From assembly GCA_011947345.1 (NCBI GenBank), contig JAAVTG010000531.1, positions 372,001-436,000 of the forward strand: a DNA stretch of 64,000 nt. Direction: 5' to 3'. The notes under the pieces are model-generated. The model saw only the letters and a list, made by a program, of their open reading frames with translations, was not told where the DNA came from and did no database searches. A program made the translations under genes and the position numbers. Positions 1-64,000 of this stretch are shown here, piece by piece (the first letter of the stretch is position 1; the number at the start of each line of letters is the position of its first letter). This DNA comes from Phytophthora quininea (taxonomy: Eukaryota; Oomycota; Peronosporomycetes; Peronosporales; Peronosporaceae).

Positions 1-122
1 GCAGGCTTGGACACGGGCACTTCCTCCTTCACAGCGGCACCATCACCGCTCGTGTCGCGACTCGAAGCGAACGCGAAGCGCGTGAACGGGTTGCTTCCTC
101 CACTCGTCTCTTTTGTCCCCAT
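1..122 (-). CDS. N-terminus of an unknown protein, cut by the window edge
   Basis: Read on the minus strand, an ATG at 122-120 opens a frame that stays open to the left edge (about 40 codons). The peptide begins MGTKETSGGSNPFTRFAFAS and continues with a low-complexity, Ser/Thr/Glu-rich stretch. I recognise no domain in so short a piece. It would lie head-to-tail with DCP1, about 280 bp beyond its stop, which suits the gene spacing here. It could also be a chance open frame, because nothing beyond length and position supports it. Confidence 0.35.
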   Translation of the reverse strand, partial: MGTKETSGGSNPFTRFAFASSRDTSGDGAAVKEEVPVSKP

Positions 123-400
123 CAGCTCGATTAGAAATTCGAGATTGAGAGCAAGAAGCCAAGAAACAATGAACGCGTCAAGTAAGTGCACGCACAACTT
201 GCGTGGTTTACCAATGTTATGTGTGGGGGTTAATTGGAAGTACCTGCCCGTCCTGGTGCACGACTTACTTTTCTTTCCTCCATGGACTCGAATAACAGGA
301 GGTGGGGCGGGGGACGGAGGCGTATCCTCTGTTCTATGCGATCCCCAGTGGCAGCCGTCAGTGCCTACACTACTTACGTACGCCCATAGATGTTCGCTCT

Positions 401-1589
401 TCAAGCTTGCTTCGACACGCGGTCCACGTAGGCGTGGTAGATCTGGTCGAAGAACTGCGCGTCGTCCAGCAGTCCGATCAGCGTCTGCTTGAGCTGCTCC
501 TTGTTGACGCTGGCCGCCGCTGTCGGCTGCTTCTGCTTTGGCTGGAACTGTTGCTGCGGTCGGTTCTGCGAGATCATGCCCAGGATCGCTTCGCCAGCAG
601 CGATGCCGTCTGCCTTCGAGATGGGGACCATGCCGCTTGTGTTAACCGCCTCCTGCTTCACAGACCCGTTGACGCTACCGCCGCTGCTGCTGCCACCGCT
701 GTTACCATTGTTCTTGCCCTTGGGCGAGCGCTGTAGGATGGCAGTGGGGTGATTTGCGGTTGCGTTCGCGTTGCGGCGCTTGGGGTCGTCCCGCTTGTTG
801 CGTCGGCCCCGACCACGCGTCTGTGACTGTTGCTGCTCTTGCTGCTGCGTCGGTTGCTTGGGCTTCACCTGCTGCTGCTGAGGCTGTGTCTGGGCCGGAG
901 CTGGCTGCTGCTTCGTAGGCGTCGCGTCAATGATAGCAGCATCCTGCGGAGCCTTCAGCGATTGAATCAGACTGCAAATGGACAGCATAACTCCGTCAGT
1001 TCTCTATAACCCACAAACCAACTGCACTAGCAGCACCTACCGTTGCGTCAGGTCCAGAATCGTGCCTCGGTCCTCCTCGGGGAAGAACCACAGGCCGTAG
1101 ATCGCGTATCCCGTCGCGTACGACTGCAACACCGCACAATGACCCATTAGTACTATGATTTCCTACGCCTACGCCTCAGAAACTCACCGTGTCGGGGCTA
1201 CGGAGGATCAGGAAGCTGTCGACGTTGTCCACCTCGAGACGCTCGTCAAGCGCCAGCGCCATATTGGTCGTGCTCAGCCGGTTGTTGACAACGATCTGGA
1301 AGCGAGGCGTCGACGCGCGCTTGACCACGAACAGACAGCCCTCCACGTCCTTGCGCTTCTGTAGTATTGCAATAGGTTACACAGCCATAACCTCGTTAGC
1401 GACTGCGCCGTCCTAGAGCTATCGTCTGCGATGACGTACCCAACTCTGCGCGCTCTGGTCGAACTCGTACACGACCACGTGGCTGGCCGTGCCCACGATC
1501 TCCTGGACGTCGCGGTCCTGGCGCTTGAGCACCTGCAGGTTCATCGCGTTCGAGTGCGAGCGGTCCACCGGGAGCGCGTCCGTCGCCAT
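401..1589 (-). CDS. DCP1: mRNA-decapping enzyme subunit DCP1
   Basis: DCP1 is the activating partner of the decapping hydrolase DCP2 in cytoplasmic 5'-3' mRNA decay. Four exons give a 324-residue protein with no frame break: 1589-1440, 1358-1188, 1123-1041 and 971-401, all with GT-AG introns. Residues ~13-130 form the EVH1-like domain, starting MNLQVLKRQDRDVQEIVG, then KRKDVEGCLFVVKR and SYATGYAIYGLWFFPEEDR, which match the order of conserved blocks in animal DCP1. A Gln/Pro-rich linker with runs of Q follows. The C-terminus (LIGLLDDAQFFDQIYHAYVD) matches the DCP1 trimerisation motif. The ATG at 1589 is preferred over an upstream ATG at 1667 because the EVH1 block begins soon after it. Identification is firm; Q-run length may vary between strains. 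Confidence 0.9.
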
Positions 1590-2092
1590 GGCCGAGTCGA
1601 TTCCCTTCCTGGCTGCCGAGAAATAATGTGAATGGCGTGTGAGGCCGTTAGATCTTGCGCCAATCACAATCGACGTTCAGAAAGTGTAGCCATGCAGTGA
1701 CGTCAGCGGCAACCTCGACTATCAACACAGCAACTTCAGCCGGAGCGGCAGGCGCAGGGCCCCACACTACCCGTCTCGACGAGCTTAGCACGTGTCGTCG
1801 CCTTCCAGCCATCCGTGTAGGATTGAGATCGCACCCGCTCTGCCGTATGGACTCTGTAAGATCGTGTCGTAGATCATGGACGCAGATTGCTCTTCCTTTG
1901 GGTTGTGCGTTGCTGCTCAGAGGTCGACTACAAGATCTTCCATCACCTACTCGTTGCAGTCCAAGGCTGCGCAGAGTAGTCCAACAGGACAAGACTTGTA
2001 ACTTGGTTCGTATCATGATCAGGCCAGATGGCTACATCATCGAATCAGGTGCATCCATCTGATTCTAATCCGCCACCTCGTCCAATTGCGTC
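1590..2092. other. Divergent promoter region between DCP1 and the 824-residue membrane protein
   Basis: About 500 bp separate two divergently transcribed genes. Open frames exist on both strands (for example 1655-2062 plus and 1648-2016 minus), but they overlap each other and show no recognisable protein feature. I see no repeat or clear core promoter element and treat the stretch as 5' UTR and promoter DNA for both neighbours. Confidence 0.4.
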
Positions 2093-4567
2093 ATGGCCGG
2101 CGCCTTCGCGCATGTCTGGCGCGGCGGCGTGGGGCTCGTGGGCTGGATAGGTGGTCTACTGCACCTCTCGCAGTCGCCCAGCAGTCTGCCCAGCGCACTG
2201 CCCAGCGCAAGCGATCAGCATAGCAGCACGTGGAAGGCGTGGAAGACATTTCTCAGCTCGACGCCCCGACGGGCGCGACGCCAGTCCCACGCGGCGCTGG
2301 AGCTGCTGGAAAAGTTCCGCCAAGGACCAGAGACCCACAGCGAGTGGAACTTGTTCCTGTGGAGAGCCACCTTCCCGTTGGTGTCGCTGGTTCTGCTCAC
2401 GGTGCTCTGTGTGGTCGGCCAGTTCGGCCACGCCGTCTACTCGCTGGTGGTGAACCCTGTCTGGTACTTCTGCAATCTGTCGCTGGTGGTGACGCCCTTC
2501 CTGTTGGTATTCCGGTTCAAAGCGCTCGACGACGGAGACGCACAGTCCAAATTGTGGCACGCACTGGCGGCAGTCAGTGGCGGCATCAGCCTCATCGAGT
2601 GGTACATGAGCGTCCCGACCAGCAGATACTCGTGGATCGTCGGCAATACATTGTTCGGCATTGTTGCGCTGGCAGCCGTGCCGCTATTCTTGAGTATGCA
2701 GCCCAGGACGGCGAGGTCTCAATACGAAGCCTTAGTGATGGAGCAGGAGCAAGGATCCAGGATGCATGGAGTGATTGAAGAAGAGAGTGAGAATTATGCA
2801 GCTAAAGACGGCTCTGTAGTGCTACACCATATGGATGTGTACTCTCCATCTTCGGGTCCTACAGTGGTGGAAGATGGATCGAGACGGCCTACGGCACTGT
2901 CGCTAGGCCCAAGACAGAGATCGGTCCCGCGCAGTCTTAATGAGGAACCGCGGTCGCCGAGAATTGACCTGGTGGAGACCGATACGCAACGACAGCAGGG
3001 ACAACGTGCGACTCGGCTATTATACGGCTGTGGATTTTGTGCGCTGGTGCTGTGGCTCATCATGTTCTCGTCGTACAGCTCCGCACGCGGAAACGAAGCG
3101 TCCACACGCTCGTGGTTTCTGCTGTACATGATGTCGCCTCTCCTGTGTGTCATACTCTTCTGTGCTCGCATCGTGCGAGCCCGCTTTAGCTTCCAACACG
3201 CAGTGGCGTACAGCACCCTTGTCGTGCACATCCCGCTGTTTCTCGGCCACTTGTGCGTGAGATTATTCGCGCTGGTTGAAGATCCTTCGTCGTCGTCACC
3301 GAGTAGTGGCGAGACAGGGCTCAAGTTGGCGATTTCGGTGCTGTATCTCCTGCTCATGCAAGGCTATTTCTTTGTGATCACACACATGGTGAACAGCATG
3401 TCGGAGCCGTTTGCGCACCCGACGTTGCTTTATGTGGGACAGCTGTACTACTACGTCTTCTGGTATATCTTGGTCGGCTCGGATACACCAATTGACTCGC
3501 TCTACTGGGGGATGTTGCTGCTCAACAATGTCCATATAGCGTTTCTTAACACTGGTGTCTACACAGATTTCAAGCGTTCGTCTTCGGCTTGGCTGGCCAT
3601 GCCGCTTCAGGTGAACATCACGTCGTCTGTCGTGCTTTGTCTGCGGTCTACAACGTCCGCTATGGATGTGTCGAGATGCTTCCCACAGAGTGGATCCCTC
3701 AGAACGAAAGGAATGTTGGGTCTCAATTGCGGTGTTGCTGGAGCGGCAGCAACTCTTGAAGTAGACGCCAGTCTCGTCGATGATGACCATGAATGCGAAT
3801 ACGACTACAGCTCAGACGGCTATAGCCTTGACGACGGCGATAGTGTCCGCGGCCTACGATCTTGGCAAGGAATTGGCAGTCAAATTCGAGAACGGGATCG
3901 TAGCGGCGGAGCAGCGCGGAGAGAAGCCCAAGCATCAGCGGTAGACATATCTTCACCCGTCCGAAAGACTGGATCGCGCAAGGCGTTAACTTTACGCGAA
4001 AAATGCTCTCGTGTGCAGGCGACTTGCACCAAATGTGGTGCTCACTCGAGTGGGTCTTCTCGGGCTGACAATGGCAACGTTACTCCCTTAACGTTAGCTA
4101 CCTCAATGAATGCTACAAGCGAGACGCTGCGGCCACTCTACTTCCTGATGAAACTTGCCGAGCAAGACAACATGGCCGATACCACTGCGCTCATTCTTGT
4201 CCCGTCATTACTGACGCTGTTGGCTGTGTTTGAAAAGCCTGGTAGTGCACTCACAGTGCTGCAAGACCAGACCAATTTGTGGTTGCGTTGCATTTGCATG
4301 TTCATCGGACGACTGGGCGGGTCGTACCTCGCTCGCGAGATCTTTGCCTGCAAGCTGCGCTCGAGGTTACGCTCATCGCCGGATGATTTACAACCGGATG
4401 CCATGAGCGGCAGCATTGACGGTCTGCCAGCGCGGCTTTGGATCCAGCGACTCATGCTGCAAGACTTCCACGCCCAGTTCTGGTACCTAACAACCGTGAC
4501 GATGGTGGTCACCTTCGGGTGCTTCGCTCGTGTTGATTTGCCGCTGCGGTTTGCTTTACTGTCGTAA
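2093..4567 (+). CDS. Multi-pass membrane protein of unknown function (824 aa)
   Basis: A single uninterrupted exon encodes 824 residues. I do not recognise the family. Hydrophobic segments that could cross the membrane lie near residues 94-117, 122-141, 154-172 and 181-201. After an acidic/Ser-rich hydrophilic loop (~205-305) comes a second group of about six segments (~310-500). A long polar loop (~505-680) with an Asp-rich patch and a CxxC-type motif (TCTKCGAH) precedes two or three final segments. This makes roughly ten to thirteen helices with two large cytoplasmic-type loops. There is no obvious cleavable signal peptide. It ends 79 bp from the convergent flippase gene. It may be oomycete-restricted, but that is a guess. 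It is one of the few long frames here without a break. Confidence 0.75.
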   Translation: MAGAFAHVWRGGVGLVGWIGGLLHLSQSPSSLPSALPSASDQHSSTWKAWKTFLSSTPRRARRQSHAALELLEKFRQGPETHSEWNLFLWRATFPLVSLVLLTVLCVVGQFGHAVYSLVVNPVWYFCNLSLVVTPFLLVFRFKALDDGDAQSKLWHALAAVSGGISLIEWYMSVPTSRYSWIVGNTLFGIVALAAVPLFLSMQPRTARSQYEALVMEQEQGSRMHGVIEEESENYAAKDGSVVLHHMDVYSPSSGPTVVEDGSRRPTALSLGPRQRSVPRSLNEEPRSPRIDLVETDTQRQQGQRATRLLYGCGFCALVLWLIMFSSYSSARGNEASTRSWFLLYMMSPLLCVILFCARIVRARFSFQHAVAYSTLVVHIPLFLGHLCVRLFALVEDPSSSSPSSGETGLKLAISVLYLLLMQGYFFVITHMVNSMSEPFAHPTLLYVGQLYYYVFWYILVGSDTPIDSLYWGMLLLNNVHIAFLNTGVYTDFKRSSSAWLAMPLQVNITSSVVLCLRSTTSAMDVSRCFPQSGSLRTKGMLGLNCGVAGAAATLEVDASLVDDDHECEYDYSSDGYSLDDGDSVRGLRSWQGIGSQIRERDRSGGAARREAQASAVDISSPVRKTGSRKALTLREKCSRVQATCTKCGAHSSGSSRADNGNVTPLTLATSMNATSETLRPLYFLMKLAEQDNMADTTALILVPSLLTLLAVFEKPGSALTVLQDQTNLWLRCICMFIGRLGGSYLAREIFACKLRSRLRSSPDDLQPDAMSGSIDGLPARLWIQRLMLQDFHAQFWYLTTVTMVVTFGCFARVDLPLRFALLS

Positions 4568-4646
4568 GCGAACAATCAACAAGAAGTGCGTTCACGTTAG
4601 AGCAGTCGTATTGTTTTATTGTAGGCCTAAAAGGAAGAAATGAAAG

Positions 4647-7600
4647 CTATTGAGATGGAGACCGAGGCGGGTCCCGTTCGGGCATGGGCCCCGCCAAGGC
4701 AATATTGGCTCGTTCTATAGCCTCCGCCATGAGCTTTTCCTTCCGCACCCACCGACGGCGACGCACGCTGCGACCAACGAGCTTGTTGAATTTCATCTTG
4801 ATACGACGGCGCTCCTGTATATCTGGATCAAGTCCGCTTGCGTAAGTCCGTAGTTCCGGGTGGCCTACATGTAACTCTTCGTGCACTTCTGCTATCTCGT
4901 GTTCGACATCCTGCTGCAATTTCTGCTGGGCACGTAAAAAGTCTTTGAATCTGGTAGCGTATTGCCACTGATCGGAGCCACCGAAGCCTGGATCGACTAC
5001 CCACCGGTCAAGGTCGAAGGTCGATGCACCATCAGTCATAATAGCGTTCGTGAACTTTGGCGGATCAGTGATAAGGAGATGGCCAGGTCGTAGCGACCCC
5101 AGCCAGTGAACACTTGGAACCGCTGGATCTCATACACAGCCTGCTGCTCGATCGGTAGAGCTAAGATTTTCTCCTCAAACGTCTTGTGCTCATCGGCACG
5201 CTCGCGTCGCGGAGCTCCCTCAGGGTTATTGCGGCCGATAGGGCTACCTGACGGTGATAGCACCCTACCAATAGCAGTAGCAACCTGACTGACGGGGAGA
5301 ACCAACTCTCGCAAAGGATTAATGAACCGGTCTTCCAGTACTTGAGTCGAAAACGCAAAACCCGTATAGGTTTTGTGCTCAGTTAGGGATTGTCGTTGGT
5401 TTGGCAGCGCCTGCTGCTCTGGCAAGTCGAATTGCGGCTTGCCTTCACTCAGATCCGCCTGGAAACGTTCGTATCGCAGCTCTGGTGGCGACCAGCGAGC
5501 TTTGTCAGGGATCGCAACATTGCATTTCTTGCGGAACTCCTGCAGAATATGGTAGTATTCCGGATGCATCTCGCGCTTGTAAGCTTTGTGAAGGAAGTCA
5601 CGTCCCAAGCAAAGCAGTAGAGCTAGGAACAGTGCGATGTAAAACTCGGGAAGCACGAAAATGTGCGGGAATGCGGTATCAGCAACAGACGAAGGAGCGC
5701 CGCAGCGATGGTGTAAGCTGAAATGTACCAGAAAACGACCGAGAAAGCGAAAGCAAAGGCTGTGATGACGTTCCACGTGACCATGTTCAGCGCGAGTTTG
5801 ACCCAGCCGACGCTGATCAAGCAACAGTACGAGATAGCGCCGCACAGATCGCGTGAAAAGCCGTTCCCCGTCGAGTCGACAGGTCCACCGATGATAATCG
5901 CAGGCACTACAGCACAAACAACACTCTCAAAAAGCCCCTCACTAACCCATTGCGCGAATATGCGAAAGCTAAACAGTTCTCCTTGAGCTCCGATGTGATA
6001 GAGGCCGGGAAACTGCTCTGCAATACGTGCTGGCACTTCTTGCTCTGTGATCGCCATGATACCAATAGGCAGGGAAGACCAGAACACATTGTAGCCGTTA
6101 ATCCACATATTGTTGTAGAAAAGTGTACCGGAGGACCCACACTGAGGAGCACAGCTAGCACGAACGCCGTGCCAAAGAGCAAGATGTTCTTGTAAACCAC
6201 ATACAGAGCCAACTTCGACATTCGTCGATAATTCCAATGCCCGTGAACAAGAAGTAGTCGCTTTAGGAACCGAAACTGGGCGATAGCAAAGTCACTGGCG
6301 TTCACAGCTTGCATCCCCTCGTGACCAGATATCCCCACACCGATGTGAGCTTCTTGAATCATAGCAACATCATTGGCACCGTCACCGATAGCAAGCGAAC
6401 GACAGCCATGTAAGTTTGTTTTGAAAAGTCGGACCACTTGAGCTTTTGTTTCGGAGAAACACGGCAGCAGATTACAGACACATTGTTGTGACACCTCCAG
6501 GAACAACTCGGAGAGCACCAAATTACTAAAGACCATCGTTAGAATCCGCCCGTCAATCACAATGGCTTGTGACTGTCGCTCCTTGGCCATTCCATTTGCT
6601 TCCTGTTCGTTGCGCTTTCGGGTCTCTAAACAACGCGTCAAGAGCATATCGTAGAGATCCGATGCAGAAGGGGTCGTGTCGGAGTTGATCGTGATTCGTT
6701 CCATATCGTTGTTGAGAAGTTGGCAAGCAAAGCCAATATTCACAGCGGTTTCCTCCTTATCTCCAGTCAGCACCCAAATCTTGATACCAGCCCGAGAGAG
6801 ATCTCCAAGCGTAGATGTCACTTGATCCTGCAATCGATCTTCGATAGCTGTAGCACCCAACAAATCCAAATTCTGTTCAAGTTGTTCCTCTAGTTCCTCA
6901 ATTTGATTCGGTTCGCCGCGCCGTTGCAGAGCCATCTGCTCCAAGTCGCCAAGTGCGCTGTTGTACTCCTCTGACCATTCGGCATATGCTTCCTCTGGCA
7001 ACTCCTTCTGGGCAATCACAAGCGTGCGCAATCCTTCGGTGGCGTAGCGTTCCAGGTGTGTTAAAGTGATATCGACAATAGTCTCGTTCAACGGCGATTT
7101 CGCAAGACGCGGAAAGATAACCGAGTCGGCACCTTTCGTTAGCAGCAGAACGCGTTTGTCCGGTGTTCGAACAACCACCGACATGCGCTTCCTCGTGCTA
7201 GTGAAATCAATCATTTCCAGCAGCTCATATACCTCCTCGTCACGACGACCTGGGATCGAAATCGCCACGGAGCCGTTTCGCCGTGCAAGGAACGAGTAGC
7301 CAAAGTAGTTTGCACCAGACACAAGTGCGAGTTCGTCGGGCGAGGAGGCTGAAAACCCTGTGCCTGTGTCATCCTCAGACAAAGTCTCGCGGACGACGGA
7401 GTGGCAGACCGCCAAGTGTACGAAGAAATCGTGAATCCGCGCAGCTTGTTCCGAACGCAGCCGCGAATCGCTGTCACGCTCGAGGTCTCCGGCCGGGTCA
7501 AGGAAGTTAACATTGTCGGTCTTGGTGACCACGGGCGTGTTGTCCGCAAGAATATCACTAGCTGAGAGATCTTTACCAAGTCGACGAGTGGCCTCACGCC

Positions 7601-9130
7601 CAATTTCCGTAGTGCCACGCCCATAAGACACTCCATGGATGCTCATCTTGCGGAAGTCCATTTCGTTGGCCGTGAGGGTACCAGTTTTATCGCTGAATAT
7701 ATGGGTCACCTGTCCAAGGTCGTCGTTTAGGTCCGAATTGCGAACAAGCGCTGGGGTGTCTGTGACTTCGTCATACATGCCTAGATCGCGATTCAAGAAG
7801 AAGGTTTGATACGTTTTGACGATGGCAATCGTCACGTACAGAGTAATCGGCACGAACGACGCGATAAGGATCCAGAAGTAGCCCAGGTAGATCAAGAAGC
7901 CAACAACATCGTCACGGAACGGCGCTACCCCTCCCAAGTCCTCGAGGTGCAAATACGTCGCACCGTCGCGGTGCTCCGACACCCAGAACGCACACATCAC
8001 CGCGCCAAAAATGCACAAACAGCCCAAAATGGCCATGAGCAGTCCGTTTCCGCGGTTGACGATTGCCAATATCTTGCTCACTTTGCTGGGAGGTGAGTGC
8101 GATCCAGCCTGCATGATTTTGGTATCACCGCCCGTATTCAGGACGAGGCCATAGACAAACGGTGTGTTCCGGATCACGCAGCCACGTAGAGCGACGTTCT
8201 TCAGGTCAATTGGAATCGCGTGACCGCTTTGTGGCTCGAAGCGACCCGAGAAAGCATTCACGTCGTGATTGGGTTTTTCACAAACCACACGACCAGGGAG
8301 CTGCGCTAGCGCTCGTGGATCGCTAAGCTGAGAAAAGGTGCAGCTCAGTGCCTGCCGTACCTTGAGATTTGTTTCTCCATCCAGCGACTTTGTCTCTACA
8401 AAGCAAATGCCAGCGGGAGCGTTTGGATCCGGTTCTGAAACAGCCAACAGCAGTACGTCTGCCGGGATCGATTCGTAGTTGAAGACCTTGATAATATCTC
8501 CGACTGCAACGTTTCGCCATGTATCGTCGCGAAAACACGCTTCTTCGTCGTCCTTATCCAGGTCGAAGATGTGCGAAGCGCGAGCATTCATTTTCGCGTC
8601 CGCAACGTGGCGTCCATGGTCCTCGATAGCAGCGAATATCGCGTCGATCGATAGAACGAGTGTTAACACGATCCACTGGTACGGAATGGTCTGCGTGGAC
8701 GAGATTTCGGGGATGATCTGGCCCGCACCCACGAGCAGGAAGTAGAAGTTGGCCACCTGCGAAAGCCGCTCGTAGAAAAATCGTGGGATAAAGTTGAGTT
8801 TCGTGTACTTGGCGGTGGTGACCTTGTTGTTGCAGAACTTCTGCGCTGCATTTTGTTAGAGTTGTTCACGAAGATGCAGCGCGCGTTGGCTTCCGAGAGC
8901 ATGGACCCGGTGCTCTCGCCCGCAGTGCCATCGCTAACAGCCGACAGGATCGACATTGTCGACGTTCCAAGCCCCGCAGCAGCCTCGGCCAGCATTTTCG
9001 GGGCCCAACCGGGCGACGACGATTGCGGGGACTGCCCCACCTGTACGGTCCGGTGCGAGGCCTCTTCATCCACCGACACGTCACTAACGCGCGCGTTACC
9101 GCCATTGAGAACTGCTTCCAGCACAGTCAT
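4647..9130 (-). CDS. P4-type phospholipid-flippase ATPase with C-terminal DysF domain (frame-broken in this assembly)
   Basis: P4 ATPases move phospholipids from the outer to the cytoplasmic leaflet of Golgi, endosome and plasma membranes. Order of features: a polar N-terminus; the conserved entry block LNFIPRFFYERLSQVANFYF; the actuator-loop motif SLDGETNLKVRQAL; the phosphorylation motif DKTGTLTANEMDF (about 7669-7692); KGADSVIF; TGDKEETAVNIGFA; GDGANDVAMIQEAHIGVGIS; and the late membrane helices. The tail contains HKTYTGFAFS, typical of P4 C-termini, then runs on into VYEIQRFQVFTGWGRYDL, LITDPPKFTNA, WVVDPGFGGSDQWQYATRF and RRRRWVRK, which is the DysFN-DysFC pattern. About 1495 residues. 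The frame changes near 8850, 6150, 5690 and 5083; each is repaired by one added base. The start is the ATG at 9130, the first after an in-frame stop. Convergent with the membrane-protein gene. Confidence 0.85.
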
Positions 9131-9399
9131 GTCGCCTCCAGGCGGGGAGATCAAGGAAGCTCGTCCACTATCCAGACTACCAGCTCCCTCGTCCTGGAAA
9201 TGGCTTCTCGTCGGCGGTTGCCACTTGAAAAATGAAGCGATCTATACGTCCCCTCGAAATGCAAAACCGACCGGGCTGTTTCCCACAGGAGATCCAGCTC
9301 CTAAATACAATCAATACAAAGGCAACCATCATCATGAGAACAGCAAATGCATTGACAAAGGACCGTAAAGCAGAACCCAGCGCCTCAGCCTTCTGGACT

Positions 9400-9907
9400 T
9401 CAGAGTTTGGTCTGGATCTTGGCCTGCATGGCCTGACCAGCCTCCTTGGTGATCATCTCCTTGCCAGCAGGCAAGTCGATGAGCTTGTCGTCCTTGAAGC
9501 GAGGGATCACGTGGATGTGGGCGTGGAAGACGGCCTGGCCAGCAGCAGCGCCGTTGTTCTGGACGATGTTGATGCCGTCGCTGCCCGTGGCCTCCTGCAC
9601 CGCTTTGGCCAGTCGCGGAAGCTCCTTGAACACGTTGGCCGCGACCTCGGGCGGCATGTCTGTCAATGAAATAAGTAAATCATGTCATATTCGAGCTAAG
9701 ATTTTTATATTCCAGGCTATTTTTACCCATGACGGTGGCGTATCCAGGCGCCTTGGGCAGCAGCAGAGCGTGGCCGGGCACCGTAGGGAAGGCGTCTAGG
9801 ATGGCGACCACATGCTCCGTCTCGAACAGCTTGAAGGACGGGATGTCGCCCTTGATGATCTTAAGGAAGATGTTCTCCGGGTCGTACGCGATCGCCATGG
9901 CTTTCAA
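9400..9907 (-). CDS. HIT-family (histidine triad) nucleotide hydrolase
   Basis: Members of this family hydrolyse nucleoside phosphoramidates or dinucleoside polyphosphates. Two exons (9907-9727 and 9659-9400) are joined across a 67 bp intron (gtaaaa...gacag), giving about 146 residues, a normal length for a HINT-type protein. The N-terminal half has YDPENIFLKIIKGDIPSFKL and HALLLPK. The C-terminal half carries the catalytic triad motif HAHIHVIP, followed by a basic tail. A second in-frame ATG at 9898 (MAIAYDPEN) may be the true start. The gene shares a 214 bp divergent promoter with the esterase gene; that promoter contains a direct repeat (9925-9974). Family assignment is firm. The exact substrate cannot be read from the sequence. 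Confidence 0.9.
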
Positions 9908-9924
9908 AGTAGGAATACCAAATC

Positions 9925-9974
9925 ATTTTCTTATGGACCAAAATCGACCAAAACTATTTTCTTGTGGACCAAAA
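9925..9974. repeat. Direct repeat in the HIT/esterase divergent promoter
   Basis: Two copies of a 19-bp unit, ATTTTCTTATGGACCAAAA (9925-9943) and ATTTTCTTGTGGACCAAAA (9956-9974), differ at one base and are spaced 31 bp start to start. A further CGACCAAAA lies between them. The repeat sits 18-67 bp upstream of the HIT start codon and about 150-200 bp upstream of the esterase start. It is a plausible binding site or 5' UTR element for either gene. Confidence 0.6.
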
Positions 9975-10121
9975 ACTTATTCCAAAACGTTCTTGCTTGT
10001 GAGCGCTTCAAGGTCAGACGGCGAAGGTAAGCCACTCCACCCAGGTTTTCGGTGACCACATGCACGGCCGCTCACCTCAGTTTGACATTTGCCTCTACCA
10101 GCTCAGTTGCCTCCCAATACT

Positions 10122-11960
10122 ATGAACCGCGCGCTCGAGTCCGTCTTGTCCGACTTCTCCCGCCACCCGTCGACGCGCACCTACTACTCGTACCCGGAGG
10201 GCTCGTCCAAGTCCAACTTTGTGTTCCGCGTGGTGTACCAAGGCCTGGAGCCCATCGAGGATGGCCGAGTGATCCTGTTCTTCGCGCCGTCGCCCAGTCC
10301 CGAGCCGAGACTTGAGGCCTTCGACATGGAGACGCCCCGCCCGCTCTTCTCCAAGGATGTGGTGCGTTGGCAGCAATAAAGCTCTTATCACTACTGAGAA
10401 CTAACGTGAATCTGTTGTCCTCTTCACAGCGCAATGTGCAACCGGGGATGTGATTGAGTTCGAGAGCACGGCGTTCTCGATGCCTGAGGCGTTGGCCTAC
10501 GTGCCGCAGAAACTAGATGCCTTCTCCAATGAGCTGTTCGTGCAAGCGCTGATTCATCACGGTAGGTCAGAAAGTTAAAGGAAGCGCTTGATTTGATGCT
10601 AACTACTGGGGGTGGCTAGATCCGAACGACCCGGACGCGAACTCGCGAGTGGGCAACACGTACAGCAAGCCGGTGGAAGTTCTCTTCGATGGAGACGACG
10701 CCGACAATGTCGTCAAGATTGTGGTTGATCAGGTAGGTCATGCTGTTTGTTCTGCCTCGCTAGAACCGCATTTGCTGATGATGGATCTTGTGTGCAGGTG
10801 GTTGAAGACGAGATGGACTTGACGCCGACAGAATGGGTGGAACACGTATCCATGAAGAGTGAGCTTCTGAGCGAATACCACAACCAAGACGTCTACATCA
10901 CGGCCTCGGTCGTGCTGCCCAAGGACTATGAGACTTTGAAAGAATCGCGTCAATTTCCTACCGTGTACTACATTGAAGGGTTCACTGGACCAGAGCAATA
11001 CGCGACTCGGGCGAAGATGTTTCTTTCGTCGGAGATGGGACAAGAATGGCAAGCAGGACGCTGGCCAATGCCCATGCTGCGTGTGACTCTGGGATCCCGC
11101 TTCCAGTTTGGACACACCTCGTTCGCTGACACGGAAGTTAACGGTCCTTGGGGGACAGCAGTGGTGACGGAATTCATCCCGTTCTTAGAGAGCAAGTTCT
11201 CTGCTGTGCCGGCAGCCCATGGTCGTTTCCTACATGGTCACTCGTCTGGTGGCTGGTCGACGCTATGGATGCAGCTCCAGTTCCCCGACTTTTCGGAGGC
11301 ACGTGGAGTTCTGCACCTGACCCGGTGGACTTCTCCAAGTTCCAAACGTTCAATATCTACGAGGCCGAGAATGCCTACTGGGATGCAAATGGCAACCCCT
11401 TCCCGACGAGTCGAAGCAATGGATTGGTTACGTGCAGTAATCGCGACGAAACCTGCTGGAGCGAGTCTATGGTCGCGGCAATGGCGGCCAATGGGATGCC
11501 TTCGTAAGTTTGCATGTGTCTACGGGTCAAACGCTTTGTTCGCTCAACTAACTATGATATTATGTTGCTGCTGCAGTTTGCCGTGTTCAGTCCTCGTGGA
11601 GCCGATGGGATGCCCATTCCTCTCTTCGACAAGTTGTCTGGAGACATGAACCACGACGTTGTGAAGTACTGGGAGCGCTTTGATATTTGCAAGTTCCTTC
11701 AAAAGCGGCCAGACTTGCTGAGCACCAAGCTGCGTGGAAAAGTGCACGTGATCTGTGGTGTCGAAGACACTTACTATCTCGACTTGGCCTGTCGATCGCT
11801 CCAGAAAATCGTTGGCGACGGCAAAGCCCCAGGACAGGAAGGAACTGCTGTGCCCAACTACGTGGCGATGGTTCCCGGAGACCACACGAACATCCGCTCG
11901 CGCACTCACTATCTCAAGGTGCACGCCGAGATCGCCAAGGTGTATACCCAGAACTTGTAG
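10122..11960 (+). CDS. Alpha/beta-hydrolase esterase with upstream beta-rich region (frame-broken)
   Basis: The protein begins MNRALESVLSDFSRHPSTRT. About 200 residues without a clear family signature follow, then an esterase-D-like alpha/beta-hydrolase fold: VYYIEGFTG, the nucleophile elbow HGHSSGGW, the block GGQWDAF/FAVFSPRGADGMP, and a late VPGDHTNIRSR segment supplying the probable catalytic His. Introns lie at about 10361-10430, 10562-10619, 10734-10798 and 11504-11576. Four places need one extra base to stay in frame: the GGGG near 10447, the TTTT near 11291, about 11466, and possibly the phase around the last intron. The catalytic core is similar to bacterial putative esterases, but the real substrate is unknown. 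Convergent with the next gene, with a 47 bp gap. Confidence 0.75.
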
Positions 11961-12007
11961 ACATCTTTCATTCGTGGTTAGAGGCATTTTAAAACAACGC
12001 CATGAAC

Positions 12008-13802
12008 TTAGTCGGTTGCGATGCTGCTGGTGTTGCCATGCAACCATTGAAATCTGAAAGTGAAGTCGGCACCGAAATGATCCAGTGGGGCTTGTACAGA
12101 ATGAACGACCCAAAGAACGAACTTGGACTGTGCGACTTGCCACTGAGAGCCCAAAACAAATGCAAGCTGTCGAGTCGTGGAGACTCCCACCTTGCGCTGT
12201 AATAGGTAGCCCAGCATCACTAACGACACCAGCTCCAGCAACGAATAGATCATCACGCTCATTAAGTTGCGTTGCAAAATTGCACTGTCCACACCTCGAA
12301 GCTGCGCATAATACACTTTGTTAGGCAAGCGATAGACGACGGCCAAATAAATACCTGGAGACGTGCACAGGTTAGAAGTCGACACTCGATCTACAATGCA
12401 ATAAATAGTACGTACAGTAAACAACGGGGATCATCACTTCCGTGAACTCGACCAAAACCAGAAATTCAACGATGTGAAGGACTTGCAGAGCATATCGAAG
12501 ATATTGCAGCCGTTCCGCTGAGCTCATCTCGTTTACCAGTTCCTTGGCGTAACTCAACGTTTGTGCGCCATCGCTTTCTCTGGGCTGCTTCAATATTTCT
12601 TTACCAATTTGAGCAGCCTGTCGATTTTCTAGCTCTTTAACGTGAACAGTGTTGGGGATCGTTAAACCAGGCGCTGTCCCGGTTGAACAAACAGATACGA
12701 GGCTGCTTGGCACGCTTGGGAATATCGCTTTAGCGGCGAAATTGATCCTCTTCTTGATGTGCGAGGCAATCCGAATGTCTGGGTTTTCGCGAATGGCGTG
12801 GTCCTTCTCCCAAATGAGTATCGACATGGTCAGCAAGCCGGGGAGTTTGCTGCTTACTGTAGTATTTCCAGACGACGGACGCAGTTGGAGGCGTTGTTTC
12901 GCGCTCTCCAACGTGTTTGCCATGTTCCTCATTATGTGATCCACGTCGCGCAAAGCTAACGTCGCCTCGAGGAAATCGATGACCATGAGTAACACCGTCG
13001 TGTACGTTGAGGTCGATCGCTGCATGCACCAAGACACGAAGAGCGAGTGGAAAATCTCGGCATTCAATATCACCATTTCCGGCTTAATGTCGTCCATGCC
13101 TCGAAACAGAAAGCTGATCCAGTTTTTGATGCTGATCTTGAGCACTGGCAGCAGGAATGAAAAGGCGATCTGTGCTGTCGGCTTTAAGCGCACGAAGATC
13201 GAGTTGTACGCGGGATACACGTAAGACATGGCGACTTGCACAGCCACCATAAGCACGTAGGTAATCAGTTGACTCCGTTCGGGAGCATTTTTCTGTAGGA
13301 ATTTGCCACAGAAGATGGCCAAGCAAATGGACAGCAGGGTGCTACACGCTGGCGTTCCGCACGCGATAGTGAAAGGCACTGGGAACCCAATAAAACACGC
13401 GATCAAATAGACGACTGCTGCAGTCCCAACCCCGGTGAGAAGCGAGGATACCAGGACATGTAGACTTGTCAAGGGAAGTCGAGGAACGATGTGTCGACCT
13501 TGTTCCAGCACTGCAAAGGCATTGAAGAACACGACGAGGAAGCCTCGGATCCAAAAGTGTTGGCTATGAGGCAGGCCGAGCCGCCAATCTGCGAGTGGGA
13601 TCACCTCCATCGCCACGATGCACAGCAGACACGGCAGCGGCGTGAGCAGAATCACCGCCATGACTCGAAGAAGACTTTTGTGGCGGCAGTACTGGTGGAA
13701 TTTGTACAGACGCTCAATCGAGTACCGTCCGTGCAGCTCCACTTGCAGAGACTCCCACCATCCGACAAACGCGTGCAGGAATCTCTTAACGCAGGTCGTC
13801 AT
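12008..13802 (-). CDS. Multi-pass membrane protein, oomycete-type family, unknown function
   Basis: Two exons (13802-12416 and 12354-12008, 61 bp intron gtacgt...ccag) give 577 residues without a frame break. The N-terminus has a basic amphipathic region (YSIERLYKFHQYC), followed by about seven hydrophobic segments (for example MAVILLTPLPCLLCIVAM, FLVVFFNAFAVL, HVLVSSLLTGVGTAAVVYLI, LITYVLMVAVQVAMSYV). A soluble middle follows, then two or three more helices near the end (YSLLELVSLVMLGYLL). The LLTPLPCLL motif after a basic stretch recalls a paralogous membrane-protein family expanded in Phytophthora. That is recollection, not a search result. No enzymatic or transport motif is visible. It is divergent from RRP36 across 116 bp. 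Confidence 0.7.
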
Positions 13803-13860
13803 ACCAACGAAGTGCGGACTAAAACGTCCTCAACAATAGCCGAGCTAAAAGGCAACTTTT

Positions 13861-13893
13861 ATTTTTCATTCTTTTTTCATTCTTTTTTCATTG
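13861..13893 (+). promoter_or_regulatory. Pyrimidine-rich tandem TTTTTTCATTC element upstream of RRP36
   Basis: An 11-bp unit (TTTTTTCATTC) occurs in tandem as two full and one partial copies, 25-58 bp upstream of the RRP36 start codon. The TCATT core surrounded by pyrimidines resembles the oomycete initiator (TCATTYYNCA-type), so these may be stacked transcription start sites. This rests only on motif resemblance and position. Confidence 0.35.
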
Positions 13894-13918
13894 GCCTGAA
13901 AACTGGTCGACGGCAATC

Positions 13919-14679
13919 ATGGACGCGCGGGACGTGCCTCTGGAGGAGCGTCTGCGCCAGAAGAAGAACGGCTTCGCCGTGTCCAAGGGCGACGAGGCGT
14001 CCAGACCCACAGAGAGCAGCAAGGCGCGTCGTGCGAACAAGAACCAGCCGCTGGAGCTGTCGTCCAAGCGCGCCGTCGGTCGCTTCCGGCAGGTGGTGGA
14101 CGTCAAGAAGCACAAGGCGCTGGACCCGCGCTTCGAGGCGCAGAGCGGCCGTCTGAACGAAGATCTGTTCAATAAGAGCTACGCGTTCCTGGACGAGTAC
14201 AAGCAGCGCGAGCTACAGGACCTCAAGAAGCAGCTGAAGAAGGCTAAAGGAGCTGGCAAGAAGGAGGAGCTCAAGGTGCGAGGAATGTGGATATTAGTGG
14301 GTTTGATTGTAGAATTAATGTTTCTCCTTTCTTGTAGCATGAGATCGCAATGCGGTCGCAGGAGATGAAGGAGAAGCAGAAGCAGCAGAAGATCAAGAGT
14401 GCGCTGACCAAACGGAAGCGCGAGGAGCGAGAGGCCGTGGCTAGTGGCAAGAACCCCTTCTATTTGAAGGTAGCTTTTAGCGTGGGAATTTTGTGGTAGA
14501 TGATGTTGCTGATGCTGTTTATTGGTTGACAATTGCAGCGGAAGGACAAGAAGAAGCTGGAGTTGCAGGCCAAGTTCCAGGACTTGCAGGAGACGGGAAG
14601 ACTGTCCAAGTTTATGGCCAAGAAGCGCAAGAAAAACGCCAGCAAGGACCACCGATGGCTGCCGACGCAGCGGAAATAA
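13919..14679 (+). CDS. RRP36: rRNA-processing protein RRP36
   Basis: RRP36 acts in the nucleolar small-subunit processome during early pre-rRNA cleavage for the 40S subunit. Three exons (13919-14275, 14338-14469, 14539-14679) give 209 residues, intact. Family blocks are visible in order: NKNQPLELSSKRAVGRFRQVV, DPRFEAQSGRLNEDLFNKSY (residues ~62-81), FLDEYKQRELQDLKKQLKKA, then a highly charged coiled region and the basic tail FMAKKRKKNASKDHRWLPTQ. The length is short but normal for the family. The start is the first in-frame ATG and lies just after the pyrimidine-rich element at 13861-13893. Confidence 0.88.
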
Positions 14680-14961
14680 GTGGTTTGCTACTCCTGTTGC
14701 TGCGTGGTGTTTGCCTTCCTGTGGGTTTGCTCACCACTCAGTCTCACTGTATTTGCCTGCAGTGCCACATACTAATAGACGATCTCCCACTGACTCTGCG
14801 CTGGTTTATATACGGGACCCTCCATTGCTGTTACCTCTCTAGCTATTTGTGGTGGTCCACGAAGTCGATATGACGAGGGTTGCTAATCGAGGCTAACGAG
14901 CTCGTTCGCCTGGTGGTGAAGAGGCCATCTCTTGTTGCAGCGTCCAGCCGGAACTTGTTTA

Positions 14962-17900
14962 ATGTCCTTCAGAATTGACCGCCAGACGCCGTTCAACAAG
15001 CCAACGGATAACATGAACGAACTCAACACCAATGATTTCCACGATGCGAAGCCAAGAGTGGGGAGCTCATATCCAGCAGAAAGAAGACTATCGCGCGGAA
15101 TCTCGGGGCAAATGTCGCGTCGCAAGTCTCGACCTACCAGTGGCGCCAGCGGGAGTAGCCGATCTTCCGTTTCTTCAGTGAAGCCCTTGAATGAAATCGA
15201 AGAGGAAAAACCATCTCAGACAGTTCTGAGGTTGAGGGCATTGGCCCACGCTGTACGAGCGAGACACTCGTTGGGCATACAGAAACCTGCCCAGCGAAAA
15301 TACCTTCTACAGGCTAGCGAGTCTGGCCCGGAAGGCACGGATGTGGGCGTAGATTTGCTCATGGAAGGAATCCAGACCAAGCTGAAAGAGGACGTCACAA
15401 CGATCAACCTCAGCAATTACCAGTTTTTCAAGCGCAAGAACAGCAGCAACAACGACACTCATCCCGAGCACAGTGACTCTGTGGATCAACGGCGCGTACG
15501 CTTATCGAAGACAGAACCCGACAATGGATCTGGAGTCAACTTCAATGAAGCGTCCTTGTCAGTGAAGAAGAGGACTGTGCGGCTGTCATTTAAGAGCGCT
15601 ACTAGGCGTGACGTTTTGGGAAAACCTGCTTTACAGCGGAATAACTCGATTCGGGGTGACGCGACTGCGCTCATAACCGCGTATGACCCCAAGCCTTACA
15701 ATCCCGAAGTAAGTGCAGATCAACTGCAAAATATGGACGCCCGACGAACCTGCGCGCGTTCACTCTACAAGTTATCGTGTCAAATTGGAAGTGAGTCGGC
15801 GATTATCAGAGGTGGAGCAGTGGCGCAGGTCGCTGACATTAGTGATGTCGAAGACTCGAAAATCCTTCGCTATTCAGCCGCGCTACTAGTAAATGTCACG
15901 ACAGATTTGTCAGTGCTCGAGGAATTCGCGTCCAAGGAGGGCGTGTCTGCCTTGCTGGAGCTCAGTTGGACGCCTCTCATGGACGTAAAAATTGCGTGCA
16001 TGACAGCACTTTGTCGGTTGTCTCAAAGTCGAGCGCGTGCAGTGGTTCTTATTCGCAACCGGGCAATTACCGAGTTGATGTCGTTGCTCACAATTCCGCA
16101 TGTACCGCTGCAGCAATTGGTCGTGAGCTGTATCATGAATCTCATCTACTATGGCCATACATTCCCGGATCGTGTTTTCCTTGGAGACCCGCACTCGGTG
16201 CAAAGCCCGCTTGGGCTCGTCGGAGTGGTCAGTCAATTGTCGGGGTCACCTGCCACGACCCAATTCGCAATTGAAGCATTGTTCAATCTATCGCTGTATC
16301 GTTCGAGCTGTTTGGGAGTACTGCGTGGTGGTGGGGCGGAGATTCTCCATACGCTGGTGACGCAGCTCTGCAAGACAGTTGATGGCAGTGGTGGCGGCGG
16401 GTCAAGCTCCCGTTACTTGATGGGAGCCGCCGCTAGTTTGCCAGCGTGGACTGCCGACATGAGTACATGCATCAAGTTGCTGCGTTTGGCTGCAGATACC
16501 CTTGCAAATTTCTCGGCGTTTGTAGAGTATCACAGTCTGATAAGTCCTCATGGTCTGAAATCGCTGAGTTTGCTGCTCTCTGGTGCATTGCGAGATGTGG
16601 GTAACTCCAATTCCAGCGTTGCCACAGAAGATCGCTTCCGAAGTACGAGTGTTCCATGCTCGCGAGCCTTGGCCAACTTCTCCAGTAATGCGGAATTACG
16701 GCGCCAGAACTTTCCTCAAGACTTGATACAGCTAGCAATAAAGCTGGTACTGATGGATCATCAGCGCTATTCAGCTAATGCTGCAGATACTCGGATACTG
16801 ATGCGCAACGCCGTTCGAACGTTGAGCAACTTGAGCTTTGAAAGTACCTGTGTCTTGGCGTTTACGGAGATTCGTCAATCCTCATGTTGATGCACGCGAT
16901 TGCCACGCTCCCTCCAATCTTCGGAGACGAAGCGGAATCGACGTACAGCCCGCAACGAGGTATAATCCCCGAGTATCTCGTGAAGAACTCGCTGTCTTCA
17001 GTAGCCGAAGGGAACGAGAATTCAAACGATCTTGTCGGCGGAATCGTTGGAAGTATTGCACTTGGTTCTGTGACGGAACCTGGTCCAGCATGGTATTTGC
17101 AAGCCCCCAGTTGCATGCAGCAGCATTCCCGTGGACGACCGAAATGTCAGAGGACGTTAAGGAGGATGCCCTCGTTGCTTTGCTTAACCTAGCACAGCAA
17201 ACAGCGTACGCCAACGAATTACTTCGCACTCTCGATGGGAAACTTCTCGCCCTCGCTGCCGAAGACACAGGCCATTCACGACGACTTCGATACATCTACT
17301 CTTCTGTGTTGTGCAACTTACTATTTGATAGCTACACGCAACAAATTGTTTATGGTGACCAAGTGGCTCGAGCGCTTGTGAACGGTTATAATTTTTCGAG
17401 ACTGGATATGGTGATACCGGGAGTGGGGCGGAAATCGACAGAGACCATTTCCAAGCACTGAAGTTGGCTCATGACGACGACCAAGAACGGTTTTTGGCCT
17501 CCATCTATTTGATTGCCAATGAGCTGATGGATGTTTCGAATATCGAGCTTGTTGTGTCGCTAGTGCTGCCGTGTATGCGAGCCTTTATAAACACGGCAAC
17601 GACGATACCATCGAACGCGCCTCCATCCCACCCTGCACGTATCCAATTGCAGCGGCAGCTACCAACAGTGTGCTATGCGTCTGCATCACTATTTTCCCTA
17701 ACGCGGTCAGCTACCCAGCGCCGCGATAGCCACAACCATTTTGTGTATTCGGAGGAGACTGAGGCTACGCTTATTGCAATATGTGGGATGCCAGGTCTAA
17801 ATACTAGCACAGGCGAGCCTGGATCCGCGTCTTCCTCTTCACGAGGTGGAATCACGCAAGCTTTTGCGCAGCTACGCTGTACCACTTGTGCGCTTCCACC

Positions 17901-20900
17901 TCAGCGAGCCAGCACGTTATGCAGGGTCTGATCAATTGCTGCAACGTGAACGAGGAGACTCAGTCGCTTTTGGCTTGCTCTGCTGCATTCGCAATCATCT
18001 CGTTTACGGCTGAGGGCTGTCAGCAGCTTGTTCGATGTGAAAACTTGGCTCGAGCACTTAACCGACTCGGGCGTACCAGCCAAGTGGAATGCCAACAGTA
18101 TGCTGCTATTGCAGCCTGCAATGTATCGACGATTCGTTGCATCTGGTCCTCGGCAGAGCTGAAAGACTTCATCGTCGTTGCGCTTTTGCGAGCGAACTCG
18201 ATCCAGACCAAGCAAATTCACGCGAAGACGTTGTCGAATTTGCTGTCACACGCGGCCTCCCGCCCTAAAGTTGTCGAAGACGGCGTGCTGTACGCACTGA
18301 TGAAGTTATCCCAGGTCATGATGACAGGGACCACCTCAGTTACTACCAGCTCAATATTAGATGCTCGTCGAGTGTCAGGTGCTTTGGACAATTCGGGAGC
18401 CAATGCCTTGTTGTCGGCATCTGCGGATGAGGTCTTTAGCATTGGCCTGCGGGCTCTGTTTAACTTGTCATGCGACCACAAGTATCACCCCAAGCTCTTG
18501 TCGAATGGGATCATGGCGTATCTATCTGCGGCAATCGAGTGCAAGAAATCGACGTCCTCCAGCAGTAGTCACAACAACCCCAACAATTATACCCAAACAA
18601 CCAGTGGGTCTGCTGTGGTGTCCTTCTTGTTTGGCGGAGAACCCTCTCAACAGCGACAGCACGCGGAGACGAATTTACAGGTTCAATGTGTTGCCTGCCA
18701 TTTGAGTATGGAAAGCCGCAGATTCGCGCTAGCTATCATCTGCAATTTAGCAAGCTATGAGGAGAACCACAAGGAGCTCATGCGTGCCCAAGTGACCGAG
18801 ATCATACGCAACTACACGGATGGAGACATCGAGTCCCGTGCTTCAGCTACGATGGCTCTGCGTAATCTCAGTTGCCGTCAGCCGTGGGTGGAAATGCTCT
18901 GTGATCGCAACACACTGCAGCTACTGATCGCATCTGCAGAGTGCGAACATCCCGTGGTTCGTCAGTTCGCTATCGAAGCACTGGCAAACTGTTCGTTAGT
19001 GACCGATTCTCTGCATCTTTTCGGCGAGCTACGAGTTCCTCGGACGGTTCTCACACTTCTTGAAGCTACAGCAAACGCTCTACCTTCATCTTCGACCCCT
19101 TCAGTTTCGGTGTCGTGGGAACTGTCAAGCGGCCATGAGGATTCTTCCCAACTCCCCATACATGTTTCGGAGGAGCGCGAGCCTACAAGCAAGAGCACGT
19201 ACATGGCAGCTCTTAGGTGCTTGTACAATCTTGCTCACGACGATACCCTGGCGCTGGCCTTGATGGAGGACAGCGTTGTGTTGCGCGTACTACCATTGTT
19301 GGAATATCGTGCGCTGGGTGAAGATGTAAGTGCGTGTGAGCTAGCTGCGAATTTAACGCACACACTTGCCGGCAAAGCTCGATGCGCAGAAGCGCTGTTG
19401 CGGCAGCGTACAGTCGGGTTTTGTGCGCTGCTACATCGACGTCAACCAAAGTGCAGTGTGATTGCACGAGAGTGCGTCCGCATCCTGATGCTGCTGTCCA
19501 CGTACCAGCACATTCAGCTGCAGTTAAGCGAAACTCAAGCTGTGTATGTCGTTGTCAGTATTTGCAGCGCGGGCCCATCGCCGTCGAATGGCAACATTCA
19601 GCATTTGCGACTGCGAGAATGCGGCGCTGTGGCTATCCGAAACCTGTCCTTGTGTGTTACAGAGCACCTATCGCTCTTTTACGAGAAGCACAGTGACGGA
19701 GAAGGCGCTCTGCAGGATGTAGGAAACGATTCATCCGGAGCGCAGTGTCCACTTGACATACCAAAAAGCGTCCATACTGACGACGACACCAATGACGATA
19801 GCTACATGGAGGACAACGGCGCTTCTGTTAGTTTGATGCTGGAACGGCATATGCTGCGCGGTATCAAATATTTCCAGGAGGAAATTGTGTCTGGGCAAGC
19901 AAGCGACCGCATCCTCACGGAAGCGAGTGCTGCGATGGCCAACTTGAGCACGCTGAAGGTGTTCCGTGTGTCGATGGTGCGTCTTGGGATCATTCAGACG
20001 CTACTGCAGCTCATGACTCAGCCTCAGCCTAGAGGCCAGCGTGCTACACTAGACTCGGCGCTGAGATCCCCACTGAGGCTGCGAAACATGTACCGCAATA
20101 CCCTCTTGGGGCGAATCTGTGCTGCGACCTTGCATCGTCTTGTAGTAGAAGAAGGCGCAACCGTCGATGGCCAGAATCAACTCGTTCCTAGTTTGTTGTC
20201 GGTGCTACGGCAGACGGACGAGGAGCTGCAGCAACTGCGCTACGAATGCGAGAAAGTCTCGCTGTTCTCCCCAGCACTTTTGGCGACCATCAAGCTGGAG
20301 TTACGCCGCCAGCTTCGCATGGAGCTCGACGCTTTACCCACGTCCGATCGAAGAGGAACTTGAAACCGAGAGCCCTCGACATGATGCAGCAAGTATCGAT
20401 GTCAGTGAACGATGAGGCAAATGCAGCAAACAACCGTCGAGGGTTCGGCAGTTTGAACGCTGCGATCTCGCCCACTGCAGCTGGAGCGATGCACTGTGTC
20501 CGACAAACGTACCGGGAACAGAAGTGGATGGTGTATGTGCTCAAGACCATCCTGTCGTCGCAGTCGATGATCCCGCAGCTCGAGAAGAAGCAAATGCGGG
20601 CACTGGGGCTTCCGAAGCTGTGCTTCCAGGACTTGCCGCCCCCACCACGACCCCGGCAGTGCCAGTGGTCGAAGCTCCGCGTCGGGCGAAGCTGACAGAG
20701 CGACTGGCAATGATGCACCAACTGCTGGCTATTTGCTCCCCGTCAACATGGAGAAACACGTGATTCGCCACGTTAACGGCTCCGAAGAGATTGTGCCGCT
20801 CTCCATGATGGAGGAGACGTCTCCGAGCGCGCAAGTGTCCAAAATGATGAGCGTGCGGTCGACCATTTCCGGGACAGTAAACCTAAGAAGCGGCAGTGCG

Positions 20901-21014
20901 AGCCCGAACGCAGTGGTGGCCGATCCTCTGGGCCATGTACAAAAGTTTAACCGGCAGATGCGGCTGCTCCGACGCCATGACCGACGAGATTCCTGTCTGC
21001 CTCCAGTCTTCTAG
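14962..21014 (+). CDS. Very large armadillo-repeat protein (frame-broken)
   Basis: A Ser/Arg-rich N-terminus of about 250 residues is followed by a long series of ARM-type helices. Typical units include ARRTCARSLYKLSCQIG, LRYSAALLVNVTTDLS, CMTALCRLSQSR, FAIEALFNLSLYR, RFALAIICNLASYEENHKEL, SRASATMALRNLSCRQPWVE and VRQFAIEALANCSLV. The tail (~20400-21014) is polar. About 2000 residues. The frame changes near 16855, 17100, 17455 and 17890, each fitting one missing base. The tail after 20345 changes frame at least three more times, so its exact sequence and end are uncertain. ARM folds bind partner proteins; I cannot name this one. It lies head-to-tail with another ARM gene. ATG 14962 is the first in frame; an acceptor-like gttgcag just upstream could mean an earlier exon. 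Confidence 0.75.
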
Positions 21015-21281
21015 AGCGGATATAAAGTCGACTAGCTCGTGCTCATTTGCTGGTTAGTCACCATAGCGTCCGTCTAAGATTTGATCTCCGAAACACGCAT
21101 ATCGTCGACTCAGACGATGCTTTCTTTAGCGCGTTCCGTGCACTTTCTGAGCCAATCAGCGCGCTCCATCTGCTGGGCGCGAAAGAAAGTGCCACGACTG
21201 TCGGTATACAAGCGCCAAGTGCATCGTAAAATCAGCCACGAGATCTCCCCATTTCGCTCACCAGCAGGAAGGCCCAGTAGG

Positions 21282-23107
21282 ATGGCCGCGTTCGGCTCGT
21301 GGAAGACGCCGCCGCCCCCGTGACCAGTCGCACCGTGCCCAACATGCAGCGCAGTCGCAGCGCCGGCCAGGAGAACGCTGCCATCGCCGCCAACGCCGAC
21401 GACAACCGCGCCATCGCGCGCCGTCTGCGTCGCCAGTACCAGCAGCAGCCCATCGCCCAGCTAGAGCACCACTACCACCGACAACACCAACGTCCCGTGC
21501 AGAGGAACTCCAGAGGGGCTTTCACGGATGGACCGCCTCGACTTGTGTCCTCCAGCTCGTCCTCTCACCCGCTACGAGCGTCCACCTCCAGACTCCCGTC
21601 CAAGACAGATCTACGTCGCAGTGAAACATCCTCATCGACCAGTAAGGCAGCTCTCAGTAGAAGCCATGGGGCGATGGGCATCCCAGTACTTAGGAGCAGC
21701 AGAACCACGAAAGTCAGTGCCTATTCGACCTCAGACGGCTTCTCTCCAAGCTCCAGTGGCCATTCGGTCCATAACGAGAGTGACGTACATGCTACGCCAT
21801 ACGAACAGTGGAGACGACTCAGACGAACGAGGACAGTCAGTGGCAATAGTAACGCCAGTACGAGCAGCACTAGCAGCTTCGCGTCGTACGTGGTGAACCC
21901 CAAGACGGGGAATATGGACTTTGACTTTGACATGGGAAGTGATGACGACGAGGAAGAGGAAGACTCAGCAGAAGAGGAGGAAGAAGAGCAGCAGGAAGCA
22001 ATACCGTCGGTGCTGCAGCACATCATTGCGCCGGCGTTACCTCCTCCACCGTATCCGGTGGATCCATATCACTTTTACTGCAAGAGCAAACGCACAAATT
22101 CGGGGCTGGCACTGCAGCTGCGGACGTGACGTCGACACTGGCAGCGCTGTTCAATGAGAGCGGCATCGAAGCGATTTTCCATCCACTCAAGTGCAAGTTT
22201 AAATGCCTCAAATACGTGCACTACAGCCACGTAGAGTTTGTCGTGAGGGTGTACGCACATCAGCGAGCGCTGCTGGTGGAATTCCAACGACGCAGCGGCA
22301 GTGTGTTGCTCTGGGACGGACTGTATCGCATTCTCCACCAGCACTTGTCGTCGATTATCGATGCCAACGCACCGCCGTGCATTCAGAGCAGCGGACAGAA
22401 GCGCGTAGCTAGGGACAGCGCCGCAGACTCTACGTCTACGATGGCTCACTCGCCAATGCAACATGTTGAGCACTTGAACCAAGACTCGGACCACGAAGGT
22501 CTTGGCACACAAATCTGGCGGACCCTTTCGCTAAGAAACCCACCCCAGCTCTGGTGTCGAAGCGATGAAGATCATGATCACATCCAGATACTTGGACGCG
22601 CAGCGAGAAGGCTGCGCAGGACTCGCAGAACTCACCGAAGACGTGCAGAACTCGTGCTTGGTCGCTAACGCTGGTCTAATGATGCCGCTGATCGAAGCCG
22701 TTGGTGCGTCGGACCTCAGCATGTCTCGTAGCGCAGTTGGAGCGCTGGCTAACATTGCTCGCGCTGTGCCGCGATTCCCACACAGCGACCTGGAACTAGC
22801 TCGACGTACCGCTCAGGAACTCCGGATGCACGGCACACCCGCTGTCTTGGCTCAGCTGGAACATGCGACAGAGCAGTCGTTGTTCTCCATCGATCTACTC
22901 CGCGAGTGTGCTCGAGCACTTGGTGCATTCGCCAGACTACTGTCCGAGGTTGACCCACACTACGCCGCTGCCTCCACTATCCATGACGAACGCTGCGTGC
23001 ATATCCTTCGGATTCACGCCAAACACCGTGACGCCCAGCTATCTTCCCACTGCCAGACAGCATTGGAGGAGATCCATCTCAACGCGCTCAAGCGATTGCA
23101 AATGTAA
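21282..23107 (+). CDS. KA1-like domain plus ARM-repeat protein (frame-broken)
   Basis: It begins MAAFGSWKTPPPP, loses frame in a C-run just after this, then shows a long Ser/Arg-rich disordered region with an Asp/Glu-rich stretch (~21930-21995). Next comes a compact domain (~22130-22360) with FHPLKCKFKCLKYV, VEFVVRVYAHQRALLVEFQR and GSVLLWDGLYRILHQHL, a pattern like the kinase-associated KA1 fold that binds acidic phospholipids. Two or three ARM-like units follow (REGCAGLAELTEDVQNSCLV, SRSAVGALANIARAV, LLRECARALGAFARLL). About 609 residues. One missing base each near 21323, 22118, 22517 and 22563 restores continuity. There is no kinase domain in this gene. It follows the giant ARM gene by 267 bp on the same strand and may be related to it. 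Confidence 0.65.
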
Positions 23108-23225
23108 ACCCGGCCGAGTCGCCATTCCACTGTAGCATACGAAGAAACATTATCAGACTCCATCCCGAACGAAGGGACCCCAGAATTGATCTGCGTTTTT
23201 AAAGTTGTATTGTTCCAGTCATTTC

Positions 23226-24088
23226 TCACGCCAGCGTCACCGAGTTGAAGTGTTCCCTAGCGTGTAGTAGTGCAGGTGGTAGGTCAGTTGCAGCGGCTTG
23301 GCGTTCTCGTCGTCTTCATCCACAAACTCGGATCCCATGGTCAGCACGTCTCCTTCGGCCGAGAACACTTCAATTGGCGTCCGCAGTGCACACGCCAAAG
23401 CTCGCAGCTCCAACTGTCCTCCCCAGTCTGCCGTGTTGGCCACTCGGTTGCAGTACTTTTCAAAGGCAGCAGTGGGGTCTACGTCTTCCTCCAATGCCAT
23501 GAATGGCAGGAAATCGTCCGAGTGGGTCAGCATGTACTCACTCGTGAGCTTCCGCAAGTACTGGAAGGCAGCCATGTCATCGGCATCAATTGGTAACCCT
23601 TTTTGCGTCATCTGGTCAGCGACTGCATGGTACATGCAGTGACCGTCGGACGGAATGTCCTTGATGGTGAGGCCGCGTCGACTCAGCTGTGCCAGGATCA
23701 TGTCAGCCTCGATCTGGCGTTCACTGACCGTGTTCTTATTGGCCTCTTCGATGCGTTCACGACGTTCTCGCTCCTGCTGTTTCTTGGCTTCACGCTTGCG
23801 GATCGCTTTGGCCTGTTTGGTGGAGATGGATGTGCTTTCTTGTAAGGGTTCGGTGGTAGTAGCTTCGGGTTCGGGGACAGTATCCTCCTCTGTATCAAAG
23901 GCGGCGAGTTCCTGATCGTGTCGCTCCTTGACGGCCGCCTCCATCGCCGCCACCTGGGTCTCCGTGTCCTTCTTGCTCAGCCGATCCTTCTTAGCCTTCT
24001 TCTGGAACGCCTTGACGTCGTTCTGCAGCGCGCGCAGCTCCAGCTTGTGGCGCTGCTTGGTCTGTCCCAACGTCTCGCTCTTGGCCAT
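23226..24088 (-). CDS. OTU-domain deubiquitinase, OTUD6-like (one frame break near the end)
   Basis: OTUD6-type proteins are cysteine proteases that cleave ubiquitin chains, with roles at ribosomes and in translation. The N-terminal ~130 residues are charged and coiled. The OTU domain starts at IPSDGHCMYHAVADQM, giving catalytic Asp148 and Cys151. LRKLTSEYMLTHSDDFLPFM and WGGQLELRALACALRTPIEV follow. As sequenced, the frame ends at 23237 with LGNTSTR, which lacks the catalytic His. One extra G in the GGG at 23255-23257 instead gives LGEHFNSVTLA and a stop at 23226, restoring the expected His-aromatic-Asn motif. The start ATG at 24088 is chosen because the family's charged N-terminus begins there. 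Convergent with the KA1-ARM gene. The likely divergent promoter is shared with the HAD gene. Confidence 0.85.
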
Positions 24089-24247
24089 CTTGTTACAAGA
24101 AGGGGGGATGCGAAAGTAGCTGCGTGTGTACGTTTTGTACAGAAGGCAACAATAACGCACTTGACTTGTCAACAGTGAACCGTAATCTGCAGCGCAGCAA
24201 CCTCACCTTACGCTTTGCCGGACGTCGCACATTCCAGCCCCTACATC

Positions 24248-25162
24248 ATGTGGAAGCGCATGAAAAGTTGCTGCTGTGCGCGGACTTTGACGAGACGCTC
24301 ACCAAAAGAGACACGACCGACGTCCTCTTTCGATTGGCTGGGGATGTTGAAGTGTACAAGCAATTGCTGGCTCAGTACGACGAAGACTTGCAGGCGTTTT
24401 TGAAGGGGTACGAGGCAGTTTGGCAAGCTGCTCCGGGGAGAGTTTGATGCAGTTGGGTTACACTCCTTCCTCGAAGGGTACGCGGATGTGGATCTTCGCT
24501 CGTTGCATCGAGTGGTTCATTCACGCGCATTGAAAGGGATCCGTCAGTCGGATGTTGCTGCCGAGGCCAAGTTGGTGGAGCTCCGTGCGTCCTGTAAGCA
24601 AGCCATGCTTGCAGATGCGTGGATGGTCATCTCCGCCAACTGGAGCCAACAACTTGTGCAAGAAGCTCTGGAGAATGGAGGAATTGCTGCCGAGGGAGAT
24701 CAAGTGATTGCCAATGGTAAGGCTGGTTAGGCGATGAGGAATAGTAGACTCTGATGTTGTGGTATTTTGACAGAGCTCGTGATGGACGAGCATGGCGTTT
24801 CAACCGGAGAGATCCGAGTGAGGGCGCACACGCCGACGGACAAGTCCCAACGGATTGCCAAGCTGCGCACTCAGAACGCAAAGACGCAGCGAACCATCGT
24901 CTACGTTGGGGACAGCGCGAACGATCTGCTTGCGATGCTGGAAGCCGATGTTGGCATCTGGCTCGCTTCTGACCCGCACGCCTCGTCGTCCAAGCTGCTC
25001 CATCGATTGACACAGTACTACGGGGTTAGCGTCCATCCGCTGACCAACTACAGCTCCTTTGAAAAGTGTATTGAAACAGCAGGCAGCAAGCCTAAAGTCT
25101 TCACCGCCACGGACTGGACACACATCGCGACGCTGAGTACGACGGAGACAATGCTAGATTAA
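24248..25162 (+). CDS. HAD-superfamily phosphatase resembling the phosphatase part of plant TH2
   Basis: HAD motif I is LLLCADFDETLTKRD, motif II lies around WMVISANWSQQ, and motif III is TIVYVGDSANDLLAMLEADV. A cap region lies between motifs I and II. The downstream block IWLASDPHASSSKLLHRLTQ, ending in YYGVSVHPL, resembles the end of the HAD domain of plant TH2, a thiamine monophosphate phosphatase. That likeness is from memory. One intron is at 24717-24773 (gtaagg...gacag). The start is uncertain: ATG 24248 connects to motif I only if one base is missing in the following AAAA run; the upstream frame is open but has no ATG. A second break (one extra base) lies near 24421. Convergent with GMPPA, with a 43 bp gap. 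Confidence 0.7.
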
Positions 25163-25205
25163 CGCAGAGCGGGGTTTAAAATGAGGGGACCTAACAATGA
25201 GCCCC

Positions 25206-26667
25206 TTACAATAGGATTTCATCATGGTAGCTCTGGGTAAGCGTCTTGTGAGGCAGCACAATACAGTTGCGGATAATGACCTCGGGGTTTGCCACCACTG
25301 ATACACCGAAGATGGTGACGTCCCGAACAAGCGCTGTCTCCGCAGAGTGCACGCGGATCTGAGAAGCATTAGGCGGCTGGCCTTCGACGCGAGCCCACTG
25401 CCCGATAATCGAATTCCAGCCGATGACAGAAAACAGCACGCACGCGTGCTCCTTGATCGTGACGCCCTCGAGAATGATCGAATGGGCGACTCGAGCCCCC
25501 GGCCCGATGGTCACCCCTGCTGCGATCGTCACGTTGGGTCCCAATTTGGCCGTCGGATGCACGTTGGCCGAGGAATCCACCACGACATTACCTTCAATCA
25601 TTGGAGACAATTTCCCTCCCGTTGAACTCAACGCACTGGGATTTGTAAAGCGGAAGCGTTGCATGTAGAGCTCCGAGCACGTGATGGCCATTCCTGGCGT
25701 CTTGATCTGGCACCAGAAATCCCCAAGCTCATGGAGATACAGACAGTGCTGGTCCGCAATCGGCAGCAACACATCCTGTTCCAGTCTGTCAATAACAACA
25801 ACAAAAACTCTTAACTGGCCATCCAAAGCCCACCAAACAAGAGTCAAATCCGTACCGGAGGTTGTCGAGGTTGCTGAACTCCGGGAACAGTTTCTTCAAG
25901 TCGTGTTCCGCGTTGGCTTCCGAGCTGGACTCGCTCCGCAGTCTCTGCTTGCTGATCTTGTCTCCCACCCTGACGATGACGTCCATGAGCGACGCGTCAA
26001 AGAGATACACGCCGCAGTTGATAATGTCGCTGACGAAAGTCTCTGGCTTCTCTGCCCAATGCAAGATCTCTTTCGTGGTCGGGTCAGCTACCAGACAGCC
26101 GTACTTCTTGGCTTCGTCATGGAACACCCGCTTGCCCAGCACTGTGCAGCTGCCTTTGTGTGTCAAGTGGAAGTGCATCATCTCGTTAAGAGGAAAGGAG
26201 CAACAAATATCGCAGTGCAGCACGAAGAGACTGGCAGGACCTCCCTCCAGGATCTCGTCCTTGAAGAAGCGGATGCCGCCAGCGGTGCCCAGCGCCTTCT
26301 CCTCCCGCAGGTAACGGATCTGCACGTTGAAGCGGCGCCAGACCGAGTCGAAGAAGCGCGAGAAGAGTCCCTCGTCGTACGAGCCGATCATCAGAATCTC
26401 CTGCAGGTTGGGGACGCTGGCGCAGGCCTCGACGTGGAAGTAGAGCATCTCGCGGCCTGCCAGCTGGAAGAGGGGCTTGGGCAGATCCAGCGACAGCGGC
26501 CGGAAGTGGTTGCCCTGCTGATTGGGCCCGCCGATGAGGATCACGGCCTTGGAGAGGGGAAATCGGACGCAGGAGCGCTCATGGCTGGCGAGAGGGCACG
26601 CAGGGAAGAGGGACGACGCTGCTCTCCGCCCGTTCACCGACCTGTCTTCCGGTTCGACTCTGGGCAA
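25206..26667 (-). CDS. GMPPA: GDP-mannose pyrophosphorylase A (GMPPA-type regulatory subunit)
   Basis: GMPPA pairs with the catalytic GMPPB to control GDP-mannose supply for glycans. Two exons (26667-25856, 25785-25206; intron gtacgg...gacag) give 463 residues, intact. The nucleotidyltransferase domain starts at KAVILIGGPNQQG and has FRPLSLDLPKPLFQLAG, LGTAGGIRFFKDEIL, FVLHCDICCSFPL and EKPETFVSDIINCGVYLF. The C-terminal left-handed beta-helix has hexapeptide repeats (ANVHPTAKLGPNVTIAAGVT). The Gly-rich loop reads GNHFRP where active enzymes have GTR-F/L-RP, so the catalytic Arg position is His. The ATG at 26667 gives an unusual ~35-residue leader; translation might start closer to the domain through an unseen exon. 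Confidence 0.88.
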
Positions 26668-26874
26668 TCAGTGATTTCGAACACGTGTAAATATTGTAAG
26701 ATTACGAGTCTATTTACGTAAGTTATGGGACTATTTTATATTGGGTTATGTACGGTAATTAATGCATTCTTGGCTAGATCTGATAGTTATGATTCTTTAT
26801 AAAGAAACAGAGCGTCTCTTGAAAAGGAGTTTACTGTGGTACAGGCCTTCCTCCATTTTCGACATTTGGAAGCG

Positions 26875-28999
26875 ATGCAGTTCACGGAGCTGAGCGAGCT
26901 CAATCACATGGTGGGGTCATGCGGATCGCCGCCTGCAACAGCCCGACGTTCCACGACCGCCAGGACTCGGAGGTGGACCGCATCTACAACTCGTCGCCTA
27001 AGATGGAGTCGCAGCTGCGCAACTCGTGGATCGACAAGATGGCGGCGTTCAAGCCGCTCCCCGCGGGCTCTGCGGGTTCTCAAGGCGCCAAGAAATCCCC
27101 AAGCAGCTCCGCAAGGGCAGTGCCGGCGTCATCTCCACGAATGGGAAGACGGGAGACGACAAGAGCAGCAAGGACAACGGTAACAAGAGCGTGGCATCCA
27201 GTGCCGTGTCCAGACGACGCACGTCGACCCAGACAGCACGAGACAAGAAGAGCAGTGTGGCTGCCAGTGTCAAAAACTCAGAGGACAATACAGAGACCAA
27301 GAAGCAGCCAGACGATGGCTTTGTGTTCGAGAAGGAGGAGGTCGAGCCATTGAGTTTCCACGAGACGTCGCTGCTAGACAAGGCGCTGAAGGGGCCGGCT
27401 GCAGCGGCGGGGGCGAGACCTCCGATGATGGGGGCGGACGGAGGAGCAGTACTGCACCTGACGATCTACCTGCCGACGAGAGACGAGATGAAGATCGACG
27501 TAAGTTTGACAGTTGTTGAGAGATATTCTATCCTGTTGCTAACAGGATTTGTTGTTGTAGCTGTACGATGTATCGACGGTGGACGAAGCTATTCAAGAGC
27601 TGTTGCGCTGCCACCAGGCAGATGCTCGGCAGCCAGGGCTGTACTATGGTCACCCAGAGTGCTATGAATTGAGACTGCACGACTCTGATGGCTATCCAGA
27701 CGAGGATTTCCCAGGTTTGCTGAATTGGTATTTGCGAGGCTAACAAGGATGAGACTGACTTGTTTCGGTGTGGTTGTTTTGTTAAAGCTCTGGATCGATC
27801 GCGAAAGATTAAGAACTTTGGCGACGCTGGAGGTCATGAATACTGTCTGTGTGAACGCCCTGATGCCTGTCCGCCTACGGGCGACGCTGTTCCTGGTACG
27901 ATTGTGTTGTTTTACATCTCAAGTGATGAACTGGATTCTAATCGGTTATTTAATGCTACTGCTGCGATGAAGACGCTGCCCCAGCGGCGGCGGTAGTTGC
28001 AAAGCCAAACGTGGATGCAAATAAAGCAGCACTGCCGAACGACAAGGCCTTCCTCAAGATCTTCATGTACTGCGTCAATATTTGCTGGATTTGATGGGGA
28101 CAGGACTAAATTACTAATTTTGTCTTGCAGGCCCAAGAGCGATGACTACACAGTCGTTGCAATTGACGGGACGACAGTGGGCCAAGATCTACTGCCGACA
28201 CTCAACAAAAAGCATCGACTGCAGCTTTTCCAGGAGCTGTATGTGCTAAAAATCAGCGAAGCAGACCGAGAGCGGCTTGACCTAGCGAGCGACGAAATCG
28301 ACATGCACACCAAGCTGCGTCCGCTAAACCTACACGAGGTTACTCTTGCCACCAGTAAGATGACGTGTTGTCCTAATTGCTCAACGCTTGTGAAGACTGA
28401 CACTTTTGTACCTTTTCAGAAATATTTGCCGACGCACCACAGATTCAATTGCCAGCGCCTTCAGCTGTGGAGGAACGGCTAACGTCAACAGCCGCGCACG
28501 ACCTCCTCCAGAAACGTTCATGTTCAATGATGTTACGGCAGCAATGTTCAAGGAGTGGCATGTCATCAAGAAGAACAAGTACGGCAAGAAGCAGCAGCGT
28601 ATGTTGGGTATTGACCTCAACAAGATCTACAACCGCAAAGTGGGAGAGCGCGTCATCACGTCGGGCAAGTCCACGAAGATTGTACGTCGCTGCTTTGCTT
28701 GGTCTGTGTGTAGTCGTTGCTGACAGTTTGATCTTGCACTGCTGCTTTTCAATAGGCGGAGCGACCTATGGCTGGTGTGGTGTGGGTGCGCTTCAATCAG
28801 GACCCCTCCGAGTTCCAGATCTACTTCAAAGACAGCATTGAGGAGATCATTACAGATTACACTGCAGACTCGCCTTACGAGTGTGGTACGTGCTGCAGCC
28901 AGCCTTGTAAAGTGATCGAATGCCCACTAACTCTTGTGGTCATCTCGTGCAGCTGAAATCGTTGCAAAGCTGAAATATATCCTCTCGCGAAGGAAGTAG
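26875..28999 (+). CDS. TORC2 subunit SIN1/AVO1-like protein (CRIM, Ras-binding-like and PH domains)
   Basis: SIN1 bridges TORC2 to its AGC-kinase substrates at membranes. Eight exons: 26875-27499, 27561-27714, 27788-27895, 27973-28066, 28131-28354, 28420-28681, 28756-28885, 28953-28999. The N-terminal part is disordered and Ser/Lys-rich. The CRIM domain is spread over exons 1-3: LHLTIYLPTRDEMKID, LYDVSTVDEAIQELLRCH, YELRLHDSDGYPDEDFP, ALDRSRKIKNFGD. A Ras-binding-like segment follows (DYTVVAIDGTTVGQDLLPTL). The C-terminal PH domain has MFNDVTAAMFKEWHVIKKNK, MLGIDLNKIYNRKV and MAGVVWVRFNQDPSEFQIYF. Frame changes near 26915, 27085 and 28505 each fit one missing base. An AT-rich upstream stretch with a TATAAAG and an initiator-like CCATTTTCGACATTT (~26852) may be the promoter. 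The domain order is characteristic. Confidence 0.75.
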
Positions 29000-29300
29000 A
29001 CGAGAGGTAAGCCAAATGTCTTCAGTCGTCTTTAGTGCATGTTCACTCGAAGCCATCACGACAATGTAGAGCGGTGGATATGTCGTCGCCAAGCAAAGCC
29101 GAACAATTGAACTCAATATGGTGCGCGTCTCAATTTTATTCCCTGGGTTTGCTTATCCAAACTGCCGATGGAAGCAAGTTGCCGTCTCCGCGACTGTAGC
29201 AACAGCGTGTACCAACGAGCCAAAGCTCGCCACCACCCACGAGCGAAATGTGCAAGACAGAGAAAGCCTGGTCGGGTCAGAGTGCAGTTGGCTAGGCCCC

Positions 29301-30270
29301 TTACACCTTGAAGCCACGCGATTTCCTGCGGCCACGGGCGCGCTCGAACTTGCGGCCCTTGCTGCGCACGTACGGCTTGACGTGGTCGTGCGTGTGCACC
29401 GACTCGAGGGTCGACTTGTGGCCGAAGTGGGCGTACACGCCACGGGCCTTGCGGGCGCCACGGAGCAGCACCGTGTTGGAGCCCTTGGGGGCACGCAGAG
29501 CCAGCTGGTCGAAGCTCAGGCACTCGCCGCCAGCCTTGGCGACGCGAGCGCGGGCCGTCTCGGTGAAGTTGAGCGCCACGATCGAGAGCTTGGGGACGTT
29601 CAGGAGACGGATGTCATCCGTAACCGTGCCCACCACGACGGCGATCTTGCCCTCGTGCTTCTTCATGAAGCGAGCGACCTTGCCCAGGGACAGAGGAGCC
29701 TGGTTGGTGTTGCTCTGGTAAAGGCGACGGAGCACGATGTCGTTGAACTTGGCGTCCGTGCGACGAGCCAGGAAACGGTACAGCTGCAGTAACCAAACAA
29801 ATGGTTAGAGCAATGGCCCAGTGACAAGGCGGCAGACACCTCGACGTACGCGAACGAGCAGGTTCAGGTACACATTGTCCGACTTGGGGTTCGTGCGGTT
29901 CTTCTTGCCCACGACCTTGCCACCAGCGACAAGATCGATACCCTACAGCACAGTAAACAGACAAGAGTAACCCTGTGAGAACGTCGTTCCTAGTCGATCT
30001 GTGGCTGGCTGGCGCTGGCTGGCGAATATATTGGACGCCTGCTGTCTGCTCTCAGCTCCCTCCTCTGCTGTTCCTGTGGCGTCCCCTTCGCTTGGTATCC
30101 CTGCTGGCCTGTATGTGCTTTGTTGCTACTGTCTCTGCGTCGATATCGCTCGCCTTGGCGGGGCGGAACAGCGTCGGGAAGAGGGAGCTTTTGAGCGCCG
30201 TACACGCCTGGCGTCCTGTGTACATCGCCAGCAGCTTGCGGTCCACATCCCTCGCAAGGCGACGTACCAT
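29301..30270 (-). CDS. RPL18: 60S ribosomal protein eL18
   Basis: A structural protein of the large ribosomal subunit. The first coding exon is only the ATG (30270-30268), followed at once by a 325 bp intron (gtacgtcgcc...gctgtag). The further exons are 29942-29850 and 29783-29301. Joined, they give 192 residues beginning [20 protein letters not shown] and ending [13 protein letters not shown], as expected for eL18. [20 protein letters not shown] and [19 protein letters not shown] are family-invariant blocks. There is no frame break. The first intron is four to five times longer than others here, a usual trait of highly expressed ribosomal-protein genes whose first intron may hold regulatory elements. 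The ATG-only exon assignment is inferred from the donor context and perfect phase. Confidence 0.92.
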
Positions 30271-30282
30271 ATTGCTAGCCTT

Positions 30283-30297
30283 AAAATTGAAACTTGA
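30283..30297 (-). promoter_or_regulatory. Initiator-like element upstream of eL18
   Basis: On the minus strand, TCAAGTTTCAATTTTAA lies 13-29 bases upstream of the eL18 ATG. The TTTCAATTT part fits the second half of the oomycete initiator consensus (YYNCAWTTT). Position and base composition suit a transcription start. The TCATT half is not adjacent, so the call is tentative. Confidence 0.3.
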
Positions 30298-30544
30298 TGA
30301 AGACGGCGCCGCAAAAAGACTGCCTGCGCTTGGGTCTCAGGCGGCCAGCGTGTGGTTGGTTCCCAGCGCTCACGGCTGTTTGAGAATTTAGCCGGCCTTA
30401 AGGGTGGTTTTACTAATTCAGTTCTGGTAATCTTGAGACCATTTTGCCTCGTTTTTGGCCGAGTATGGGAATTAGATGGAGTAAGCCTCCGATTTATGTT
30501 TCGTCCAATGAGAGTGCTGGCGCGAATTTCGGCCAATCAATATT

Positions 30545-30604
30545 TTAAGCGCGCTTAAGATGTCGTTACCCGACACTATATCGAAACTGTTTAAGCGCGC
30601 TTGA
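30545..30604. repeat. Pair of TTAAGCGCGCTTAA palindromes
   Basis: A perfect 14-bp palindrome, TTAAGCGCGCTTAA (30545-30558), is followed by a near-identical copy, TTAAGCGCGCTTGA (30591-30604), with starts 46 bp apart. Both copies extend left with a further T. They lie about 275-335 bp upstream of the eL18 start codon, in the eL18/hydroxylase divergent region. A dimeric DNA-binding protein could use them as paired sites. No function is known to me. Confidence 0.65.
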
Positions 30605-31321
30605 GACGGAGATCAGCAACAAAGGCAACTTGCTCCGCGGACGTCAAAGGAAGTTATGAAATAGCTGGATGAGTACAACCCGAGGCTGGTAAGTAATCCG
30701 TATTCCAATTGAGCTTCGCAATACCATCACCGGGTATTCGATAGGCATTGCCGCCCGGAAGGCAATCACGCGGCCGTCTAGGCTGAAGGTGTACTCCTGC
30801 TGTGATGTGGCGCGTCTTGGGGAGGCTCCCGGCCAAAAGAACAAGAGGACTGCTCACAGGAACGTGTTGGATGTACTTGTGGTTTGAACCTTTGTTATCA
30901 GTGGCGAGCTACAAAAAGCGTCATACACCTGGTCTTTGAATTGGCAGGAACGTCTGAATCAAGGCGTTGCCTTTCGGACGTATCTGACGCGCATTAAGTG
31001 ACGATCAAGGAGAATAGAACTCACTCCAATCGAGCGCCAAGACACAGAAGGATTGTATTATAGCTGATCGTGTCTTGCTTTGAGGAGTTGAAGCGTAACC
31101 CCATTTTGTAACCTGGTCAATAGTTTTGAGCTGTCAAAAGTCTATACCCGTACAAACACTTGTGACCGTCTGGTTACATCGGAGACGCATTGTGATCTGC
31201 TGGCCAGCAGCGACGTCCCTGCGCTCTCTCCGTGCACCACCCGACCGGCGAGTTGCTATCAACCACAGCGAGCCTCGACCGCCCGAATACAACTCGCCTC
31301 TGTACCGCGCACCTTCAAGCC

Positions 31322-33099
31322 ATGACCGCCTTCACGCACGTCCCGCTCGAGTAAGGAAACCTCCCAATGTGTCAATGCATCTGGTAACCCTTTTGCCAGT
31401 GGAAATCCCATTGCACAATGCAATCCAAGCCAACAATGCACTAACCTTATTTCTCTACACTACGGTGGTGTAGACACAAGAAGGTGCCTATGCAGGAGCT
31501 TCCGTACGAAGTCGCCAAGGACTTTGCCATGGTGGTGCCTCGTCAAACGAACATCGACATTTCACTGCTGCAGAAGCGCATTCTGGACGGCGGTCGCGAC
31601 CTCTGGGACCCCAAGAACCAGAAGGACAATGTGCCGGTGCGTCGTGCCGGCCACGACACGTGGGGCATCGGCAAGGTCGTGTTCATCTTCTGTGACGACT
31701 ACCTCAAGAACGTCTTCACGTTCCCGTGGTTCCACACGTGGCAGAAGGAGCTCGCCCCCATCTTCGAGCAGATCAACATCCCTGTGAACCGCATCGTGCG
31801 CTGCATTTTAGCCTCCATGCCACCCGGAGCAGACATCCCAGTGCACCACGACACTGGATCTTGGGTGCACTTCACGCACCGCATGCACATTCCTGTGTTC
31901 ACGAGCCCCGATATCGACTTTATGGTTGGGCCGAACGACGACACCATGGAGCGCTACGAGTTCAAGCAGGGTAACCTGTACGAACTCAACAACATCAGTC
32001 GCCACCGCGTCAAGAACAACTGGGACCAGCACCGTGTGCACATGATCTTCGATTATGTAGACGAAGGTTTCCCGCTCAACCGCATGGAGCTCAAGCAGGG
32101 CACGGTGGTGTACCAGACGCGTCGGTCGGTGGATCTGTCCACCGCCTACGCCTCTCGCGCGCCTCCGTCGTTTATGATCATCGGCTCGCAGAAGTCCGGC
32201 ACGACGTCACTCTACGACTACATTTTGCAGCACGACCTGGTGTGGCTTGCCAAGCGAAAGGAGACTCACTACTTCGACTGGCGCTGGAACAAGGAGCTGC
32301 CTGACAGCGCCACGCCCGAAGGCGCCAAGAAACACATGACGTACTACCAGGACACGTACTTGGAGAAGAAGATCCTGTTCCGGTTCCCATCGCTACAGTC
32401 GGGCGAGGCCACGCCGAGCTACATGCTGGGCGGAAAGGTGGTGATCAGCCGTATGAAGCAGGTGATCCCGCACTGCCGTAAGATTATGGCCATCATGCGT
32501 AACCCAGTGGAGCGTGCGTACTCGCACTACTCCATGACGGCGGACACGGAAGGCTCGGAGGAGCAGAAGCGCAATCGTGGCCACCACCACCTCAAGGGCC
32601 GCAGCTTCGAGCAGATCGTCGACGACGAGATTGAGGAGTTGTCCAAGCTGGGCGTCCATCCGGACATGAATTTCGACGAGTTCGACGAGAAGGTTATGAG
32701 CCAGTTAGTCAAGCTTGACCACGGAGCGCACTCGTTTGTTGCTCGTGGGCTGTACGCCCCAGCTGATCGGCTGGCTGGAAGCCTATGGGAAGGAGAACGT
32801 CATGCTGCTTACGCTGGACGAGATCAAGATCCAGGACGGCCTACACGTATGTGGTTATTGCGTTTGTATGTTTGGGGGTGGATTTACTGACGGTAATTGC
32901 TATGATCTGTGTGCAGACTACCATGGACAAGGTGTTCAAGTTCCTGGACCTGCCCTACCACCGCATCAAGGACACTTCGGCCAAGAACACGCGCAAATAC
33001 GACCCCATCGACGAGGCTGTTCGCGCGAAGTTGACTGCCTTCTATGCGCCGTACAACGACAAGCTGTACGCGATTCTGGGCCGTGTCCTCGCTTGGTAG
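31322..33099 (+). CDS. Fusion of aspartyl/asparaginyl beta-hydroxylase domain and sulfotransferase
   Basis: Exons 31322-31350 (start MTAFTHVPLE), 31474-32846 and 32917-33099 give about 528 residues. Residues ~15-215 match the iron/2-oxoglutarate aspartyl/asparaginyl hydroxylase fold: IPVHHDTGSWVHFTHRMHIP supplies the first metal His and the HRMHIP strand, and YELNNISRHRVKNNW supplies the second His. From ~residue 235 a PAPS-dependent sulfotransferase begins with FMIIGSQKSGTTSLYDYI (5'-phosphosulfate loop). It continues with KIMAIMRNPVERAYSHY (3'-phosphate site) and FVARGLYAP/QLIGWLEAYG, and ends with a short C-terminal exon containing FKFLDLPYHRI. Between the domains there is no stop or splice signal. 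No signal peptide or membrane anchor is seen. The frame shifts once near 32758 in a CCCC run (two bases missing or one extra). Confidence 0.8.
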
Positions 33100-33176
33100 A
33101 GAATTTGCTTAGCTCATTTTTGTTAGGTAGAGTGCACAACTAATGCAGCCTACATTTTGAATTGCCATCGCTCGAG

Positions 33177-36060
33177 TTATTCGCCACGATAGCCTCCGAT
33201 CACGGACTTGATCTCTTGATCATGGCGATATCGTTGGTATTCTAGTTCACATTGTGCCGATTCCAGAGCATGCCTTTTGTCACGAAGCTCAGAGTCTGCA
33301 GCGGCGGCGATGACCAAGTCTCCAATGAGACCAAAGCCAACGACTGCGTCGGCTAGTGAGGATGGTGTCGATCTCACAGCTTTTGGGGTCTCTTGAGTAC
33401 AACCTCCGTCTCGGTTTGCTCGTCGAATAGTTTTCGTCGGAAGTCCAGCTCTTCTCGCTCCGCTTTGCGTTGCGCAGTCCTTTCAGCATGTTTCACGTGC
33501 GTAGCTTGTGCCTTGCACAGAAACACCAACTTCTGTAGCTCCTGCACTCGTTTCCTCAGGTTCTCATTGCCACCACCTACGAGTAAAGCTTCGTAGTCAC
33601 GACGTCGACAGCTTACTTGCTCTTCAAGCTCCTGCAGCTTCGTTTTTGCTTGTCAATTTTTTCGTCAGGTAGTCGCACACAGTACTCGACGAACTGGAAG
33701 CTCGATGAGATGCCACTCGAGAACCTTCTCCGCGTTGATCTCGCAGAACTTGAATACCAATTTGCAGCTGAGTGAGTTCCTGATGAGCTTGGTAGCATTT
33801 CCACTGCTCCTCCTCTTCGCGAGATAGTTCCATCGCCTTTTGTCTCCTCATCATGTCCTGCTCTGCTTTCTGGACTTGAACGATCGTCTTCCTCTCCATT
33901 TGCTTGTGGAACAGCTTGGTAGCAACTGCCAGTTCCCATTTGGCTTGGTTTTCATTGATCTCGTTGTCGAGCTCGGTTTCTTGTTGGTTGAGGGACCGCA
34001 ATTCTTCACTCAACTTCTGTTTATCAGCTTGCAATCGCTCTTGATGCTGCACAAGCAGCTCCAGCTCTTGCATCTTTCGGGACTTGCCAGCATCTTCACA
34101 ATCGTCCTGGTTAGTCGCACTGCTCTGCCTTATCGTCTTTGTAGTCCTTGACGTCGACCTTGTTACTCGTGGAGATTGCTTGAAAGACGAGCAGTTTGAG
34201 TTGGCACTGGCCTTGAGCAAACAGTCTTTAACGTGCTGGTCCTTCTTCATGAGGATGTCGAGACGATTCACTCCTTTCTGTAGAGTGTCCACTTGAGCTT
34301 TCAGACCCGCCACCGACTCCTGCAGCTCCATGACTTCTTCAACAATTTGGTTCTGCTGTTGGTACTTGGTCTGTGCCTTCTCCATCATGAAATCTAGCTC
34401 TACTTGTCGTTGCCATCGCTTGTCCTCCACGTAGGCCTTGTCACGGTCCATGTAGTCGTAATTCGAGCTGTCCTTCGCTTCGGCTCTTCCAGTGTCATTG
34501 CCAACGATTCTTTGCAGTCTTTTGCCCATGGTTTTGTTCTCTTTCGCGACTCGTTGCACGTACTTGGACCGATTAATCTCGAAGAAGCCTTGTGGTCATG
34601 CTTCCTAGCCCCATACTGTGGAAGATTGACTTTCTTCTTCTCTTGGGCCTTCTCTTCTGCTATTCGACGAGTTCGACGGGCTTGCTGCCATTCTAATCGT
34701 TTCGTGAAGGACTGATTGTCCAAAGCCACTTTCTTCTCAAAGCGTCGTCGATTGATGCAGCTGCTGCTGGTTTTCGCTGGTGCTGAGCGTCTGCTTTGAT
34801 CTAGTCGATAACCTTTTGAGACGTCGTTTTATTGGGAGCTACTCGGTTGGTTTTCGACGTGCTAGCACTAACAACTGAGCGAGTCGACTTCTTCTTGACT
34901 GGAGTCTCATACACCGGGGAAAATCTAAAGGAGACCACCAACGCTGGAGCATCATCTTCAAACAAGCTGCTGGTTGAGATGTTGCCTTGTCCGATACGTC
35001 TCCCACTTCGCGACCGCAATTCGAGAACTCTTGTGGCAAATGGAGAAGAGGTTAGCATGTCGTGCATCAAACTTCGCAGGGAGATCGTCGCTTGTCCAAT
35101 GTGTTCGTTCGCTCCGCTTCGAGTGCTGCCATCGGATCGTAAAGCCGAGTAGACTGTGAAAAGAACGTCACCAGGTAGCTGATGCCACGCCGGAGTCGTT
35201 GCAGGAGGAATAATTCGTGGAAGAAGCTGCAGCTGGAAACCGCCTTGTGTCTCGATATCACTTTGATCAACGATCGGGTCTTCGTTCCACACAGGATTGA
35301 TGGAGCCTCGGGCGATGCTTGTCGTGGCTAGAGTCTGCTTGCATCGCAGCATTGCGCTGGAGTGCGAAGCGTCTCCAGATTCCACGAACGAGACTCGGAC
35401 GAAAGCATTTGGAGCGAGAGCTCCGCTTGACCGCAAACCATTTGCTCGCAGGACTTTGCCCACTAGAAGACCTTTACTTGGTACTGGTGCAGTTGATAAG
35501 ACTTGTTCATCAGCTTTCGACGGAGCTCTGCGGATATCAGACTTTGTTGATGAGCGCTTGTCAAACGTTTGAGGAATTTCCGACTCCGCAACGGACTTGT
35601 CATCGTCACTACCGTTATTATCATCACTGTTATCCACGTCGTCATCTTGGTCTTGATCTTCCTCCTGCTCACTACTGCGCTGATCCTCTTCACCTTCCTT
35701 CGGGTATTCAGTGTCGTTAAAGCCCACTTGATCATCTTGTTGCGGCACATCTTCGTCATCATGTTCAGGATCTGGACACTTGTCTTCTGGCTCTGTGTCC
35801 TCGTCGTCGTAAGCGCTTCCAGGCGACAGTGGAGGCTCCATCACTTCTAGTCTACGACTCGACTCCACCGGTTGATCGTTCTCCTCTGCTTCGTCCTGCA
35901 CCTCCATTTGGTGGTCGCTTGGTTCCCACCGCTCGTCGCCATCATCGTAGACAACGTAAAACCCTTGGGCTTCGTCGTACTGCTGGACGGTGCCTTCAAA
36001 CCACTCGCCCTCGTCCGCCCAGTACACTCGAACACGCTTCCCCACGCGATCTTCCGCCAT
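33177..36060 (-). CDS. C2-domain and coiled-coil protein with N-terminal Tudor-like segment (frame-broken)
   Basis: Translation from ATG 36060 starts MAEDRVGKRVRVYWADEGEW and continues to YVVYDDGDERWEP, a small barrel-like motif seen in Tudor/PWWP-type folds. An Asp/Glu-rich stretch (~residues 60-150) follows. Then a C2-like domain (~175-390) has GLLVGKVLRANGLRSSG, SINPVWNEDPIV, LLPRIIPP and GDVLFTVYSALRSD. After one missing base near 34805, the same strand stays open into LDNQSFTKRLEWQQARRTRR and a long coiled coil to the stop at 33177. Further single-base breaks lie near 34560, 33650 and 33385. About 960 residues in all. I do not recognise a named family. Treating the parts as one gene is inference from uninterrupted coding in adjoining frames; two genes are possible. 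Confidence 0.6.
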
Positions 36061-36333
36061 AAATCCCCGCGATCCTCCAAGTCGCAAACCTCGAAACCTC
36101 CTGACGGTTCGTCTCTATAAACAGCGAGCGTTCTCCATGTTGGTCGACTATTCCGAGGAGGGTCAGATCATGGTGATGGCGACTAGCTGATATTCTTGGC
36201 CACCTTCTTGTCCAAGCATGCCTTCCTTATCCCCACCATCGATAGCGACCTCATTGACGTTGATCACTCCCGCTTTCTCCGCCTCGCAGCCTCCCCGTCC
36301 AAAGCCTCGCCGTCTCATTATAAACGCTCAAGC

Positions 36334-38769
36334 ATGGACTTCTCAAAGCGTATGAAGGATTTGATCCTACCGCCGGCCCCGCCGACCATCAAGCCCAGTA
36401 CGAACTCGTCGAATGCCGCCATCGTGCAGTTGTCGAGTGCAATCGCTCCGCCGGCCATCAACGTGCTCGACTTGAACGAGCACAAGGGGGTGCGTCGTGC
36501 TCCGATCAAGGAGGAAGCCGTCGAGCCGGGTGATCTGGACAGCACACAGCACATTCGGGTGCCCAAGAACGCCCAGACCCGTGCGATGATCACCAAAGCG
36601 TTGAAAGCGCACTACCTTTTCAGCTCGCTGGACCAGGGTGAAGTCGACGAGATGATTGACGTCATGGCCATGGTCACCATCCAGGCGGGCGAAGCGGTCA
36701 TCTCCCAGGGCACCTCAGGCAAGTGTTTCTACGTGCTTGAAAGCGGCAATTGTGACATCGTCATCGACGGCAAACTGGTGGGAACCTACACGAACGGGGA
36801 CGCGTTCGGAGAGCTGGCGCTGCTTTACAATTGCCCCCGGGCGGCGACGATCCGCGCCACGACCGGATGCATCCTCTGGACGGTGGAGCGCACCACATTC
36901 CGTAAGATCATGGCCACGACGGCGTCGGCGACTCAACTCGCACGCGTCAACTTCCTCAAGAACGTCGAGCTGCTACAGCGTCTGAGCAACAATCAGCTGC
37001 AGAAGGTGGCGGCGGCGTTGAAATTGCAGCGCTTTAACGATGGCGAGTACATCATTCGACAGGGTGAGGACGGTCACACCTTCTACATCATCGTTGAGGG
37101 CACGGTGCGCTGCACCTCGCGCGCCGGCAGCGGTGACGAACCGGAGAAGGAACTGATGAAGCTGCAGCGCGGCAACTACTTCGGTGAGATGGCGTTGGTG
37201 CTGAACGAGCCCCGCCAGGCGAATTGTATCGCGGTTGGTGCAGTCGACTGCTACGTCATGGATCGCACCGAATTCACGAAATTGCTGGGACCGCTGCGGT
37301 CGCTGATCGACCGTCAAATGCGCATCCGAGTGCTGCGTAGCGTGCCGTTGCTGTCGTCGCTTACGGATGATGAGTTGGACATCTTGGCCCACGCTCTCAA
37401 CGTCGTCTCGTTCGACGATAAGGCCACGATTATCAAGGAAGGCGACGCCGGCGACACCTTCTACATGATCTCGGACGGCAAGGTGAGCGTGCGCAAGACG
37501 GGCTTCGAGATCATGCAGCTGCGGTCGGGCGAGTTCTTCGGCGAGCGCGCACTGCTGGCAAATGAGCCCCGTGCTGCCGACTGCGTCGCTATCGGACGTG
37601 TCGAATGTCTTACGCTGCAACGTGCAGCGTTCGAGCAATTGCTGGGCAAACTTGACCACATCATGCAGCGAGAAATCCAACGCCAGCAGCTCGTGCAGCA
37701 GTCGGTACTTAACGGACGGACCGACATCCGCACCCCGTCGACTTCCACGACTACACCGCCGGTCAAGAAGATTTTGTTCAAAGACCTCGAGAAGATCCGC
37801 ACCATCGGCACAGGCACCTTCGGTCGCGTGATTCTGGTCCGTCACCGTCCGACGAACCAGGCTTTCGCTCTCAAGTGCATGCAAAAGACGTTGATCGCCG
37901 AGACCCACCAGCAGAAGAACGTCATGTACGAGAAGGGCATCATCGCCGAATGCGACCACCCGTTCATTCTCAAGCTGCACGAGACGTACCAGGACGCCAA
38001 CCAGCTCTACATGTTGTTCGAATTGGTGCAAGGTGGTGAGCTGTGGAGTTTGCTGTACGAGAAGGCATTCAAGGTCGCAAAAGGAGTCTGCGGTGCGTTT
38101 GACATCTCGGCGGCTAGATTCTACATTGCCAACGTTATTGAGGCGCTGCGCTACCTGCAGAAGATGAGCGTCGCCTACCGTGACCTTAAGCCGGAGAACC
38201 TCGTGATCGACAGCATGGGCTACCTCAAGATGGTCGACTTTGGCTTTGCTAAGCACGTGCCGTACTACCGCAACGGAGCGCTTTACGAGCGATCGTTCAC
38301 TCTGTGTGGTACGCCCGAATACCTCGCTCCGGAACTGGTGCTGAACAAAGGCCACGGCAAAGCGGTGGACCACTGGGCTCTTGGTTGTCTGCTCTACGAA
38401 TTGATCGCTGGCCGTACGCCATTCCAACACAATGACCAGAACAAGATCTTCGAGAAGATCCTCCAGGGTCGCGCCATGCTCAAGTTCCCGCCCAAGTTCG
38501 ATCCTGATGCCAAGGACCTCGTGATGAAGCTGCTGGAGACCAACCCGGCGCTTCGTATCGGCTCGCTCGCAGGAGGCATGCAAGATGTGGTCAACCACCC
38601 GTTCTTCACGAACGCCAAGTTTGACTGGGCTGCCATGGTCAAGAAGACCATGAAGACCCCATACACGCCAGCGATTAAGGACGCCTTTGACGCTGGCAAT
38701 TTTGACGCCTACCCGGAGGACGCCAAAGTCCGTCCGTTCACTGGCACCGACATCTTCGAAGGCTTCTAA
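36334..38769 (+). CDS. Cyclic-nucleotide-regulated AGC kinase with three cNMP-binding domains
   Basis: One intact exon, 811 residues. Three cNMP-binding domains lie at ~93-196, 210-320 and 333-440, with phosphate-binding cassettes FGELALLYNCPRAATI, FGEMALVLNEPRQANCI and FGERALLANEPRAADCV. The kinase domain spans ~482-760: GTGTFGRVI loop, Lys514, catalytic YRDLKPEN (615-622), DFG 635-637, activation segment FTLCGTPEYLAPE. It ends with an AGC-type tail closing in FTGTDIFEGF. Regulatory and catalytic parts in one chain is the PKG plan. However, the cassettes have Ala or Gln where vertebrate PKG has the cGMP-selective Thr, so the ligand is open. ATG 36334 is the first in frame; a TATAAA lies 10 bp before it (36319-36324), which leaves little room for a 5' leader, so an upstream non-ATG extension was considered and rejected. 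Confidence 0.9.
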   Translation: MDFSKRMKDLILPPAPPTIKPSTNSSNAAIVQLSSAIAPPAINVLDLNEHKGVRRAPIKEEAVEPGDLDSTQHIRVPKNAQTRAMITKALKAHYLFSSLDQGEVDEMIDVMAMVTIQAGEAVISQGTSGKCFYVLESGNCDIVIDGKLVGTYTNGDAFGELALLYNCPRAATIRATTGCILWTVERTTFRKIMATTASATQLARVNFLKNVELLQRLSNNQLQKVAAALKLQRFNDGEYIIRQGEDGHTFYIIVEGTVRCTSRAGSGDEPEKELMKLQRGNYFGEMALVLNEPRQANCIAVGAVDCYVMDRTEFTKLLGPLRSLIDRQMRIRVLRSVPLLSSLTDDELDILAHALNVVSFDDKATIIKEGDAGDTFYMISDGKVSVRKTGFEIMQLRSGEFFGERALLANEPRAADCVAIGRVECLTLQRAAFEQLLGKLDHIMQREIQRQQLVQQSVLNGRTDIRTPSTSTTTPPVKKILFKDLEKIRTIGTGTFGRVILVRHRPTNQAFALKCMQKTLIAETHQQKNVMYEKGIIAECDHPFILKLHETYQDANQLYMLFELVQGGELWSLLYEKAFKVAKGVCGAFDISAARFYIANVIEALRYLQKMSVAYRDLKPENLVIDSMGYLKMVDFGFAKHVPYYRNGALYERSFTLCGTPEYLAPELVLNKGHGKAVDHWALGCLLYELIAGRTPFQHNDQNKIFEKILQGRAMLKFPPKFDPDAKDLVMKLLETNPALRIGSLAGGMQDVVNHPFFTNAKFDWAAMVKKTMKTPYTPAIKDAFDAGNFDAYPEDAKVRPFTGTDIFEGF

Positions 38770-38830
38770 GATGGAGTTGAGGACGCTTTAGATGCATTTT
38801 GTTCATCCAATTCATAAGCATTATAATCTA

Positions 38831-41800
38831 TTAGCTTTTTCTACGGGAAGTTGCTTGTCGGCTTTGTTGCTGCTTGACGAACTCGCGGTATTCTTTTGGA
38901 AATAGTTTGTCCTTGTACCCCGTCACTTCAAATGGTGTTTTGCCCTGATTGTTTTCAATTTCCTGGAAACGATCTTTGTTAGAGATATGGAGTACTTCAA
39001 TGATATTGTCAACAGACTCACCCCGTCGTCCATTTGATCTTCCAGCATCGTTGAAAGCTTCGCCTAACCAGGATCAAGAATCAATAAAGCCACCAGGTCA
39101 AGAAAAACACTACTAAAAGTTACCTGGCAAAACGCGTAGCTGTAGTGCACAGCAGTGTTCCCATCTGAGTCGACAATACACAGCTCGTCCTCACTGGTAA
39201 TACGATCCAGGAAAGTCTCCATGAAGGCCGAGTCTTTCACGCAAGTCGCCAGCATGAGAGCGGTGAGCCCCCACTTATCTCCTGCACTCAAATCTGCACC
39301 AGCTTGGATCAACAGAACGACAATTTGCAAGTAGCGATTCGGCGCTGTCCGAACGAGTTCCGTTTGCTTAAGATGCTCACCACGTGACGAAGAACTATTG
39401 CGCGGGAATTTGGAATCCAATATGTTCATGTATCCAAGAACCTGGACGAGAATCACAAACGCATTAGTTTTGACGCTTCTTAGCGAGCTCGTATCAATCG
39501 CCGCACCGCCAAATGAAGTGGTGTTCGCTCTGTTTGAACGGTTTTAGCCGTCACAGAACATGACACGGATTTTGCGTCTCCTTTGGTGCGTACTGTCAGT
39601 AAACACTTGACTTGCTCAACGTTGCCTTTGTAGCATTCTGTCCATAAATTCTGAGCATATCAAGTCAGCACCATTCGTTCATGAACTGCTAGTTTAACGC
39701 TGCAATACAATACCATGAGCTGCTTGTCGTTTCTTGTTACGTCGGCAGGCTTCCGACCTTGTAGATCCGGCGAATGAAACCACAGCTGAGAGTCGGCATC
39801 CCAGCTCAACAAGAACACAACCGTACTGGGATATCCTCGACTCGCTGGCCAAACAAACTCGTCAGTGAACATTTTCAATCCTTAGCACTAAAATCATACG
39901 GCACCTGCAACATGTAGAGCGTTCCACCCGCCATGAGATCTTGTAGTGGGGTCACATCCAGCTTTCAAGAGAGATTTAACGAGTTCAACGCTGTCGCCAC
40001 GGCATGCCAGAAGCAGCGGAGTTTCTCCGTTTGTGTCCTTGATATCCAAGTCTGCTTTGCAACTGTAGAGATATTCGATGAAAGCGACACGATTTTCTAC
40101 TTCACACGCCTCGAACGAGGGCAAATCGTCCTCGTTGACGAACTTTCGGTGCGTGCTTAGCCGACCAGCAATATGCAGCGGTGTCCGGCCTTTTAAAGAC
40201 TTCGCATTGATATCTACCGGTTGTGGAGAGTCGAAAAGCAGCTTCGCAGTTGCTAAGTGGTTGGCGGTGGCTTCATCAGCACAATACTACAGCAAACAAT
40301 TAAAGAATGAAAATCACCTTTATCACGAGAGATGCTACGTACGTGTAAAGGGGTCCACTGGTTCGCATCTCGAGCATTTGGATCTGCATCTTGTTCAAGC
40401 AACAGTTCGACGGCGTGGATATTCCCGTACATTGCCGCCCGGTGCAAAGGCGTTTGGTGTAGTCGTCCAGCATTGCTATCTGCTGACTTGTGCATTTTGG
40501 CGAGAACAAAAGTGCTGATTCCAGGACCACATTGGATCGCATTCGTGTCTTCATCCTGTGTTCGTCCTGGGCGGTAAAACGTCTGAAGATCGATCTCTTC
40601 TAGTTGTCGAAGCAGAACTTTTCCATGACACGAGAGATATTGAACGACAGCAAAATGTCGATGTCTGCATGGCTAAGCTTGATGCCCATTTGAAAATACC
40701 ATTTCACTTGTTTAATGTTCCCGGCATTGACAGCATAATGCAGCGCCAACTTCTTGAAATCATCTGAGTAAAAGGTACACTTTCCTTAACAAACTTTTGG
40801 CTAACCGACAAGAGCTTCGTGATACCTTTAGCGGAGAGTATCTCGGGCTTGGAGCGCAGGACGCTGCAGAATTCGTAGTCGTCCTCCATAGGGATTGCTG
40901 ACGATTTTGTAGCAATCTGAACAACAGTCTCCAGATTAAGCCAAGCGCAAAAACGACATCAGCAAAGATACCTACGTAGTGGAAGATCGATCGATTGTAC
41001 TGATCGACACTAGTGCATATCTTCTCCCAGTCAGCACATTTTTGCTTGGTCATCTCTCGCTGCAGTTCTTTTACTCTTGGGGAATCCATTCTTTCCACTA
41101 GTACGGGTTTCTTCGATCCAGCTAGATGGTTCACACAACAACATAGTTAATGAACACGACGAATCATTTGTAATGGATAATCTACGTACGTGTTTAGTTG
41201 TAGTTTCTTGCGCATCAATGCCTCGATCTCGGCTTCTAGCTGTGTTTCCCGGTACAGATTGACATGCTGGAAGACGATTTCCTGCTCCAGTTTGCCTCTA
41301 GAAAGAGCGGCGTAATGGTAAAGTGTGCGTCCAGCGGAGTCGACAACCCCCAATATCTCTTCTGGCGACGTATCTTCAAGGGTGTGCTTCAAACGCTCGG
41401 TGTCTTGTTCAAGAAACACGTGAAATAGTTCGATATCACTAGCTCGTGGCAGAAACATTGTCGGTTCCCTGTTCAAGAGTAGAACACACACACACCGCAT
41501 TCCGTTAGCCTTTCACACTGATCAAAACTTCAACCTACCGTTTAGCAGTCGCGTGTATCTCTTGATTGTTGGGATCCGACGGACAGTCGTAGAGCTCGTC
41601 GATGTCAACGGGAGGGAACTTTTCTTCAGTTTGCACTGGTAGTGGTTTTCCCTCTTCTCCTCGAGACACAGTCGAGTTCTGACTTTCCTGCTTATCTGGA
41701 GTCCCGACATCATCGAAATTGAAATCGTCGTCGGCACTGGCAGAATCTTTTTAGCGTCCACAACACCACCCGATTTGTCGGCATTGCTCTTTTCAGATTG

Positions 41801-42271
41801 ATTGGCGACGTCGTTAGAATGGTCAGTTTGCGGTGGCGGAGGTTCTCGGATTTCCAAAGGCGAATTGTCAGGTGTCTCAACCGTGGATGCAGATATACCG
41901 GGTAGAACCATTAAACCTCTTTGATCGGACCCTCGTCGTGGTTTCTCCACTTCATCAGAAGCGACGCCATTTTCCTTCGAAGTTGGCGGCTCGAATGGGG
42001 TCAATGTAGTAGAAGATACTTTCTTGCTACCGCTGGAATCGTTCGGCTTTCTTGGAGACTTCGAAATCGGATTTAAACCTCCTTTGGTCGGTGGCCTCGG
42101 GCTCGCAGGTTGAATAGCATTCCGATCGGCGACATTTTCTCCAATTGGCTTTAGTGGCGAGACCTTCAGCTTCGCGAACGAGTTGTCCGGTACTTCAGCT
42201 TTACTGACAGGGTCAAGCCCACCGCCTAATCTCTTTCCAGCGAACGACGCCAACGCTGAAGGCTTCGACAT
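38831..42271 (-). CDS. Ankyrin-repeat protein, multi-exon
   Basis: The start at 42271 opens a ~250-residue disordered, Pro/Ser-rich N-terminus (MSKPSALASFAGKRLGG...). One missing base near 41745 leads into DDDFNFDDVGTPDKQESQNS and on to an intron (41538-41469). Later exons carry ankyrin units: GRTLYHYAALSRGKLEQEIV, QTPLHRAAMYGNIHAVELLL, QWTPLHV, GRTPLHIAGRL, GETPLLLACRGDSVELVKSL, GGWNALHVA, GLTALMLATCVKDSAFME and GNTAVHYSYAFCQ. The final exon ends SRQATSRRKS at 38831. About ten short exons and roughly 900 residues; not every boundary is resolved. Ankyrin repeats bind proteins, and no partner is named by the sequence. It is divergent from CFAP54 with only 87 bp between start codons, so the two are probably co-expressed. 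Convergent with the kinase gene, with a 61 bp gap. Confidence 0.7.
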
Positions 42272-42358
42272 TTTCCAATCGATCGCCCAGACGCAAAAGT
42301 ATATCTCGAGTCCGACCTTTCATTCGCTTTTGGCGCGTTCATATCTTGAGCGTCGTCC

Positions 42359-45300
42359 ATGGCTAAAAGGTCTCGGATTCCAGGTGAAAGTCTTGTGGCT
42401 GTCGACTCGAAACCTGCAGACGGCGGCGCTGATGTGCTCGTGGATCAGTTCACCCGAGAGTTTGCTGCAGTCCTGCAGCTTGTTCGAGAGAAACAATCCA
42501 AACAGTTGACGGGTGACACGCTGGGCGATGTTCAAGAAGTTGCCTATTACGGCGACGTCACGCAGAAACTCGTGCCTTTGGTGGACAGACTCATGCTGTT
42601 CCCAGTGAGCCAGTTCAACGTACTGAAGAAATGCGAGCTGCTGCTGCATTTCGGAGACAAGCTCTACCACGCCCAAGAATTCCGAGCGGCTTCGACGTTC
42701 TTCTACGACAAAATCCTTGAATTGGACAGAGTCACAGAAGGCAAGCCTGAAATCAAAGACACGACATATCGTTCAGTGTATGAGCGCATCCTTGCGGACA
42801 CAGCTGACGAAACACGACACGGTCTCGTATTGAGGGTCAAATGTACGTCCGGTCGTTGTATGGTGTGGCAATGTGCAATTTCAAAGTCCAAAAGCGAGAG
42901 GACAAATTTGTCCGACAACCAGGCAGACTCGAGAAGATTTTGGAGGCGATGAAGCTCTTGCAGATCGGAATGGAGGCAGCAATCGCTTTGGAGCAGCAAT
43001 TCCACGGTCAATTTTCGTGGCTGATCTTGAACGGATCCGTGCTTCTGTTTTGATCGCAAAGCCGCTGCAAGCGATGGGCTTTGCGAGAGAAGTGGTCGCG
43101 TATTTGAAGTGGTGTTTGATCGCGATGGAATCGACGGTGACCTTGTCCACAACGAAGTACATCATGTGGCGTGTTCGAATCGGATCGGCGATCTGTGCCT
43201 GCTACGAAGATATGGCTGTGAAAGAGGCATCGAAAGCCGACTCCCATTGGAAGTCTGCAGCGGCGTGTGCTGCATATGTGCAACAAATTGTTAATCGGTT
43301 GCGTCGAGAAGAAGAGCTTGATCTCCCATTACCAGTCGATGTACAGAAGGTGTTGACCCAGGCAGAAGCCACTAGTTCCATGCTCGTTTCGAGGACGAAA
43401 GCTGCGGGTCAACCGCAGACGAAGAGTCTTATCGAAGCAGATTTCTCAAGTACCGGTGACCAAATGAAGGTTGCGATCGATGCCATGGAGAACCTGCTTC
43501 GTGCGAACCAGCAAGTTAACAACGGGCAAGGTGTACCAATTCTGACATCGTCAGAGTCCAGCAACCAAAATCTCTCCGACTTGTATTCGTTCGTAATGGA
43601 GACTGTGACCCCAATTCTCACTTCGATGGTGGAGACAGAAGACGCAGCGACGCTTTTAAGTGAAATCGAGGCAATATTTCCGCTATCTTTCCATCTGGTG
43701 ACTATCCGATGCAGCTTCGAACTAGCCAAATTTGACGGCCACGCCATTTTACTCATCCGAAGTGCCAGCGTGAGAGCAAAACCAGAGGCAACAAATTCAA
43801 CAGCTCTGCATTGCCTGTTGGCACTGTACGATGCAGTTTACGACATTCGACGTTCGTGGCAGGAGTGGGAAGTGCTTTCGGACGACGATCGTTTGTTAGC
43901 GAATTCACGGTTGACTTTGCCACTGTCTGGTGGTGTGATCCCGTCCCCTGAATTCCTTGTTCGACTGTCCACAGCTTTGCAAGAGTGTGTCTTGCATGGC
44001 GATGGAGTTATCCCCAGAACCAATAGAGATCTCTTAACGACTGTGTCATTGCAAATGTGGCGGGAATTTCTGCTGCCATTGCTCAAGGAACTGGATACAA
44101 CGGAACCCGCTAACTTTTCGAAATCATTGGTACACGTCACGTGTGAACTGTTGCTTGCTGTTCATCTTGCGTTCGCAGCGGTTGAATTAGACGATGAATT
44201 ACTCCATGGACAAATATGTCTCCGTTTGGCTACTTTGCTATCAATTCGGGGCAAAACTCGCATGGGCTGTCAAATCGTGCGGAAATGTCTTGTGCGAATC
44301 ACTTCTCGTCGCGATGAATTAATGAATTTTAGCTCACATTTCCACTCCATTATCGACGTGAACGATGATAGTAATTCGACCACCGCCATTTCGTTTGCTT
44401 CATTTTCGTGCTCGATTAGCGACCAAAGTCTGAACTCGTTGGAAGCATCAACAACGGAAAGAGTCGATGCAAGAAGTCAGATTGGTGTTTTAGGAACGGG
44501 TTCACAGCTGGGAAGTCACTACCAAGACTTATGCTGCACAGAAGTGGACTTGCAACTCCTTTTGTACCGATTGGAGCTGCAGATGGCCTCGGCGGTGGAT
44601 CATTTGCCGCGTACATCAACAGCCACTCCAGATACTGCAGCAGCCAGTTCCTCAGCACAGTCCACGGTATTGGCCACCACAGAGAGCAAATTGTCTGCTG
44701 AATGCAACCAGAATGGGTATGCGAAGGTTCTTCTCGGAATTCAACGTCTCTTTCAGCCGACGAAATCTTTGAGAGATCGAGGCCTGATTGCCGACGAGAG
44801 CATTCAACTACTGGAGCAAATGGAGATCCAAGAAAAAGAACTTCGCCGGCAAATCGTCTCATCAACAGAAGAAAGAAATTTCACTAAGATGGAGACGGTT
44901 GTCCCAGTAGCACCTGTGATTGTTTCTCGATCAAGTTCTGCTATCGTGTTGAAGGTTGTGGAGTTCCATCCATCGTTGCCTGCTCTGAAAAAGAAGCGTG
45001 TCATGTACTACATGGTATTTGCCAAGGCGGCAGGAGCAGGAACCGCAGTCTCGATCACCAATAACCAACCACCAGGCACAGCGACTCCTGTATATTCTCC
45101 ACACTTGCACGCAACAATTTCAGGCCTTCAGCCCAACGAAACCTACGTGTTCGCTGTCGCTGCTTTTGATAAGAAACACGAGATGATCAGCTCGATTGGC
45201 GATACGTCAAAACCGGTCGCAGCTCTCAATCCACTACCACTGCCATTGTGTTACGGATATCTGGCTAAAGCTTGCTCTGATGTTCATCTGGTCGGTAGAG

Positions 45301-48300
45301 CTACCAAGGCTGCAAATTATTTGTACAACGAAGTGGTGTCACATGCGTGTTCTACGAGGCCTCAATGGATGGCAAATCCATTCTATAGACAAGCTTTAAA
45401 GCGTGGCGTTGTCGCCCAACTCCCAGTGCCAATACTGAATGTGTGCATTCAGGCACTGATGATTTTGTGTCGTGACGAGCCTGGCGACTTAGAGCAAGAA
45501 GGAAAATTAGTTGCCACGTCGGATTTGGATGCTCACCCGCTGGCATCGAGACAAATCAAAGCTTTGGAAGATTGTCGTAAAATCTCCATCGCCGTCGAAA
45601 TTGCCAGTGCAACAGATAACCTTGAAGCTATTCGTGCACTATGCTTCAAGGGGTACCGGTTGTTGCTTCCTCTGCTGCACTTGAGAGGAAGTTGCGACGG
45701 TCTAACATTTGCCGGTTTGATGGCATTCTATCAGGTACGTTTTGTTGGCTGCAAAGCACGTCAACATCTCATTGACCACAGTATCGTTTGATTCCAGGCG
45801 CTTCAAGCGATTTCTAACGACAAATGGGATGTTGATACCCGCAGTATCTCTGCCCGCATTGGATTCGAATTGTTTCGCATCGCCCAAGATGTCAATTCAG
45901 ATTTTACGAAGGTCACAATGCCGCTGCTTGAAAAACGACAACTCGAACATCTTCATTCTTCCAACGTCCCAAGCTGTGGCGAAGGCGATAGCTTGCGAGA
46001 AACCATGGCGCTGTTTAAACTGGCAAGCGCCATCCAGACTTCGGAAGCATCCAGCGATATTACTATATCGGCACCAGCAGCTGCAGTAGTAGCTTCACCT
46101 CGTGGTCCTCCACCAAAAGGGGCTACAGCATCAGCTCCAGCTAGGACAAAACCCAAAGTAACACACCGCAAGCCACACCACGGAATGATGCTGAACACGG
46201 CGAAACAGAAGGTAAATCACAGCGACTGGATGAACTGATTCAGTACATTGGAAACGATTTAGCGAAGATTTTTGCGGCTCTTGAGCAACGGTGTACATCA
46301 AATCGCCAGACAATCGAGTTTGCAACAAAGATCTGTGGGGTAGCTCTTCAAACAGGAACGAAAAACCTGGATCAAGTGGACAAGTTTCTGTCTTCTCTGA
46401 AAGTGACAGGATCAGCCAGCAACCATTTTCGAACGATACTCACTTCTATCAGCGGATATTCTCTTCTTCAAGATGTCGAACCAACTGCAGTTGAGGAATC
46501 ACAACATCATGAGGGCAGTCCATTTAGTGCACGAACGGGCGATCAGTCGGTTGTTAGTGGAGAGTTGGGCACGCCTGCGTCACCGATTGGCGATGAACCT
46601 GGACCTGATGACGATTACTTGTATCGGTGGTGCGGAGAACTCTTCTTCATTCAAGCCTCGCTGCTGGTAGGTTTCAAACTTTTTTCAATGTCTTGAAAAT
46701 CGCTCTATAATAATGTGTGAACGCATTGCAAATAGTATCAAAAGTTAGCTGTATGTTGCGCTGCCATCGAAGTAGTTGATGCGGCAAACGGTCCGACCAC
46801 TGAAGACTGCACTTACGATCTGCTCAACAACGACGAAAGCACAAGCGATTCGGCAACTCCAACTCAGACTACCACAGAAAATACTGGCAATTCCTCTGCC
46901 AACCCCCAAGACTTCCAAGTCGATACGGAATCAGATACCAACGCTGAGCCGAGTGATCACGAACAGCATGAAACTGAGGTGGATACTCTGTTCAGCCAAC
47001 TACTTGAGAAGACGGCAGGGGCTTGCAAATTGTTTCGACTCGTGAACTGTTGGCAGAGTCTCCAAGCAGCTGCACAGCAGCTCTGGAATGGAATCTGGGT
47101 CGCGTGGATGGCTCCGAGTCGTATTGGTACATCGCCAGCGAGGATGGTTCATTTTCTACCTGCGTCGACGCGTTATTGGATATGGTGGATATATCAATCC
47201 ATGGACAAGGTGTGATTGCATCCACGGCTGGAACTTTCACAGCGATGATCGCGTCAGCTACAGCCGCGCTCAATGTTGATCATATTTGGTTGACACAGTT
47301 CATGGCATATTCTTTGCGAGCATACTGTTCCTGTGAGGACTGGCCAAGTATCGTTCAAAAGGAGGCAGGTACTACTCGCTGTGCGGTGGAAGTACCGAAG
47401 GCACCCGATTCTCCGAGCAGAACTTCAGCATATTGATTTACGCACAGCAACAAATCCTGGACCAGCAGCAACAACTCCTCCAAACAACTGAGAAGGAACT
47501 GAGTGCCTTCATCACGGCGTTCCAGGAACAAGAATCCAAAAAGAAAAAGAAAAAATCACGTCTTGTGGTCGAGGAAGTCTTGTCACCTGAGGAAATTGAA
47601 TTCCGTGCTAGTAAGCAACAAATGGAGCAGCGAATCCAACAACTCGCCGCAGTGCGGAACCAGGAACGAAGCAAGCTGGCCAGCTTATCGCAGACATACG
47701 ACGATCTCGAGAAAGCGCTTAACAAAGGACACCAGGCACTGAACACGTGCCATGACCTAGTCAAGAAATACCGCCGTGCCAAGGAGAACCACGAGGACCG
47801 AGTTGCTCTTCAGCGACAAGTCATCGCTTCGTACAGCCGCTGTGTGGTTTTAGCGAGGCAAAAGCGACAAACACGCATTGTTTGTCAGGCACTTCACGAA
47901 GTTGGGGATTTCCATCTTGCGTGCAAAGATTCCAAATCTGCTACTAAGAGCTGGCTGGAATCGTTGGACAACGCCTTTAGTACACTTAACGTGGGGACGT
48001 GCTGGCGAGAAGTCATCACCCCAACGACAGACCATTTCCTCGATAGTTGTGCCACTAACACTAACAGTGACAAAATCGCTGGCGATGAATTGTGGATCGG
48101 CATGCTGAGTTGCAGCGCACTTGCGAAGCTGGTCATGCATTCCTCGGGTACAAATTTGCACAAAGCGATCGATTACGCTCTGATGGCAGCAGCGATCTTC
48201 ACACGCTTTTATGGATGTTCGCTGCCGCACCCCACAAAATGTTTCTTGTTTGGGTCTTACCGAGTGCTTGGGCAATTCTGGCCGGGACGAACTCTACTGG

Positions 48301-50977
48301 GAGACCCCGAACGAATTTCTTCTTTTCAATCGGACTCATGCTCATACTGGTCCCAGAAGTACTGCTGCAATATGAACATCAATACGCAGCAACCGCAATG
48401 CCAATTATTGCCAGCTACGAATACATCGCTGCCAGCTGCCTACAGGACGTGAACCATGTCGCCAACGCCAAGAGACTCCGAGTAGAGGCACTTGTTCAAT
48501 GCGGTCGCTTCCACGAAGCTTTCCTTGTGCTGATGGAGCTGCTTGAAGGTGGACTAATGCAGCCAAACAGTAGTGTTCTCGCCCCAAGCGCAAACTCGGT
48601 TGTCTTCCACGACGGGAAAGCGATCTTGGATGAGAGCAACAGTGCTGCAATAAATTGGTTGTCAACTTTCAATGTCGAACATACTCACGACAAGCTCAAA
48701 AACACTACCACAAGGCACTGGTGAAGCATATTCTAGTGGCGATTTTGCACTTCACAGTGGTGCTCGCAAGACATGAAAGCAGATACGACCGTGATACGGC
48801 AATCGTTCGTTCTGCTGCAAAGAAAATGGCGCAAAGCATGTTGTCGCTCCTAAAACCCAGCGAGACTTCGACGACGCCAGGAAATTCCACGGCAACTGAG
48901 ACCGAACAAACGTCACAGCCGAAGTCGTGGGAGGAACTCCAACTCCTTCGAGTTCGAGGCGATATCCTTCTCCAACTTGGTTTTCTGGCTTACTTTGAAG
49001 GCGAATGGGTCTTGTCCACGACGCACAGCTTGGAGGCACTCGACGAATACAACACAAGTCCTCTCGATTTCGGAGAACCGATACAGCTGGAGTTGGACCA
49101 GGAACTGAAATTCTCGCTTGTTGTTTCTCGAGGAACGTTTGTTGCCAAGTGTCGGTCGCAAATGATCGCCTGTCATATTGCTCGAGGACGTTATCATTCG
49201 GCAATTAGAGACGCCCAGCTCGCAATCGAGGAGAGCAAACGGAATGGCGAGGAGCATCTGCGACAACATCTTGAGCTACAGCGACTGCAGGCGGCCGTAT
49301 TTATTGGCGAACGCGAGACGGCGGAGACCCAACTTGCTATACTCAGACAAGATTTCTTGTCATGCCACACATCAAACTCACTCGCATACGTCCGAACATT
49401 GCAGGCTTTGAGCTGGCTGCTTCGGTCAAAAGCCCTTGTGTCATGTCATCCTCACCCTTTGGAGATTGTGTGTGAGCGATTAGCTGAGGCACAGCAAGTC
49501 TTGGATGATATCTTGGAGCACGATGGCTGGATGGGTGTGAGTGACCCCTTACCACCACAACTGCATGATAAAAGATTGAATATTTATCGCTCGGCAGTCC
49601 CCGAGTTCGTCCAAGTGCTTGCTGATTTGGCACAGGCACTACTCGAATGTCCTGTGAACTTGGATGTTGAGAGTTTCCAGACACGTTATACCAAAGCATT
49701 GAGATTCGTTGAAAACGGACTCCACGCACTTGAACACACGACGCAACGCATGGCAGCAACACGATCCCGGCTATTGCTGATGAAAGGAATCCTCCTTACC
49801 AAAACGTTGCAAGTGTCAACGCCTGAAGGGGTGACACTAAACCGTGACCAATTCGAAGAATGCGTCGAGGCATTCACTGGGTGTATCAAGATGGCGATCG
49901 AAGGTGGATACGATCGTCCTGTAGTTCGGCTTGCCCTGACCGAGCTTGTGGATCTCTTCGGACAAAAGCTGATCCCAGGCAACGAAGACGCACACGTTCA
50001 AGCAGCGTTCCACTATCTCAATCTCGCGTTGGTCGTGTGGAATCATGAGACTCTTGTGTTTGACACTCTTGAGTTGCAAAATGGCACAATCACTGCTGTG
50101 GAAAAACTCCCGGCTTCAGTTACCGCCGCAATTATTGCGCAGGTCGAAGCAAAAGAAGATGTCCCGGTTCCATCCACACCAGCATCAAAGCCTCCGGACA
50201 CAACGGCAATCGTCAACTATTTCGTGCGCTTGCTTCGAACACAGCATATTTTACCGGTCAGCTCGAATGCTCCTCAAGATACGAGTGCATTCCTGAACGT
50301 CTTTTGCTCCAACACCATTCGAGTTACGCTCGAACCGCATGTTTGATGGAGTTAACGCCAGTCCCATTCTCGGATCCAGAAATCCGTGCTGGACTAGTGT
50401 GCGCGCTCTGGGGCAAGACCTTGCTCCAGCATTCGCGTCAGTGCCTGGGAAATCTACTAGCAGTACATCCACGCAAAACAGCCATCAAACGCTTTATTTC
50501 ACCCTCGGCACGACACGAGTTTCTGTGATTGAGAACTCGCCAGGAGCAGAAAACCCCGATTCGAATGCCAGGATGGAGAGATTTGCATCGGCCCCGGTCC
50601 TCAGTAAACGATGTGGTGTAGATCGGCGACGCGTCCAACACCTGAAAGAGTCGTTGAGCAGGCTTCGGACACACATGGACGACGAGGAATCACTCATCAT
50701 CAGTCGCGACAATTTCCCAAACACCTTCCAATCCATCTTGCAAGATGTTCAAAAACTTTTCCGAGGAGAAAATGCCAGTGAAACCAACCTCCAGGGTCGT
50801 CAAAACGATGGATCCAACGTGGTATTTGTGGACGAGAACTTATATGACACGTTTGGGAACTTGATCACCGTTGCGTGCACTCATGAAACAGTTCAGTGCT
50901 TGGAACAACTATTTTCCAGGGGGACCAACGTCACCAACAACGAGCTCTGCTACTTCTTTCGGGATCTTCTGGATTAG
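42359..50977 (+). CDS. CFAP54: Cilia- and flagella-associated protein 54 (axonemal; frame-broken)
   Basis: CFAP54 is a structural protein of the axonemal central-pair apparatus. The span encodes about 2830 residues, close to the family's ~3000. Matching features: the N-terminal helical region (LVDRLMLFPVSQFNVLKKCE, FRAASTFFYDKILELD), and a central fibronectin-III-like segment with PVAPVIVSRSSSAIVLK, NETYVFAVAAFDKKHEMIS and IGDTSKPVAALNPLPLPL. Past the middle lies a coiled stretch (ILDQQQQLLQTTEKELSAF). The C-terminal part is TPR-like and helical. Introns are at 45735-45797 and 46667-46735. Eight frame changes (~42842, ~43030, ~46203, ~47027, ~47360, ~48310, ~48690 and two close together at ~50340-50420, the last pair counted as one region) all fit one missing base each. 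It ends 57 bp from convergent GCP3. Confidence 0.85.
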
Positions 50978-51034
50978 TGCAGCCATTCTCATCAACGTCA
51001 CGGCATTAATACCATTTCTATAATCCTATCCTTG

Positions 51035-54000
51035 TTACTCATCAGCGTCCACCTCTGGGGCGGTTTTCTTGTGATAATACTCATTGAAATCAAAGCGCGA
51101 CACCAGGAAGGGGAGGCTTTGAGAACTCCTATGCATACACAACAACAACAAATGAATAGATCACGTCAAGACCGATCCAGTCATTCATCCCGTACCGACT
51201 TGAAGATTCCTTGACAATGTCAAGAAGCCCCAGGAACTGATTATTGAAATCTTCTGCAATATCTTGAATCTGGCGTACGATTTTCGAATTGGGTCCGAAT
51301 GCACCTCGTTGCGTCTGTTCTTCTGAAATCCCCCAGGTTCCCTGTCATACCAACCAGATTGGTGAATCTAAGCACTGTGCATTAATAAAAATGACGACAC
51401 TCCAATACCTTTAACTCCTGGTGTTCCAGCATTTGCTGACGCATGTTCTCTTCGTGCACTTCCTTCAACGCTGTCGTGTATAGGTTTTCTTGCGCCTTAC
51501 AAAACTTAATAATCGTCGCAAAAATTAGCTTCAGATTCTTCAGAAGCTCCCTCGAGTCCTTCATCATGAATCCCTGTTCAAACAAAGATAGCAAATTAGT
51601 CGACACAAGCAGTATGCATCACTGCATTCACTCTCACATTCTTCTTGATGGAGGCTATGTACGAGGCATGGCTTTCAATGAGTTCATCCAAATCTTTCGC
51701 AGCGTTCAGCTCCTTTACTAGCCTGTGCCATGCAGTCTCCAGAACCTACAGATACCACACGATTAGTACTACGTTATACACCTGGATGTAAGGCCGACAA
51801 CAAACCTCAAACATCATATAATTGAGAAGGTTGGTCGTGAAGTGGATCATTTCTGACCGAAGGAGTTGGCATTTGTGCAAAATCGTCCCAATTCCAGGCA
51901 GTCGTCCCTACATCCATTCAACATAAGAGCACATTAGGTATTGTCTGATACTGCTGCAAGATAACATAATTTCACGTCACCTGAACCATATGACCAAGGT
52001 TCATATCCTTGGTCCATGATGCAGACAACGAGTGCTCGACACGCTTGAGCCGCCACAGAAAGTCGAAGATTTGCTGGTATTGAAGCATGGTAGAGGCAGG
52101 AATGACGCTGTTCACCGGCGCCTGCAAATTGTAATGCAAGCAAAAGATATCCCAACCAGTGTCGGCTGCAAACAGAATTGACCCGTCAGAATTACTCCCA
52201 CAGGCAAAGTCAGGCGATATGCACGTACCCGATGATGGTTGCAACAGTTCAACATCTAGACGCCCAAGGATATCAGCCGCCTACATCACGTAGCAAATAT
52301 GTTAGCTCCCAGCAGAAATTGATGCAAATGTCAGGCCGCAAATATTATCCAAGATGACATCTAACCTCAAACTTTGCGTTCGAAGCATTTAGGGCCGTTT
52401 CCAGCACGTTTGTGAGAGTATGACGATACACTTGCGTTCCTCGTTTCGACAGCTCAGGCCCCAAGAGATCCATCAAGTACTGGATGAAATCGCCCTGAGG
52501 TAACACCAGACAATCGATAGTGTAAGACAGTTACACCTCTCGACGGCTGAGCTGCAACACAATACCTGTCCAAGCAATAGGTAGCGTTTCAACGCTTGGC
52601 AATGACCGAGTAGCCGGAATTTCTCCATCAACGTGCGAATTAAGTACTCATTGGTTGACTTGGAAACCGTTTCAATCATTGATTCGAGACGTGTGAGCTC
52701 TGCAAAATGTGCTCCGTCGCCTTGGGCTTCCATTTCCATCATGGTAACTTCTTGTCCAGCGTCCATTACCCACTACAGTCATAGCAAGAAATACATATTA
52801 GCAAAACAAACGCGTATTGTGTGAATGATAAGGATACGGACATCAGCATTGCCGCAGCATTGACGAATAAAGTTGATACTCTTTCCAATAACAAGAATTT
52901 TCTTGGCGAGATCACTGTTTTCAATCAAATAACAGCACGGATCCGTAAGAATTATACGATTATAATTTGCAGGGCTCCACACGTACTGAGAAATGAATGT
53001 TGGCAGCATCTTTAAGTTGAGCGTATACTTCTTAGCCCAGAACTGGTCCTCGCTCACCATTGGATCCGCTACTACGAAAAATTCGCCCTAGGATAAGTAA
53101 AGTTAGTAGTTAATCAAAAATGAAGGTCGGGCAGACGAGGGCAAACGTCTTACATGCACATCTTCCAGTTCTCCTTCGAATACCCATCGCTTGATCATGC
53201 GAACAATTGGCGCCGCAATCCGTTTCATCACACTTTGGACGTATTGCGACACCGCTGGGTCGCCGTGCAAAACATGCGAATGAATACCAGATGCAAGAGC
53301 ACCACCACGAAGCCCTTCAACGCTGAAATAATTCACGTGATAATTAGTTGATGCTTGCAAGTAAGTCCTCGAAGATCGATAACTTACCTGTCAATCAGTC
53401 TCGCCATTAGCCGCATTCGATCGAGCGGATCTCGCGTCCACACCATCAGATTCCGCAAGGTAAGAGTGCTTACTCTTCGCTGGTTGGGCTGTTTCGTTTC
53501 CGCATCCTCGTCGATCTGAGCTGCCAACGCGGCAATCAGGCGGAAATAATCCGACAGTTCGATGTTCAGCACATGACAAAAGCTCTGTCCCACCTAAAAC
53601 ATCGAAATTAACGACCACAAAAATCAGCTATTGCAAAATCGCAAGATATTCGGCAAAAACAACCAACCAGGCCGAATGCTAACTCTCCACGGTGTTGCTT
53701 GATGTACTCTGAAATCTTGCGGTACAACCAACCCAAATCGCACAGCATGTGAATCAACTCGCGCGTGGCTATTAGCAGCCACGGTTAGTCATATCGTCCG
53801 AGACCAAATTTTCGAGCATTATACGTACGCGTCGGGACACTCACGCTCCGTGTGATCTGAAAGCGATCTGCCGCATCATCAAAGTACAGGTAATGCGACT
53901 CAATCGCTTGAAGCGCGTACAACACGTCCCGCAGCAAAACTTCCTCAGGGACGTCGAACGACGACCTCATTCCCACTCCATTGGGCGAGCCCGATATACT

Positions 54001-55022
54001 TGGTACGATCGCCGTTCCATGCGGTCGAGGACTGCTTGACTTCCCTTTGCTAGGCTTTGGGGCGATGCCCATTGCAAACTTGAATGAATCCTGCAGAGAG
54101 TCAATGTCCGTTGTCGCCTGGCTAGCAGGTGGTTCGGCCATATTTCGCCCATTAACATCCATTGACGCTGAGGACATCGACTGCGTCCGATGGTGTGCTC
54201 CCAACTCCCCACCCAAAGTCGAAACCGAGCTCTCGAGGCTTGTCGGTGTCGATCTGCGTCTCGGATAATGCTCCATGTTGACATCTGCCTGGGTATTTGC
54301 TACATCGTTATGCACAGGCGGTGGGATGCTGTCCATCAGCTGATACAGTAGCAATAACGCCTCACTGAAACACACAAATCACAAAATTGTCAGCACAATT
54401 GTACAGTATCAACCACAAAAAGATTTTACAGCTGCACATACGTCTTCTTGTCCAGGTTTTTGAACTTGACGAACCGCGAGTAGACCTCATTAAGCCGCAT
54501 AACTGTATCTTGTGCGTTGCTGTAAAACGCAGTGTCGCTTGCGATCTTCCGCTTGATCTGCTCCAGAACTGAAAACTACAGCATCCACGACTGTCAACAA
54601 TATACACTAGCGTAACCTAGCACAGATGAACCCACGGAATCTGTCTGAGTAACCCCTCCCATGGCGTCGTGCAGCTTCACCACCGTCCTTCTGGTCGTTA
54701 AGGCCGACGGCGCGCCGTGCACTTTGGTCAGCAGCTTGTCCACCAGCACGCTGATGTCTTTGGGGCTCTTGGACGACGCACTGCGGCGGGTACTCATGGA
54801 AACAGTCGAAGTGTAGTCCGACGTGGAGATTGGCGGTGGCACGGGCGCACTGGAGCCTCTGGCACGCGACAGGGACGCCGCCGCGCTGTTGCTGTCGCCG
54901 GAGCTCGTGTGCGATAGTCTGCTGCTTGTGCTGCCGCCCACCGAGCTGCTGTGCGCGCGCGAGGGCGGGCCCAGGCGCTCGGCGCGCCGCTTCAAGCGCG
55001 CAGCCTGGCGGTCCGTGTTCAT
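51035..55022 (-). CDS. GCP3: Gamma-tubulin complex component 3 (GCP3/Spc98)
   Basis: GCP3 is part of the gamma-tubulin small complex that nucleates microtubules at basal bodies and spindle poles. About fourteen exons with short introns are read from ATG 55022 to TAA 51037-51035. The N-terminus is Ser-rich (first exon to 54617), followed by [19 protein letters not shown]1-type blocks include [45 protein letters not shown] and [19 protein letters not shown]2-type blocks include [40 protein letters not shown] and [20 protein letters not shown]. The last exon is [20 protein letters not shown], matching the GCP3 C-terminus. These features favour GCP3 over GCP2. The start lies 5 bp from an inverted repeat (55027-55049) in the promoter shared with LARS. 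Confidence 0.85.
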
Positions 55023-55026
55023 CACG

Positions 55027-55049
55027 GGACCAAATTTGTGATTTGGTCC
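55027..55049. repeat. Inverted repeat between GCP3 and LARS start codons
   Basis: Perfect 9-bp arms GGACCAAAT (55027-55035) and ATTTGGTCC (55041-55049) flank a 5-bp spacer. It lies 5 bp upstream of the GCP3 ATG and 75 bp upstream of the LARS ATG, inside a 101 bp divergent promoter. It can act as a dimeric protein site or, in the GCP3 5' leader, as a short hairpin next to the start codon. The half-site GGACCAAA also occurs twice in the HIT/esterase promoter. Confidence 0.6.
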
Positions 55050-55123
55050 AGATTGCGCAATTTAGACTAATCAGGGTCTCACAACCTGTTTCGTTGGCTG
55101 GAGACCTTTCCCCGCCTTGGACG

Positions 55124-58100
55124 ATGGAGAACGTGACGGTCAAGATGGACGACGTGCAGCTCGAGGACGCGCCCGTGAAGAAGATGGCGCGCCGCGACCA
55201 CCTGATCGACATCGAGCAGCAGATCCTGGCGCGCTGGGACGCCGTCAAGCTCTTCGAGTCGGACCCGGAGCCCGGTCGCCCCAAGTACATGGTGACCTTC
55301 CCGTTCCCGTACATGAACGGCTACCTGCACGTGGGCCACCTGTTCACGCTGCTCAAGGTGGAGTTCGCATCGCGCTACCACCGTCTTAAGGGCGAGAACG
55401 TCATCTTCCCCTTCGCCTTCCACTGCACGGGCATGCCCATCCAGGCCGCCGCCAACAAGCTCAAGGCCGAGCTGGAGAAATACGGCTGCCCGCCCGACTT
55501 CAGCAAGGATCTGGAGGAGGACAAGAAGCCCAAGACGGCGGCCCACAGCGTGGAAGGCTCGGAGAACAAGGCGCACGGCAAGAAGTCCAAGGCCGCGGCC
55601 AAGTCAGGCGGCGTCGTGCACCAATACGACATCCTCAAGATCTCGCACGTGCCTGAGGACGAGATCCCCAAGTTCCATGACCCGCTCTACTGGCTCAAGT
55701 ACTTCCCGCCCCACGCCATCGCCGACCTCAAGCGCTTCGGCATGAACATTGACTGGCGTCGGTCCTTCATCACTACCGACGTCAACCCGTTCTATGACGC
55801 GTTCATCACGTGGCAGCTCAACAAGCTGAACGAGCGAGGACGTGTGGTGCGCGGCAAGCGCCCTAACGTGTACTCCATTCTGGACGGACAGAGCTGCGCC
55901 GACCACGACCGTGCCTCGGGTGAAGGCGTGGGCCCTCAGGAGTACACGCTGGCTAAGCTGCGTGTGCAGGAGCCGTTCCCGGAGAAGCTCGCCTCGCTGG
56001 CGGGCAAGAAGGTGTACCTGGCTGCGGCTACGCTGCGTCCGGAGACCCTGTACGGCCAGACGAACTGCTTCGTGCTGCCTGATGGCGACTACGGTGCGTT
56101 CCTCATCAACGACGACAACGACGTGTTCATCATGAGCCGCCGTGCAGCTCGCAACCTGGCCCACCAGGAGTACTCTCGTGTGTGGGGCAAGGAGGAGTGT
56201 CTGCTCGAGATGCCCGGCTGGGACCTGCTGGGACTGCCGCTCTCGTCGCCCAACGCGCCGTACAAAACGATCTACACGCTGCCGCTCCTTACCATCTCGA
56301 TGGGCAAGGGTACGGGTGTCGTGATGAGCGTGCCGTCGGACTCGCCCGATGACTACGCAGCCTTCCGCGACCTGAAGCAGAAGCCTGCGCTGCGTGAGAA
56401 GTTTGGCATCGAGGACCACATGGTGCTGCCCTTCGAGCCCGTGCCTATCATTGAGATCCCGGGTTTCGGTGACATGGCCGCCGAGAAGGTCTGCAACGAC
56501 CTGAAGATTGTGTCGCAGAACGATAAGGACAAGCTCGCGAAGGCCAAGGAGTTGGTGTACCTCAAGGGCTTCTACGAGGGTGTGCTGATTGTGGGCTCCC
56601 AGAAGGGTCAGAAGGTGTGCGACGCCAAGGCTGTCATGCGCCAAGAGCTGCTTGACTCTGGCGACGGCATTCCCTACTGGGAGCCGGAGTCGCTCGTGAT
56701 GTCTCGCAGTGGCGATGAGTGTGTGGTTGCCCACCTCGACCAATGGTACTTGACCTACGGCGCCGAGGACTGGAAAAACCGCGTGATGGAGCACATCAGC
56801 GACCCGGAGCGCTTCGATGCGTACAACCCGGTGGCTCTGGGCGAGTACAAGTCCACCCTGGGGTGGCTGAAGGAGTGGGCGCCGTGCCGTCAGTTCGGTC
56901 TTGGCACGCGTCTCCCTTGGGACCCGGAGTTCGTGGTGGAGTCGCTGTCGGACTCGACCATCTACATGGCGTACTACACGATTGCCCACCACCTGCAGGC
57001 CAACCTGAACGGCTCGGAGCTTGGTCCTCACGGTATTAAGCCCGAGCAGATGACCAAGGAAGTCTTCGACTACATTTTCCTGAAGGCATCGCCGCCGACC
57101 GAGTCCACGATTCCGCTGAATGTGCTGAAGCAGATGCGTGACGAGTTCGAGTACTGGTACCCGTTCGATGTGCGTGCATCCGGCAAGGACCTCATCCGCA
57201 ACCACTTGACGATGTGCCTGTACAACCACGCTGAGATTTGGCGTGATGACCCGTCCAAGTGGCCGCGTGGCTTCTTCACGAACGGCCACATCCAAGTGGA
57301 CGGCAAGAAGATGTCCAAATCCGTGGGTAACTTCCTTACGCTCAAGGACTGCGCGGCTGAGTTTGGTGCCGACGCCACGCGTTTCGCTTGCGCTGATGCC
57401 GGCGATGGAATGGACGATGCTAACTACGCCCTGGACACGTGCCGCATGGCCATCCTTCGCCTCACCACTGAGGAGGAGTGGATTAAGCGCGTTGTGGAGG
57501 ACAAGGCTTCGCTTCGCACGGGCGAGCTCAACTTCAACGACAAGGTGTTCCTGAACCAAATGAACAACCTCATCAACGTGACAGCGTCATTCTACGACCA
57601 TCTCCAGTGGCGTGAGGGACTGCACTCGGGTTTCTTCGAGTACCAGATCGCGCGCGACTCCTACCGCGACATTTGCAGCCGTGGTGAGGTGGCGATGCAC
57701 CACGATGTCATCATGCGCTTCGTTGAGTCGCAGCTTGTTATCTTCTCCCCATCTGCCCGCACTTCTGCGAGTACATGTGGACTGCCATTGGCAAGGAAGG
57801 CTTCGTGTCGGTGGCTGCGTGGCCCGAGACGAAGGAGGTGGACCACTCGCTTCTGCGTGCTGGCGACTTCCTGAACAAGGTGACTCGTAGCTTCCGCGAG
57901 GCTCTTCTTAAGAGCGGCAGCAAGAAGAAGGGCAAGAAGGGTGCTGCTCCGGCCGAGCCGGCCAAGAAGCCCACCCACGCTCAGGTCTACCTGACCACGG
58001 ACTTCCCGGAGTGGCAGGAGAAGGTGCTTGTGTTTATGGACAAGGTGTTTGATGAAGCGAAGAAGGAGTTCCCCGCGGACTTTATGAAGCAGCTCAAGGG

Positions 58101-58520
58101 AGAGATCACGAAGGACGCTTCGCTGAAGAAACTGACCAAGAATGTGATGCAGTTTGCTGCTTTCGTCAAGGCGGAGGCGGAGCTGCGCGGCCGTGAGGCT
58201 CTGGAGCTCAGGTACGCGATCTCTTTATGTCGCCAAGCCATCCCACGGTTGTCTGACGAATGTGTTTGTTTCATTTACAGGATGCCGTACGACCAGAAGG
58301 ATGTGCTTGCTCACAACAAGCTGTACCTGTGCCGGTCGCTCGAGCTCCAGGAGATTGAGGTAAGTCGCGTCTGGGATGGTGCTAAACGAATGGGTAGCTG
58401 ATGTTGATCTTGTGTATTGTGCAGTTCTACTATGTGGGCGAGGAGATCCCGAACCCGGACGCCAAGAAGATGGAGACGGCTTCGCCTGGCAAGCCCGCTA
58501 TCTTCCTGTATGCCCCGTAA
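55124..58520 (+). CDS. LARS1: Cytosolic leucyl-tRNA synthetase (one frame break)
   Basis: Charges tRNA-Leu with leucine in the cytosol. Exons 55124-58211, 58281-58359 and 58425-58520 give 1087 residues after one missing base near 57749 (CCCC run before the [10 protein letters not shown] block). The class-I signature HVGH is at 55328-55339 ([12 protein letters not shown]) and KMSKS at 57308-57322. Between them lies the CP1 editing domain of the eukaryotic/archaeal type. The start ATG 55124 opens [17 protein letters not shown], a short acidic leader before [15 protein letters not shown]. The C-terminus ([11 protein letters not shown]) is about 80 residues shorter than the human enzyme. The stop TAA overlaps a good donor (CCgtaagt), so a further exon cannot be excluded. 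Codon use is strongly GC-ending, as in highly expressed genes. Confidence 0.93.
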
Positions 58521-58817
58521 GTAGTTGTTGGCCTTGGACTCGCTTTCTTGTGTGCATTCAGCCGAGTAGAAGATCGGTGGAGTCGAGTGATCTCTCGGTT
58601 ATCCATCCGTGCTAGCTAGATAGACAGATGCCAAATTTGTGAACCATACACGTTCTCTTCTTTTACAGTGCATTGCGCCACAAGCAAGAGAGTGAAAACC
58701 GAATGGAATTACGACGATAACTACAGGAGCGGCAAGCTCCATCTTCTCTTTCCATCCATCGGGTCCTTTCCTAAGCTTCCTTTCCTTTCTCCTCAAGGCG
58801 CACAGGACGGGATATAT

Positions 58818-60205
58818 CTATTCCGACTCGGCAATCTCGATTCGGCTGCCACGGCGGATCTGACCCCAACCGATGAGGCGCCAGTGCTTGTCAATCCGAC
58901 GACTGATGGCGATCTTCTCTCCTTCCTGCGTGCACACGGGCACGGTGAGCAGAATCTTGGCCAGATCCTGCTTCACAGCGAGCACCTTGCCGCCCGTAGC
59001 GGTGGAGCCGATGTTCACCATGAGCACCTCCGCCTTCGACAGCTTCTGCACCTTCGAGGCCTTGCTGCCCTCCTGAGTCTTCACGCCGAGCAGACGCTTC
59101 AGGAGGTAAAAGTTGATTTCCAGCTCCGTGAACACGTGCGGCAGGCTGCCCTTCAGACCCAGCACCTGTCCCACCAGTCTGTCCGAACGCGTGAGCGTGG
59201 GGTCAATGTGCGTTCCTACACCGATCAGGCCACCGGGCACGGCGAACTGCAGGTCGTTCTTCTCGGCGTACAGCGACACAATGCGCGAGAAAATGGGCAC
59301 GCACGTCATCTTGCCTTCCTCGTCCTTGCTGACAATACCGGGGCGCACCTCAATCTCATCGCCCACACGCAGCACACCCTCCAGAATGGAGCCACCAGCC
59401 ACACCGCCCTTGAGGTTCTCGACGTCCTCGCCGGGCTTGTTGACATCGAACGAACGGATCACAATCAGCTTGGGTTTCGAGGTGAAGTCGCGCTTCGGGA
59501 TGGGGATGTTGCGGCAAATGTACTCGCACACGACATCCACGTTGTACTTGAGCACAGCCGAGATGGGGATGATGGGGGCGTCGTGGGCGACCGTGCCGGC
59601 CACGAACTTCTTGATCTGCTCGTGCTGGGCCACCGCGGCGTCCTCCTTAATCAGATCTACTTTGTTCTGCAGGATGATGATGTTCTGAAGACGCATGATC
59701 TCAATAGCAGCCAAGTGCTCCGAAGTCTGCGGCTGGGGGCAGACCTCGTTACCTGCGACCAGCAGCAAGGCGGCGTCCATGACAGCAGCGCCGTTAAGCA
59801 TCGTCGCCATGAGAATGTCGTGCCCAGGACAGTCCACAAAGGACACGTGACGCTGCAGCACCCACACCGTCTTCTCGTCGTTCTCGTCCGTGAAGCGGTC
59901 GGGCTTGAGCTGCCAAAGGCGCGGTAGCAGCCGATTCCCGTGCCGTTCTCGGCGCGGTAGATCTTGGCGTTGGCATAGCCCAGCTTGATGGTGATGTTTC
60001 GCTCCAGCTCGTTCTTAAAGCGCACCGTCTGCACGCCCGAGATGGCCTTGACCACCGTCGACTTGCCGTGGGCGACGTGGCCGATAGTGCCGATGTTGAT
60101 GGTGGCCTGGCGACTGATGACCTCGGGCGTGAGCGGCGTCAGCTCCTCGATCTTGAGCTTGGTCAGGTCCTGCACCGCCAGGTGCTTCTGTACGAGTTCC
60201 GGCAT
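58818..60205 (-). CDS. EIF2S3: Translation initiation factor eIF2 subunit gamma (one frame break)
   Basis: The GTP-binding subunit of eIF2, which delivers initiator tRNA to the 40S subunit. One exon, about 462 residues. The P-loop is [15 protein letters not shown], switch I lies around [17 protein letters not shown]3 is [15 protein letters not shown]4 is QNKVDL, followed by [16 protein letters not shown]. The C-terminal domains include [20 protein letters not shown] and the end [17 protein letters not shown]. The frame breaks near 59917: GCYRAFGSS must join [17 protein letters not shown] through one missing base. The zinc-ribbon region keeps a single Cys ([12 protein letters not shown]) where yeast has CPEPDC. 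ATG 60205 gives the usual short leader. Convergent with LARS; divergent from CFAP57. Confidence 0.93.
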
Positions 60206-60473
60206 GGTTGTATCACGAGTTTAAAGGCTGCAGAGGAACAGCAGCAGCAGTTAGCACCATTCTCTCGTTCTACTGAAGGTCTCCAGGCCCCCTATTCGCA
60301 GTGCAGCAAGAAGGCATGTGATGGAGGACAGCTAGCCCCTCCGCACGCGTAGGCGACGGCTCTTACCTGCGCACGCGGTCCAAGATTCTGCCGAGCAAGC
60401 CACTGGACGGGGAGTGGCGCGAGCTCAAAGCCAACAGAAATATCTCCTGGTTCACAAAAAATGGCGAAACTTC

Positions 60474-60491
60474 GTACCAGAACGTTGGTAC
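60474..60491. repeat. Short inverted repeat upstream of CFAP57
   Basis: GTACCA (60474-60479) and TGGTAC (60486-60491) flank a 6-bp spacer containing AACGT. The element lies 50 bp upstream of the CFAP57 ATG. It is short enough to arise by chance. It does not fit the animal RFX X-box spacing well. Confidence 0.3.
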
Positions 60492-60540
60492 AACGGTTTC
60501 TGCACATGAACAGCCGCCGCCACTTCAACGTCCTTCCAGG

Positions 60541-63500
60541 ATGGCGGTGGGGGCTGCGCCCTCGAGCAATGCGCCGGGCCTCGTGCACCGCCACTTCTTC
60601 GGACTCAAGGGCTCTGTGCACAACGACGTCGCCTTCGCCGAGGAGAACGTACTCGTGTACCCATGCGGCCACAACGTCATCGTGTACAACCTCGAGTCCA
60701 AAGAACAGCAGTTCCTACACGGCGTCGAGACAGCAGGCAAAGGCATCACCGCGCTAGCGGTAGCTCCCAACCGACGTTATGTGGCTGTAGCGGAGCAAGC
60801 GGAGCGCGCAGTGGTGCACATCCACGACCTCAACACGCTCAGAAGACGCAAGACGCTGAATCTGAACGACGCGCTGTCAGACACGTGCGTCTGGGTGGCG
60901 TTTTCAGGCGATAGCAAGTACTGCATCACACAGGGAGGAGCCCCTGACTGGGTGTTGTCGCTCTGGCTGTGGGAGAAGACCAAAATACTCGCAAGCGTCA
61001 AGGCGTCCACGCCGCAAGGGAATCCAGTGCACCAAGCGGACTTTAGTCCCATTGATCCAACCACCATCTGTGCTAGTGGCAATGGGATGCTCAAGTTCTT
61101 TAAATTTATTGATGGACAGTTGAGACTCCAAGTACGCCGTTGAAAAGGGAGCCGGCGCACTTCCTACGACATGCGTGGGTTTCGGACGACCGGGTCGTCG
61201 CAGCAGCGGACTCGGGGAATTGTGGCTGTTTGAACAATTCGAGTTCCGACAGATTTTAACTCCCGCCACAACAGGGAGTAATGGCGACGGGAGCTTTGTG
61301 CGATCGCTGCTTGGATACTCAAAGGGCTTTGTTTGCGGTGGATCGGGCGGGATGGTGCGCATTTACGACCGGAGTGACGACAGCGGCTCGAGAGAATACT
61401 ACAAGAAGGCAAAGACGTTCCGTATAGAGGGAGACACGAGCGTGATCAAAGATCTAGCAATCAGCCCCAGCGAAGACTTGCTCGTGTGTTCGCTCGAGAA
61501 CAACCAACTCTACGCGCTCACTCTCGAGCACGGATATTCTCAAGGAAGATGCAATGAACTTTGAACCGGTTTCGACGGCTTTCCATGCGCCTAGCAGCAA
61601 CGGGAGCTGCCATATCACCGGACTCGATACTTGTATTCGCAAGCCGCTTATTGCTACTTGCGCGCTTGATCGATCCGTGCGTGTGTGGAACTACTTGGAC
61701 AAGTCGACCGACATTCTCAAGTTTTTCAGGGAGGATGCATTCTCCGTCACCTTTCACCCATCCGGCTTGCATGTTGTCGTGGGGTTTGCCGACAAACTTC
61801 GCATGCTAAACGTACTAATGGACGACATTCGATCGTGTCGGGAGTTTGCCATCAAGGGCTGTCGTGAAGTACGATTCTCAAACGGCGGGCAATTTTTCGC
61901 TGCTGCAAACAATAATGTGGTGCACGTGTATGCCACCTACACTGGAGAATTGGTGGCCGTATTGCGCGGACATTCAAATCGCGTGACGGCAATTTCTTGG
62001 AAGCCGGACGATCGAAAACTACTTACTTGTGGTGCTGATGGGGCGGTATTACTATGGAGCCTGCGAGCCGCAGCAAAGATCGGTGATGGTCACTCGCAGG
62101 CACGCTGTTCATATACCGATGCTGCGTTATCGCCAGACGGCGAAGTAGCTTACGTTACCGGGTCGGACAATTTGTTGAAGGAAATTGATGTAGCGACTGG
62201 TCTTGCTCGTGCCGAGCACTGGACGGGTGGGAGTGGGGCAACTCTAGGACCGATTGCTTTAGCGAACTCGCAGCAAGTTCTTTTATTGGGTCAGCAGAGC
62301 CTGGCCGTCCTGGTATGGTACGAGTATATCGCCTTCCACTCGAAAAGGATCGCCCGCCAGCTACACCTGCGTTGATGAGCGGAGGGCAACCAACATCGCC
62401 AGGTTCCGTCTTGGCTTTCGGACAGACGGGGTCGACAGCAGTAACAGGATCCGCAGTGGCAGCTTCGACATCACAGTCATTCACGGAGTATCATTGCCAT
62501 GATCTTCCAGTATCACGACTTCGCTTGTCGTTTGATAACCAGTTCCTCTTTTCTGCGGGTGAAGACGGCTCGCTCTGTATCTTCGAGACTCAAAATGTAA
62601 TCGGTAAAGGCAGTAGCAGCAGTAGTGCCAATGGACCAAGCGGAGTCGGGTCCAGGGAAACAAGAAGCGATAGCACGGTAATCGGTGGTGGCAACGGGGC
62701 AACTGGTTCGGGTCTACCGTTTGCGGAGGAAATTCTCGTCACGAAGTCCGACCTGGAAGAGAAAAATCGTTTGATGAATGAGCTCAAGTCGAAGGTTGAC
62801 GAGCTAACGCTGCACAACGAATATCAATTACGACTAAAGGATCTCAACTATAAAGAAAAGATTAAAGAAGTGTCTGACAAATTTACGGCTGAGCTGACGC
62901 AGGATCGACAGCGTTGCGGAGACCTGCAGACTGACAAGTCCGACATGGAGAACGAATACCAGAAAAGATGCGTGAAATGGCTTCACAGCATCGCAGCGAA
63001 GTCCAGGAGCTGAAAACGACCTACGAATCCAAAGTAGAAGGGGAAAAGGCTCGCTATGCTGCACTGGAGCAGGCCCGTGGTGAACAAAACACGCGTTTCG
63101 AAGAAGAAAACCACGTTCTCGTTGAGAGCCATACGCAGTTCCTGGCTGAAATGACCACTGAGTATGATCACAAGGTGGCGAAAGAGCAGGAGCTGCAGGC
63201 TGTATGCGCACGCGCCAAAGAGGAATTGATCGCAACCAACGAAACACTCAAGCGCGCTCTCGAGGAAGACGCCGAGCTGGAAGTTGAGGAATTAAAGACA
63301 AAGTACGAACTCAAACTTACTGACGAACGTGAAGCCACGTTGCGTCTGAAAGGTGAAAATGGCATCATGAAGAAGAAATTCTCTGCCTTGCAAAAGGACA
63401 TCGAGGACCAGCGAGAGGAAATACGCTCTCTGGAAGAAAAGGGCAAAGAGCTGGCAGAAAACATCCGCGGCTTAGAGAAGGATATTCAAGGCCACAAGAA

Positions 63501-64000
63501 GGAGATCCGAGAACGAGAGGAAACCATTCAGGACAAGGAGAAGCGAATCTACGACTTGAAAAAGAAGAACCAGGAGCTGGAGAAGTTCAAGTTTGTGCTG
63601 GACTACAAGATCAAGGAGCTCAAGCGCCAGATTGAGCCCCGCGAGCAGGAGATCGCCGACATGAAGACCCAAATCGAAGAGATGGATGCAGAGTTGGAGC
63701 AGTACCACAAGAGCAACGCTGCGTTGGATCTCATGATTGGGGAGTTGCGGCTCAAAATGGACGGCATGCAGAAGGAGCTCAACCTGCAAGCCGCCCAAGT
63801 GGCACTGGGCAAAGCTCTTGTGCGTCAAGTCCAAACCGATTTGCTCGGTTGCGCTCAGCTTCTGGACAATAAGAAAGCACTCAAACTTGCAGTCATGGCG
63901 CTGAACAAGAAGTACGAGGACGGTGTCACGCCTGACGCCAAGGAGCCCAACTCACAGGCCGAGTACAACCGCCAGCGGGAGTATCTCGAGAAGGAAGTCG
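60541..64000 (+). CDS. CFAP57: Cilia- and flagella-associated protein 57 (WD40 plus coiled coil), cut at the right edge, frame-broken
   Basis: CFAP57 (WDR65) helps assemble inner dynein arms on the axoneme. The N-terminal ~600 residues are WD40-type repeats: LKGSVHNDVAFAEENVLVYP, GKGITALAVAPNRRYVAVAE, AHFLRHAWVSDDRVVAAADSG, GLDTCIRKPLIATCALDRSV, LRGHSNRVTAISWKPDDRKL and HDLPVSRLRLSFDNQFLFSA. From ~62740 a long coiled coil (EEKNRLMNELKSKVDELTLH...) runs off the window. The frame changes near 61128, 61200, 62313 and 62960 by one missing base each, and near 61531 by one extra base. HFLRHAWVSDDR in the short middle frame shows that these are not gene boundaries. Divergent from eIF2 gamma across 335 bp. 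Confidence 0.88.

What the first reader, a model, noticed from the sequence alone, without database searches (positions are those of the whole stretch)
4647..5917. P4-ATPase lipid flippase fused to a C-terminal dysferlin (DysF) domain
The flippase tail motif HKTYTGFAFS is followed on the same frame, with no stop or splice signal, by VYEIQRFQVFTGWGRYDL. After a one-base break come LITDPPKFTN, DQWQYATRF and RRRRWVRK, the paired DysFN/DysFC arrangement known from ferlins, TECPR1 and Pex23/Pex30-type peroxins. DysF domains act at membrane repair and contact sites. A flippase carrying one would tie lipid asymmetry to such sites. I know of no described P4-ATPase with this domain.
Basis: partly seen in the sequence, partly recalled or inferred. 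Interest (0 to 1): 0.78.

Follow-up and report, generated by a model that had tools for sequence, protein, structure and literature searches.

The report
Lipid flippase carrying a DysF tail
In water moulds, two related membrane-lipid pumps end in a small lipid-binding-type domain (DysF) otherwise known from membrane-repair, autophagy and organelle-contact proteins, which suggests a pump that is switched or placed by the lipids in the membrane it works on.

Summary
On the minus strand, about 9130 to 4647, lies a P4-ATPase gene whose last ~130 codons encode one DysF domain (DysFN half, then DysFC half). The window copy changes reading frame four times, once inside the DysF part, so this copy alone cannot prove the fusion. 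Relatives do: the 25 nearest proteins found (where named: Phytophthora, Pythium-like genera, Lagenidium, Albugo, Saprolegniales) carry the tail in one continuous gene model, three of them incompletely. A second P4-ATPase paralogue (37 proteins held) has it too. On trees of the ATPase part alone both groups lie on one side of a branch, so one ancient fusion is likeliest. A profile made only from flippase tails finds one PDB sequence at E up to 10: the TECPR1 DysF domain (E 4.7e-5). Pfam's Pex24p model stays below its cut-off, which may be why the domain went unnamed. Fold searches were inconclusive. The DysF starts a median 46 residues after the GFAFS motif, which in yeast Drs2 switches the pump off. 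My best mechanism, inferred and untested: DysF binds an anionic lipid such as phosphatidic acid and pulls the inhibitory tail away or places the pump. No paper on such a protein turned up in the open-licence library searched.

The parts
8845..9130 (-). N-terminal cytosolic part of the flippase; most upstream in-frame ATG of this piece at 9130 (start inferred)
   Evidence: part of it aligns to the first residues of P0001 (91 residues, 68%) and P0002 (32 residues, 84%)
6127..8844 (-). P4-ATPase body: PhoLip_ATPase_N, DGET, DKTGT, nucleotide-binding region, GDGAND, start of PhoLip_ATPase_C
   Evidence: Pfam; motifs; flippase structures; 87% identity to P0002
5679..6126 (-). C-terminal transmembrane part (PhoLip_ATPase_C) in another frame
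   Evidence: Pfam 116.4 bits; frame; 83% identity to P0002
5363..5678 (-). Last transmembrane segment and linker, up to the GFAFS motif
5348..5362 (-). GFAFS motif, the autoinhibitory motif of Drs2-type flippases
   Evidence: G[FY]A[FY][SD] upstream of DysF in 58 of 63 relatives; role in Drs2 from PMC12424579
4740..5137 (-). DysF domain: DysFN half (VYEIQRF...DPPKFTN), then DysFC half (W.VD...WQYATRF...VRRRRWVRK), with a change of frame near 5058
4647..4739 (-). Short C-terminal end and stop codon
4615..4620 (-). AATAAA, a possible polyadenylation signal about 26 bases past the stop (seen by eye, function not tested)
   Evidence: sequence

Best explanation
This is the local copy of a widespread oomycete Drs2-type P4-ATPase (lipid flippase) whose C-terminus is a genuine DysF domain (anatomy about 0.95). 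The fusion arose once, before the main oomycete orders split and before a duplication that gave two DysF-bearing paralogues (about 0.75). The frame changes in this copy are most likely assembly or sequencing errors (about 0.8). Mechanism, inferred (about 0.45): the DysF domain is a cytosolic lipid sensor tethered by a linker of about 46 residues to the GFAFS motif that inhibits the pump. When its aromatic/basic tip and polybasic loop meet an anionic lipid such as phosphatidic acid on the cytosolic face, the tail is pulled off the nucleotide-binding domain and flipping starts, or the pump is held at a membrane patch or contact site rich in that lipid. Shown: architecture, conservation, sequence homology to DysF, position after the motif. 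Inferred: the lipid, the switch and the site in the cell.
For: P4 domains and catalytic motifs. The tail is in P0001-P0025, the 25 best of 7400 hits to the ATPase piece (120 listed), read as single proteins, with P0008, P0019 and P0025 incomplete in it. Of 121 proteins then held, 39 match tail profile A1 (made from 12 of them) at E below 1e-6; of 145 held later, 63 match A3. A4, built from 19 flippase tails only, hits one of 177,635 PDB sequences at E up to 10, TECPR1 DysF 8P5P, E 4.7e-5. A1 also matches, over profile positions 2-107 of 113, the DysF of a VASt-VASt-DysF protein of the same genome that Pfam calls above its cut-off. ATPase-only trees put both DysF groups on one side of a branch, support 99 (120 rows) and 98 (40 of those rows, chosen by me). 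GFAFS autoinhibition of Drs2 and its partial relief by PI4P: PMC12424579. PMC12101078: DysF domains of Pex28, 29, 30, 31 and the inner one of human dysferlin bind phosphatidic acid on lipid strips; Pex30, Pex31 and dysferlin also in liposomes; for Pex30 aromatic and basic loop residues do it. The last 45 residues of the domain hold 15-19 K+R against 2-5 D+E in the 7 first-group proteins counted.
Confidence: 0.75

Rival explanations
1. The DysF domain is a pure localisation tether: it anchors the flippase at one membrane or contact site and has no effect on pump activity.
For: Loss of the DysF domain of Pex30 disrupts contact sites (PMC12101078).
Against: The DysF starts 38-94 residues after an autoinhibitory motif (57 of 63 could be measured), a natural place for a switch; this is only suggestive.
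Confidence: 0.3
2. The DysF senses sphingolipid exposed on the cytosolic face of damaged membranes, as TECPR1 does, so that the flippase is recruited to restore asymmetry.
For: TECPR1 N-DysF is the only PDB relative found by sequence and binds exposed sphingomyelin (PMC10476172).
Against: W154, essential in TECPR1, has no counterpart: no tryptophan lies within 12 residues before the VRRR[RE]W motif in 60 of 60 tails in which the motif was found (not found in 3 of 63: P0019, P0133, P0139). The paper says the other human DysF domains tested were not recruited.
Confidence: 0.12
3. In this genome the gene is a decaying pseudogene and the tail is not expressed.
For: Four frame changes in about 4.5 kb.
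Against: No stop codon interrupts the aligned pieces. Identity to P0002 is about even along them: 84 (32 residues only), 87, 83, 81 and 83%; the N-terminal piece is lower against P0001, 68% over 91 residues. Fifteen similar abutting frame changes occur elsewhere in the window (some may be short introns), which points to the assembly.
Confidence: 0.12
4. The tail is not a DysF domain but an unrelated basic tail with chance resemblance.
For: No Pfam call over cut-off; fold searches without a clear DysF match.
Against: Sole PDB profile hit is a DysF; the best reported shuffle stays far below (9.8 against 31.5 bits, 8.0 against 36.4); the N motif (61 of 63) and VRRR[RE]W (60 of 63) are kept in two paralogues.
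Confidence: 0.04

Closest known systems
Drs2-type P4-ATPases (yeast Drs2, human ATP8B1)
   Same: PhoLip_ATPase_N and _C domains, DGET and DKTGT, C-terminal GFAFS-type motif (motif role)
   Different: No DysF after the motif is described in the review passages read (PMC12424579: the word dysferlin has 0 occurrences)
TECPR1 N-terminal DysF domain (PDB 8P5P)
   Same: Only PDB sequence hit by the tail profile; same order of ENQR/EIQR, D, W.YA..F and VRRRxW
   Different: TECPR1 is a beta-propeller protein that recruits an LC3-conjugating ligase; its W154 tip residue is absent here
Pex23/Pex30-family peroxins (Pfam Pex24p)
   Same: DysF on the cytosolic tail of a membrane protein; in Pex30 it binds phosphatidic acid
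   Different: Reticulon-like membrane domain, no pump; flippase tails stay below the Pex24p cut-off
Ferlins (dysferlin, myoferlin)
   Same: DysF domain; weak structural pointer to myoferlin 859-1083
   Different: Ferlins have nested DysF and several C2 domains; here one DysF and no C2 in 5 of 5 relatives scanned
Apicomplexan guanylyl cyclase alpha
   Same: A P4-ATPase-type module fused to another functional domain (start of an abstract in the listing; its P4-ATPase part is recalled)
   Different: The partner is a cyclase, not a lipid-binding domain

Membership tests
P4-ATPase (lipid flippase) | PhoLip_ATPase_N and PhoLip_ATPase_C domains above Pfam cut-off | tested here: met
   67.4 bits (cut-off 29) and, in two pieces, 79.2 and 116.4 bits (cut-off 28.3)
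P4-ATPase (lipid flippase) | Catalytic motifs DGET, DKTGT, PI[ST]L, GDGxND | tested here: met
   All four in the window piece 5910-8855; 60, 61, 62 and 62 of 63 DysF-bearing relatives
P4-ATPase (lipid flippase) | CDC50 partner and lipid flipping activity | not testable with these tools
   Needs biochemistry
DysF domain | Sequence homology to a DysF of known structure | tested here: met
   A4 profile to TECPR1 8P5P, E 4.7e-5, sole hit of 177,635 at E up to 10. The narrower first-group profile A1 alone gave only E 8.7
DysF domain | Paired N and C halves with conserved Trp/Arg residues | tested here: met
   N motif in 61 of 63 and [VILM]RRR[RE]W in 60 of 63; conserved columns
DysF domain | DysF fold | tested here: inconclusive
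Pfam Pex24p (Pex23/Pex30 peroxins) | Score over the family cut-off of 26.8 bits | tested here: not met
   No hit in the window pieces or in 5 full relatives; 2 of 12 tails weakly, best E 0.029; 3 of 8 tails at 9.0-12.4 bits
TECPR1-type sphingomyelin sensor | Exposed tryptophan W154 at the tip | tested here: not met
   0 of 60 tails with the VRRR[RE]W motif have a Trp within 12 residues before it
Ferlin | C2 domains and nested DysF | tested here: not met
   No C2 in P0105, P0088, P0102, P0016, P0009 at E up to 10; one DysF copy seen in the tails

The most novel reading that the evidence does not exclude
A class of P4-ATPases with a built-in lipid sensor: a clade so far seen only in oomycetes, in which a DysF domain reads phosphatidic acid or another signal lipid on the cytosolic face and releases GFAFS autoinhibition, so that flipping is turned on by the state of the membrane itself, without separate activators such as those of Drs2.
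Probability: 0.35. Interest if true: 0.8.

Novelty: new variant of a known kind. Interest (0 to 1): 0.62.

Why it matters
Both modules are known, but their union was not found in the papers searched. It puts a domain whose lipid ligands are reported in papers of 2023 and 2025 next to the autoinhibitory motif of a lipid pump, and so makes a testable case of direct lipid control of a flippase. It also marks two conserved oomycete membrane proteins with an architecture not found here outside that group (sensitivity limited), and shows that the Pfam model misses this branch of DysF domains.

Tried and rejected
Pfam scan of the pieces found no DysF; the split in mid-domain explains part, but intact relatives also stay below the cut-off. 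PDB search with the window's DysFC piece alone gave chance hits. PDB search with the first-group profile A1 gave Sortilin chains at E 1.2-1.5, a PrsA chain and TECPR1 only at E 8.7; the wider A4 gave TECPR1 alone at 4.7e-5. Profile A3 gave 3e-6 but contains the Pfam-recognised L001 domain, so I do not rest on it; the A1-A3 comparison shares members and is no evidence. Foldseek failed with both models. A promoter/terminator scan of 4500-5400 found no promoter-like site (0; shuffles 0.8), but it is a bacterial consensus and says nothing here. A first tree used a poor trimming rule that lost 26 of 121 rows and was replaced (one search dropped one row, P0121). I considered PcApt1 of P. capsici (PMC9127794, passages) as the same gene: it is called a Drs2 homologue, but I did not test which paralogue it is. 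Whether this genome holds the second paralogue could not be answered. Sphingolipid content of oomycetes was not settled (listing only). No tRNA in the window.

Full report
What is there. The gene lies on the minus strand from about 9130 to 4647. Its coding signal runs in five segments with four changes of frame. Pfam recognises PhoLip_ATPase_N, cation-ATPase and hydrolase regions and PhoLip_ATPase_C. The PDB search gives P4-ATPases first, best 6k7g at 1.1e-184, with DRS2, DNF1, DNF2 and ATPase IC (ATP8B1, a name I recall) among them. DGET, DKTGT, PITL and GDGAND are present. The genome is 87 Mb in 993 contigs, and the nearest named proteins are from Phytophthora nicotianae and P. kernoviae, so it is a Phytophthora-like oomycete (inference).

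The tail. The frame 5036-5926 runs through the GFAFS motif (5362-5348) to VYEIQRFQVFTGWG, and 4647-5129 supplies the rest, with VRRRRWVRK. Against P0002 the two pieces meet at residue 1259 with no residues lost. Intact relatives exist, so the break is a property of this copy or of its assembly. The coding-frame scan counts four abutting frame changes in this gene and fifteen elsewhere in the window, some of which may be short introns.

Conservation. A search with the ATPase piece alone gave 7400 hits among 7982 scored candidates, 120 listed. The 25 best (P0001-P0025) all carry the tail, although P0008, P0019 and P0025 are incomplete in it. Those with a species name are Phytophthora, Nothophytophthora, Globisporangium, Pythium, Lagenidium, Albugo, Aphanomyces, Saprolegnia, Achlya and Thraustotheca; several have none. 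Of the 121 proteins then held, 39 match the tail profile A1 (made from 12 of them) at E below 1e-6 and 82 do not. The 39 are the 25, P0121 (found by its tail) and 13 members of a second paralogue, 1471-1712 residues long. A search with the first-group tail returned 17 proteins, one with the second-group tail 37; all are P4-ATPases by their Pfam lists and all oomycetes where a species is named. In all, 63 of 145 held proteins have the domain, 26 in the first group and 37 in the second. The most divergent, P0145, is unnamed. These searches need shared five-residue words, so absence in other eukaryotes is not shown.

Origin. Trees from the ATPase columns only, with the tail left out, put both DysF groups on one side of one branch: FastTree, 120 rows, support 99, with two rows without DysF inside (P0113 and P0119, 841 and 784 residues, nearly identical to P0025); IQ-TREE mixture model, 40 of those rows chosen by me, support 98. 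Both groups are on long branches and the root is unknown, so one gain is likeliest but not shown.

How it may work. In Drs2 a C-terminal GFAFSQ motif binds the N-domain and inhibits; PI4P and partner proteins relieve this (PMC12424579, passages). In the 57 of 63 proteins that could be measured, the DysF begins 38-94 (median 46) residues after that motif. The same pattern occurs in 45 of 82 held P4-ATPases without DysF, so the DysF was probably added to a tail that already had the switch. Pex30 DysF binds phosphatidic acid, by simulation and mutation with aromatic and basic residues at the loop between its strands (PMC12101078, passages and the first part of one section). The flippase tails keep an arginine followed by an aromatic in the N motif (61 of 63) and, in the 7 first-group proteins counted, a strongly basic end; the second group is less even. 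TECPR1's W154 has no counterpart in 60 of 60 tails with the VRRR[RE]W motif. Hence a phosphatidic-acid-type sensor or tether seems likelier than a sphingomyelin sensor. All of this is inference.

Literature. In the open-licence PMC library no paper holds both 'DysF domain' and 'flippase' or both 'dysferlin domain' and 'oomycete'; none of the 8 papers listed (9 found) holds 'dysferlin domain'. One paper holds 'DysF' and 'Phytophthora': PMC8172628 (passages), on peroxins and TECPR1, with P. infestans in its species set; the passages do not mention flippases. Searches found 1869, 1017 and 73 papers, of which I saw 20, 10 and 15 in listings. For PMC9127794 (P. capsici PcApt1) I saw passages: a Drs2 homologue analysed with Pfam, with PS transport and growth affected by its deletion; which paralogue it is was not tested. 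PMC10476172 (TECPR1) and PMC10654040 were seen as passages. Subscription papers and database annotations outside these tools were not searched.

Verdict. The fusion is real, conserved and, as far as searched, undescribed: a new variant of a known kind.

Noticed in passing
P0088-P0145: A second oomycete P4-ATPase paralogue has a DysF tail that looks more canonical by eye (ENQRY ... LLPTDR ... GWVYE.DF ... VRRREW).
   Followed up: yes
L001:1366-3324 and L002:1111-1938: Two other DysF genes in the same genome: VASt-VASt-DysF (over the Pfam cut-off) and C2-DysF (25.7 bits, just under it).
   Followed up: partly
No downy mildew is named among first-group hits and no Saprolegniales among second-group hits, although each appears in the other group; it could be loss, clustering at 90% or limited sensitivity.
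   Followed up: no
window 9682-62961: Fifteen abutting same-strand changes of coding frame outside this gene, suggesting indel errors in the assembly or short introns.
   Followed up: partly
window 2069-4567 (+): An 832-codon frame with many hydrophobic stretches, convergent with the flippase gene; 79 bases lie between the two stop codons.
   Followed up: no
window 9400-9922 (-): Just upstream of the flippase, a HIT-family-like gene (HAHIHVIPR, motif recalled) on the same strand.
   Followed up: no
P0008: One P. cactorum gene model lacks the DysFN half while two other P. cactorum models (P0005, P0007) keep it: a prediction error or alternative splicing.
   Followed up: no
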